Assembly (NCBI RefSeq): GCF_001469875.2
Contig: NZ_LOPW02000018.1
Coordinates: 268,086 to 306,066, forward strand
From: Haloferax marisrubri
GTDB taxonomy: Archaea; Halobacteriota; Halobacteria; Halobacteriales; Haloferacaceae
DNA: 37,981 bases
Direction of reading: 5' to 3'
Part shown: piece by piece, positions 1 to 37,981 of the stretch
Layout: every line of letters starts with the position of its first letter
Numbering within the stretch: the first letter of the stretch is position 1
The notes under the pieces: generated by a model
Told to the model about the DNA's origin: nothing
Database searches by the model: none
Seen by the model: only the letters and a program-made list of their open reading frames with translations
Position numbers and translations under genes: made by a program

Positions 1-1
1 G

Positions 2-1351
2 ACGGCCGCGTTCAAAGAGCAGGTTCGTGCGGACGCTGCCAAAGAGCCGTTCGTTGACGAACCGGCGACACTCGCCGTGCTTGCGACGTTGAGTGCGATC
101 TGTGTGAAAGCATATCCGAAATTCGAGCACGCGTCACCCCGGAACATTCAGGTGCTCTACGACATCCGGGAGCTGTACGTCAACAATCTCGCCTCCCTCA
201 TGCGCGCCCACGGCGATGGATCACTCCAGCAGGACATCGCCGACGTGCTGTACAGTAAGGAACCCGGCGAGGATGGCCCGCACCCTGGCCGGGTCTGTAC
301 GGGCATCACAGAGATGCCGGAGTTCAGTGACGGTCTTTACCTGGAAGTCCCGATGGCCGCAGCGTCACGGAAATGCTTGGTTCGGGAGGGCGAAGGGCCG
401 ACAGAGCCGGGCGATGGCGGAGAGATACTGACGCGAGTGAAAGACAACAAGCTGTACGTCCCTGTCGGTAATTTCGACAGCAAGTATCGTGACTATGCTG
501 AGCGGGCGTTCAAGAAGCTCCTGCGGGTGCAGGAGGACGGCCTCTCCGATGACCAGCTGACGTGGCTGACGGCGAATGAGTCGGCCATCACAGAGCGAAT
601 CGATCGTTTCCTCGAGACCGGCCATCACGAGCGCATCTGGCGGAACTGGGACCGTGGCGAACGGACGATCCGCGTCCTCCGGCGGGCCCTGAATGACGCC
701 CCCGACGACGTGGTGCAAACGGGTGAGTTCCACACAGCGAAGGAGCTCCACCGAGCGGTTACGGCGTACGACGCCGAGGACGAGTGGGAATCCTCTGTAA
801 CGGACTGGATCTCGAGTCCGAGCAGTCTCGCGAAGACGCTGGCCGACCACGAGTCACACTCGGCCGTCACGATCGACCGCGACGGACGCGTAAACACGTA
901 CCGGATTGGGCGTGCCGGTACCGGCGCCGAACAGATCGAGGTTCGGGAGATTGAGGACCTCTTCGAACTCCCCTGTATGGCGAATATGGAGGAGCGGCTA
1001 CACGAGAAGAAACCCGTCCGGAAGGACCTCTACAACTTCGCACGGATGGTGATGTGGCTGCCGCAGTACCAGGACAGTAGCCTCGACGAGATTGTCGCGG
1101 ATCTCAAGGACGTTTTCTCCCGGTGGCCGTGGTACGACGAACAGGAGACGGAATACCAGGTCCGCTACGAGTTCTCGAACACCATCGACGGCGACACGCC
1201 GTTGCCGATGAACTGCGATAATGACGATCTGCAGCGCTACTGTATCGGCCAGGACCAGTGTCCCTACTCGATCTGGGGCAGTCTTCCGTTCCCGGATGGG
1301 ATGTATGAACAGGTTGACGAGGAATCCGCGGGTCCCGTTGAGCGATTCTAG
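2..1351 (+). CDS. PriL C-terminal Fe-S-domain protein (5' end outside window)
   Basis: The reading frame is open from the first bases, so the true start lies upstream; the GTG at 77 is probably an internal valine. The N-terminal two thirds are not recognised. The last ~135 residues match the pattern of the archaeal/eukaryotic primase large-subunit C-terminal domain: Cys in LPCMANM, a helical stretch, a YQVRYEF segment, then Cys in PMNC, RYC and DQC before a YSIWGSLPF end. In PriL four such cysteines hold a 4Fe-4S cluster used in primer initiation. This suggests a plasmid- or virus-type replication protein rather than the housekeeping PriL. A second, shorter copy of this domain lies at 31363-31743. 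Fe-S domain call fairly confident; overall role inferred. Confidence 0.7.
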   Translation, partial: TAAFKEQVRADAAKEPFVDEPATLAVLATLSAICVKAYPKFEHASPRNIQVLYDIRELYVNNLASLMRAHGDGSLQQDIADVLYSKEPGEDGPHPGRVCTGITEMPEFSDGLYLEVPMAAASRKCLVREGEGPTEPGDGGEILTRVKDNKLYVPVGNFDSKYRDYAERAFKKLLRVQEDGLSDDQLTWLTANESAITERIDRFLETGHHERIWRNWDRGERTIRVLRRALNDAPDDVVQTGEFHTAKELHRAVTAYDAEDEWESSVTDWISSPSSLAKTLADHESHSAVTIDRDGRVNTYRIGRAGTGAEQIEVREIEDLFELPCMANMEERLHEKKPVRKDLYNFARMVMWLPQYQDSSLDEIVADLKDVFSRWPWYDEQETEYQVRYEFSNTIDGDTPLPMNCDNDDLQRYCIGQDQCPYSIWGSLPFPDGMYEQVDEESAGPVERF

Positions 1352-1406
1352 AGAGCTCATCTCTTTCCCCGACCAACTCCGCTTCGCTCAAGGTACGCGC
1401 TACTGA

Positions 1407-1991
1407 AACACCGCAGTCGACGCCGGACGACTATACGTCTCCGTCGATGCGATTTCCGATACGGCACGCCATCGGTACCGGCTTCACTCGTTGAGCGCAG
1501 CGACAGTCGAGGAACGGTGGCAGGTGCCACTTCGCTCGGAGCCGAATGGGCCATCCGCAGTAGCTGGTGACCACATCGTCGTGACGGCTAAACGGGGACT
1601 CGAACAGGCTCGTGTCGTCGCATTTCGGAAGCGGTACGGCGAGGAGGACTGGCTTGTCGACATCGACGTCCGCCTCACGGCGGCACCCACGATTGATGGT
1701 GGAACGGTCTACGTCCCCGATTGGAGCGGCCGGGTCCACGCACTATCGGTATGGGACGGTTCCGTGCAGTGGTCACAACAGGTAGGCGCAGCGGATGGTG
1801 GACGAACGTTCACCGAACCGGTTGCCGTTCTCGGCGACACGCTCTATCTCGGTTCGCAGTCGGGGTCTACCGGCAACCGGGGAAGAGCGATGGACCACGA
1901 ATCTAGGTGGCGTCAGTCGTGCCATCGTGACTCCAGCGGCGATTTTCGTTCTCGAATCGGAGGAACCGTGGTTGCACTTGGGGAGACGTAG
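1407..1991 (+). pseudogene. PQQ-type beta-propeller protein remnant, frameshifted
   Basis: Frame 1407-1870 reads like PQQ/BamB propeller blades (LYVSVDA, EERWQVPL, APTIDGGTVYV, DWSGRVHAL). Around 1875-1945 the blade sense continues in another frame (TGEERWTTNLGG, RAIVTPAAIFVLES) and then returns to the first frame (GGTVVALGE) before a stop. There is no start with a signal peptide and a stop codon lies at 1404-1406. The gene therefore appears truncated at the N-terminus and carries two compensating indels. The intact family is usually an exported or membrane-anchored propeller. It sits at the junction between the PriL-type gene and the metal island. Confidence 0.6.
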
Positions 1992-2160
1992 GAGGACAGT
2001 CTAGTAGACAAGTGACAGTATCTGTGACCGGGCTACTTAGCGCGGCAGAACAGTGCTGGTTGCGCTTCACCGGTGGCCGAAACTCGTGTCCGTTCCAAAC
2101 GACGTTCGGCGCTGTCTCGTCGGAACCCTTCATCACTCCATCCCAATCGAATAATAAGGT

Positions 2161-2171
2161 TTAATATTTGA
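2161..2171 (+). promoter_or_regulatory. TTAATATTTGA box upstream of nikR1
   Basis: The 11-mer TTAATATTTGA ends 18 bases before the nikR1 ATG. The same 11-mer is found at 9316-9326 at the start of the third NikR gene, and related AATATTAA cores precede the ABC operon, nikR2 and cbiM. It could be the TATA region of a leaderless promoter or a NikR operator; the sequence alone cannot tell. Confidence 0.4.
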
Positions 2172-2189
2172 CACCGGCTTAGTTGTTAT

Positions 2190-2618
2190 ATGGCCGTCGT
2201 TAGCGTCTCGATGCCGGAAGAACTACTTGAGCGAATCGACCAGTTTTCGGACGACCACGGATATACTGGCCGGAGCGAAGTGCTCCGAGAGGCGAGTCGG
2301 AACCTCCTCGGTGAGTTCGAGGACAAGAAACTCGAAGACCGCGAACTGATGGGCGTCGTTACCGTCGTCTTCGATTACGAGACGACGAGCGTCGAAGAGA
2401 AGATGATGCGACTTCGCCACGAGTACGAGGACATCGTTGCGTCGAACTTCCACAGCCATGTCGGCGGGCACCACTGTATGGAATTGTTCGTTCTCGAGGG
2501 ATCGCTCGAAGATATCTCGACGTTCGTCGGGAAGATCAGAGCGACGAAAGACACGCTTACGATCGATTATTCGGTACTTCCGGTCGACGACTTCGGTCCG
2601 CTCGCGGATATGAGCTAA
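2190..2618 (+). CDS. nikR: NikR-type nickel-responsive regulator 1
   Basis: A 142-residue protein with an N-terminal ribbon-helix-helix ([23 protein letters not shown]) and a C-terminal ACT-like metal-sensing domain. The nickel ligands of NikR are all in register: H77, H88, H90 and C96 (E. coli H76, H87, H89, C95). It should act as a tetrameric metal-dependent DNA-binding repressor. It is the most canonical of the four NikR-like proteins here together with the one at 9723-10154, and directly precedes a NitT/TauT-type ABC operon. Start is the only ATG that gives the full RHH strand. Confident in family; target genes inferred from neighbourhood. Confidence 0.9.
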
Positions 2619-2971
2619 CTTCGCTTTTCACGTTCGGATATTCCAGACTGACATCTCCGTCCGCTGTAGGCGGAGAAATAGCGACTATAGTCGGCTATCG
2701 TGGTTTGCAGACCGATTCGTATCCGAGAGTGGAGCCGACTCCAATCTCAGCCCTTCGAGTTTCTCGTGCCGGTGAGGCCCGAGATGAACGGTCAAACGGC
2801 CGTACACACCGGACGCGTCTCTCATACTGACTTACTTCTTCGACTCACCGTTCTCGCACTACGGACACCAGCGACTTCTTCAACGTTGACTCGACCATCG
2901 GGAACCGATATTAACGATACATCTCTAAATCACAGTTATTATTATACCCTGTTCTAAAGTTAACAACAACG
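2619..2971. promoter_or_regulatory. Intergenic region and promoter of the NitT/TauT-type ABC operon
   Basis: No convincing gene in 353 bases. A 10-bp palindrome GACTATAGTC lies at 2683-2692. Near the 3' end are a GATATTAAC core (2907-2915), a TATA-like TTATTATTATA (2936-2946) and a TTCTAAAGTTAACAACA segment (2952-2968) ending 3 bases before the ATG of the substrate-binding protein. The TATA-to-ATG spacing fits a leaderless transcript, so the segment at 2952-2968 would overlap the transcription start, a usual archaeal repressor position. Confidence 0.5.
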
Positions 2972-3997
2972 ATGGTCGAACTCACGCGACGAAGGTTGCT
3001 CCAGAAAGCGGGTGTAAGCACGGTCGCTGCGACGGGAATCGCTGGCTGTCTCGGTCAAAGTGGTGGGTCACTCGACTCTGTGACCGTCGCGTACGTCCCG
3101 ATTTACCCGAACATACAACACTACGTGATGGAACAAGAGGGCTACTACGAGGAGGTTCCAGCGGAGGTCTCAATAGAGCGGTTCAGCTCTGGCCCCAGCG
3201 TCGTCAAGGCCTTCGCCAGCGGGGACGTCGACGTCGCGCTTTTCGGTATCACCCCTGCGATGGTTCTCGCCGACAAAGGGACCGACGCCGGTATCCTCGC
3301 GGCAAATTCGAGAAACGGCTTCAAGGTCATGGGGACGACCGAACTAGCCGAGCTCTACGAACAGGAGGAGACAGCCACGTTCGAGCGCTTCGAGGAAGAA
3401 CACGGTCGCAAGGTCCGGTTCGGTGCTCCGCCGGATGGGAGCGTCCCTGATATCGTGCTCCGGTACTGGATCCAAGAGGACCTCAACGTCGGTGAGATAG
3501 AGTCCGTCATCAACAAATCGAAGGTCCCACCGGCGAAGGCGGTCCAAACGATCCAATCGGGTGATATCGACGCGACCATCATCCAAGAGCCGTTCGCGAC
3601 GATAATCGGCCAAGAGGACGGCTTCGAGGAACTCGTCTGGTCCGGTAACATCTTGGAGAACCATCCGGTTACGGTGCTGTTTGCGAACCAGCGGGTGATT
3701 GACGACAGCGAGGTCGCCCAGTCGCTGGTCGAACAGCACACGGCGGCGACCGAGTTCACGGCAAATTCGCCTGATATGGCCGCTACCCACGCCGCGTCGG
3801 TGATCGGGTCCGGCGTGAGCGAACAACTGGCCACGAAAGCAATGGACTCCCGGGCATCTGCGTTCATCTCGGATCCCCACGCAATCACCGAGCAAACCGC
3901 GACGATGGGTGAGTTCGTCGCGAACGTCGGCAACATCGAGACACCGGTCGCGACCGAGGATCTGTTCGCGTTCAGCCCCTACGACGCCATCCAGTAA
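2972..3997 (+). CDS. ABC transporter substrate-binding lipoprotein, NitT/TauT (SsuA/ThiY-like) family
   Basis: A 341-residue exported solute-binding protein. The N-terminus has a Tat-type motif (RRRLLQK, residues 6-12), a short hydrophobic stretch and a lipobox ending at C26 (IAGC), so the mature protein is probably lipid-anchored outside the membrane. The remainder has the NMT1/SsuA layout (VAYVPIYPNIQHYVMEQEG, SGDVDVALFG, SGDIDATIIQEP). Members of this family bind sulfonates, nitrate, thiamine precursors and other ligands. Here it is flanked by two NikR-type regulators, which suggests a nickel or cobalt complex; the ligand is inferred only. The stop codon shares a base with the permease start. 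Confidence 0.85.
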   Translation: MVELTRRRLLQKAGVSTVAATGIAGCLGQSGGSLDSVTVAYVPIYPNIQHYVMEQEGYYEEVPAEVSIERFSSGPSVVKAFASGDVDVALFGITPAMVLADKGTDAGILAANSRNGFKVMGTTELAELYEQEETATFERFEEEHGRKVRFGAPPDGSVPDIVLRYWIQEDLNVGEIESVINKSKVPPAKAVQTIQSGDIDATIIQEPFATIIGQEDGFEELVWSGNILENHPVTVLFANQRVIDDSEVAQSLVEQHTAATEFTANSPDMAATHAASVIGSGVSEQLATKAMDSRASAFISDPHAITEQTATMGEFVANVGNIETPVATEDLFAFSPYDAIQ

Positions 3998-4839
3998 TGA
4001 GCCTCCAGACCGACTCCAAATCCAGTGCGACCACGATGCCCCGTTTCGAGGGGGACGCGAAGAGATATCTACGCGGACTCGGCGGGCTGACCGCGTTCCT
4101 CATCGTCTGGTGGATCGGCGCGATGATGACCCAGCCGTCGTATCTGGTTCCGGGGCCGGTCGCGTCGGTGCGCGCGTTCGTGGATCTGTTCGCAACCTCG
4201 ACTGCGATTGTCGTCCCCGTTTTGGGGTCGGAGATGGTGCTTCCAACGGGGCTCGCACACCTCGCGGAGACGCTGTTCCACTACGTTCCCGGCCTCCTTT
4301 TGGGGGCGGGCTGCGGAATCTCGCTCGGGTTGGCGATGGGCTGGAACGGTGCACTCGACGACTGGTTCCGGCCGCTCGTCCGTGTACTGCGGCCGATTCC
4401 GCCGCTTGCATGGGTCGTCTTCGCCATCGTCTGGTTCGGTATTCACCACACCGGCGCGGCGTTCATCGTCTTCGTCGGCGCGTTTTGGATTAATTTCTAC
4501 GGGGCGTACGGTGGCGTCGAAGGCGTCTCGAGTGACCTCACCGATGCCGCGTCGACGCTTGGCGTTGAACGCGACCTCTCGATGCTGAAACTCGTCGCGC
4601 TCCCGAGCGCGGCTCCTCAGGTGCTGACGGGGTTCCGGACGAGCATCGGGCGGTGCTGGATGATCGTCGTCGGCGCTGAGCTGTTCGGCGCGCCCGGCGT
4701 CGGCTACGAGATCATCAACGCCTCGAACAACCTCGCGATGGCGACCAGCGTCGCCTACATGTTTCTGATCAGTCTGGCGTTCCTCTGTATGGACGTCGGA
4801 TTTCGACTCGTCGAACGGAGTGTGCTCGCATGGCGATGA
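3997..4839 (+). CDS. ABC transporter permease, NitT/TauT (SsuC-like) family
   Basis: A 280-residue inner-membrane permease with about six hydrophobic segments beginning near residue 30 (LTAFLIVWWIGAMM). The cytoplasmic coupling (EAA-type) loop is visible as DAASTLGVERDLSMLKLVAL followed by PSAAPQVLTGFR. The start ATG overlaps the stop of the binding-protein gene by one base and the 3' end overlaps the ATPase start by ten bases, so the three genes are translationally coupled. It should form the channel for the ligand delivered by the upstream lipoprotein. Two such permeases would make the dimer. Confidence 0.87.
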   Translation: MSLQTDSKSSATTMPRFEGDAKRYLRGLGGLTAFLIVWWIGAMMTQPSYLVPGPVASVRAFVDLFATSTAIVVPVLGSEMVLPTGLAHLAETLFHYVPGLLLGAGCGISLGLAMGWNGALDDWFRPLVRVLRPIPPLAWVVFAIVWFGIHHTGAAFIVFVGAFWINFYGAYGGVEGVSSDLTDAASTLGVERDLSMLKLVALPSAAPQVLTGFRTSIGRCWMIVVGAELFGAPGVGYEIINASNNLAMATSVAYMFLISLAFLCMDVGFRLVERSVLAWR

Positions 4840-5621
4840 ACAAGCTCTCATCGACTGCCCGGGAGTCTAGCCAGAAGATTAGCATTCGGAGCGTCAGTAA
4901 GGCGTACGAATCCACCCACGCGCTCGACGAGGTCTCGTTTTCGGTGTCCGAAGGCGAGTTCTGCTGTGTCGTCGGGCCGTCCGGCTGCGGAAAGACGACC
5001 CTGTTGCGGGCCATCGCCGGGCTCGACGACCCCGATAGCGGCTCGATTCTGGTCGATGGCGACCCGGTCACTGAGCCGAGTTTAAATCGGGGGATGGTGT
5101 TCCAGGAGTACGCCTTGTTCCCGTGGCGAACCGTCCGCGGGAACATCCGATTCGGTCTCGACCGGCCCGCGTGTGCGTGCGCCGACTGCGAGGCGCGGGT
5201 TCGCGAACTGGTAGACCTCGTGGGACTCGACGGCTTCGAAGACGCCTATCCAAAGGAGCTGTCCGGGGGCATGAAACAGCGCGTCGGCATCGCCCGGGCC
5301 CTCGCCGTCGACCCGGAGATACTGCTCATGGACGAACCGTTCGGGAGCGTCGACGCCCGGACGCGAGACCGCCTGCACGCCGAACTGCTCGACATCTGGG
5401 CGCAGACCGAACAGACCGTCGTGTTCATCACCCACGATATCGACGAAGCGGTGACGCTGGCCGACCGCGTCGTCGTGATGGACGCCGACCCGGGGACCGT
5501 CCAGTCGACCATCTCCATCGACTTAGAGCGGCCACGCGAACGAACGGCCCACGAGTTCGTCGACTACGTCGCGAGAATCAGAGACGAACTCGGAAGTCCG
5601 CGAGACATCAGCCAGAAGTAG
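4830..5621 (+). CDS. ABC transporter ATPase, NitT/TauT (SsuB-like) family
   Basis: A 263-residue nucleotide-binding protein with Walker A GPSGCGKTT, Q-loop VFQEYALFPW, signature LSGGMKQRVGIARAL, Walker B ILLMDEPFGSVDA and switch His in FITHDIDEA. It energises the importer encoded just upstream. An unusual feature is a cysteine cluster, ACACADCEAR, in the helical subdomain between the Q-loop and the signature; this could bind metal, but that is speculation. The ATG at 4830 overlaps the permease end; ATG at 4836 is an alternative. Confidence 0.9.
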   Translation: MAMNKLSSTARESSQKISIRSVSKAYESTHALDEVSFSVSEGEFCCVVGPSGCGKTTLLRAIAGLDDPDSGSILVDGDPVTEPSLNRGMVFQEYALFPWRTVRGNIRFGLDRPACACADCEARVRELVDLVGLDGFEDAYPKELSGGMKQRVGIARALAVDPEILLMDEPFGSVDARTRDRLHAELLDIWAQTEQTVVFITHDIDEAVTLADRVVVMDADPGTVQSTISIDLERPRERTAHEFVDYVARIRDELGSPRDISQK

Positions 5622-5801
5622 CGTCACCGCACTCCACAGTGTGTCGTTTCGTCGTGACTCCCGTGGTGAACGGGGCGATAGACCCGCAGCGATACTATGC
5701 GTGACACTCCTGTCCTTGGTGCCGTAGGCCTCGGAAACTTCGCTTTCCACGAGCTTGGGGTGTCGTTGAGAGGAACCCAACGATGAGCTCCGGACACGAA
5801 C

Positions 5802-5864
5802 CCAATATTAAATATCAGTGCAACCAACCGCCATCTCTATTATCTCAGAATACAAATTTAATAT
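5802..5864 (+). promoter_or_regulatory. Promoter region of nikR2
   Basis: The sequence turns AT-rich here after a GC-rich spacer (5622-5800) in which I see no gene. A CCAATATTAAAT core lies at 5802-5813, resembling the AATATTAA cores upstream of the other metal genes, and ATTTAATAT directly abuts the ATG. The short distance suggests a leaderless transcript. Confidence 0.4.
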
Positions 5865-6305
5865 ATGCCGATTGTAAGCTCCTCGATGGATGAGCGACTC
5901 CGTGACAACCTCGATACGTTCGCCGCGGAACATGGCTACAGCGGCCGAAGCGAGGTGATTCGTGAAGCATGCCAATCTCTACTCGCGGAGTACGAAGAGA
6001 CCGATTACGAGGGTCAACGTGTCTTAGCGACGGTAACCGCTGTCTTTGGGTACGATAAGCCGGAGATTGAGCGCCGGATGATGGACATTCGCCACGAGTT
6101 CGAGGCGTCGATTCGGTCGAACTCGCACAACTGCCTCGACGGCAACGCGGGCTGTGTCGAGACGTTCGTCGTCGAGGCACCCTACGACGACGTCTTGCGG
6201 TTTATTGGAACCGTTCGCGGGGCAGACGAGTCAGTCTCGGTCGAATACACGGTCGTCCCCGTCGATGTGATGAACGCAGAAGTCAGCGATCTGAAGTCAC
6301 CCTGA
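5865..6305 (+). CDS. NikR-like regulator 2 with altered metal site
   Basis: A 146-residue protein with the same RHH (VSSSMDERLRDNLD, GRSEVIREA) and ACT-like domains as NikR. The metal ligands differ from the canonical set: H77 and H88 are kept, but the third histidine is replaced by Cys (SHNC, C90) and the final cysteine (C97) is one residue further away. The predicted site is therefore His2Cys2 instead of His3Cys, which may shift metal preference or affinity. It lies between the NitT/TauT-type ABC operon and the cbiM operon and could control either. Family assignment is firm; metal specificity unknown. Confidence 0.85.
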   Translation: MPIVSSSMDERLRDNLDTFAAEHGYSGRSEVIREACQSLLAEYEETDYEGQRVLATVTAVFGYDKPEIERRMMDIRHEFEASIRSNSHNCLDGNAGCVETFVVEAPYDDVLRFIGTVRGADESVSVEYTVVPVDVMNAEVSDLKSP

Positions 6306-6368
6306 GGTACACGATAGTGTTGTCTTCGAACCGCTGTAATCGTCGGTCGTCGGGTCAAAAAAGTAATC

Positions 6369-6470
6369 TGAAATATTAACAACGCGAGAGAATATACTGC
6401 TCTATTATTATTCTAAACATCCCAACACAGCAACTTTATTATATCTGATTCAAGAATTGGCAACCAGGCT
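6369..6470 (+). promoter_or_regulatory. Promoter region of the cbiMNQO operon
   Basis: A strongly AT-rich stretch. It contains TGAAATATTAAC (6369-6380), a TTAACAACG sequence (6377-6385), a TATA-like TTTATTATATC near 6436, and TTCAAGAATTGGCAAC (6449-6464) just upstream of the ATG. The last segment sits where TTC-AA-TT-ACAAC-like segments sit before the substrate-binding protein genes at 2972 and 23281. Confidence 0.45.
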
Positions 6471-7151
6471 ATGGCACACATTCACCTCGGAGAAGGGTCG
6501 TTCCCGTTGTGGGCACTCGTTCTGTGGACGCTCATCGGCGCCGGGCTAATCAGCGCCATCGTGTACCGAATCCGGAACGGCGGTATCAAGACGCGTCAGA
6601 TCGCGCTCGCGGGTATCGGTGCGGCCGCGAGTTTCGCGGTCTTCCAACTGAATATCCCCGTGTGGGGCGGCATCCACATGAACCTCACCGGACTAGTGGG
6701 TATCCTCGCCGGCCCGCTGCTCGGGGGACTCATCGCGCTGGTCGTGAACATCTTCTCGGCCGCGCTCGGACACGGTGCGGTCGGCCTGCTCGGTGCGAAC
6801 ACGCTCGTCAACGCTACTGAGGCTATCATCGCCTACTACGCGTTTAAGGCGCTGATGGGAATGGACTGGGATGTCTTCCCCGCCAGCGCTAGCGCCGCGA
6901 CACTCGGCCTGTCGGCAGGAGCGGTCCTGATGGGCGCGATCATCGTCATCAGCGGCGTGAACGGGAGTGCGCTCCCCCGGGGCGACCTGACAATCGCCGT
7001 CGCCGGCCTCGTCGGACTCAACCTCGGCGTCGCTGTCATCGAAGGTATCCTGACGGGCTTCGTCGTCCAGTTCCTCGCGTCGGTCCGTCCCGATCTCGTC
7101 GGCCTCACCGACCAAGAGACTCGTGAGGAGTCAACCGGGGTGACCGCGTGA
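6471..7151 (+). CDS. cbiM: Energy-coupling-factor cobalt/nickel transporter S component CbiM/NikM
   Basis: A 226-residue polytopic protein with the CbiM/NikM signature: a histidine-rich N-terminus (MAHIHLGEG) and GGIHMNLTGLVGILAGP in the loop that supplies a further metal-binding His. In NikM/CbiM the metal is held by the N-terminal amine and a His at position 2. Here removal of Met1 before Ala would leave Ala-His, giving an equivalent geometry; alternatively H5 aligns with the family His. It is the membrane metal-binding subunit of an ECF importer. Nickel versus cobalt cannot be decided; four nearby NikR-like regulators favour nickel, the cbiL relic favours cobalt. Confidence 0.9.
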   Translation: MAHIHLGEGSFPLWALVLWTLIGAGLISAIVYRIRNGGIKTRQIALAGIGAAASFAVFQLNIPVWGGIHMNLTGLVGILAGPLLGGLIALVVNIFSAALGHGAVGLLGANTLVNATEAIIAYYAFKALMGMDWDVFPASASAATLGLSAGAVLMGAIIVISGVNGSALPRGDLTIAVAGLVGLNLGVAVIEGILTGFVVQFLASVRPDLVGLTDQETREESTGVTA

Positions 7152-7474
7152 TGCAGCGCTGGCAACAGTACGGGGGCCTCCTCGGTCTGCTCGCGGTCTG
7201 TTTCGCAGCCGGGCTCTGGGGGTTCACTTCGACCGGCGGCGCGCTCCCGTGGGCCAAGCGGTCCGCGAAGGCGCTCCAACGTGGGGTGCAGGAGGGCGGC
7301 GGCGCACTCGTCGACTTCGGTCGCGGCATCGTCGTCGCCGGGCCGATTCGGAAGGGCGGGATGATGCTCGAATTCGGGGGACTCGTCGCCCTGTTGTTCG
7401 TCCTCGGCATCGGACTGTACGTCTACGTCGACCGCTACGGCGGCTTCGGCGAAGAGGGACGCTCGGCACAGTAA
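7151..7474 (+). CDS. CbiN-like small membrane subunit
   Basis: A 107-residue protein with one hydrophobic helix near each end (about residues 8-28 and 75-96) and a hydrophilic middle, the topology and size of CbiN/NikN accessory subunits of ECF metal transporters. Sequence similarity is not recognisable beyond this layout, so the call rests on length, topology and position between cbiM and cbiQ. A GTG at 7148 is in frame, but the ATG at 7151 is the likelier start; the gene overlaps the cbiM stop. Confidence 0.7.
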   Translation: MQRWQQYGGLLGLLAVCFAAGLWGFTSTGGALPWAKRSAKALQRGVQEGGGALVDFGRGIVVAGPIRKGGMMLEFGGLVALLFVLGIGLYVYVDRYGGFGEEGRSAQ

Positions 7475-7477
7475 CTC

Positions 7478-8290
7478 GTGACGACGCTCTCGAACCACGT
7501 TCCCGACCCGCGGCTCATCACGGCGTTCGCCGAGCGGCGGGATGGGCCGCTCCACCGCGTCAATCCGTGGACCAAGGTGGGAATCGTCGGCGCACTCGTC
7601 CTCGCGGTCACTGTGTTCGACCACGTTGTACTCCTCGCTGGACTGTACGGTGTGGTCCTCGCCGCCTACGGGTTAGCGGGGCTTCCGTACCGCCGCTTAG
7701 CGGGCTGGTACACGCTTCCGCTCCTGTTTATCGTCTCGGTCGCCGGCCCGTTGGCGTTCCTCGAGCCGGGCACGCCGATTGGCGGTGCGCTCTCGACGCC
7801 GGTCGGTGAACTCTCAGTCACGTGGTCGGGTCTCGTACTCCTCTGTGAACTCAGTTTCCGGTCACTGACAGTCGTGACGTTCACGCTGGCGGCGTCGATG
7901 ACGACGAAGTACACCGCGGTTGCGTACATGCTCGGACGCTTGCTCCCCCGACCAATTGACCAGGTCGCGCTCCTCACCTATCGGTTCACGTTCGTCATGG
8001 TCGAGACGCTCGAAGACCTGGTGAAAGCCGTGCTCACCCGGGGTGCGAATCTCTCGGAGTTCTGGTCGAACAGGCGACTGTACGCGAGAATCCTCGGGAT
8101 GACGATGCTGTCGGCCATCGAGCAGTCCGAACGGCTCGTCAAATCGATGGAAGCCCGCGGCTACGACGGCGACATCACGCTGTACGGCGACGTCTCGCGG
8201 CCGCCCCTTCGCGAGCTACTTGTCGTGGTCGGTTCGTACGCGGTTGTCGTCGGGTATGCGGCTGTCTCGGTCACCGGGGTGGGACTGTGA
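7478..8290 (+). CDS. cbiQ: ECF transporter transmembrane (T) component CbiQ
   Basis: A 270-residue membrane protein with the EcfT/CbiQ arrangement: HRVNPWTKVGIVGAL near the N-terminus, several hydrophobic helices, and long C-terminal coupling helices (LVKAVLTRGANLSEF, IEQSERLVKSMEARGY) that contact the ATPases through the conserved AxxxRG-type motif. It starts with GTG three bases after the upstream gene and its stop overlaps the cbiO GTG by four bases. It links the metal-binding subunit CbiM to the ATPase CbiO. Confidence 0.9.
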   Translation: MTTLSNHVPDPRLITAFAERRDGPLHRVNPWTKVGIVGALVLAVTVFDHVVLLAGLYGVVLAAYGLAGLPYRRLAGWYTLPLLFIVSVAGPLAFLEPGTPIGGALSTPVGELSVTWSGLVLLCELSFRSLTVVTFTLAASMTTKYTAVAYMLGRLLPRPIDQVALLTYRFTFVMVETLEDLVKAVLTRGANLSEFWSNRRLYARILGMTMLSAIEQSERLVKSMEARGYDGDITLYGDVSRPPLRELLVVVGSYAVVVGYAAVSVTGVGL

Positions 8291-9159
8291 CTCACGCTGA
8301 GACGCCACTTGTCGACCTCCGGTGTGAGGCGCATACGTATCCGGACGGAACCGTCGGCATGCACGACGTCGAGTTTAGCGTCTTCCCCGGCGAGATCGTC
8401 GCGCTCGTCGGCGGCAACGGCGCGGGGAAATCGACGCTCCTCGAACACCTGAACGCCACGCTCGTCCCCGACGATGGCGAACTGGTCGTCGGCGGCACAC
8501 CAATCAGCGAAGACAACAAAACACGCGCGCGAAAGGAAGTCGGCTTCGTCTTCCAGGACGCCGATACGCAACTCGTCGCACCCACGGTCCTCGATGACGT
8601 GATGTTCGGCCTCCAAAACTACGGCGTCCCCACTGACGAAGCGAAACAGCGCGCTCGCGAGGCGCTCGAAACGGTCGAGGCGGGTCACCTCGAAGACCGG
8701 ATTCCGCACTACTTGAGCGGCGGCGAGAAACGCCTCGTCGGTCTCGCTGGCGTGCTCGTCCTCGAACCGAGCGTCGTCGTGCTGGACGAACCGCTCGCGG
8801 GCCTGGACCCGGAGCGGTCGCGACTGGTCGCCGAGCGGGTCCAGAAGATTCACGCGGATGGCATCAGCGTCGTCCTCTCGACGCACGACCTCGACTTTGC
8901 CGCCGAGGTCGCCGACCGCGTCTGCGTGATGACCGACGGCAACGTCGTTGGGGGCGGAACCCCGAGCGAAGTATTCTACGACGACGCGCTGTTGGCGGAA
9001 GCGAACCTGCACCCGCCGAGTGCGGTTCGCGTGGCCCGCGATGCGGGGCTGGCGTCGGCGCAGCCAGTAACGGAAGCGGAGCTCGTGTCTCTTCTGACGG
9101 AAGTTGACAACTTGGACGCTACACGGACTCCCGCTCCTGATGGCCGCGGGCGCGACTGA
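8287..9159 (+). CDS. cbiO: ECF transporter ATPase CbiO
   Basis: A 290-residue ABC ATPase. Walker A GGNGAGKST (residues 42-50), Q-loop VGFVFQDADTQL, signature LSGGEKRLVGLAGVL, Walker B VVVLDEPLAGLDP and switch His in LSTHDLDFAAEV are all present. VFQDADTQL is characteristic of ECF-type ATPases. It provides energy for CbiM/Q-mediated metal uptake. GTG start overlapping cbiQ; last gene of the operon. The short tail after the ABC fold (~60 residues) is usual for CbiO. Confidence 0.92.
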   Translation: MTHAETPLVDLRCEAHTYPDGTVGMHDVEFSVFPGEIVALVGGNGAGKSTLLEHLNATLVPDDGELVVGGTPISEDNKTRARKEVGFVFQDADTQLVAPTVLDDVMFGLQNYGVPTDEAKQRAREALETVEAGHLEDRIPHYLSGGEKRLVGLAGVLVLEPSVVVLDEPLAGLDPERSRLVAERVQKIHADGISVVLSTHDLDFAAEVADRVCVMTDGNVVGGGTPSEVFYDDALLAEANLHPPSAVRVARDAGLASAQPVTEAELVSLLTEVDNLDATRTPAPDGRGRD

Positions 9160-9315
9160 GCGCCTTCGTCGGTCTATTGCCGAGTCGTACTCTTCGGCCT
9201 ACCGCGTTGGTCCCGACGAACTCGACTGTTTGTCGCGCCGTCGGAACTGCTACGGCACTGAATATATTATTATATTGGATTACTTTACTAGCAATTCATA
9301 TGTCTGAATAGCAGA

Positions 9316-9326
9316 TTAATATTTGA
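9316..9326 (+). promoter_or_regulatory. TTAATATTTGA box at start of nikR3
   Basis: Perfect copy of the 11-mer found upstream of nikR1 (2161-2171). Here its last A is the first base of the ATG. An AT-rich TATA-like stretch (ATATATTATTATATTGG) lies about 50 bases further up, at 9260-9277. If it is an operator, it would block the start site directly. Confidence 0.4.
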
Positions 9327-9715
9327 TGCGCACGAGCTTCAACGTCTCCGACGACCTCCTTTCCAACTTTGACGTGACGTGGCAAGCAGAGGGATTGGAT
9401 TCGCGTTCGCGCGGCGTCCGCGAAGCGATGCAGGAGTACATTGAGCGACACACCAGGTTGGAAGACGTCGAAGGCGAGGTGGTCGTTATCATCGCCTTCG
9501 ACTACGAACACGAAGCGGTTATCGAGGACATCCACAATGTACAACACCAATATCAGGATGTCATTACGGCCACGAACCATATTCACGAAGGAGAGTGGTG
9601 TCTTGAGACACTTTTCTGTCGAGGGATTGCAGGACGTGTCCGCGAACTCACGTATCGATTGCGCGATTTCGACGCGGTGAATCGGGTCAAACTGCTGCAT
9701 CTCGCCAAACGCTGA
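9326..9715 (+). CDS. NikR-like regulator 3 (divergent)
   Basis: A 129-residue protein, shorter and more divergent than the other NikR-like proteins here. The RHH is recognisable (MRTSFNVSDDLLSNFD, SRSRGVREAMQ) and the C-terminal part has the ACT-like pattern VVVIIAFDYEHEA. Metal ligands are conserved in kind (H74, H85, H87, C92), but the loop between the HxH and the Cys is one residue shorter. ATG at 9326 is preferred over the upstream in-frame TTG (9323). It lies convergent to the fourth NikR-like gene, with only seven bases between stops. Confidence 0.8.
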   Translation: MRTSFNVSDDLLSNFDVTWQAEGLDSRSRGVREAMQEYIERHTRLEDVEGEVVVIIAFDYEHEAVIEDIHNVQHQYQDVITATNHIHEGEWCLETLFCRGIAGRVRELTYRLRDFDAVNRVKLLHLAKR

Positions 9716-9722
9716 GCGTCGC

Positions 9723-10154
9723 TCACGATCGGGGCGGGTGGTTGTGGTGTTCTTCGCCGAGCGACGTGAGCGAGTAATCCACGGCCCGCACATCCGATAC
9801 CACTCGAACGGAGTTCACGAACTCAGCGAGGGCCTCCGGACTCCCTTCCAAGACGAACAGTTCCATACAGTATCGGTTCCCGAGGTGTGCGTGGGTGGTC
9901 GCGGTGACGGCGGAGCCGTTGTCGTGTCGTATCTCTGCGAGGTGCTGTTGAACCGTGGAGTGACGACATTCGAAGGCGACGATCACCGTTCCTACGTACG
10001 GCCCCCCGTCGCGCGCTCCTCCGTCAAATTCTTCGAGCAACATCCGCGCTCCTTCGCGCACGACCTCGCTCCGACCGCTGTACTCGTGTTCGTCGGCGAA
10101 CTCGCTGATGCGGTCGAGCAACGCCTCCGGCATAGAGATACTAACGACGCTCAT
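9723..10154 (-). CDS. NikR-type regulator 4
   Basis: A 143-residue minus-strand protein with RHH (VSISMPEALLDRIS, GRSEVVREG) and the full NikR ligand set H77, H88, H90 and C96. The C-terminus is extended by a short His-containing tail (EEHHNHPP). It is transcribed divergently from the tandem G3E GTPase genes across a 97-base AT-rich spacer containing a perfect 10-bp inverted repeat, one arm of which touches its ATG. Together with nikR1 it has the most canonical nickel site and probably controls the G3E operon and itself. Confidence 0.87.
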   Translation of the reverse strand: MSVVSISMPEALLDRISEFADEHEYSGRSEVVREGARMLLEEFDGGARDGGPYVGTVIVAFECRHSTVQQHLAEIRHDNGSAVTATTHAHLGNRYCMELFVLEGSPEALAEFVNSVRVVSDVRAVDYSLTSLGEEHHNHPPRS

Positions 10155-10232
10155 ATACTAAAAAAGCCTCACTTATTATTAATTTCTGTTATGAGTTCGA
10201 AGTCAGAGAGTAATAATTAGTATTTTAGTATA
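10154..10232. promoter_or_regulatory. Divergent promoter with 10-bp inverted repeat (nikR4 / G3E operon)
   Basis: TATACTAAAA at 10154-10163 and its perfect complement TTTTAGTATA at 10223-10232 face each other across 59 bases. The left arm abuts the nikR4 start codon; the right arm lies 20-29 bases before the first G3E ATG, where a TATA box would be expected. AT-rich TTATTATTAATTT (10172-10184) may be the TATA region for nikR4. This arrangement suits a shared operator or mirrored promoters. Confidence 0.55.
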
Positions 10233-10251
10233 GCATCTTCATAATCCACGC

Positions 10252-11469
10252 ATGTCGGTCAACAACGACCCGATTCCGGTGACGATTCTGAGCGGCAGTC
10301 TCGGCGCTGGAAAGACGACGACGTTGAACCATCTCCTCGGTAGCGAACGGGACCTGAACGCCGCAGTTCTCGTCAACGACATGGGAGAGGTGAACATAGA
10401 CGCCGAGTTCGTCGAACGTGAGTCGGCACTCACCCAGAACGACGAAGAGATCATCGAGCTGTCGAACGGCTGTATCTGCTGTCGGCTCCGCGGAGACATG
10501 CTCGATGAGGTGGGACGCTTAGCCGCAGAGCGAGACTTCGACTACCTCCTCGTCGAGTCGTCCGGAATCAGCGAGCCGATTCCGGTCGCCCAGACGTTCG
10601 CTCGCGGCTTCGAAGACGCGGAGTTCGACCCCACGGGAGTCTACGAACTCGATACGATGGTGAGCGTCGTCGATGCACACAGCTTCTGGCAGGGCTTCGA
10701 TTCGGGGCAGGCGCTCACGGACGACACGGTCGACCCGGAGGACAACCGCGTTCCCGAAGAAGCGCTCATGGACCAAATCGAGTTCTGTGACGTGCTTCTC
10801 CTGAACAAGTGCGACCTTGTTCCCGAAGACGAACTGGAGAAGATAGAGGCTGTTCTGAAAACCCTCCAGCCGTGGGCGAAGCTCATCCGAACGGAACACG
10901 GCGCCGTCGCCCCCGAGGAAATCTTGAACACGGGGCGGTTCGACTTCAACCGCGCCAGCCAGTCCGCCGGGTGGAAGCGCGAACTACAGGAGGGCCACCA
11001 TCACGATGCCGCCGCCGAGGAACACGGCGTCACCTCGTTCGTCTTCGACGCGGACCGACCGTTCCACCCCGACCGAGTCGCCGAACTCTTCGCCGACCTC
11101 CCCGACGGTGTCGTCCGCGCGAAGGGCTTTTTCTGGTCGGCGGGTCGCGAAGACATCGCTATGGGCCTCGACAAGGCGGGCCAGTCTGTCCGTGCCGGCC
11201 CGAAAGGAACGTGGATCGCCACGCTCCCGAAGGCCCAACAGCAGCGGTATTTCGCCGCCCGGCCGGGTATCAAGGCGGACTGGGACGACAAATGGGGTGA
11301 CCGCGGGGTCCAACTCGTGTTCATCGGTCGGGAGTTCGATCAGGAACCACTGGTCGAACGGCTGAACGACTGTCTCCTCACGGACGCCGAAATGGACGAG
11401 GATTGGGGCACGTACCCGGACCCGTTCGGGTCTGACGAGCAGCGTGAACTGGCGTTGGCCGACGACTGA
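10252..11469 (+). CDS. G3E-family (CobW/COG0523) GTPase metallochaperone 1
   Basis: A 405-residue SIMIBI GTPase. Walker A GSLGAGKTT (15-23), metal-binding CICC (74-77) in the family motif NGCICCRLRGD, ESSGISEP, and base-recognition NKCD (185-188) are present, followed by the CobW C-terminal domain (VVRAKGFFWSAGRE). A short His patch, EGHHHDAAAEEH, separates the domains. G3E proteins deliver Zn, Co or Ni to targets in a GTP-dependent way. The position next to nikR4 and a second G3E gene suggests a role in nickel/cobalt handling; the metal is not determinable from sequence. Confidence 0.9.
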   Translation: MSVNNDPIPVTILSGSLGAGKTTTLNHLLGSERDLNAAVLVNDMGEVNIDAEFVERESALTQNDEEIIELSNGCICCRLRGDMLDEVGRLAAERDFDYLLVESSGISEPIPVAQTFARGFEDAEFDPTGVYELDTMVSVVDAHSFWQGFDSGQALTDDTVDPEDNRVPEEALMDQIEFCDVLLLNKCDLVPEDELEKIEAVLKTLQPWAKLIRTEHGAVAPEEILNTGRFDFNRASQSAGWKRELQEGHHHDAAAEEHGVTSFVFDADRPFHPDRVAELFADLPDGVVRAKGFFWSAGREDIAMGLDKAGQSVRAGPKGTWIATLPKAQQQRYFAARPGIKADWDDKWGDRGVQLVFIGREFDQEPLVERLNDCLLTDAEMDEDWGTYPDPFGSDEQRELALADD

Positions 11470-12806
11470 TGAGCCTCGACGACCAACCCCCAGTCACGAT
11501 TCTGAGCGGCGGGCTCGGTGCCGGTAAGACGACCCTGCTCAACCACCTCCTCACCGTCGGTGGAGAGCAGTACGATATTGCTGTCCTCGTCAACGACGTC
11601 GGCGAGGTGAACGTCGACGCCGACCTCATCGAGAACGGTTCCGACCTCTCGATGGACGACGGCGGCGTCACGGAGCTCTCGAACGGGTGCATCTGCTGTG
11701 GGCTCCAAGACGAACTGGATCAAGAGCTCCGGCGGCTCGCTTTCGACGAGGAGTTCGATTACCTCGTCATCGAAGCCTCGGGAATCAGCGACCCGGTCCC
11801 AATTGCGCGGCGATTCGTCTCTCCCGCGCGGGCTTCTGCGCTGTACGACCTCGACACGGCCGTTACCGTGGTTGACGCCCACCAGTTCCACCGGGCGTTC
11901 GTCCTCGGGGAGCCGCTCACGTCGAGCGATGACGATACCCGACCGCTTTCGGAGCTGCTCGCCGAGCAGGTCGAGTTCTGCGACGTGCTCGTCCTCAACA
12001 AGTGTGATCTCGTGTCCGACGAGGAACGTGCGGAGGTCGAACGCGTCATCCGAACACTCCACCCTGATGTAGACATCGTCCGGGCGACCGAAAGCGCTGT
12101 GGACCCGGACCGAATCCTCGGAACGGAACAGTTCGACAAGGATGAGGCGAGTAACTCTGCCCGGTGGAAACAGGTTATCTCAACCGACCACGAGGACGAT
12201 GCAGACGCTGAGCCGCACGAGCACGACGATAACGGGACGGACACAGACCATGGGCACGGCGAGGACCACGACCATGAGCACGGCGAGGACCACGACCATG
12301 GTGACGACCACGACCACGACCACCTCCACCCACCAGAGGAGTTCGGCGTCGAGTCGTTCGTCTACGAGCGACATCGACCGTTCCATCCCGAGCGGTTCCA
12401 CGAATGGCTCCGCTCGTTCCCCGATTCCGTCGTCCGGGCGAAAGGCCACATGTGGGTTGCCGGACGCGACCGCTACGCCCTCAACCTGAGCCAAGCGGGC
12501 GCACAGATCCACGTCGAGGTCAACGGACGATGGGCGGCTACGCTCTCCGAATCTCGGCAGGAGTCGTACCGCGAGTCGCATCCGGGGCTCCAGTGGGACG
12601 ACCAGTGGGGTGACCGCGAAGTGAAGCTCGTCTTCATCGGTGCCGGAATGGACTCGATCGGTATCGCCGACGAACTCGACGACTGTCTCCTCACCGACGA
12701 GGAGATGGACGCCGACTGGAGCGCCTTCGAGAACCGCTTCCCGGGCCAGCGGTCGTATTCGAAGCCTCCGACCGAACAGCGGCTCGTCCTTGGTGGGGAG
12801 CAATGA
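11469..12806 (+). CDS. G3E-family (CobW/COG0523) GTPase 2 with His-rich insertion
   Basis: A 445-residue homologue of the preceding gene, overlapping its stop by one base. Walker A GGLGAGKTT, CICC (74-77) and NKCD (about 177-180) are intact. Between the GTPase and CobW C-terminal domains it carries a long Asp/His-rich run (about 241-287, repeating GEDHDHEH-type units), a putative metal-storage or -loading segment as found in HypB and some CobW proteins. The tandem pair is likely a gene duplication. The repeats are coded by near-identical DNA, so their number may vary between strains. Confidence 0.9.
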   Translation: MSLDDQPPVTILSGGLGAGKTTLLNHLLTVGGEQYDIAVLVNDVGEVNVDADLIENGSDLSMDDGGVTELSNGCICCGLQDELDQELRRLAFDEEFDYLVIEASGISDPVPIARRFVSPARASALYDLDTAVTVVDAHQFHRAFVLGEPLTSSDDDTRPLSELLAEQVEFCDVLVLNKCDLVSDEERAEVERVIRTLHPDVDIVRATESAVDPDRILGTEQFDKDEASNSARWKQVISTDHEDDADAEPHEHDDNGTDTDHGHGEDHDHEHGEDHDHGDDHDHDHLHPPEEFGVESFVYERHRPFHPERFHEWLRSFPDSVVRAKGHMWVAGRDRYALNLSQAGAQIHVEVNGRWAATLSESRQESYRESHPGLQWDDQWGDREVKLVFIGAGMDSIGIADELDDCLLTDEEMDADWSAFENRFPGQRSYSKPPTEQRLVLGGEQ

Positions 12807-13381
12807 ACGGTGCCAGTCGTGAACTCCCACCGATAGAGTCGCGACGGACGACCGACGCCGACGGCCACGACTGTATCGACCCGCTCGGCGTCGCCATCGT
12901 GACGGTGTCGTCGTCTCGGGGGACTGACGTGGAAAAGGACCTCTCAGACCCTAGTGGCGACGCCATCGCCAGTATCCTTGCCGAAGCGGGTCACGTCATC
13001 ACGGCGCGTCGGACGGTCCCGGACGACTACGTCCGAATCAAGACGACCGTGAGCGAGTTTCTGGAGCGACCCGACGTCGATATCCTCATTACCACGGGCG
13101 GAACGGGGGTCACCGTCGACGACGTCACACCGGACGCAGTCGGCGACCTCTTCGACCGCGAACTGCCGGGATTCGGCGAGGCGTTCCGGTGGCTCTCGTG
13201 GGGGGAGGTTCGAACGCGCATCGTCTCAACCCGTGCGACCGCGGGTATCGCCCGCGACGTGCCCGTGTTCGTACTGCCCGGAAGTGAAAACGCCGTTCGG
13301 CTCGCAACCACCGAAATAATCTCCACGGAAGCGCCGCACCTCGCCGGACTCGCGACCCGACACACAACCGATGAGAGCTGA
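12803..13381 (+). CDS. MoaB/Mog-like molybdopterin-binding-fold protein
   Basis: A 192-residue protein with the MoaB/MogA core: VAIVTVSSSRG, ITTGGTGVTVDDVTPDAV, FDRELPGFGEAFR and PVFVLPGSENAV. In molybdenum cofactor synthesis this fold adenylates molybdopterin. Its ATG overlaps the stop of the second G3E gene by four bases, so it belongs to the nickel/cobalt-type operon instead of a moa operon. A ~25-residue N-terminal extension precedes the core. It may be a housekeeping MoaB recruited here or act on a different metal cofactor; the latter is inference. Confidence 0.85.
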   Translation: MNGASRELPPIESRRTTDADGHDCIDPLGVAIVTVSSSRGTDVEKDLSDPSGDAIASILAEAGHVITARRTVPDDYVRIKTTVSEFLERPDVDILITTGGTGVTVDDVTPDAVGDLFDRELPGFGEAFRWLSWGEVRTRIVSTRATAGIARDVPVFVLPGSENAVRLATTEIISTEAPHLAGLATRHTTDES

Positions 13382-13426
13382 GTGACGTAGCGCTCCCATC
13401 CGTCACCCACTGAGAAGGGATGTCAG

Positions 13427-13701
13427 ATGACCCTCTACGGTATCGGGCTCGGACCGAGGCGGGGCCGACCTACTCGCGGTTCGAGGGGAGTGGCCGCTCG
13501 AATCGGTTGACGTCGTCTACTCTCCCGGTCGGCTCTCGTGTCGCAGCTCAATACCTCCCAAGGCCAAAGCTGAGCGCCCTCGAACTCCAGAGGACGACCG
13601 ACCTTGACGAGTTTCACGTAGAGCGGGGAGACCAGTACACGCTGGCGACGCGGAACGCTGCGTGGGGGAAGGCACCGGAGTCGGGCGTTCCTCTCCTGTG
13701 A
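13427..13701 (+). pseudogene. cbiL: Precorrin-2 C20-methyltransferase (CbiL) remnant
   Basis: The start reads MTLYGIGLGP in one frame. The sense continues in a second frame from 13458 (GGADLLAVRG, SVDVVYSPGRLS) and in a third frame from about 13537 (RVAAQYLP, KLSALEL, TTDLDEF), matching the order of motifs at the N-terminus of cobalt-precorrin-2 C20-methyltransferases. The last part (RGDQYTLA) resembles the usual C-terminal DYYTLAYAEK-like end, so the middle of the enzyme appears deleted. The gene has at least two frameshifts and cannot be functional. It suggests that the island once carried cobalamin-synthesis genes. Confidence 0.65.
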
Positions 13702-13914
13702 CTCTTGGCGCCACTCTTGTCTCTCGATAACCCTCTCTCGTTGACACGCCTAGAAAACAACTAAAGTTTAGAAAGAACTATTTGACTTGTATAGCGTTCG
13801 TAACACGTGCCCGAGAGACGCTCGAAACAGCAGTCGGTCGTGGCTTCACAGCGGGTGTTCTGGGACGCTTCCTCCGTGGCCAATTATGAAAAATCTATAC
13901 TAGTTTGGCAAGAG

Positions 13915-13944
13915 TTATTATATCTACACAATAGGTTGTTATTC
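13915..13944 (+). promoter_or_regulatory. Leaderless-type promoter of the creatininase-nik operon
   Basis: TTATTATAT at 13915-13923 lies 22-30 bases before the ATG at 13945, the distance expected for a haloarchaeal TATA box with a leaderless transcript. The region 13740-13940 is AT-rich and otherwise shows no gene I can support. Confidence 0.5.
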
Positions 13945-14145
13945 ATGCTCGGTCGACGTTCGAGACGAAAGTCGCATACTGACCTCGCAGTCGGGGCTAC
14001 AGGAGTCGTTACAGGATGTCGTAGTGGAGAAGGGACACCGCTCACGGTTGCGTCTCCCGACATCCTCACAGGGTTGGAACTGCACAACGGCGTTATCCCC
14101 TGCCCCACGGCAGCCGACTGGATGACGCGGGGTGGTCGCTCGTGA
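13945..14145 (+). CDS. Short Tat-lipoprotein-like ORF, probable substrate-binding-protein remnant
   Basis: A 66-residue ORF beginning 22 bases after a TATA-like box. It has twin arginines (RRSRRK, residues 4-9), a hydrophobic stretch and a lipobox-like VTGC (C25), then an unrecognised tail. The stop overlaps the creatininase GTG by four bases (GTGA), so it may translationally couple the operon. The form suggests the N-terminus of a solute-binding lipoprotein whose body has been lost; it may alternatively be a genuine small lipoprotein. An in-frame upstream extension to 13807 lacks support. Confidence 0.4.
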   Translation: MLGRRSRRKSHTDLAVGATGVVTGCRSGEGTPLTVASPDILTGLELHNGVIPCPTAADWMTRGGRS

Positions 14146-14873
14146 ACCTCACGGAACAGACGTGGGCCGACGTGGAGGGGTCCAACGCTGACGTCTGCCT
14201 CCTCCCCGTCGGGAGCATCGAACAGCACGGCCCGCACGCCCCGCTCGGAACCGACGTGCTTGTCGCAGATGCAATCGCTGACGTCGCTGCCGACCGCGCC
14301 GAAGCGTGGAAACTCCCCCCAGTACACATCGGTGTCGCGCCGTATCACCGCCGTTTCCCGGGGACGCTTCACGTCCCTCCGGACGTGCTTCGGGAGTACG
14401 TGTTCCATCTGTTGGAATGTGTGGACGCGTGGGGCGTCGAAACTGTCCTGATAGTCAACGGACACGGTGGGAACAGAGAGCTGCTCAAGCACGTTTGCCG
14501 ACGCCTCTCGGACGAGACCACGCTCGATGCACAGTACTGGGAGTGGATGATGGCTGTCGACGTGGACGTACAGCACGCGGGAGAGATCGAGACGAGTGTG
14601 CTGCAACACTTGATTCCCGAACACGTCGGCGCGCCACAGCCGGGCGACGCCGATAGCTGGGGTGAGTGGGTCCACGGCGCGCAAGTCGCAACGTACACCG
14701 ACGAGTTCAGCGAGAACGGCGTCGTCGGAGACCCGACGGCCGCGACCGCCGAAACCGGCCGGGACGTGTTCGAGACGGCCGTCGGTGAGCTACTGGAACT
14801 CATCGCATGGCTCGGAGAGCGAAACGCGGCTTCGACCGGCCGGCAGAGAGGCGAGGACCACGAAGAATGCTAA
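14142..14873 (+). CDS. Creatininase-family amidohydrolase
   Basis: A 243-residue protein of the creatininase/formamide hydrolase superfamily. Metal-ligand motifs are intact: E27, H29 and D38 in PVGSIEQHGPHAPLGTD, the NGHGGN loop, and the glutamate of HAGEIETS. These cytosolic enzymes use two divalent metals to hydrolyse cyclic or linear amides. The GTG start overlaps the preceding ORF and its end overlaps the nikA start, so it is the lead enzyme of the nickel/peptide ABC operon. A role in breaking down an imported metal chelate is attractive but inferred. Confidence 0.87.
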   Translation: MNLTEQTWADVEGSNADVCLLPVGSIEQHGPHAPLGTDVLVADAIADVAADRAEAWKLPPVHIGVAPYHRRFPGTLHVPPDVLREYVFHLLECVDAWGVETVLIVNGHGGNRELLKHVCRRLSDETTLDAQYWEWMMAVDVDVQHAGEIETSVLQHLIPEHVGAPQPGDADSWGEWVHGAQVATYTDEFSENGVVGDPTAATAETGRDVFETAVGELLELIAWLGERNAASTGRQRGEDHEEC

Positions 14874-16531
14874 CGCTACGAAACCGCAGACTCAGTCGAC
14901 GAGACGCATTGAAGGGAGCGACGGCGGGCCTCATCGGACTCGCGGGTTGCAGCGGCACCTCACAGGACGGTGAGCGGACCTCCTCCTCGGAGCAGACGGA
15001 ACAGGAGACGACGTTCCGCGTCGGGACGCCGTGGAATCCAGATTCCCTCGACCCGCTCGTCAAGGGGTGGATGTTCCGAAAGCTGAACGTCATCGAACCG
15101 CTCGTCATCGCGGACTACAACGCGTCGGTCAAACCGGGATTAGCCTCTGGGTGGACCACGAGCGACGACAATCTGACGTGGAAGTTCACCCTCAGGGAGG
15201 GCGTTTCGTTCCACGACGGAACGCCGCTGACCGTCGATGCGGTCGTCGCCTCCCTCCGGCGGAGCTTCAACTCGGATTCGTTGGCGAGCCTCCCGGTTGA
15301 GTCCGTCTCCGGTAGCGGCGAGCGCGTCGTCGAAATCGAAACGAGCACCCCGTTCGCGCCGCTTCCAGCACATCTCACCCGCGGCCCGACCAGCATCATC
15401 GCGGAGAGTTCGTACGACGACGACGGCAACGTCACCGCGCCGGTCGGAACGGGACCGTTCCAGTTCGACTCGTGGAAGCCGGGCGAGCGAATCACCACCG
15501 TGTCGAACCCATCGTACCGCGGTCAGACGCCGGCCATCGACACGCTCGTCTACGAGAGCGTGCCGGACGACCAGACGCGACTCCTGAAGCTCGAAAACGC
15601 CGAACTCGACATGGCGCGAGCCCTCTCCGGGTCGGCTATTTCGACCCTGAACGACCGACCTAACGTGGAGCCGGTCACCTACGCGGTTCCTCGGTCTCGC
15701 TACCTCGTGTACGACACGACGTCGCCGCCGTTCGACGACCGAAACGTCCGCCGAGCGGTCATGCACGCGGTCGACCGGGAGAAAATCGTCGACAGCGTGC
15801 TGAACGGCCTCGGTCCGGCTGCTACCGGTCCCTTCCCGTCGGGGGTCACGAACTGGGCCAACGCCGACCTCGAACCGTATCCGTACGACCCACAGACTGC
15901 GAGGCAGTTACTCACCGACGCGGGATGGGAACCGAGCGAGGACACGCGAGAGCGGGATGGTGCGCCGTTGGAAATTGACCTCTGGACGTACGACGCGCGG
16001 GCGCTGCCCATCGTCTCCGAGGCCGTCCAAGCCCAGTTGTCGCAAGTTGGCTTCGACGTCAGCCTCCAAGTGATGGACTACGGAACCATCGAGGAGCGCG
16101 CCAACAGCGAGGCGTTCGACCTCGTCATGTGGTCGAACTCGCTTCTGTGGTATCCAGACCCGGACCGGCTCACGGACTTCGTTCACTCCGAAAACGCGAC
16201 GATGTTCAGCGGCTACGCGAACGACCGCGTCGACGAACTGCTCACGGAAGCGAGGCAGGTCACCGATGCCGAGGAACGAAAGCGCCGCTACGACGAAGTG
16301 CAATCGATCATCCAGCGCGACGTTCCCATCGGCTGGTTGACCTACGTCACGAACGTGGTCGGGGTTGACGCTGACGTTACGGGATACGAGCCGCTGCCGA
16401 CAGAGACGTGCTATCACTTAGAAAACCTCGATTTCGACGGAGGTGAAAACGCCAGTCAGACTGAGACGGCGAACGCACAGCACCGCTCGCCCGACGCTCT
16501 GTTTCGGAACCGTCACCGCTCGAAAAAATGA
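14867..16531 (+). CDS. nikA: Nickel/peptide ABC transporter substrate-binding lipoprotein
   Basis: A 554-residue SBP_bac_5-family protein. Starting at ATG 14867, the N-terminus has a Tat-type motif (NRRLSRRDALK) and a lipobox at C28 (LAGC), followed by a Ser/Thr/Glu-rich linker. The body has family motifs (GLASGWTTSDDNLTWKFTL, FHDGTPLTVDAV, GTGPFQFDSW, VRRAVMHAVDREKI, DVPIGWLTY). It captures the substrate outside the membrane for the NikBCDE permease encoded immediately downstream. The family also binds oligopeptides; the nickel assignment rests on the NikR-rich context. The frame is open further upstream, but that would lose the signal peptide position. Confidence 0.85.
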   Translation: MLTLRNRRLSRRDALKGATAGLIGLAGCSGTSQDGERTSSSEQTEQETTFRVGTPWNPDSLDPLVKGWMFRKLNVIEPLVIADYNASVKPGLASGWTTSDDNLTWKFTLREGVSFHDGTPLTVDAVVASLRRSFNSDSLASLPVESVSGSGERVVEIETSTPFAPLPAHLTRGPTSIIAESSYDDDGNVTAPVGTGPFQFDSWKPGERITTVSNPSYRGQTPAIDTLVYESVPDDQTRLLKLENAELDMARALSGSAISTLNDRPNVEPVTYAVPRSRYLVYDTTSPPFDDRNVRRAVMHAVDREKIVDSVLNGLGPAATGPFPSGVTNWANADLEPYPYDPQTARQLLTDAGWEPSEDTRERDGAPLEIDLWTYDARALPIVSEAVQAQLSQVGFDVSLQVMDYGTIEERANSEAFDLVMWSNSLLWYPDPDRLTDFVHSENATMFSGYANDRVDELLTEARQVTDAEERKRRYDEVQSIIQRDVPIGWLTYVTNVVGVDADVTGYEPLPTETCYHLENLDFDGGENASQTETANAQHRSPDALFRNRHRSKK

Positions 16532-17469
16532 GATACCTGCTGAAGCGACTCGTGACGACGGTTCTGGTTCTCGGCGGCGTGTCCATCCTCACGTTTAGCA
16601 TGACCGCCCTCACGCCGGGAGACCCAGCCGTGGCCGCGCTTGTCGAGCAGACGGGACACCAACCATCCGAGGAGACAGTGGTCGCGTTCCGAGAACAACA
16701 CGGCCTGAACGAGCCGTTCCCAGTCAGGTACGCTGACTGGGCGATCGACACACTGGGCGGCGACCTCGGGCAGTCGTACAGCTCCGAGCAAACCGTGGCG
16801 TCGATGATCGGACAGCGCCTCCCAAACACGGTAGAGCTCGCCGCCGCGTCGATGGTCATCGCGATCGCGATCGCAGTACCCGCCGGCGTGGCGAGCGCGG
16901 TTAATCCGGGTGGTCGAGTCGACTACGCGGCCCAGTTCGGCGCACTCGTCGGCGTCTCCATGCCGAACTTCTGGCTCGGCTATCTGCTCATCATCGTCGC
17001 GGCCCTCTGGCTTGACCTGTTCCCGGTCGCGGGCTCCGGCGGTCTCGACCACCTCGTCCTTCCGGCGGTAACGCTCGGGTCGGGTATGTCCGCGGTCATC
17101 GCCCGGTTGGTCCGAACGACGATGCTGGACGTTCTCGACGCACCCTACATCCGGACCGCCCGCTCGAAGGGACTTCGCGAGCGGATCGTCGTCTACAAAC
17201 ACGCCTTGCGGAACGCGCTCGTCCCCGTCGTGACGATAGCCGGGCTACAACTCAGCTACGTCCTGAACGGGGCGGTCGTCGTCGAAGCCGTGTTCCAGCG
17301 ACCGGGGCTGGGAACGCTGCTCGTCGACGCGATTTTCGCACGCGATTACCCGGTGATTCAGGGAGTGACCCTTCTCGTGGGCGTCATCTTCGTTCTGACC
17401 AACTTAGCGGTCGACCTGACCTACCGGTATCTCGACCCGCGAATCGACCGCAGGGGTGAGCCGGCGTGA
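16528..17469 (+). CDS. nikB: Nickel/peptide ABC transporter permease NikB/DppB type
   Basis: A 313-residue permease starting MRYLLKRLVTTVLVLGGVS, the classic DppB/NikB N-terminus, with a periplasm-facing loop containing FREQHGLNEPFPVRYADW and the cytoplasmic segment DAPYIRTARSKGLRERIVVYKHALRNAL that docks to the ATPases. The ATGA start overlaps the nikA stop, and the 3' end overlaps nikC by four bases. It forms half of the channel. Confidence 0.9.
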   Translation: MRYLLKRLVTTVLVLGGVSILTFSMTALTPGDPAVAALVEQTGHQPSEETVVAFREQHGLNEPFPVRYADWAIDTLGGDLGQSYSSEQTVASMIGQRLPNTVELAAASMVIAIAIAVPAGVASAVNPGGRVDYAAQFGALVGVSMPNFWLGYLLIIVAALWLDLFPVAGSGGLDHLVLPAVTLGSGMSAVIARLVRTTMLDVLDAPYIRTARSKGLRERIVVYKHALRNALVPVVTIAGLQLSYVLNGAVVVEAVFQRPGLGTLLVDAIFARDYPVIQGVTLLVGVIFVLTNLAVDLTYRYLDPRIDRRGEPA

Positions 17470-18362
17470 GCGAGGATGCCGCGAACAGCGCGCCCCACCG
17501 ACCGGTCGGCGCTCGCTGGCGACGGTGGTACGAGGCCCTGACGACGACACGTCTCACGAAGCTCGGTGCCGGTCTCGTGTGTGCTCTGTTCGCGCTCGCG
17601 GTGTTCGGCCCGGCCGTCTCGCCGTACGACCCGGCCGCACAGGCGCTCGCACACAGGCTGGAAGCCCCGTCGCTCGCGCACCCGCTCGGAACCGACCAAC
17701 TCGGACGCGACGTGCTCACCCGGCTGCTCCACGGGGCACGTCTCTCGCTGGGTATCGCCATCGCCGTGACGGCCGTGCGGCTCTCTCTCGGGACCGCGGT
17801 CGGACTCGTCGCCGGATACGTCGGTGGCTGGGTCGACGAGGCGTTGATGCGACTCGTCGACACGCTGTTGGCGTTCCCGGGTATCGTCCTCGCGCTCGTG
17901 ATCGCCGGTATTCTTGGACCGAGCCTCACGAACGTGATGGTCGCACTCGCGGTCGTCGGCTGGGCTTCCTACGCCCGACTGGTCAGGAGCAGCGTCCTGT
18001 CGGTTCGAGAGCGAGAGTTCGTGACCGCGTCGCGGCTTCTCGGCCGCTCGCGCGCTCACGTGCTCGGCCGACACCTGATTCCGAACGTCGTCGCACCGGT
18101 GGTCGTGCTGGCGACGCTCGATGTCGGCGGCGTCATCTTGGGAACGGCGGGTCTCTCCTTTCTCGGGCTGGGCGCGCAGCCACCGACGCCCGAGTGGGGG
18201 ACGATGCTCGCGTCGGGTCGGAACTATCTGCGGACCGCGTGGTGGCTGGTAAACGCCCCCGGCGTCCTGATCATGCTCACCGTCTTCGGGTTCAACCTCC
18301 TCGGTGACGGACTCAGAGACGCGCTCTCGCCGACGCAGTCGGCTCACATCGAGCAATTATGA
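17466..18362 (+). CDS. nikC: Nickel/peptide ABC transporter permease NikC/DppC type
   Basis: A 298-residue permease with the NikC/DppC motifs HPLGTDQLGRDVLTRLLHGAR near residue 78 and the coupling helix EFVTASRLLGRSRAHVLGRH, then LSFLGLGAQPPTPEWGTML and a C-terminal NLLGDGLRDAL. GTG start overlapping nikB; end overlaps nikD. It is the partner of NikB in the membrane heterodimer. Confidence 0.9.
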   Translation: MSEDAANSAPHRPVGARWRRWYEALTTTRLTKLGAGLVCALFALAVFGPAVSPYDPAAQALAHRLEAPSLAHPLGTDQLGRDVLTRLLHGARLSLGIAIAVTAVRLSLGTAVGLVAGYVGGWVDEALMRLVDTLLAFPGIVLALVIAGILGPSLTNVMVALAVVGWASYARLVRSSVLSVREREFVTASRLLGRSRAHVLGRHLIPNVVAPVVVLATLDVGGVILGTAGLSFLGLGAQPPTPEWGTMLASGRNYLRTAWWLVNAPGVLIMLTVFGFNLLGDGLRDALSPTQSAHIEQL

Positions 18363-19456
18363 TGAACGAACTCCTCCGCGTCGAGGACCTGCACACGCAC
18401 TTCGACTCAGACCAGGGTACAGTCCACGCCGTCGACGGGGCCTCCTTCGGCGTGAACCGCGGCGAAATCGTCGGCCTCGTCGGCGAGAGCGGGTGCGGCA
18501 AATCGGTCACCGCCCGGTCGATTATCCGGTTGGAAGACCCGGGGCGAATCGTCTCGGGGCGGATCAGCTTCGACGGGCGGGACCTGACCCGTGCCGACGA
18601 GGCGACGCTTCGTCGCGTTCGCGGCGAAGACATCTCCATCGTGTTCCAGGATCCCCACGAGACGCTGAACCCGGTGTTCCCCATCGGCGACCAGATTGCC
18701 GAGTCAGTCCGAATCCACGACGGCGGTTCGTCACAGGGGCTCCTCGACTTTCTGGGTGTCCCGCCGTTCCGAAACCGCACCGCGTGGAACCGGGCCGAGG
18801 ACCGCGCCGTCGAGTTGATGGAACAGGTCGCGATTCCGGACCCGAACGGGAGCGCAGCCGAGTATCCCCACGAGTTCTCCGGGGGGATGCGCCAGCGTGC
18901 GATGCTCGCCGTGGCATTGGCCAGCGACCCAAACCTGCTCATCGCCGATGAGCCGACGACGGCGCTGGACACGACGACGCAGGCGGGGATACTGCGACAG
19001 ATATGGACACTCCGTGACCAGCGAGACATGGGCGTCCTCCTGATCTCCCATGACATCGGCGTCGTCGCCCAGACCTGCGACAGGGTTGTGGTCATGTACG
19101 GCGGGCAGGTGATGGAATCCGGGCCGGTCGACGAGGTGTTGACCGCGCCGAAACATCCCTACACCCGTGCACTCCTCGAGTGCTCACCGCGGAACCTCGG
19201 CCGCGACGAGCGAGTCAGCACGCTCGAAGGAAGCCCGCCCGACGCCGTCGGCGGTCACGACGGGTGTCCGTTCGCGGATCGCTGTCGCCTCGCAACCTCC
19301 GATTGTCGCAGCGGAGACATCCCGGTCGTCGAAAGCGACCCTGGCCACCGCGTGGCCTGCATCGAGACGCCCGCGGACTCTCGCGGGACGCCGACCGTTG
19401 CTGCCAGCGGACAGCCTCGGAACGTAGTCGCTCCCGACGGTGGTGACGAGAAGTGA
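18359..19456 (+). CDS. nikD: Nickel/peptide ABC transporter ATPase NikD/DppD type
   Basis: A 365-residue ATPase with Walker A GESGCGKSV, Q-loop VFQDPHETLNP, signature FSGGMRQRAMLAVAL, Walker B LLIADEPTTALD and the C-terminal oligopeptide-transporter domain with cysteines (GCPFADRCRLATSDC), which in some homologues binds a 4Fe-4S cluster. A 14-residue insertion-like segment around residues 125-140 separates Q-loop and signature. ATG at 18359 overlaps nikC; ATG at 18362 is equally possible. End overlaps nikE by four bases. Confidence 0.9.
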   Translation: MMNELLRVEDLHTHFDSDQGTVHAVDGASFGVNRGEIVGLVGESGCGKSVTARSIIRLEDPGRIVSGRISFDGRDLTRADEATLRRVRGEDISIVFQDPHETLNPVFPIGDQIAESVRIHDGGSSQGLLDFLGVPPFRNRTAWNRAEDRAVELMEQVAIPDPNGSAAEYPHEFSGGMRQRAMLAVALASDPNLLIADEPTTALDTTTQAGILRQIWTLRDQRDMGVLLISHDIGVVAQTCDRVVVMYGGQVMESGPVDEVLTAPKHPYTRALLECSPRNLGRDERVSTLEGSPPDAVGGHDGCPFADRCRLATSDCRSGDIPVVESDPGHRVACIETPADSRGTPTVAASGQPRNVVAPDGGDEK

Positions 19457-20529
19457 GAGCGTCTCCTGCGAACGACGGCGGAAACGACGAGACGCGCCAC
19501 GCGCCAGTCGCGGAGCTACGAAACGTCGAAAAGGAGTTCGAAACGAGCCGCTCGGTCCTTGACCGGCTGTTGGGCGATGCGAGGTCCGCGAAAGCCGTCT
19601 GTGGCGCCTCCCTCTCCATCAGCCGCGGAGAAACCGTCGGGGTTGTCGGCGAAAGCGGGTGCGGGAAGTCGACGCTCGCGAAGCTCGTCACCGGGGAGCT
19701 GACGCCCGACGGGGGATCCGTGCTGCTCGATGGGGACTCCGTCGGTGGCTACCCCACCCGAACCGGCGGGCAGCTTCGACGCATCGGCGTGGTGTTTCAG
19801 AACGTCCGCGAGAGCTTCGACTCCCGGTGGTCGGTCGGGCGGTCTATCGCCGAGTCGTTCGGGCACGAACAGCAACCCGACGAGCGGGTCGACCGCATCG
19901 ACGACCTGCTGGAGCAAGTGAACCTCGACCCGCAGGTCGGGTCGCGGTATCCGAGCGAGCTCTCGGGCGGTCAGATTCAGCGCGCCGGTATCGCTCGCGC
20001 GCTCGCCCACGACCCTGAACTCGTGGTACTCGACGAGCCAGTTTCGGGACTCGACGTAGCCACGCAGGCGACCATTCTCGACCTGCTCGCGGAGCTCCAG
20101 CGCCGGCACGAGATCGGCTATCTGTTTATTTCTCACGACCTCGGCGTCGTCCGCTATCTCGCTGATCGGCTGGCGGTTATGTACGCCGGAGAAATCGTCG
20201 AACGCGGACCGGCACGGGATGTCTTCGAGCGTCCGAGCCACCCCTATACGGAGGCGCTACTGCGTGCAGTCCCGAGCGACGACCCGACTGACCCGCCGCC
20301 GGAGCCATTACCCGGGTCTCCACCGGACCCGTCGAACCGACCGACTGGCTGCCCGTTTCACCCTCGGTGTCCACACGCGGATGGACAGTGCGAGCGCCAG
20401 CATCCGGAGTTCAAGCGGGTCCGAACTACCCAATCGCGCTGCCACTACGCCGACGAATTAGCCGACGGTACCCGGACGAACAACCACGGAACGGATGGGG
20501 AACGGCGACCGCACCGATCCGACTCGTGA
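19453..20529 (+). CDS. nikE: Nickel/peptide ABC transporter ATPase NikE/DppF type
   Basis: A 358-residue ATPase, last gene of the nik operon. Walker A GESGCGKST, Q-loop VFQNVRESFDSRW, signature LSGGQIQRAGIARAL, Walker B LVVLDEPVSGLD and the Cys-containing C-terminal domain (GCPFHPRCPHADGQC) are present. It pairs with NikD to power import. GTG start overlaps the nikD stop. The C-terminus ends in a His/Arg/Asp-rich tail beyond the family domain. Confidence 0.9.
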   Translation: MRASPANDGGNDETRHAPVAELRNVEKEFETSRSVLDRLLGDARSAKAVCGASLSISRGETVGVVGESGCGKSTLAKLVTGELTPDGGSVLLDGDSVGGYPTRTGGQLRRIGVVFQNVRESFDSRWSVGRSIAESFGHEQQPDERVDRIDDLLEQVNLDPQVGSRYPSELSGGQIQRAGIARALAHDPELVVLDEPVSGLDVATQATILDLLAELQRRHEIGYLFISHDLGVVRYLADRLAVMYAGEIVERGPARDVFERPSHPYTEALLRAVPSDDPTDPPPEPLPGSPPDPSNRPTGCPFHPRCPHADGQCERQHPEFKRVRTTQSRCHYADELADGTRTNNHGTDGERRPHRSDS

Positions 20530-20601
20530 CTTCCCGCCCGTAATTTGAGAGCGAACGCACCATCTGTTGGTCGATTGGGTCCGGGACCACGGCCTATTAT
20601 T

Positions 20602-20619
20602 AAAAATAAAAATAAAAAT
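20602..20619 (+). repeat. AAAAAT tandem repeat (3 units) upstream of second binding protein
   Basis: Three perfect AAAAAT units in the 128-base spacer between nikE and the second binding-protein gene. It stands out in GC-rich DNA and lies 39-56 bases before the start codon, just upstream of the presumed TATA box (AATTATCATATACA, 20626-20639). It may be an intrinsically bent upstream element or slip-prone spacer. Confidence 0.6.
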
Positions 20620-20657
20620 AACAAGAATTATCATATACAATTCTAAAATTAGTAAAT

Positions 20658-22202
20658 ATGCCTCAGTACACACGACGCGGGTTTCTCGAAGCGGGTCTCG
20701 GCACCGCCGCGATTGGTTCTATCGCCGGTTGTTCTTCTGATGCTGATCAGACGACGATTGTGATCGGTGGGTCGTATATCCCGGAATCGATCGACCCCGT
20801 CACTCACGGTGGTGGACCGCTAGGCCGGATCGGCGTCTACGAATCGCTGTTTCGCGTCACGCGGGACGTAGGGATTGAACCCCAGCTAGCTGACGAGTGG
20901 CACGTCTCGCCGGACGGGACAACTTGGACCATCGGCATCAGGGACGGCGTGCAGTTTCACGATGGAACGAGCCTGACGAGCGAGGCTGTCGCGTTCTCGC
21001 TCTCTAGAGCGTTCGACGAGGCGAGTCTCCTGTCTCCGCTCCCGGTCGAATCGATTAGCGCGACCGACACGCACGAGGTCGTGATAACCACCGGCGAGCG
21101 ATTTGCACCGCTACCGTCCTACCTGGCGCATCGGTACGCGACCGTCATTAGTCAGAGTTCGATTTCCGATTCGGACGGCTTCGTGGAACCGGTCGGTACC
21201 GGCCCGTACATGTTCGACTCGTGGGAATCGGGCAAATCCATCACCGCTACGAAAAACTCGGACTACTACGGTTCGTCGCCGCAGGTCGACCGAGTGGTGT
21301 ACGAGGGAATCCGAGACAACCAAACGAAGGCTTCCAGCCTCGATGCAGGTGAGTCGGACATCGTGGTCAATCTTCCCGTTTCCGCGATGGAACGGATATC
21401 GCGCGCCGAAGATACGAGAACTCAGACGACTCGCACGCCTCAAAGCCGATTCTTAGCATACAACGTCCGCGAACCGCCCTTTGACGACCTTCGAGTCCGA
21501 CAGGCGGTTAATCACGCAATCGATACCCAAACGATAGCGAGGACGATTTTGGAGGGTGTCGGTGACCCCGCGATTGGCCCGTTTTCTCCCGAATTGACCG
21601 GGTGGGCCAACGACGAGCTTGAACCGTACGAATACAGTCCCGATAGAGCCAGATCTCTACTCGCGGAGGCCGGTTGGACCTTGGAAGCCGACGGGGACGA
21701 ACTCCGCCATCGCGATGGAACGCCGTTCGACGTCGTCCTGCGAACCTACACGCGGCGTCCCGAGCTTCGCATCATTGCGACGGCGATTCAGAACCAACTC
21801 AGAGCGGTCGGCATCAACGTCGAAATCAACATAACCGAGTGGAGCGCGCTGAGTGAGGATATGCAGGCCGGAGAAACCGATTTCAGTTTGCTATCGTTCA
21901 ATTTCTTCTGGGTTCCGGACCCAGACCGGGCGATATCGTTTTACCACTCCGAGGACACACAAATCTACACCGGGTACGAGGATTCAGAAGTAGACGACCT
22001 GATCGAACGGGGGCGGCGGACAACGGATGACGACGAACGGAAACGGATCTACGATAGGGTACAGGAAATCGTTCACGACGATACTCCGCTCGGGATGTTA
22101 ACTTACAGCGAGACCGTCACGGGGATTCGGAACCGCATCGAGGACTTCACGCTTCATCCCACGATGTACTCTCACGGGGTACAGAACATACGACTTCACT
22201 GA
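20658..22202 (+). CDS. Second nickel/peptide-type substrate-binding lipoprotein
   Basis: A 514-residue SBP_bac_5 protein with Tat-type signal (TRRGFLEAG) and lipobox C25 (IAGC). Motifs parallel those of the nikA product (LADEWHVSPDGTTWTIGI, FHDGTSLTSEAVAFSL, GTGPYMFDSWESGKSI, VRQAVNHAIDTQTI, DTPLGMLTY). No transporter genes follow it, so it probably feeds the NikBCDE permease with a different ligand. It has its own AT-rich promoter; TTCTAAAATTAGTAAAT immediately precedes the ATG, similar to the segment before the binding protein at 2972. The gene is visibly less GC-rich than nikABCDE, suggesting separate acquisition. Confidence 0.85.
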   Translation: MPQYTRRGFLEAGLGTAAIGSIAGCSSDADQTTIVIGGSYIPESIDPVTHGGGPLGRIGVYESLFRVTRDVGIEPQLADEWHVSPDGTTWTIGIRDGVQFHDGTSLTSEAVAFSLSRAFDEASLLSPLPVESISATDTHEVVITTGERFAPLPSYLAHRYATVISQSSISDSDGFVEPVGTGPYMFDSWESGKSITATKNSDYYGSSPQVDRVVYEGIRDNQTKASSLDAGESDIVVNLPVSAMERISRAEDTRTQTTRTPQSRFLAYNVREPPFDDLRVRQAVNHAIDTQTIARTILEGVGDPAIGPFSPELTGWANDELEPYEYSPDRARSLLAEAGWTLEADGDELRHRDGTPFDVVLRTYTRRPELRIIATAIQNQLRAVGINVEINITEWSALSEDMQAGETDFSLLSFNFFWVPDPDRAISFYHSEDTQIYTGYEDSEVDDLIERGRRTTDDDERKRIYDRVQEIVHDDTPLGMLTYSETVTGIRNRIEDFTLHPTMYSHGVQNIRLH

Positions 22203-22320
22203 TAGCCGCACGGCTGCCGTCAGCTCCTCCCGTACCTGGTTCGGTGGGTGTTCGAAACGGCCGGCGAAATCGCCACGCTGGTCCGGTAAGGTCGGACAGA
22301 CGCTTAGAACCGTGCGGCAC

Positions 22321-22998
22321 TCACGGAACGTCACCGGCGATGATGTACTGCTCGTACTCCGGTACTTCCCCCCAGAGCGTCCGCTCCATCAGCGGTTCGT
22401 GGGTGACGTTTTCGAGTCCCCCTTGTCTCAGTATCTCCGATAGCTCCTCGGGGGGACGGCCGTCGTACAGCGGCAGGTCCTCGTGAATTCGCTCGTAGCC
22501 GTCGAACGGCTCGGAGAAATCCCAGTGTCCTTCGATGAGAACGATGCGACCGCCGGGCTCGACGACTCGACGCCACTCCCGCACCGCCCGCGAGGGGTTC
22601 GGAAGCGTCCAGATGAGATGCCGCGCCGTCACCAAGTCGTACCCGTCGTCGGGTTCGTCTAGTGATTCGGCGTCTCCGACGCGAAACTCGACAGCGTGGT
22701 CTGTCTGTTGACGCTTCTCGCGGGCTTGTTCGAGCATCTCGGTCGAGTAGTCGACTCCGGTGACGTCGTGACCGAGGTCGGCCAACAGCAGCGAGATGAC
22801 GCCGGTACCGCAGCCGACGTCGAGTATCCGCTCCGACGAGTTGCCCGTCCACGCGCGCAGTACCGACAGCCACGCGTCGCGTTGCTCCTCGCTTTGGAGA
22901 GCGTGGTGACTGTCGTTGTCGTACGTATCAGCCCGCTCGTTCCAGTAGGCTTGAACCGCCTGCTTGACATCTTCTGCGGACCGGCCGGACTCTGTCAC
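22321..22998 (-). CDS. Class I SAM-dependent methyltransferase
   Basis: A 225-residue cytosolic methyltransferase. The SAM site is clear: ILDVGCGTGVISLLLADLG (motif I), VTGVDYSTEML (acidic end of strand 2), FRVGDAESL, and LVTARHLIWTLPNP. The substrate is unknown; the overall layout is UbiE-like. GTG start at 22998 is supported by a strong Shine-Dalgarno GGAGGTGA (23004-23011) six bases upstream, located inside a small ORF that overlaps it by four bases. It lies convergent to the second nickel/peptide binding-protein gene; a link to metal-chelate chemistry is only a neighbourhood inference. Confidence 0.85.
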   Translation of the reverse strand: MTESGRSAEDVKQAVQAYWNERADTYDNDSHHALQSEEQRDAWLSVLRAWTGNSSERILDVGCGTGVISLLLADLGHDVTGVDYSTEMLEQAREKRQQTDHAVEFRVGDAESLDEPDDGYDLVTARHLIWTLPNPSRAVREWRRVVEPGGRIVLIEGHWDFSEPFDGYERIHEDLPLYDGRPPEELSEILRQGGLENVTHEPLMERTLWGEVPEYEQYIIAGDVP

Positions 22999-23108
22999 AA
23001 CTGGTCACCTCCACGGTCACTCCCGTGACCATGCGGCGCTCGGGCACGGCACGTACGGGCGTCGATAGTCGAATACGTTGCCGTCGAGTTCCGTTCTTTC
23101 TCTGCCAT
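22995..23108 (-). CDS. 37-residue small ORF coupled to the methyltransferase
   Basis: ATG at 23108 opens a 37-codon ORF (begins MAEKERNSTATYS, ends HGHGSDRGGDQL) that stops in a GTGA overlap with the methyltransferase start. Its ATG directly follows a TTAATAACA box and lies about 20-35 bases after a TATA-like TTATAAGTAATATA, as in a leaderless gene. The methyltransferase Shine-Dalgarno lies within its last codons. This arrangement supports real translation, as a small protein or coupling leader. No family is recognised; it has one Cys and an HGH motif. Confidence 0.5.
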   Translation of the reverse strand: MAEKERNSTATYSTIDARTCRARAPHGHGSDRGGDQL

Positions 23109-23280
23109 TGTTATTAAATATGGATGGTATATTACTTATAATTTCTCACTCCCCGGGATTCGGTTATCAAAATAATCGTCTCGTTCGCCTGAATCCATCC
23201 TTGTTTACCGCGACTAGATTATTAACTCCGTAGTGTTAAATCGCAGTACTTATTATAACCATCTTCAATTTTAACAACAC
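23109..23280. promoter_or_regulatory. Divergent promoter region between methyltransferase unit and zinc-type island
   Basis: AT-rich spacer with elements for both directions. Minus side: TTAATAACA (complement of 23109-23117) touching the small-ORF ATG, with TTATAAGTAATATA above it. Plus side: TTATTATAACC (23250-23260) and TTCAATTTTAACAACA (23264-23279) ending one base before the ATG at 23281. The plus-side arrangement closely resembles that at 2936-2972. Confidence 0.5.
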
Positions 23281-23499
23281 ATGTCTCAGTACGCGCGACG
23301 ACGATTCGACGCCGTTGAACCCGTTGCCGCCTCGTTCGGCTCTCTCGCAGGGTGTCCGTCGGATGACGCCGGCCACGGTACTGGGAGCGTAGACGGGCCG
23401 GGGGCGCAGGTGTCGTCCTCTGTGTTCGCGGTCGCCGCGAGCGAGGGTGCAGGCGAGACCGCAACCGCGGAGTCGCTACGGAAGCCCCTCGAAGCATGA
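23281..23499 (+). CDS. Degenerate Tat-lipoprotein N-terminus (binding-protein remnant)
   Basis: A 72-residue ORF starting MSQYARRRF, strongly resembling the start of the binding protein at 20658 (MPQYTRRGF). An AGC lipobox-like site follows at residues 23-25, but the hydrophobic segment is damaged (DAVEPVAASFGSLAGCPSDD). The rest is low-complexity with no fold recognised. Its promoter is well preserved and its stop overlaps the next start (ATGA), so it may survive as a leader that couples downstream genes. Could be coded as a pseudogene. Confidence 0.4.
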   Translation: MSQYARRRFDAVEPVAASFGSLAGCPSDDAGHGTGSVDGPGAQVSSSVFAVAASEGAGETATAESLRKPLEA

Positions 23500-23717
23500 C
23501 TGACCGAAGCTCTAGCGACACCGAACCAACGTGGAGCGGCGATGCCGACCCCGGGCCATCCCCGCGACCTCGCAGAGAACTGATGTCACTCGTCGTCGGC
23601 TCACCCGAGCGACCGGCTTGTACGCTTTATCCGCCGGATGTGGCGGTTCCGTACCGAACGACGACGTGGATAACGGCGTACGGCGATTCGTTCGTCAACC
23701 TCGGTGACTGGCGATGA
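23496..23717 (+). CDS. Small haloarchaeal protein, DUF7511-like
   Basis: A 73-residue protein. The C-terminal half, ACTLYPPDVAVPYRTTTWI followed by TAYGDSFVNLGDWR, fits a small haloarchaeal family I recall as DUF7511 (pattern: C-x-(I/L)-(Y/F)-P, TTWI-A, dSFV-L--(M/W)R). Function unknown. It starts in an ATGA overlap with the preceding remnant and precedes a flavoprotein gene by 61 bases. Family name given from memory. Confidence 0.6.
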   Translation: MTDRSSSDTEPTWSGDADPGPSPRPRRELMSLVVGSPERPACTLYPPDVAVPYRTTTWITAYGDSFVNLGDWR

Positions 23718-23778
23718 CGCCGCTAACGACGCGCAAGCCGTCTCCTTCCACGCACGTCGGTGGAGACGGAGGTGAAAG

Positions 23779-25071
23779 ATGACCCACGGTGAGTCGACTG
23801 GCGACCACAACTCACTCGACCGCCAGCCGTACGAATATGTAATCATCGGCGGTGGTGTTCACGGGACGTGCGTGGCGAACTACCTCCTCGACGAAGGTGG
23901 CTACGACCACGGGGAACTCTGTCTGGTCGACCCTCACGAACGGTTACTGGCGTCGTTCGCGACGAAAGCACGACAGTGCGGAATGCAAACCCTCCGTTCG
24001 ACGTTCGTCCACCACATCGACACCGAGCCGTTCTCGCTCGATTCATTTGCGGAGGGCGCACACCGGGAACACGAACTCGTTCCGACCGAGGACTATCCGA
24101 ACCGACCGACACTCGACCTGTTTCTCGACCACGCCCGGTACGTCATCGACCGACGCGATATCGACGCTTGCCACCGTCAGTCGACGGTAACGGGTGTCAC
24201 GAGGTCCCGGACGCGTGGGTTGCTCCGCGTGGATACGTCTCGTGGGTCGCTCGACGCTCGTCGCGTTGTTCTGGCCGTCGGCCTCGGGGGTCAGCCGACA
24301 GTCCCTTCGTGGGCGGCGTCGCTCTCCGACGACGCGCGGCTCGCGCACGTTTGGGACGACGACTTCGACCCGGCGGCGGCGGCGACCTTTGACGGCCGGA
24401 CGTTCGTCGTCGGCGGCGGTATCACGGCGGCGCAGCTCGCCTGTCACCTGTCGAAACGCACGGATGTGACGCTCCTCTCGCGGCGCGGCTTGGAGGTCGA
24501 ACTGACAGAGGCGGACCCACAGTGGATCAACTGGCGACACATCGAACAGGAGATTCACTCGCTCCCTCCGGGCTCGGCAGCCCGCTACGACCGGATTCGT
24601 GCCGCGCGCCACGATGCGACAATCCCACCGTACGTCGCGCACCGACTGGCGGACGCCCGCGACTGCGGCGACCTCGACGTTCGGTGCGGCGAGATCGACC
24701 ACGCGCACGCGGCGGACGGCAGACTGCAGCTCCGATTCGACGACGGCACGACCGCCACGGACGTACAGGTCGTGCTCGCAACCGGGCATGACCCCGCCCC
24801 GGAGCACCCGCTCGTGGGAACGCTCGCCGAATCGCTGTCGCTCGAACGCGGGGCGAACGGCTTTCCCGTCCTCAACGACCGGACGCTCGCGTGGCGACGG
24901 ACTGATGGCGCCGATTCGGCGCTGTACGTCTCGGGCGCGCTCGCGGAGATGAGCGTCGGCCCGTTCGCCCGAAACGTCGTCGGTGGTCGCCGCGCCGCGG
25001 AACGCCTTCTCGAACCGCACGACCAAGTGAACTCGGAGGCTACCGCCTCGCTGTCGAAAGGGCAGTCCTGA
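23779..25071 (+). CDS. FAD/NAD(P)-binding flavoprotein (lysine/ornithine monooxygenase-like fold)
   Basis: A 430-residue two-dinucleotide-binding-domain flavoprotein. The FAD site GGGVHGT is at about residues 23-29 and a second Rossmann motif GGGITAAQLA near residue 212; VLATGHDP near residue 333 is the family's third FAD-binding marker. It is related to proteins annotated as SidA/IucD-like or FAD-NAD(P)-binding; the substrate is unknown. The start is supported by a strong Shine-Dalgarno GGAGGTGA (23768-23775). The gene is followed after one base by a DUF7124-like gene, in the island that also holds G3E GTPase 3. Confidence 0.8.
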   Translation: MTHGESTGDHNSLDRQPYEYVIIGGGVHGTCVANYLLDEGGYDHGELCLVDPHERLLASFATKARQCGMQTLRSTFVHHIDTEPFSLDSFAEGAHREHELVPTEDYPNRPTLDLFLDHARYVIDRRDIDACHRQSTVTGVTRSRTRGLLRVDTSRGSLDARRVVLAVGLGGQPTVPSWAASLSDDARLAHVWDDDFDPAAAATFDGRTFVVGGGITAAQLACHLSKRTDVTLLSRRGLEVELTEADPQWINWRHIEQEIHSLPPGSAARYDRIRAARHDATIPPYVAHRLADARDCGDLDVRCGEIDHAHAADGRLQLRFDDGTTATDVQVVLATGHDPAPEHPLVGTLAESLSLERGANGFPVLNDRTLAWRRTDGADSALYVSGALAEMSVGPFARNVVGGRRAAERLLEPHDQVNSEATASLSKGQS

Positions 25072-25072
25072 C

Positions 25073-25465
25073 ATGCCGTCGAACGACCTCACGCTCGCAT
25101 TCTCGCTGCGGGCGCTCGACGAACTCGCGCGACCGAGCCACGCGCTCGAAGACGCCGCGCGGTGGACGACCCACCTCGGAATCGTCTCCTCGAAGCCGTC
25201 GTTTATCGAACGGCGGCGCGTCCGCGAGGTGGGGTATGAACAGGAGTTCCTGTCGGGGCCGCGCTCGATTCCGGAGGCACTGGCGAGCGTGCGGGACCAC
25301 TTCGAGACGACGCGGTACGTGTTCGTCGGCACGGAAGAGACCAGCGAGGTCGTCACCCGAGTCTTCGACTGGACATACCAGTCGGTCTCGGACGCCGCAG
25401 CAGCCGCGGGTTGGCAGCTCGCGACGACCATCGCTGCCGACGAGGAGTGGCCCTACCAGGAATAA
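25073..25465 (+). CDS. DUF7124-like haloarchaeal protein 1
   Basis: A 130-residue soluble protein resembling the haloarchaeal family I recall as DUF7124: an LTLAFSLRALDELA start, EDAARWTTHLGIVS, then VFVGTEETSE and a final SDAAAAAGWQL. A homologue with the same segment order is encoded at 30462-30872, after the FeoB-like gene. Function unknown. It follows the flavoprotein by one base, so the two are cotranscribed. Confidence 0.7.
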   Translation: MPSNDLTLAFSLRALDELARPSHALEDAARWTTHLGIVSSKPSFIERRRVREVGYEQEFLSGPRSIPEALASVRDHFETTRYVFVGTEETSEVVTRVFDWTYQSVSDAAAAAGWQLATTIAADEEWPYQE

Positions 25466-25500
25466 ACGCGCTTCGAGGGGCCTGCGGTCGACTCGCTAAG

Positions 25501-25653
25501 TCAGTGACTCTCGTGGATGTGGCTGCGGAGCGAATCGGTACTGTCGAACTGCTCGTCGCACTCGGCGCACGTGTTGTGGTGGAGGGCGACGTGCTGGGTC
25601 ACACCGGCGGCGCTCTGGAACTGTGCATCGCAACTGGAGCAGGTGTACGCCAT
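25501..25653 (-). CDS. Tandem C2H2 zinc-finger mini-protein
   Basis: A 50-residue ORF. It contains two complete fingers and almost nothing else: C5-x2-C8-x12-H21-x4-H26 and C29-x2-C32-x12-H45-x4-H50, with the typical aromatic (F12, F36) and leucine/valine core positions. Such haloarchaeal zinc-finger mini-proteins are small regulators or protein-binding modules. GTTATTAAC lies just upstream of the ATG (minus strand), and an AT-rich TATA-like stretch at about 25680-25700 suggests its own promoter. It sits downstream of G3E GTPase 3 on the same strand. Confidence 0.8.
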   Translation of the reverse strand: MAYTCSSCDAQFQSAAGVTQHVALHHNTCAECDEQFDSTDSLRSHIHESH

Positions 25654-25793
25654 TCCGTTAATAACTCAACTGGAAGAGAGCTAAAATAGTTATTAAAAAT
25701 AGGCGGGTACTGCTTGCCTTAGCCTAATAACATCGCGTTCGGACTAACTAACGACGACAGATTCGGATGGGGGAGGCGGTCCCCGATTCGTTC

Positions 25794-26060
25794 CTAGAGC
25801 GCTTCTTGTGCCCGTTCTCGAAGCGGGGGTGCGAGGCTCGTGTCGTTCGCGAGTTTGTCGAGCGCGTCTGTCGCTCGACACCGACTAAGCGCGTTCAGGG
25901 CCTGGCGACGGTACCGCCCGTCGAGGCCGCTTGTGACCACGACAAGTCGAAGTTGCGCAGTCGCCCGTTCCTCGGCGAGCTCACCGATGGCGTCTTCCCG
26001 CGTTCCGCGCGGGACGTTCTTGTCGACGACCGTTTGAAACAGCGAGCGTGGCGAAGACAT
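25794..26060 (-). CDS. HEAT-repeat-like mini-protein in operon with G3E GTPase 3
   Basis: An 88-residue all-helical protein (start MSSPRSLFQTVVDKN). The internal pattern REDAIGELAEE / YRRQALNALSRC / ATDALDKLAND / PPLRERAQEAL looks like paired HEAT-type helices. Its ATG lies two bases after the stop of the G3E gene on the same strand, so it is almost certainly co-translated. A role as an adaptor or substrate-recognition partner of the metallochaperone is inferred. Function otherwise unknown. Confidence 0.7.
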   Translation of the reverse strand: MSSPRSLFQTVVDKNVPRGTREDAIGELAEERATAQLRLVVVTSGLDGRYRRQALNALSRCRATDALDKLANDTSLAPPLRERAQEAL

Positions 26061-26062
26061 CG

Positions 26063-27340
26063 TCAATCGGCGAGGCCGACCTCCTCGGCGCTCTCGGCGG
26101 ACTGTGCGTCCCCGTCCGCAGCCTCTTCGGCGTCTTCGAGACGTTCGAACGTCGGGAAGCGGTCTTCGAAGGCGCTCCAGTCGGCGTCCATCTCTTCGTC
26201 GGTCAACGTGGCCGCCTCGAGGTCCGCACGGAGGTCGTCGTGGTCCATGTCGGTGCCGATGAGGACAAGTTGCGAGCCCCGGTCGCCGTACTCGGGATGC
26301 CAGCTTTCCTCCAGTTCGGGGTACGCCTCGAAGTACTGCGCCTGTTCGTCCGCCGGGAGTGTCGCGAGCCACTGCCCTGCAGGCGTGAGTCGAATCGACT
26401 GGCCCGCGACGTCGATACCCAGCGCGATGTCCTCGCGACCCGCCAGCCAGAAGTGTCCCTTCGAGCGGACGACGTTCGTCGGCAGTTCGTTCAGCAGGTC
26501 GGCGAACCGCTCCGGGTGGAACGGCCGACGGGACTCGAAGACGAACGAGGTGACTCCGTGTTCTTCCTCCGCGGAGGCGTGGGGTTCTTCGAGCTCTTGC
26601 ATCCACCCGGCGGACTGGCTCGCCGCCTCGAAGTCGAATCGACCCGTGTCGAGGATTGCGTCCGGGTCGACCGCACCGTGTTCGGTTCGGAGGATTTCGG
26701 CGCGCGGCTGTAGCACCTCGACGACTGCCTCGATCTCGTCGAGCGCCGCTTCGTCGACGAGGTCGCATTTGTTCAACAGCAGGACGTCGCAGAATTCGAT
26801 CTGCTCGACGAGGAGGCTCCCGAGGTCCTTCTCGGTGTCGCCGTCCATGAGCGACTCCGCCGAGCCGAACGTGGTCCAAAACTGGTGGGCGTCGACGACG
26901 GTGACCGTCGTGTCGAGTTCGTAGTAGTCCATCGGCTCGATGCCGGTCTCCTCGTAGAACTCCGTGGGGTCGAGGTCCGACTGGTCGAATCCCATCGTGA
27001 GCGTCTGTGCGACGGGGAGCGGTTCGGCGACACCGGTCGATTCGATGACGAGGTAATCGAACTCGCGAGCCTGCGCGAGCTTCGCGAGCGCGTCGAGCAG
27101 GTCGCCCCGAAGCTCACAACAGATACAGCCGTTCGACAACTCGATTAACTCCTCGTCGTCCTCCGAGATGTCGGAGTGTTCGGCGACGCGCTCGGCGTCG
27201 ACGTTCACCTCGCCCATGTCGTTGACGAGGACCGCGATATCGAGGTCCGTTTGCGTGTTTAGGAGGTTGTTCAACACGGTCGTTTTCCCCGCGCCGAGGT
27301 TGCCGCTCAGCACGGTGACGGGAATCGTCTCTCGACTCAT
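26063..27340 (-). CDS. G3E-family (CobW/COG0523) GTPase metallochaperone 3
   Basis: A 425-residue GTPase with Walker A GNLGAGKTT, CICC (72-75) within NGCICCELRGD, ESTGVAEP, NKCD (190-193) and the CobW C-terminal domain (VVRSKGHFWLAGRE, GDRGSQLVLIG). It lacks a His-rich insertion; instead the linker has EEPHASAEEEHG. It is divergent from a CzcO-like flavoprotein gene whose operon includes a zinc-sparing S14 paralogue, which suggests that this member works in zinc homeostasis. TTAATAACA lies one base before its ATG. Family certain, metal inferred. Confidence 0.9.
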   Translation of the reverse strand: MSRETIPVTVLSGNLGAGKTTVLNNLLNTQTDLDIAVLVNDMGEVNVDAERVAEHSDISEDDEELIELSNGCICCELRGDLLDALAKLAQAREFDYLVIESTGVAEPLPVAQTLTMGFDQSDLDPTEFYEETGIEPMDYYELDTTVTVVDAHQFWTTFGSAESLMDGDTEKDLGSLLVEQIEFCDVLLLNKCDLVDEAALDEIEAVVEVLQPRAEILRTEHGAVDPDAILDTGRFDFEAASQSAGWMQELEEPHASAEEEHGVTSFVFESRRPFHPERFADLLNELPTNVVRSKGHFWLAGREDIALGIDVAGQSIRLTPAGQWLATLPADEQAQYFEAYPELEESWHPEYGDRGSQLVLIGTDMDHDDLRADLEAATLTDEEMDADWSAFEDRFPTFERLEDAEEAADGDAQSAESAEEVGLAD

Positions 27341-27401
27341 CTGTTATTAACTCTAGACCATGTCTTATTTATAATTGGCTATCTAGACTATTTTGTTGTT
27401 A
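27341..27401. promoter_or_regulatory. Symmetric divergent promoter with two TCTAGA sites
   Basis: A 61-base spacer separates the two start codons. A single central AT element (CTTATTTATAATTGG, 27364-27378) can act as TATA box in both directions, at roughly -26 to -30 from each ATG. TCTAGA palindromes at 27352-27357 and 27382-27387 sit symmetrically on either side, exactly 30 bp apart (about three helical turns), between the TATA element and each start. CTAG is normally scarce in such genomes. This is a strong candidate operator for a metal-responsive repressor. Confidence 0.6.
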
Positions 27402-28553
27402 ATGGAGCCCCCAACGACCCCCCAAACGGACGAGTCGCTCGACGCCGTTATCGTCGGCGCAGGTGCCGCTGGCGTCGGTATTGGCGTCGTTCTCGAAGCC
27501 CTCGCCCTCGACTCCTACGCGATTCTGGAGCGAGACGACGTCGGCGCGTCGTTTCGACAGTGGCCCGAGGAGATGCAGTTCATCACCCCCTCGTTTCCCA
27601 GCAACAGCTTCGGCTGTCGAGACCTGAACGCCGTCACGACGGACACGTCGCCCGCGTTCGCGCTCGACCGCGAACACCCGACCGGCGAGGAGTACGCGCA
27701 GTACCTCCGCGGAGTCGTCGAGTTTCATGACCTTCCCGTCCGGACCGGCGTAGCTGTCGAATCCCTCCAACGCCACGACGATGGGTTCGTTCTGGACACG
27801 TCCGCTGGCACCGTCCGGAGTCGCTTCGTCATCTGGGCGGCCGGACAGTTCGGCCGCCCGAACGACGAGCCGTTCCCCGGTGCGGGTCACTGCGTCCACA
27901 ACTCCCAGGTCGACTCGTGGCACGCGTTCGCCGACGAGTGCGTAGACGACCCAGTCGCGGTCGTTGGCGGGTACGAAAGCGGAATCGACGCGGCGCTCAC
28001 GCTCGCCGAACTGGGCCACGAGGTACTCGTCCTCGACGAGGAGGGTCCGTGGCAGTATCGCAGCCCAGACCCGAGCGAAGTCCTATCCCCGTACACCAGC
28101 CAACGCCTCCACGAGGCGCTCGAACGGGACCGACCGATCACTCTCAACGACGGCATCCGCGTCGAACGCGTCGACAGAGACGACGGCTCGTTCGAGGTCG
28201 TCTCTACGAGCGGTGAAACGTTCACAACGCGGAACCGACCCGTGCTCGCGACGGGGTTCCAGTCCGGTCTCGGCCCGGCGGACGACTATTTCGAGTTCGA
28301 GAACGGCCACCCGAGACTGACCGAGCGAGACGAGTCGACGGCGACGCCGGGACTGTTCCTCGTCGGCCCCCACGTTGCACACAACGGACAACAGTTCTGC
28401 TTCATCTACAAGTTCCGACAGCGGTTCGCGGTCGTCGCCGACGAAGTCGCTGCAAGACTCGGTATCGACCGCGCTCCCCTCGACGAGTACCGTGAGAAGA
28501 ACATGTTCCTCGAGGACGCGTCCTGCTGCGAACCAGACATGTGCGACTGCTAA
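27402..28553 (+). CDS. CzcO-like FAD/NAD(P) flavoprotein with Cys-rich C-terminal tail
   Basis: A 383-residue flavin monooxygenase-fold protein (COG2072/CzcO-like). It has FAD motif [11 protein letters not shown] near residue 19, a second NADPH motif [13 protein letters not shown], and ATGFQSG. The last eleven residues, [11 protein letters not shown], contain four cysteines and look like a metal-binding tail; this is not part of the flavoprotein fold. Start: ATG 27402 is preferred over the in-frame TTG at 27393 because it fits the leaderless promoter. It leads an operon with the S14 paralogue and FeoB-like transporter. A redox or metal-transfer role is inferred. Confidence 0.8.
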
Positions 28554-28555
28554 CC

Positions 28556-28741
28556 GTGACACGACACTCATCACAGCCCGACAGCCGAAGCGAGCGCTCG
28601 AACGACGCGCGAGACGACGACCGACACGTGTGTCGGATGACCGGCCGCGAACAGGGCCTCGTCAGTAAGTACGACATCTGGCTCTGTCGGCAGTCGTTCC
28701 GTGAACTCGCGCCGAAGATTGGGTTCAAAAAGTATGACTGA
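28556..28741 (+). CDS. Ribosomal protein S14 paralogue lacking two zinc cysteines
   Basis: A 61-residue protein whose second half is unmistakably archaeal S14 (uS14): [17 protein letters not shown] then [13 protein letters not shown]. Archaeal S14 binds zinc by CxxC...CxxC. Here the ligands read C26-R-M-T29 and C44-R-Q-S47, so the second cysteine of each pair is gone. The ~25-residue N-terminus is disordered-looking and unlike standard S14. GTG 28556, two bases after the upstream stop, gives the usual S14 length; GTG 28541 is an alternative. The 3' end overlaps the FeoB-like gene by eight bases. By analogy with bacterial C-minus ribosomal proteins it may replace the zinc-binding S14 under zinc limitation. 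Confidence 0.85.
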
Positions 28742-30458
28742 CACACGCCCTCGGTCGAACAGTCACTCCGCGACGGGGCGCGACGAGACGGGAAACGACC
28801 GGCGAGAGACCGTCGTCGTCGTCGGCAAAGAGAGCGTCGGCAAGTCGGAGCTCGTTGCCGGCCTCACCGGAACGACGCCGACGACCGGTAACTTCCGCGG
28901 AACGACCGTCAACGTCGAGCGATACGAGTCGGACGAGTTCGTCTTCGTCGACACGCCCGGAATTTTGCTCGGGACTGACACCGAGACCACCCGAACAGCG
29001 ATCAGCGCCGTCGAAGACACCGAGACGGTGCTCCTCGTCGTTCGCGCAACGAACATCGACGACGACCTCGAGGACCTGCTGCCACTAGTGCAGGGAACAG
29101 TCGGCGCGATTGCCGTGACGTTCTGGGACAAAGTCGAGAACCAGACCGAAGCCCACGACGAACTGGACGCGCTCGCCGACGACCTCGGGGTGCCACTCGC
29201 TCCAGTGGACGCGCGAAACGTTTCTCGCGTCGCGACCGACGGCGGCGGGGCGGCGGTCGACGGACGCGAGCGGACGGAACTCGTCAGCGCGCTCCGCGAT
29301 GCCGACGAGTTCCCGGGGCGGGTCACCCGGCAAACTGGAATTCATCTCGACCCACCGGAGACGATCATTGAGCATCCACTTCTCGGCCCGTTCGTCAGTA
29401 TTGCCTTGCTTCTGTTGCCCGCCGCGGCTGCAGTCCACTTCGCGAACGCTGCTGCTGCCGAACTCTCCCCCCAAGTGAGTACACTGTTGGAGCCCGCGGT
29501 TCGGTGGACGAACGAGCTCCCGGGACCGCTGTCGGCAGTTCTGGGCGGCGACTACGGCGTGCTCTCGATGGGGCCATTCCTATTCGTCTGGGCCGGTCCG
29601 ACGATCCTCATCTTCGCGGCGTTCATGGCCGTCTACAAGCAGAGCGGACTCGTCACGCGGATTACTGCGTCGCTCCATCCGCATCTTCGGCGCGTGGGCC
29701 TCACCGGTCGGGACCTCGTTCGCGTGGTCATGGGATTCGGCTGTAACGTCCCGGCGGTCACCAGCACACGTGGGTGTTCGGACTGTACACGCCGGACGGC
29801 CGTGTCGACGATTGGGTTCGGATCCGCCTGCTCGTATCAGTTTCCGGCGACGCTCGCCGTGTTCGCGGCGGTCAAGATGCCATGGCTCGTCGTTCCGTAC
29901 CTCGGGATTCTCACGATCACGACACTGGTCTATGCGCGCCTGATCGCACCCGAGCGTGCGCGAACGGCATCGCTGTCTACTGAGAACCGTGCGTTCCTCC
30001 AGTGGCCGACCTGGCAGTCAGTGTGGCGCGAGACCAGAACCGTGATTCGGAGTTTCTTCGTGAAGGCCCTCCCCGTCTTCGCCGGAATCGTCCTCGTTGC
30101 ATCGGTTCTCGACTATTTCGGCGTGCTGGACGTGGCGGGTAAGGCTCTCTCGCCGGTGATGGGACTGTTCAACCTCCCCGGTGAGACGGCGCTCGTCGTC
30201 GTGATGGGATCGATCCGCAAGGATGGTCTACTCTTATTACAATCAGACGGGCTCAGTGCAACGTTGTCCGCGATGACTCCCGTGCAGGTACTGACCGCCG
30301 TCTACCTAGCGGGGGTGTTGCTTCCCTGCCTCGTGACGGCGATCACGGTCGCGAAGGAACTTTCCCCGAGATACGCCGGTCGAATGATGCTCCGACAGGC
30401 GGCAGCTGCCGTCAGCTTCTCGCTACTCATCGGATGGGGCGGTGCAATCCTCTTCTAG
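28734..30458 (+). CDS. FeoB-like GTPase-coupled metal transporter
   Basis: A 574-residue membrane protein with an N-terminal small GTPase (G1 GKESVGKS 31-38, GNFRGTTV, G3 DTPG 73-76) fused to two gate-type transmembrane halves. The hallmark FeoB loop appears as [14 protein letters not shown]. Differences from standard FeoB: the G4 NxxD-type motif is degenerate (VTFWDKVE), and a CxxC (GCSDC) plus another Cys follow the gate loop. FeoB imports ferrous iron; in this operon, after the zinc-sparing S14 gene, zinc or another divalent metal is possible. ATG overlaps the S14 stop, so translation is coupled. Confidence 0.85.
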
Positions 30459-30461
30459 CCG

Positions 30462-30872
30462 ATGACGGGCGAAACCATGACGCTCGCGTTTGAGCTTGCT
30501 GCACTCCGGCAGACCCGTGAGCCACAGGCGGTCGTCGTCGATGCGCGACGATGGGCGCAGAACGTCGGTCTCATATCGACGGATTTCGGAGCCGCTCACG
30601 CCTTCAGCGCCAAGTACCTCGTCCGTCGAGATTTTCAGGTGATGCCAACTGCATCGGACCTTCGGCACCTCGGTAGCCAATACGATACGGAAAGACACGT
30701 CCTGATAGGGACTACTTCCAATCGGCCGGAGTATCTCCCTCCTCAGCACTGGGAGTATCTCAGTCTCGCAGATGCTGCTACTGCTGCTGGCTGGTCTCTC
30801 GAGAACCCGGAGACTACACTACGAGAGCAATGGACTGCGCGGTTGTACCGTGTCCTCAGGAGACGAGAATGA
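30462..30872 (+). CDS. DUF7124-like haloarchaeal protein 2
   Basis: A 136-residue homologue of the protein encoded at 25073-25465: [54 protein letters not shown]. It starts three bases after the FeoB-like stop, with ATG 30477 as an alternative start. Function unknown. Presence of one copy behind each metal-island operon suggests a shared role. Confidence 0.72.
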
Positions 30873-30906
30873 AAATTGGTATTCTCCAGCGACAATACAA
30901 TTCAGT

Positions 30907-31284
30907 ATGAACGACGAGCCAGTAGATATCGAACTCGACTTTGGAGATGACGGACTGGTTCCAGCGGTTGCGCAAGACGCACATACTGACGAGGTTCTGA
31001 TGCTCGCGTACGCTTCACCGGAAGCGGTGGCAGCAACGCAGGAGACGGGACTCGCCCACTACTACTCTCGGAGTCGAGATGAGCTTTGGAAGAAGGGTGG
31101 GACAAGCGGACACATCCAACAAGTTCAGGAAATTCGGGTCGATTGTGACAGAGATGCGCTTCTCTATCGCGTTGAGCAAGAGGGCGGGGCCTGTCATACG
31201 GGATACCGTTCGTGTTTTTCCCGAACGATCGATGACGAAACAGTTGGAGAGAAAGTCTACGATCCAGATGAGGTCTACGGGTAG
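30907..31284 (+). CDS. hisI: Phosphoribosyl-AMP cyclohydrolase HisI
   Basis: A 125-residue protein with the complete HisI core: [25 protein letters not shown], the Mg-binding RVDCDRDA, and ACHTG / SCF. The three zinc cysteines are C80, C96 and C103, so the enzyme should be an active zinc-dependent cyclohydrolase of histidine synthesis. It follows the second DUF7124-like gene by 34 bases on the same strand, in a likely zinc-limitation operon. It may be a second copy of a housekeeping enzyme or the only copy; the window cannot tell. ATG 30907 gives the family length. Confidence 0.9.
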
Positions 31285-31362
31285 GTCAATTCGGTAGCGT
31301 GGCTGGCTATTGAGACAGGGGGAGATAGCTCCACGGCCCCTGTCGTGGGAGGCACTCCTATC

Positions 31363-31743
31363 CCCTGTATGGCCAATATGGCCGAACGTCTCCACGAGAA
31401 GAAGCTGATCCGAAAGGACCTGTACAACTTCGCCCGGATCGTGATGTGGCTGCCCCAGTACCAGGACAGCGACCCCGAGACGATTGTCACAGACCTCAAA
31501 GACGTCTTCTCGAGGTGGCCTTGGTACGACGAGCAGGAGACCGAGCACCAGGTCCGCTACGAGTTCTCGAACACAATCGACGGCGACACGCCGTTACCGA
31601 TGAACTGCAATAATGACGATTTACAACGCTACTGCATCGACCAAGACCAGTGTCCCTACTCGATCTGGGGCAGTCTCCCATTCCCAGATGAGATGTACGA
31701 GCAAGTGGACGAGCAGTCCGCCGGTCCCGCTGAGCAACTCTAA
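31363..31743 (+). pseudogene. Truncated PriL Fe-S C-terminal domain, copy 2
   Basis: This stretch matches the last ~127 residues of the protein encoded at 2-1351, with all four cysteines kept (PCMANM, PMNC, RYC, DQC). DNA identity looks like roughly 85% by eye, with many silent differences, so it is a related copy and not a recent duplicate. Similarity stops sharply upstream of the first Cys codon, where unrelated sequence begins; no start codon with context is present. It marks the right edge of the metal island. Confidence 0.75.
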
Positions 31744-32371
31744 ATCATAGTCACCCCTCAGATTGTCGAGAATTGTTTTGCAGACCAAAGACATCCCCTT
31801 CTGAATCCCCGTCGAGCAATTTTCAGCGTCTAACACGGCCAGACTCGGGAGAATCGGGGGTGATCCACAATTCGAAGTGGCGAGACGGCCAGCCTTGAGG
31901 GGCTCAGAATAGGTGAAGCAGTGACCCCAAAGAAGTCAGATATCGCCGATATCACCTTTGTTACCCCGCAGTCGAGCAATTTTTGAAACCACAGCATTAT
32001 CCTGGAACTCGTCGAGGTACTTTCTACGCATTCAAATCTGCCCGACGGGGTTCTTATTCGATTTGAGGGCGTCGTAGTGTCTCGCATATCGCGGTTTTCG
32101 TCCAAAGAAAGAGGCGATATGCAATGTGCGAAGGCCGCCGGCTCTCTCAGGCCGAGAGGCCATCACCGGGGTAGCGGAACTACAGAAGTATCAGAATTAG
32201 CGCATAGGTTGACGGGTGCGTTTCGGTGGTGTTTGTTGCCCCCACGAGGGGGTGGCGGGGCACATCACGTGCCCCCGATAGACAATGGCTTCGGAACGAC
32301 GCAGTAAGACACGAGCAGCGCATCAAGCAGCAAGTTCCCCTGACGGCCAAGCGCCGTGAGAAGATCTCGAG
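31744..32371. other. Non-coding / degraded stretch with short repeats
   Basis: No gene I can support in ~630 bases. It holds a 13-base direct repeat GTCGAGCAATTTT at 31811-31823 and 31971-31983, two GATATC palindromes three bases apart (31939-31953), and a 9-bp inverted repeat (32084-32122). A stretch near 32225-32370 reads like a fragment of a plasmid-type protein, but in no intact frame. Confidence 0.4.
32084..32122. repeat. 9-bp inverted repeat GCATATCGC / GCGATATGC
   Basis: Perfect 9-bp arms at 32084-32092 and 32114-32122 separated by 21 bases. It could be a stem-loop, a partitioning or operator site, or the remnant of a transposon end. Confidence 0.55.
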
Positions 32372-32722
32372 GTGACGGTCCCGACCGACCGGAATCACGC
32401 GTCGGTCGTCGCGCTCGTGGAGTGTGTTTTTGTCGAGCTCACGCACGAGGCCGTGGGCGCCGTCTTCGTCTCCCGACAGGTCGGACGGGCGACGCGGACG
32501 CAGTACGTCGCGGTCGACGACGTCGGCGAGCAGTTCCAGAAGCGGCATTTCGACGACCAGCTGGGCTGGCACGAGACCACTGTCCCTCGACGAACTGTTC
32601 GCGACGAGCTCATCACCCAGCTCACGCGGTCGACGACTACGCCGGCGGACACACGAGAGGCGGCAGCCAGTGTGCCAGACACGTTCACCGTGAAGCCGGT
32701 TCCAGACCTCCAGACTCCATAG
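32372..32722 (+). CDS. Hypothetical protein
   Basis: A 116-residue ORF from GTG, not recognised. Its composition is protein-like (VALVECVFVELTHEA, RTQYVAVDDVGEQFQ, VRDELITQLTR) and better than the competing opposite-strand frames, but start context is poor: a stop lies only five codons upstream of the GTG and no Shine-Dalgarno is seen. It lies among mobile-element debris and may itself be a relic. Confidence 0.35.
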   Translation: MTVPTDRNHASVVALVECVFVELTHEAVGAVFVSRQVGRATRTQYVAVDDVGEQFQKRHFDDQLGWHETTVPRRTVRDELITQLTRSTTTPADTREAAASVPDTFTVKPVPDLQTP

Positions 32723-32731
32723 CGGCTTGTA

Positions 32732-32773
32732 TTAACCAACACGTCCGACCGGTACTGGTACTGTGTTGGTTAA
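32732..32773. repeat. 11-bp inverted repeat TTAACCAACAC / GTGTTGGTTAA
   Basis: Perfect 11-bp arms at 32732-32742 and 32763-32773 around a 20-base GC-rich loop containing GGTACTGGTACTG. It lies exactly at the left edge of the transposase fragment. It could be paired transposon ends left by an excision or nested insertion, or a terminator-like hairpin. Confidence 0.6.
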
Positions 32774-33011
32774 CCGGACGATCATCCACGAGGAGCGGTA
32801 CGTTTCGCCGGACGGCGTCCACATCAATCAGGTTGAGTGTCTGTGGTCACTCCTGTATCCGTGGCTGCGGAAGTTCCGCGGCCTGTCCAAGCAGAGCTTG
32901 GAACAGGCCGCTCACACCTTCGGCTGCGTTCGGTCCTTGAACCGGATCGGCGCGTCGCTGTTCGCACTCATCGATTGCTTCGCCCTCCACCGTTTCCGTA
33001 GCTTTGCGTAA
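32763..33011 (+). pseudogene. IS1595-type (ISH4-like) transposase C-terminal fragment
   Basis: The ORF encodes about 75 residues matching the C-terminal end of IS1595-family transposases of haloarchaea: HEERYVSPDGVHINQVECLW with the catalytic-domain H-x-N-x-x-E pattern, then WLRKFRGLSKQSLEQAAHTFG. The N-terminal two thirds, including the zinc ribbon and catalytic aspartates, are missing. Family named from memory. Inactive relic. Confidence 0.65.
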
Positions 33012-33184
33012 GAGCGACTCGGAGGATAGATACACGTCCTTACCCCCACCCACCGCCCTGTCGCTCGAGTGAGTGTATCCTGAGGGCAGGCCGACCCGAG
33101 AAGGCACTGAAGCTACACGTCACGGCTTGTTTGTCGGCGCCGAGAGGCGTGCAGCGCGCGATCATAAGTGCTGCGTGACCCATT

Positions 33185-33475
33185 ATGCCTGGTCCCGATT
33201 CGCACGACGACACGAGTGCCGACTACGAACAGTTCGAGAAGGAACAGCTCGCCCAAGACCGCGACACCGCGAGCGTCGCGACTACGGATGTCGACGACGC
33301 GACGGCCCGGAGCCTAGTTGACGACCTCATCGACGCGGACATCGTCACTCCGGTTCCCGAGGATCACGTTCTGGTTCACGAGCCGAGCGGCACCACGTTC
33401 GACTCGACGACACAACTGGCCATCTTCCACCGTGGCTGGACGGCAGGCCGCGACGCCGACGGGGAGGGCGAGTGA
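33185..33475 (+). CDS. Hypothetical acidic protein
   Basis: A 96-residue acidic protein, unrecognised. It has a charged N-terminal half (ADYEQFEKEQLAQDRD) and a compact C-terminal half (VDDLIDADIVTPVPEDHVLV, THD-free). The stop overlaps the ATG of the next gene, so the two form a pair of the type often seen on haloarchaeal plasmids. No function proposed. Confidence 0.6.
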   Translation: MPGPDSHDDTSADYEQFEKEQLAQDRDTASVATTDVDDATARSLVDDLIDADIVTPVPEDHVLVHEPSGTTFDSTTQLAIFHRGWTAGRDADGEGE

Positions 33476-33810
33476 TGCAGCAGACTCTCACTGGTTGTTC
33501 CTTCTGCGACGCTCCGCCCGGTACTGAGACCGGCGAGGCGCATACCTGGGGACAGGACGATCGGGTTACCCACCCGATCTGTGTCGACTGTGCGATTCAG
33601 ACGGAGCCGAATCCTGACGAGCGCGATCACGTCGCCTGTGACGGCTGTGGGCTGGTCGTCGACACGCTCGCCGCGCTGACGCGGTTCCGAATCGAGCTTG
33701 GGCATCTGGAAGGCCCGTTGCAACTGTGCGCCCGCTGCAGTCCGGGCGGGCTCACGACGTACTGGACGCGAGATCTTGAGGAGCATCTCGTCGCGACGCC
33801 GTCGGAGTGA
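33475..33810 (+). CDS. Double zinc-ribbon protein (DUF7558-like)
   Basis: A 111-residue protein with four CxxC knuckles: CSFC, CVDC, CDGC and CARC, enough for two zinc ribbons. I associate this layout with the haloarchaeal DUF7558 family (from memory). Function unknown; such proteins are common beside plasmid and mobile genes. ATG 33475 is chosen; an in-frame GTG lies at 33472. Overlaps the preceding gene. Confidence 0.65.
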   Translation: MQQTLTGCSFCDAPPGTETGEAHTWGQDDRVTHPICVDCAIQTEPNPDERDHVACDGCGLVVDTLAALTRFRIELGHLEGPLQLCARCSPGGLTTYWTRDLEEHLVATPSE

Positions 33811-33879
33811 TTCTCTCCGGCATTTCTGGGCACGGAAATGTCCCTCTCATCCAAGTAACAAACATACCAAACACCTATG

Positions 33880-33897
33880 CTCCAACATCTCCAACAT
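33880..33897. promoter_or_regulatory. Tandem CTCCAACAT repeats before toxin-antitoxin module 1
   Basis: Two perfect adjacent copies of CTCCAACAT end six bases before the ATG of the winged-helix gene. Position and repetition fit an operator for autoregulation, as is usual for toxin-antitoxin operons. Confidence 0.5.
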
Positions 33898-33903
33898 TAG
33901 TCC

Positions 33904-34263
33904 ATGTCGAGCGGTACTATCGATATCGACGAGTTCGAAAACGCTGACGCCGACGAATTCGATGAGCGGAACGACACCGAGCGAATCGTGCTGTTCCTCG
34001 ACGAGCACGACGACCGTGCGTGGAAGGCCGCAACGATCGCCGAGCGACTGGGCTTGGACACGGACGCTGTTAGTGCGATTCTCTCTCGACTGAAGGAACG
34101 CGGGCTCGTCCGGCACAAGCGCCCGTACTGGGCGATCACGGACAACAAGGAGCGACTTCAGTCAGCGTACCGGCTTCACCGACACCACGAGAGTGCAGCC
34201 GAACAATACGGCGAAGAGCGTCTCGAGGATCTCCGGACCGACCAGATGGAAGAGGTACAGTGA
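33904..34263 (+). CDS. Winged-helix DNA-binding protein, probable antitoxin
   Basis: A 119-residue MarR-like winged-helix protein: an acidic N-terminus (residues 1-22), then ERIVLFLDEHDDRAWKAATI, ERLGLDTDAVSAILSRLKERGLV as the helix-turn-helix, and a charged C-terminal helix. Its stop overlaps the GTG of a PemK/MazF-type gene by four bases, so it probably acts as the antitoxin and autoregulator. Confidence 0.8.
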   Translation: MSSGTIDIDEFENADADEFDERNDTERIVLFLDEHDDRAWKAATIAERLGLDTDAVSAILSRLKERGLVRHKRPYWAITDNKERLQSAYRLHRHHESAAEQYGEERLEDLRTDQMEEVQ

Positions 34264-34601
34264 CTGCGTTCGAGGATCTGGAACGCGGCGACATCGTCTG
34301 GGGGGCCGATCCGCTCTCGGAGAAAGGTCGTCCGCTGCTCATTATAGGGACTCCTCAATTCCCGAACCATGGCGTGCAGCTCATCACTGTCCTGATCTCC
34401 ACGAAGACGTACCACGAGGAGTCACTCACGCTCCGGGACGACGACTACGCGGGCGACCCACTCGGGGAACGAAGTCACGTGCTCCCGTGGTCGCTTGCGA
34501 CACTCAACAATGCTGCCGACGTCGAGTACTATCTGACCTCGCTCGTTGACGGCCGCACAGAAGATGTAGTGGGCCAGTTGATTGGCTACATCACTGACTG
34601 A
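34260..34601 (+). CDS. PemK/MazF-type toxin
   Basis: A 113-residue protein with the PemK/MazF barrel start (LERGDIVWGADPLSEKGRPLLIIG), a central beta region and SHVLPWSLATL. MazF-type toxins are mRNA endonucleases. GTG start overlaps the upstream winged-helix gene. Family is fairly clear; activity not proven, because haloarchaeal members diverge at the catalytic positions. Confidence 0.78.
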   Translation: MTAFEDLERGDIVWGADPLSEKGRPLLIIGTPQFPNHGVQLITVLISTKTYHEESLTLRDDDYAGDPLGERSHVLPWSLATLNNAADVEYYLTSLVDGRTEDVVGQLIGYITD

Positions 34602-34682
34602 TACCTGCCTTGTCCGGCTCGAGTGAGCCTCACATCGTACACACGAAAACGGCTAAGTTCGTTGGCTCACAATGTACACATC

Positions 34683-34985
34683 ATGAGCACCGAGAAGAAG
34701 CGCGTGCAGTTTCGGGCCCCCAATCGGCTCATCGACCGGGCTGACGCACTGGCCGCAGTCCTCGGCGAAGACCGAACAGACGTTCTCGTGACCGCGCTTC
34801 GGGAGTACCTCCAAGACGCCGCTCACGACGACACGCTCGTCCAGGAAATTGCCGACGCCTATTACGACGATGAGATTACCTTCGAGCAACTCAAAGCACT
34901 CGTCGGCGCCGAAGAGGCGGCCAACCTCCGCGTGTTGAAACAACAGTTGGACGAGGACTTTATCGACGAGGTCGCCGACGTATAG
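34683..34985 (+). CDS. Ribbon-helix-helix-type antitoxin
   Basis: A 100-residue protein starting MSTEKKRVQFRAPNRLIDRAD, with a beta strand and two helices typical of RHH antitoxins, then an acidic helical tail that would wrap the toxin. The ATG at 34683 is chosen over an upstream in-frame start. TGTACACA-like repeats (GTACACA at 34637-34643 and 34674-34680) lie upstream and may be its operator. The stop codon directly abuts the PIN gene. Confidence 0.75.
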   Translation: MSTEKKRVQFRAPNRLIDRADALAAVLGEDRTDVLVTALREYLQDAAHDDTLVQEIADAYYDDEITFEQLKALVGAEEAANLRVLKQQLDEDFIDEVADV

Positions 34986-35498
34986 ATGGCGCGGCTTATC
35001 GCAGATGCCTCCGCCCTCGTCAGTCTCGGAATCGTTACTGACGACGACCCCGATCCACTGGCACTTTGTCTTTCTCGGTACGAGGTCGTCGTCCCAACGG
35101 CGGTCATCGATGAACTCCGCGAGATTGCCTCCTACGATGACGTCCATGGGCACGCTGCGTCCGCCGTCCTCGATCAAACGGTGTCGTTCACGACACAGTC
35201 AGTCGACCTCGATGCCGAGTTTCCGCTCGATGACGGTGAAAACGCGGCGGTCACCCTCGCGAACGAGCTCGATGCTGGGCTCTTCCTCTGTGACGAGTTC
35301 AACCAATTGGGTTTGATTCACGCCTCACTCGCTGATACCCGACTCGTCACGACGCCAACACTGCTCTCGGTTCTCGTTCGAACTGAACACCTCTCAGCTG
35401 CCGAGGCACGGTTGCTCCTCAATAAAATCAGCGACGCCCGTAGCTGGGGGGCGAACAGTTACGTGCAGCGAGCTCGCTCGTTGCTCGAAGGGCCCTAA
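34986..35498 (+). CDS. PIN-domain toxin (VapC-like)
   Basis: A 170-residue PIN-domain nuclease. The acidic residues expected for the metal site are visible: D7 in IADASALV, E in VIDELRE, D/E in LDDGENAAVTLANEL, and D in LFLCDEFNQ. It starts immediately after the antitoxin stop. With the preceding gene it forms a second toxin-antitoxin module, separate from the PemK pair. Confidence 0.82.
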   Translation: MARLIADASALVSLGIVTDDDPDPLALCLSRYEVVVPTAVIDELREIASYDDVHGHAASAVLDQTVSFTTQSVDLDAEFPLDDGENAAVTLANELDAGLFLCDEFNQLGLIHASLADTRLVTTPTLLSVLVRTEHLSAAEARLLLNKISDARSWGANSYVQRARSLLEGP

Positions 35499-35518
35499 TT
35501 CTACATAATTCGATTTTA

Positions 35519-35526
35519 ACTGAAAT
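35519..35526 (+). repeat. Target-site duplication ACTGAAAT, left copy
   Basis: The octamer ACTGAAAT directly precedes the left inverted end of the element at 35527-37067 and is repeated at 37068-37075. Confidence 0.85.
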
Positions 35527-35542
35527 GGCTCTGTTGAAATCC
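35527..35542 (+). repeat. Left terminal inverted repeat
   Basis: GGCTCTGTTGAAATCC, perfect inverse of 37052-37067. Confidence 0.88.
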
Positions 35543-35722
35543 ACAGTCGCTGATAGGTTGATGAGGCCGTGCTGAATACAGGACGCGAACCGGTCACATC
35601 GGAACTCAACTCTACGCTCCTCAACATTCAAGCGTAGACTTCTATCCGTTTAAATAGATGTTTTGTATATGTGTATTCAGTGGGTAGACTAACCGACAGA
35701 GCACGACTCATCGGATGACTTG

Positions 35723-36547
35723 ATGTATGGCAGAGGTTCTGACAGTGTAGCAACTGTCCTGTTTGTTGTATTTATCAATGTACTTCCAGTCTCTGGCATA
35801 TTCACTTTTTCTTGGAGTCGGAGTGAATTGATGTTCGTATACGTAGTCCAAAACGCGCTGTTCATCGTACTCTACAGCGTCCTTGTTTCATTTGCGACAC
35901 GTGAGCCACAATTAGACGAGAATAGCCCACGAGCGGTGCCAATCCCATTCATATCCAACCGTTCTGGATGGACACAGATAACCGAATGGTTGCCACCAGT
36001 CAGCTATTGGAATCTCCAATTTATCATCTGGCCTCTCGTATTTGGCTTGATATTCTGGTCAGTTGTGGGAATTCTGTTTGTCGATATGGCAGATCTCAAT
36101 TTTACAATTGAAGGGGGGCCTGATACTCCTGCTGGCGACTACATCGCAGTCGTCACAGCTGCCGCCTCTGTTGAGGCGATTATGATTGCAGTGCTGATCG
36201 TCGGGATGATGTGTGCCCTCGTTTCCCGCAAGTTTCTCGGTCAGGAACAGTACAAACACTTCTCAGCACCCGAACTGGCCGAAATCCCGATTCGGGTTGG
36301 ACTGTACTGGTTTGTTAGTCTAATTTTTGTACATCTCGTCGTCATCCTCAGTTACCCGCTCATATCCATTATTGGGCTACCAGACTACATGAAGTTCAGA
36401 GTGGTCGGGATATTTTTGATACTAAAAACTCTGGCCGACTTGTCTGTTCTAAATATATTGGAAGGCGGCGAACCTGAAAAAAAAATTGTTTACTGGTTCA
36501 CATTCTTCTGGTCGGGGTCATGGACAGATGGCGATTCACAGGCCTGA
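35723..36547 (+). CDS. Polytopic membrane protein (DUF6498-like)
   Basis: A 274-residue protein with about six hydrophobic helices (for example VATVLFVVFINVLPVSGIFT and ELMFVYVVQNALFIVLY). The start, N-V-L-P-x-x-G followed by FSWS and ELM--Y-xQN, resembles the haloarchaeal DUF6498 family (from memory; those have LPLxGV, W and a YWxEN-like motif). Function unknown. Codon use and GC content are clearly unlike neighbouring genes, consistent with cargo of a mobile element. ATG 35723 is preferred over TTG 35720. Confidence 0.65.
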   Translation: MYGRGSDSVATVLFVVFINVLPVSGIFTFSWSRSELMFVYVVQNALFIVLYSVLVSFATREPQLDENSPRAVPIPFISNRSGWTQITEWLPPVSYWNLQFIIWPLVFGLIFWSVVGILFVDMADLNFTIEGGPDTPAGDYIAVVTAAASVEAIMIAVLIVGMMCALVSRKFLGQEQYKHFSAPELAEIPIRVGLYWFVSLIFVHLVVILSYPLISIIGLPDYMKFRVVGIFLILKTLADLSVLNILEGGEPEKKIVYWFTFFWSGSWTDGDSQA

Positions 36548-36750
36548 TTTTTGGCTTGACTGGTCGAAATTCGTGAAGACGCGAGGAACACAGAACGGAG
36601 GTTAATGTCTATTGGACGATCATTCTGATAGAGTCTGAGTAGGAGTCGAAGACGTTGCTATACAGAGGTCGCATGTCGGTTGTGGGTCCAGCACCCTATT
36701 CCTGGACTGTTCGTGGAGAGCGAATCGAGTCGGGGCGAATCTGCGGTACC

Positions 36751-36963
36751 TTAGTTCCGTTCTCGGTCCACGTATAGGCGGGTGAGCCCGCATTCAGGAC
36801 AAACGTGTGCGGTCGGTGTAAGCTTCTTTTTCGCGCCAAGTCTCCCGAATATGCTCGGTTTGGGCTCGTCTGTATCGACGTGAATCTTGAACCCGTCTGT
36901 CGTCCGTATTTCGAGTTCTTCCAACTCTACTCCACAGTCGGGGCACCGCTTCGGCGAGACCAT
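36751..36963 (-). CDS. Small zinc-ribbon protein
   Basis: A 70-residue protein with two zinc knuckles, CPDCG near the N-terminus and CPECG near the C-terminus, separated by a strand-rich region (IRTTDGFKIHVDTDE). It is carried inside the transposase-less element, convergent with the membrane-protein gene across a 200-base spacer without evident genes. Function unknown; a nucleic-acid or membrane-partner role is only conjecture. Confidence 0.7.
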   Translation of the reverse strand: MVSPKRCPDCGVELEELEIRTTDGFKIHVDTDEPKPSIFGRLGAKKKLTPTAHVCPECGLTRLYVDRERN

Positions 36964-37051
36964 CAGTACAGAGTGATGGTCTGTTCAGCCTCATAACATC
37001 ACTGCTGCATACACGCTCTGACTGTGTCACACGGGTTCTATCAGGTTCTAA

Positions 37052-37067
37052 GGATTTCAACAGAGCC
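37052..37067 (-). repeat. Right terminal inverted repeat
   Basis: GGATTTCAACAGAGCC on the plus strand, the exact complement of the left end of the element. Confidence 0.88.
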
Positions 37068-37075
37068 ACTGAAAT
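37068..37075 (+). repeat. Target-site duplication ACTGAAAT, right copy
   Basis: Second copy of the octamer at 35519-35526, directly following the right inverted end. Confidence 0.85.
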
Positions 37076-37101
37076 ATATCTCTCGACCCGAACCGCGAGC
37101 G

Positions 37102-37981
37102 CTACGGGGCGAGCAGCGACTCGAGCCGATCCTGAAGAGCGTCTCTGTGGACCGTCTCAGTCGCAACCTCCGCCTCGCCGGTTCCCATCTCCTTGAACCC
37201 CGTTCCGGTCGGTACCAGGACGACGGACTCATCAGCGGCGATATCGCCACGCTCCGCGAGGCGTGACACGCCGGCTAGCGTCGTCGCGGACGCCGGCTCG
37301 ACGCAGAACCCGCCGTTGACGGCGAACTGGCGCTGAGCGGTCCGTATCTCGTCGTCAGTAACAGAGACGACGGCGCCGTTCGTGTCGCGAACCGCGGCGA
37401 GCGCACGAGCGCCGCTCGGCGGGTCCGGGTTCCCAATCGAGTGAGCGATCGTGTCGCCGGTCTCGTCGGGCGACAGCGGTGTCGGATCTGTCTCCCCGGC
37501 CTCGAACGCCCGCGTTAGCGGGTCGGCTGTCGCGGTCTGGATGAGACACAGGCGCGGCGGCTCCGCGATCAGTCCCGCGCGCTCTAGGTCCCGGATTCCG
37601 AGCCAGACCCCCGAAGCGAATCCACCGGAGCTCGCCGGTAGCGCGATCACGTCGGGCGTCGCCGGAGCGAGCGACTCGTAGATCTCGAACAGTGCCGTTT
37701 TGTACCCGCTGATGCGGGTGGGCGCGTCGCTCACGAGCACGTCGATCGGGAGGCGCTCGGACAGCTCAAGCGCGTCCTCGTACAGCTTCCCGTAGTCGCC
37801 GGCGACCTGTACGATGGTCGGCTCGTACTGAGCGATGAGTTCCAGCCGCACTGACGAGGTCCGCTCCGGAACGAACACGACGCACTCTCGATCGAGGTTC
37901 GCGGCGTGGGCAGCGGTGCTGATCGCCATGTTACCGTACGAGACCGTGCCGACGACGTCGCCACCGGTCGCGACGGTGTGT
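37102..37981 (-). CDS. Threonine synthase-like PLP enzyme (5' end outside window)
   Basis: About 293 C-terminal residues of a fold-type II PLP enzyme. Visible are the phosphate-side SYGNMAIS loop of the substrate domain, ECVVFVPERTS, VIALPASSGGFASGVWLG (the PLP phosphate-binding glycine loop) and FCVEPASATTLAG. This order fits threonine synthase, which converts O-phosphohomoserine to threonine; cysteate synthase-like relatives are possible. The lysine-bearing N-terminus lies beyond the window. It begins past the transposase-less element and may belong to the ancestral backbone. Confidence 0.8.
   Translation of the reverse strand, partial: HTVATGGDVVGTVSYGNMAISTAAHAANLDRECVVFVPERTSSVRLELIAQYEPTIVQVAGDYGKLYEDALELSERLPIDVLVSDAPTRISGYKTALFEIYESLAPATPDVIALPASSGGFASGVWLGIRDLERAGLIAEPPRLCLIQTATADPLTRAFEAGETDPTPLSPDETGDTIAHSIGNPDPPSGARALAAVRDTNGAVVSVTDDEIRTAQRQFAVNGGFCVEPASATTLAGVSRLAERGDIAADESVVLVPTGTGFKEMGTGEAEVATETVHRDALQDRLESLLAP

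Follow-up and report, generated by a model that had tools for sequence, protein, structure and literature searches.

An IS5-type non-autonomous element of Haloferax marisrubri as a probable copy of a haloarchaeal gene-cassette exchange platform

The window, namely the whole stretch of 37,981 nucleotides analysed here, sits on a 559-kb contig of a Haloferax genome (Haloferax marisrubri) and contains, at coordinates 35527-37067, a unit of 1541 bp. This unit terminates in GGCTCTGTTGAAATCC on both strands, with an inverted match of 16/16, and is flanked by exact 8-bp copies of ACTGAAAT at 35519-35526 and 37068-37075. Inspection of ORFs and Pfam matches found no transposase among the coding ORFs of the unit, and the preliminary description of a transposase-less element with intact ends and an 8-bp duplication is confirmed on each of these points. 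In particular, the following features can be distinguished:

35519..35526, no strand: left copy of the target duplication, ACTGAAAT, 8 bp; an empty relative site in the same genome has a single CTGAAAT.
35527..35545, plus strand: left IS5-type terminal inverted repeat; its first 16 bp equal those of the right one, and the ends are as on autonomous IS5-family elements.
35546..35596, plus strand: left arm, LE model positions 20-70; common to cassette elements, absent from autonomous IS.
35720..36547, plus strand: cassette 1, a DUF6498-family membrane protein of 275 aa (Pfam E 1.1e-6, above the cut-off).
36602..36681, plus strand: degenerate internal cassette junction, J model positions 17-91 (nhmmer E 2.7e-4, 16.2 bits).
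36751..36963, minus strand: cassette 2, a zinc-ribbon protein of 70 aa, with relatives alone in L020 and L042.
37003..37044, minus strand: right arm, matching RE model positions 24-65.
37045..37067, minus strand: right IS5-type terminal inverted repeat, an inverted match to the left end.
37068..37075, no strand: right copy of the target duplication, ACTGAAAT, 8 bp, an exact match to the left copy.

The start of cassette 1, called as TTG, is uncertain. As for the internal junction, the best other non-end J match within the window scores 4.9 bits, against 16.2 at 36602-36681. Directly upstream of the unit, at window positions 33904-35498, lies a run of small genes for winged-helix, PemK/MazF-like, ribbon-helix-helix-like and PIN-like proteins, which resemble toxin-antitoxin pairs.

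On contig C16 of the same genome, a stretch 90% identical to the target runs across the insertion point without interruption and with a single CTGAAAT, as expected of a true insertion at the window site. This second copy of the flanking region, without the element, corresponds to L270 (G000:C16:150700-151900). Moreover, the LE and RE models match 331 times in 15 congeneric genomes, with 6-35 matches per genome. The unit is thus not a chance arrangement, since an element-free relative exists and the same ends recur many times.

A search of the genus with the end sequence retrieves units of many sizes, including IS5 elements, MITEs and passenger-only units. Some of these encode a 273-aa IS5-family transposase, which scores 216 bits with NF033579 against a cut-off of 140 and also matches PF01609. 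For example, L082 is an autonomous IS5-family element of 1195 bp with the duplication ATTTAATT, and L079 is an IS5-family element of 1393 bp with an added 122-aa gene. The autonomous partner that the preliminary description proposed to look for by end sequence is at hand: congeners contain intact IS5-family elements that share the 16-18 bp ends and likewise have 8-bp duplications. In the Haloferax marisrubri genome, matches to the transposase family are only weak, the best having an E of 2.4e-23. These elements presumably belong to the ISH1-like subgroup of haloarchaeal IS5-family IS, with its 8-bp target duplication. They resemble the cassette elements in the terminal 16-18 bp and in the length of the duplication; they differ in that the arms and the junction are absent from autonomous IS, whereas the cassette elements carry no transposase. 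Specifically, the conserved ends of the passenger-only class extend over about 70 bp on the left and about 65 bp on the right, of which the autonomous IS shares the outer 16-18 bp only. The IS6 family was considered as a partner and rejected, as the IS6 elements of the genus (L048-L053 and others) end in GGCACTGTCTAGTTA, measure about 745 bp and are unrelated.

Passengers beside the transposase are observed in L077 (1852-3236), L079 (1258-2650) and L081 (1437-3109), and comprise membrane-like proteins of 116 and 122 aa and an HD-domain-like protein beside a split transposase. In addition, a 125-bp MITE family with the same terminal repeats occurs in L078, L088, L092, L093, L094 and L095, most copies having 8-bp duplications; the interiors of these MITEs are unrelated to the cassette arms.

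These relatives invite the reading that the window unit is an ordinary passenger-only IS, i.e. a mobile insertion cassette or MITE, in which each unit is moved whole by a trans-acting transposase and differences at the same site reflect independent insertions into a preferred target. The autonomous IS5 relatives with the same ends and duplication length, the 125-bp MITEs with target duplications and the IS copies with added passenger genes would all fit such a reading. The comparison of shared sites tells against it. Three congeneric genomes (G001, G004 and G014) have at the window locus flanks that are 93-98% identical, and the ends and duplication of the window unit recur there, a single point change in one duplication copy of G001 being the exception; the interior, of 466-467 bp, is unrelated to that of the window unit. 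The earlier proposal that the whole 1541-bp unit transposed finds no support in these three genomes; the occurrence of the same locus, ends and duplication with another interior indicates instead that the platform is old and that its cargo was exchanged in place. Other shared sites behave likewise: among the 18 sites common to at least two of 15 Haloferax genomes, the cassette next to the end differs at 15, as obtained by comparing the end flanks of sampled copies, with a manual count of the listed clusters in which both ends were taken together. On contig C3 of G000, one site has at least five different interiors among six genomes, and another two genomes have continuous flanks and no element there. 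Element orientation is kept at shared sites, and the coincidence of both base and orientation makes independent insertions a poor explanation: the passenger-only reading would need the same base and the same orientation at 15 of the 18 shared sites, with target duplications that have no obvious common motif.

Many units contain several genes in a row. When left and right ends were mapped by profile HMMs in about 120 regions of 15 genomes, such units proved to be arrays in which the genes are separated by a dyad junction of about 93 nt without terminal repeats, formed where an inner right end meets an inner left end. The junction model, J, derived from these sequences, detects 39 full-length junctions in the same Haloferax regions and has matches in 132 of the 293 genomes of the order. 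Arrays reach about 19 junctions in 19.9 kb in G067, where further arrays lie on both sides, and a Haloprofundus halobius plasmid has an array of about ten. Junction matches are present in 31 plasmid records, and in annotated plasmids they are intergenic in nearly all cases. A left end and a junction lie on pHME132 of Haloferax mediterranei (L283, 4426-5088), and matching left ends on Halobacterium salinarum plasmids. Another DUF6498 gene is located about 1.3 kb downstream of the pHME132 junction. As to a viral vehicle, phage records and IMG/VR gave no matches. For a passenger-only IS, the junctions of about 93 bp without terminal repeats, the sharing of cassettes between array positions and the arms longer than IS ends would all go unexplained, and we regard that reading as quite improbable.

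The degenerate junction at 36602-36681, placed between the two genes, indicates that the window unit is itself a two-cassette array. The suggestion that the two cargo genes may form a functional unit was not supported: they have opposite orientations, a degenerate junction stands between them and their relatives are found apart. Relatives of the DUF6498 gene occur without the zinc ribbon in L019 and L021; a zinc-ribbon relative stands alone in L020, adjoining a left-end match, and in L042, within a 448-bp element with an exact target duplication. As judged from these sequence comparisons, the DUF6498 gene and the zinc-ribbon gene make up two distinct cassettes and not a proven functional unit.

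In the sampled loci, 250 distinct cassettes fall into 192 non-homologous clusters, with a median interior of 589 bp; these and the other counts cover sampled regions rather than whole genomes. The cassettes have mostly a single main ORF, whose orientation relative to the array is even (82:78). Their products are diverse and include methyltransferases, GNAT and SnoaL proteins, a histidine kinase, transporters, lipoproteins, toxin-antitoxin pairs and many unknowns. A cargo devoted to defence was considered and set aside, as PADLOC gave few matches among 102 cassette proteins. Cassettes are shared between sites. The 36 homologous cassette pairs all have the same orientation relative to the sites, and most have different neighbours; L101 and L163, for instance, share their first cassette, and the second one of L101 recurs as the sole cassette of L138. 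VapBC-like toxin-antitoxin cassettes are nearly identical in different arrays of two species (L130, 1990-2690, and L145/L013, on G000 C3).

Homologous pairs of this kind make it possible to locate the points of exchange. Homologous cassette pairs with differing outside context were compared with non-homologous pairs in model coordinates, since indels distorted both ungapped and simple pairwise profiles. On the right side, identity is above background over J1-12 (0.99 vs 0.85, and 0.84 vs 0.62) and at background over J18-42 (for J18-24, 0.50 vs a background of 0.56), and the cassette interiors of the compared pairs are 94% identical. On the left side, J85-93 is above background and moves with the cassette, and J66-84 does not move with it, J78-84 being at background. 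This identity pattern, set against that of the core, places the breakpoints in short windows around CCTCTG and its inverse. Between the two breakpoint windows a junction core of about 59 bp stays behind and is internally linked. Sites without a cassette have also been observed, in L189 (Hfx profundi), L245 (Haloferax marisrubri) and L232: they contain one TGCTGAAYWCA, whereas a filled site has two. An armless, "empty" platform of the TIR-TIR type was found in none of 392 genomes.

Two further observations concern the ends of the cassettes. A modest excess of identity at J58-65 on the left side is unexplained by the breakpoint model. Base-pair covariation linking both ends of a cassette was considered and abandoned, as the motif association became weak once homologous cassettes were collapsed.

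The breakpoints bear directly on the possibility that homologous recombination alone swaps the cassettes through the conserved arms and junctions, aided by promiscuous haloarchaeal mating and with no dedicated enzyme. Arms and junctions do offer 40-93 bp of conserved sequence, recombination is reported to be frequent in Halobacteria (PMC3990103), and repeat-mediated deletion is known (PMC3119063). However, general recombination would be expected to place crossovers across the whole junction, whereas from J18 onwards on the right side copies of the same cassette are no more alike than background, next to an interior that is 94% identical, and the arms are clearly different between donors and recipients. 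General homologous recombination is thus disfavoured as the route of cassette exchange, and we consider it unlikely.

The tandem organisation of mostly single-gene, functionally diverse cassettes, between which lies a conserved dyad site whose length hardly varies, and the shuffling between arrays recall integrons and, in particular, a CALIN, i.e. an attC cluster without integrase. A divergent integron with sites too divergent for recognition would account for the arrayed single-gene cassettes and the constant junction length, and 75 archaeal MAGs from nine phyla are reported to contain integrons (PMC9668308). On the other hand, none of 117 genomes reaches the curated cut-off for IntI (TIGR02249), with generic tyrosine-recombinase matches only. 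The junction alignment has no attC-like hairpin or covarying pairs, RNAalifold on 19 junctions giving four pairs, none of them compensatory. The junction does not move with its cassette, its core being stationary; genes occur equally in both orientations; and the outer ends are here IS5-type terminal repeats with 8-bp duplications. Integron membership fails because integrase, folded attC and site co-movement all tested negative, and even a divergent integron appears very improbable. The idea that J acts as a folded RNA or single-stranded DNA site was likewise dropped, since neither RNAalifold nor Rfam supported it, the latter with no family over threshold in three loci.

Other known systems share part of the picture. 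The cassette elements have the ends of an autonomous IS, itself present in congeners, with passengers between them, a target duplication and no transposase, as do mobile insertion cassettes and other transposase-less IS derivatives. They differ from the latter in a conserved region extending about 50 bp beyond the IS ends, in the multi-cassette arrays and in the replacement of cargo at fixed sites. In the minimal mobile elements of Neisseria, different genes are exchanged in place between the same conserved flanks, as here; those exchanges use homologous recombination in flanking housekeeping genes, not a repeated junction as in the present case. A haloarchaeal parallel comes from Haloquadratum walsbyi, where 64 cases of deletion-coupled insertions place unrelated DNA at the exact same chromosomal position in related strains, with no mechanism given (PMC3119063). 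Unlike the platforms described here, no conserved bounding sequence is reported there (PMC3119063). The preliminary description considered passenger-only elements little known in archaea; such units turn out to be abundant across haloarchaea, and a search of the open-licence literature found no paper on them or on haloarchaeal cassette arrays. The cassette platform, widespread in haloarchaea, is apparently undescribed, with an integron-like organisation and without recognisable integron parts.

Taken together, the window unit is probably one copy of a haloarchaeal platform for gene-cassette exchange, carried within a non-autonomous element of IS5 type. The outer frame, with terminal repeats of 16-23 bp and an 8-bp target duplication, is this element, which most likely owes its insertion to an IS5-family transposase supplied in trans. 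The frame contains one or more cassettes, each bounded by a conserved dyad arm; in arrays, the junction of about 93 bp between neighbouring cassettes consists of a right arm fused to a left arm. In this reading, cassettes enter, leave and replace one another at a fixed location; the breaks fall at the arms' inner edges, near CCTCTG and its inverse, and neither the frame nor the cores of the junctions nor the chromosomal site moves during exchange. The genome comparisons directly show the frame, the arrays, exchange at fixed sites, cassettes common to several sites, the breakpoint windows and the cassette-less sites. The cutting at the arm edges may be operated by a dedicated trans-acting site-specific recombinase, and the moving form may be a circular or linear cassette. 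More broadly, and with confidence about evenly balanced, we propose that haloarchaea might possess their own site-specific system of cassette capture and exchange, unrelated to integrons, in which single genes, without the core, are moved between IS5-type platforms genome-wide by a putative recombinase cutting at short inverted motifs that border the junction.

Several findings weigh against the platform reading. No recombinase is linked to the arrays, the sole integrase near one array being without homologue at the other loci. The excess at J58-65 on the left side implies that some exchanges may use other points, and the internal junction of the window unit is degenerate. Deletion between short direct repeats, which has been described in haloarchaea (PMC3119063), is another way in which sites without a cassette could arise. 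The evidence throughout is a comparison of static genomes.

Haloarchaea are characterized by rapid gene turnover. A platform with recognisable junctions offers a concrete and searchable substrate for this turnover; it allows predictions of the genes that can be exchanged and provides markers with which to look for a recombinase. If such a recombinase were found, the platform would join integrons as the second gene-cassette system of natural origin, one that works at high salt and occurs in laboratory species such as Haloferax mediterranei.
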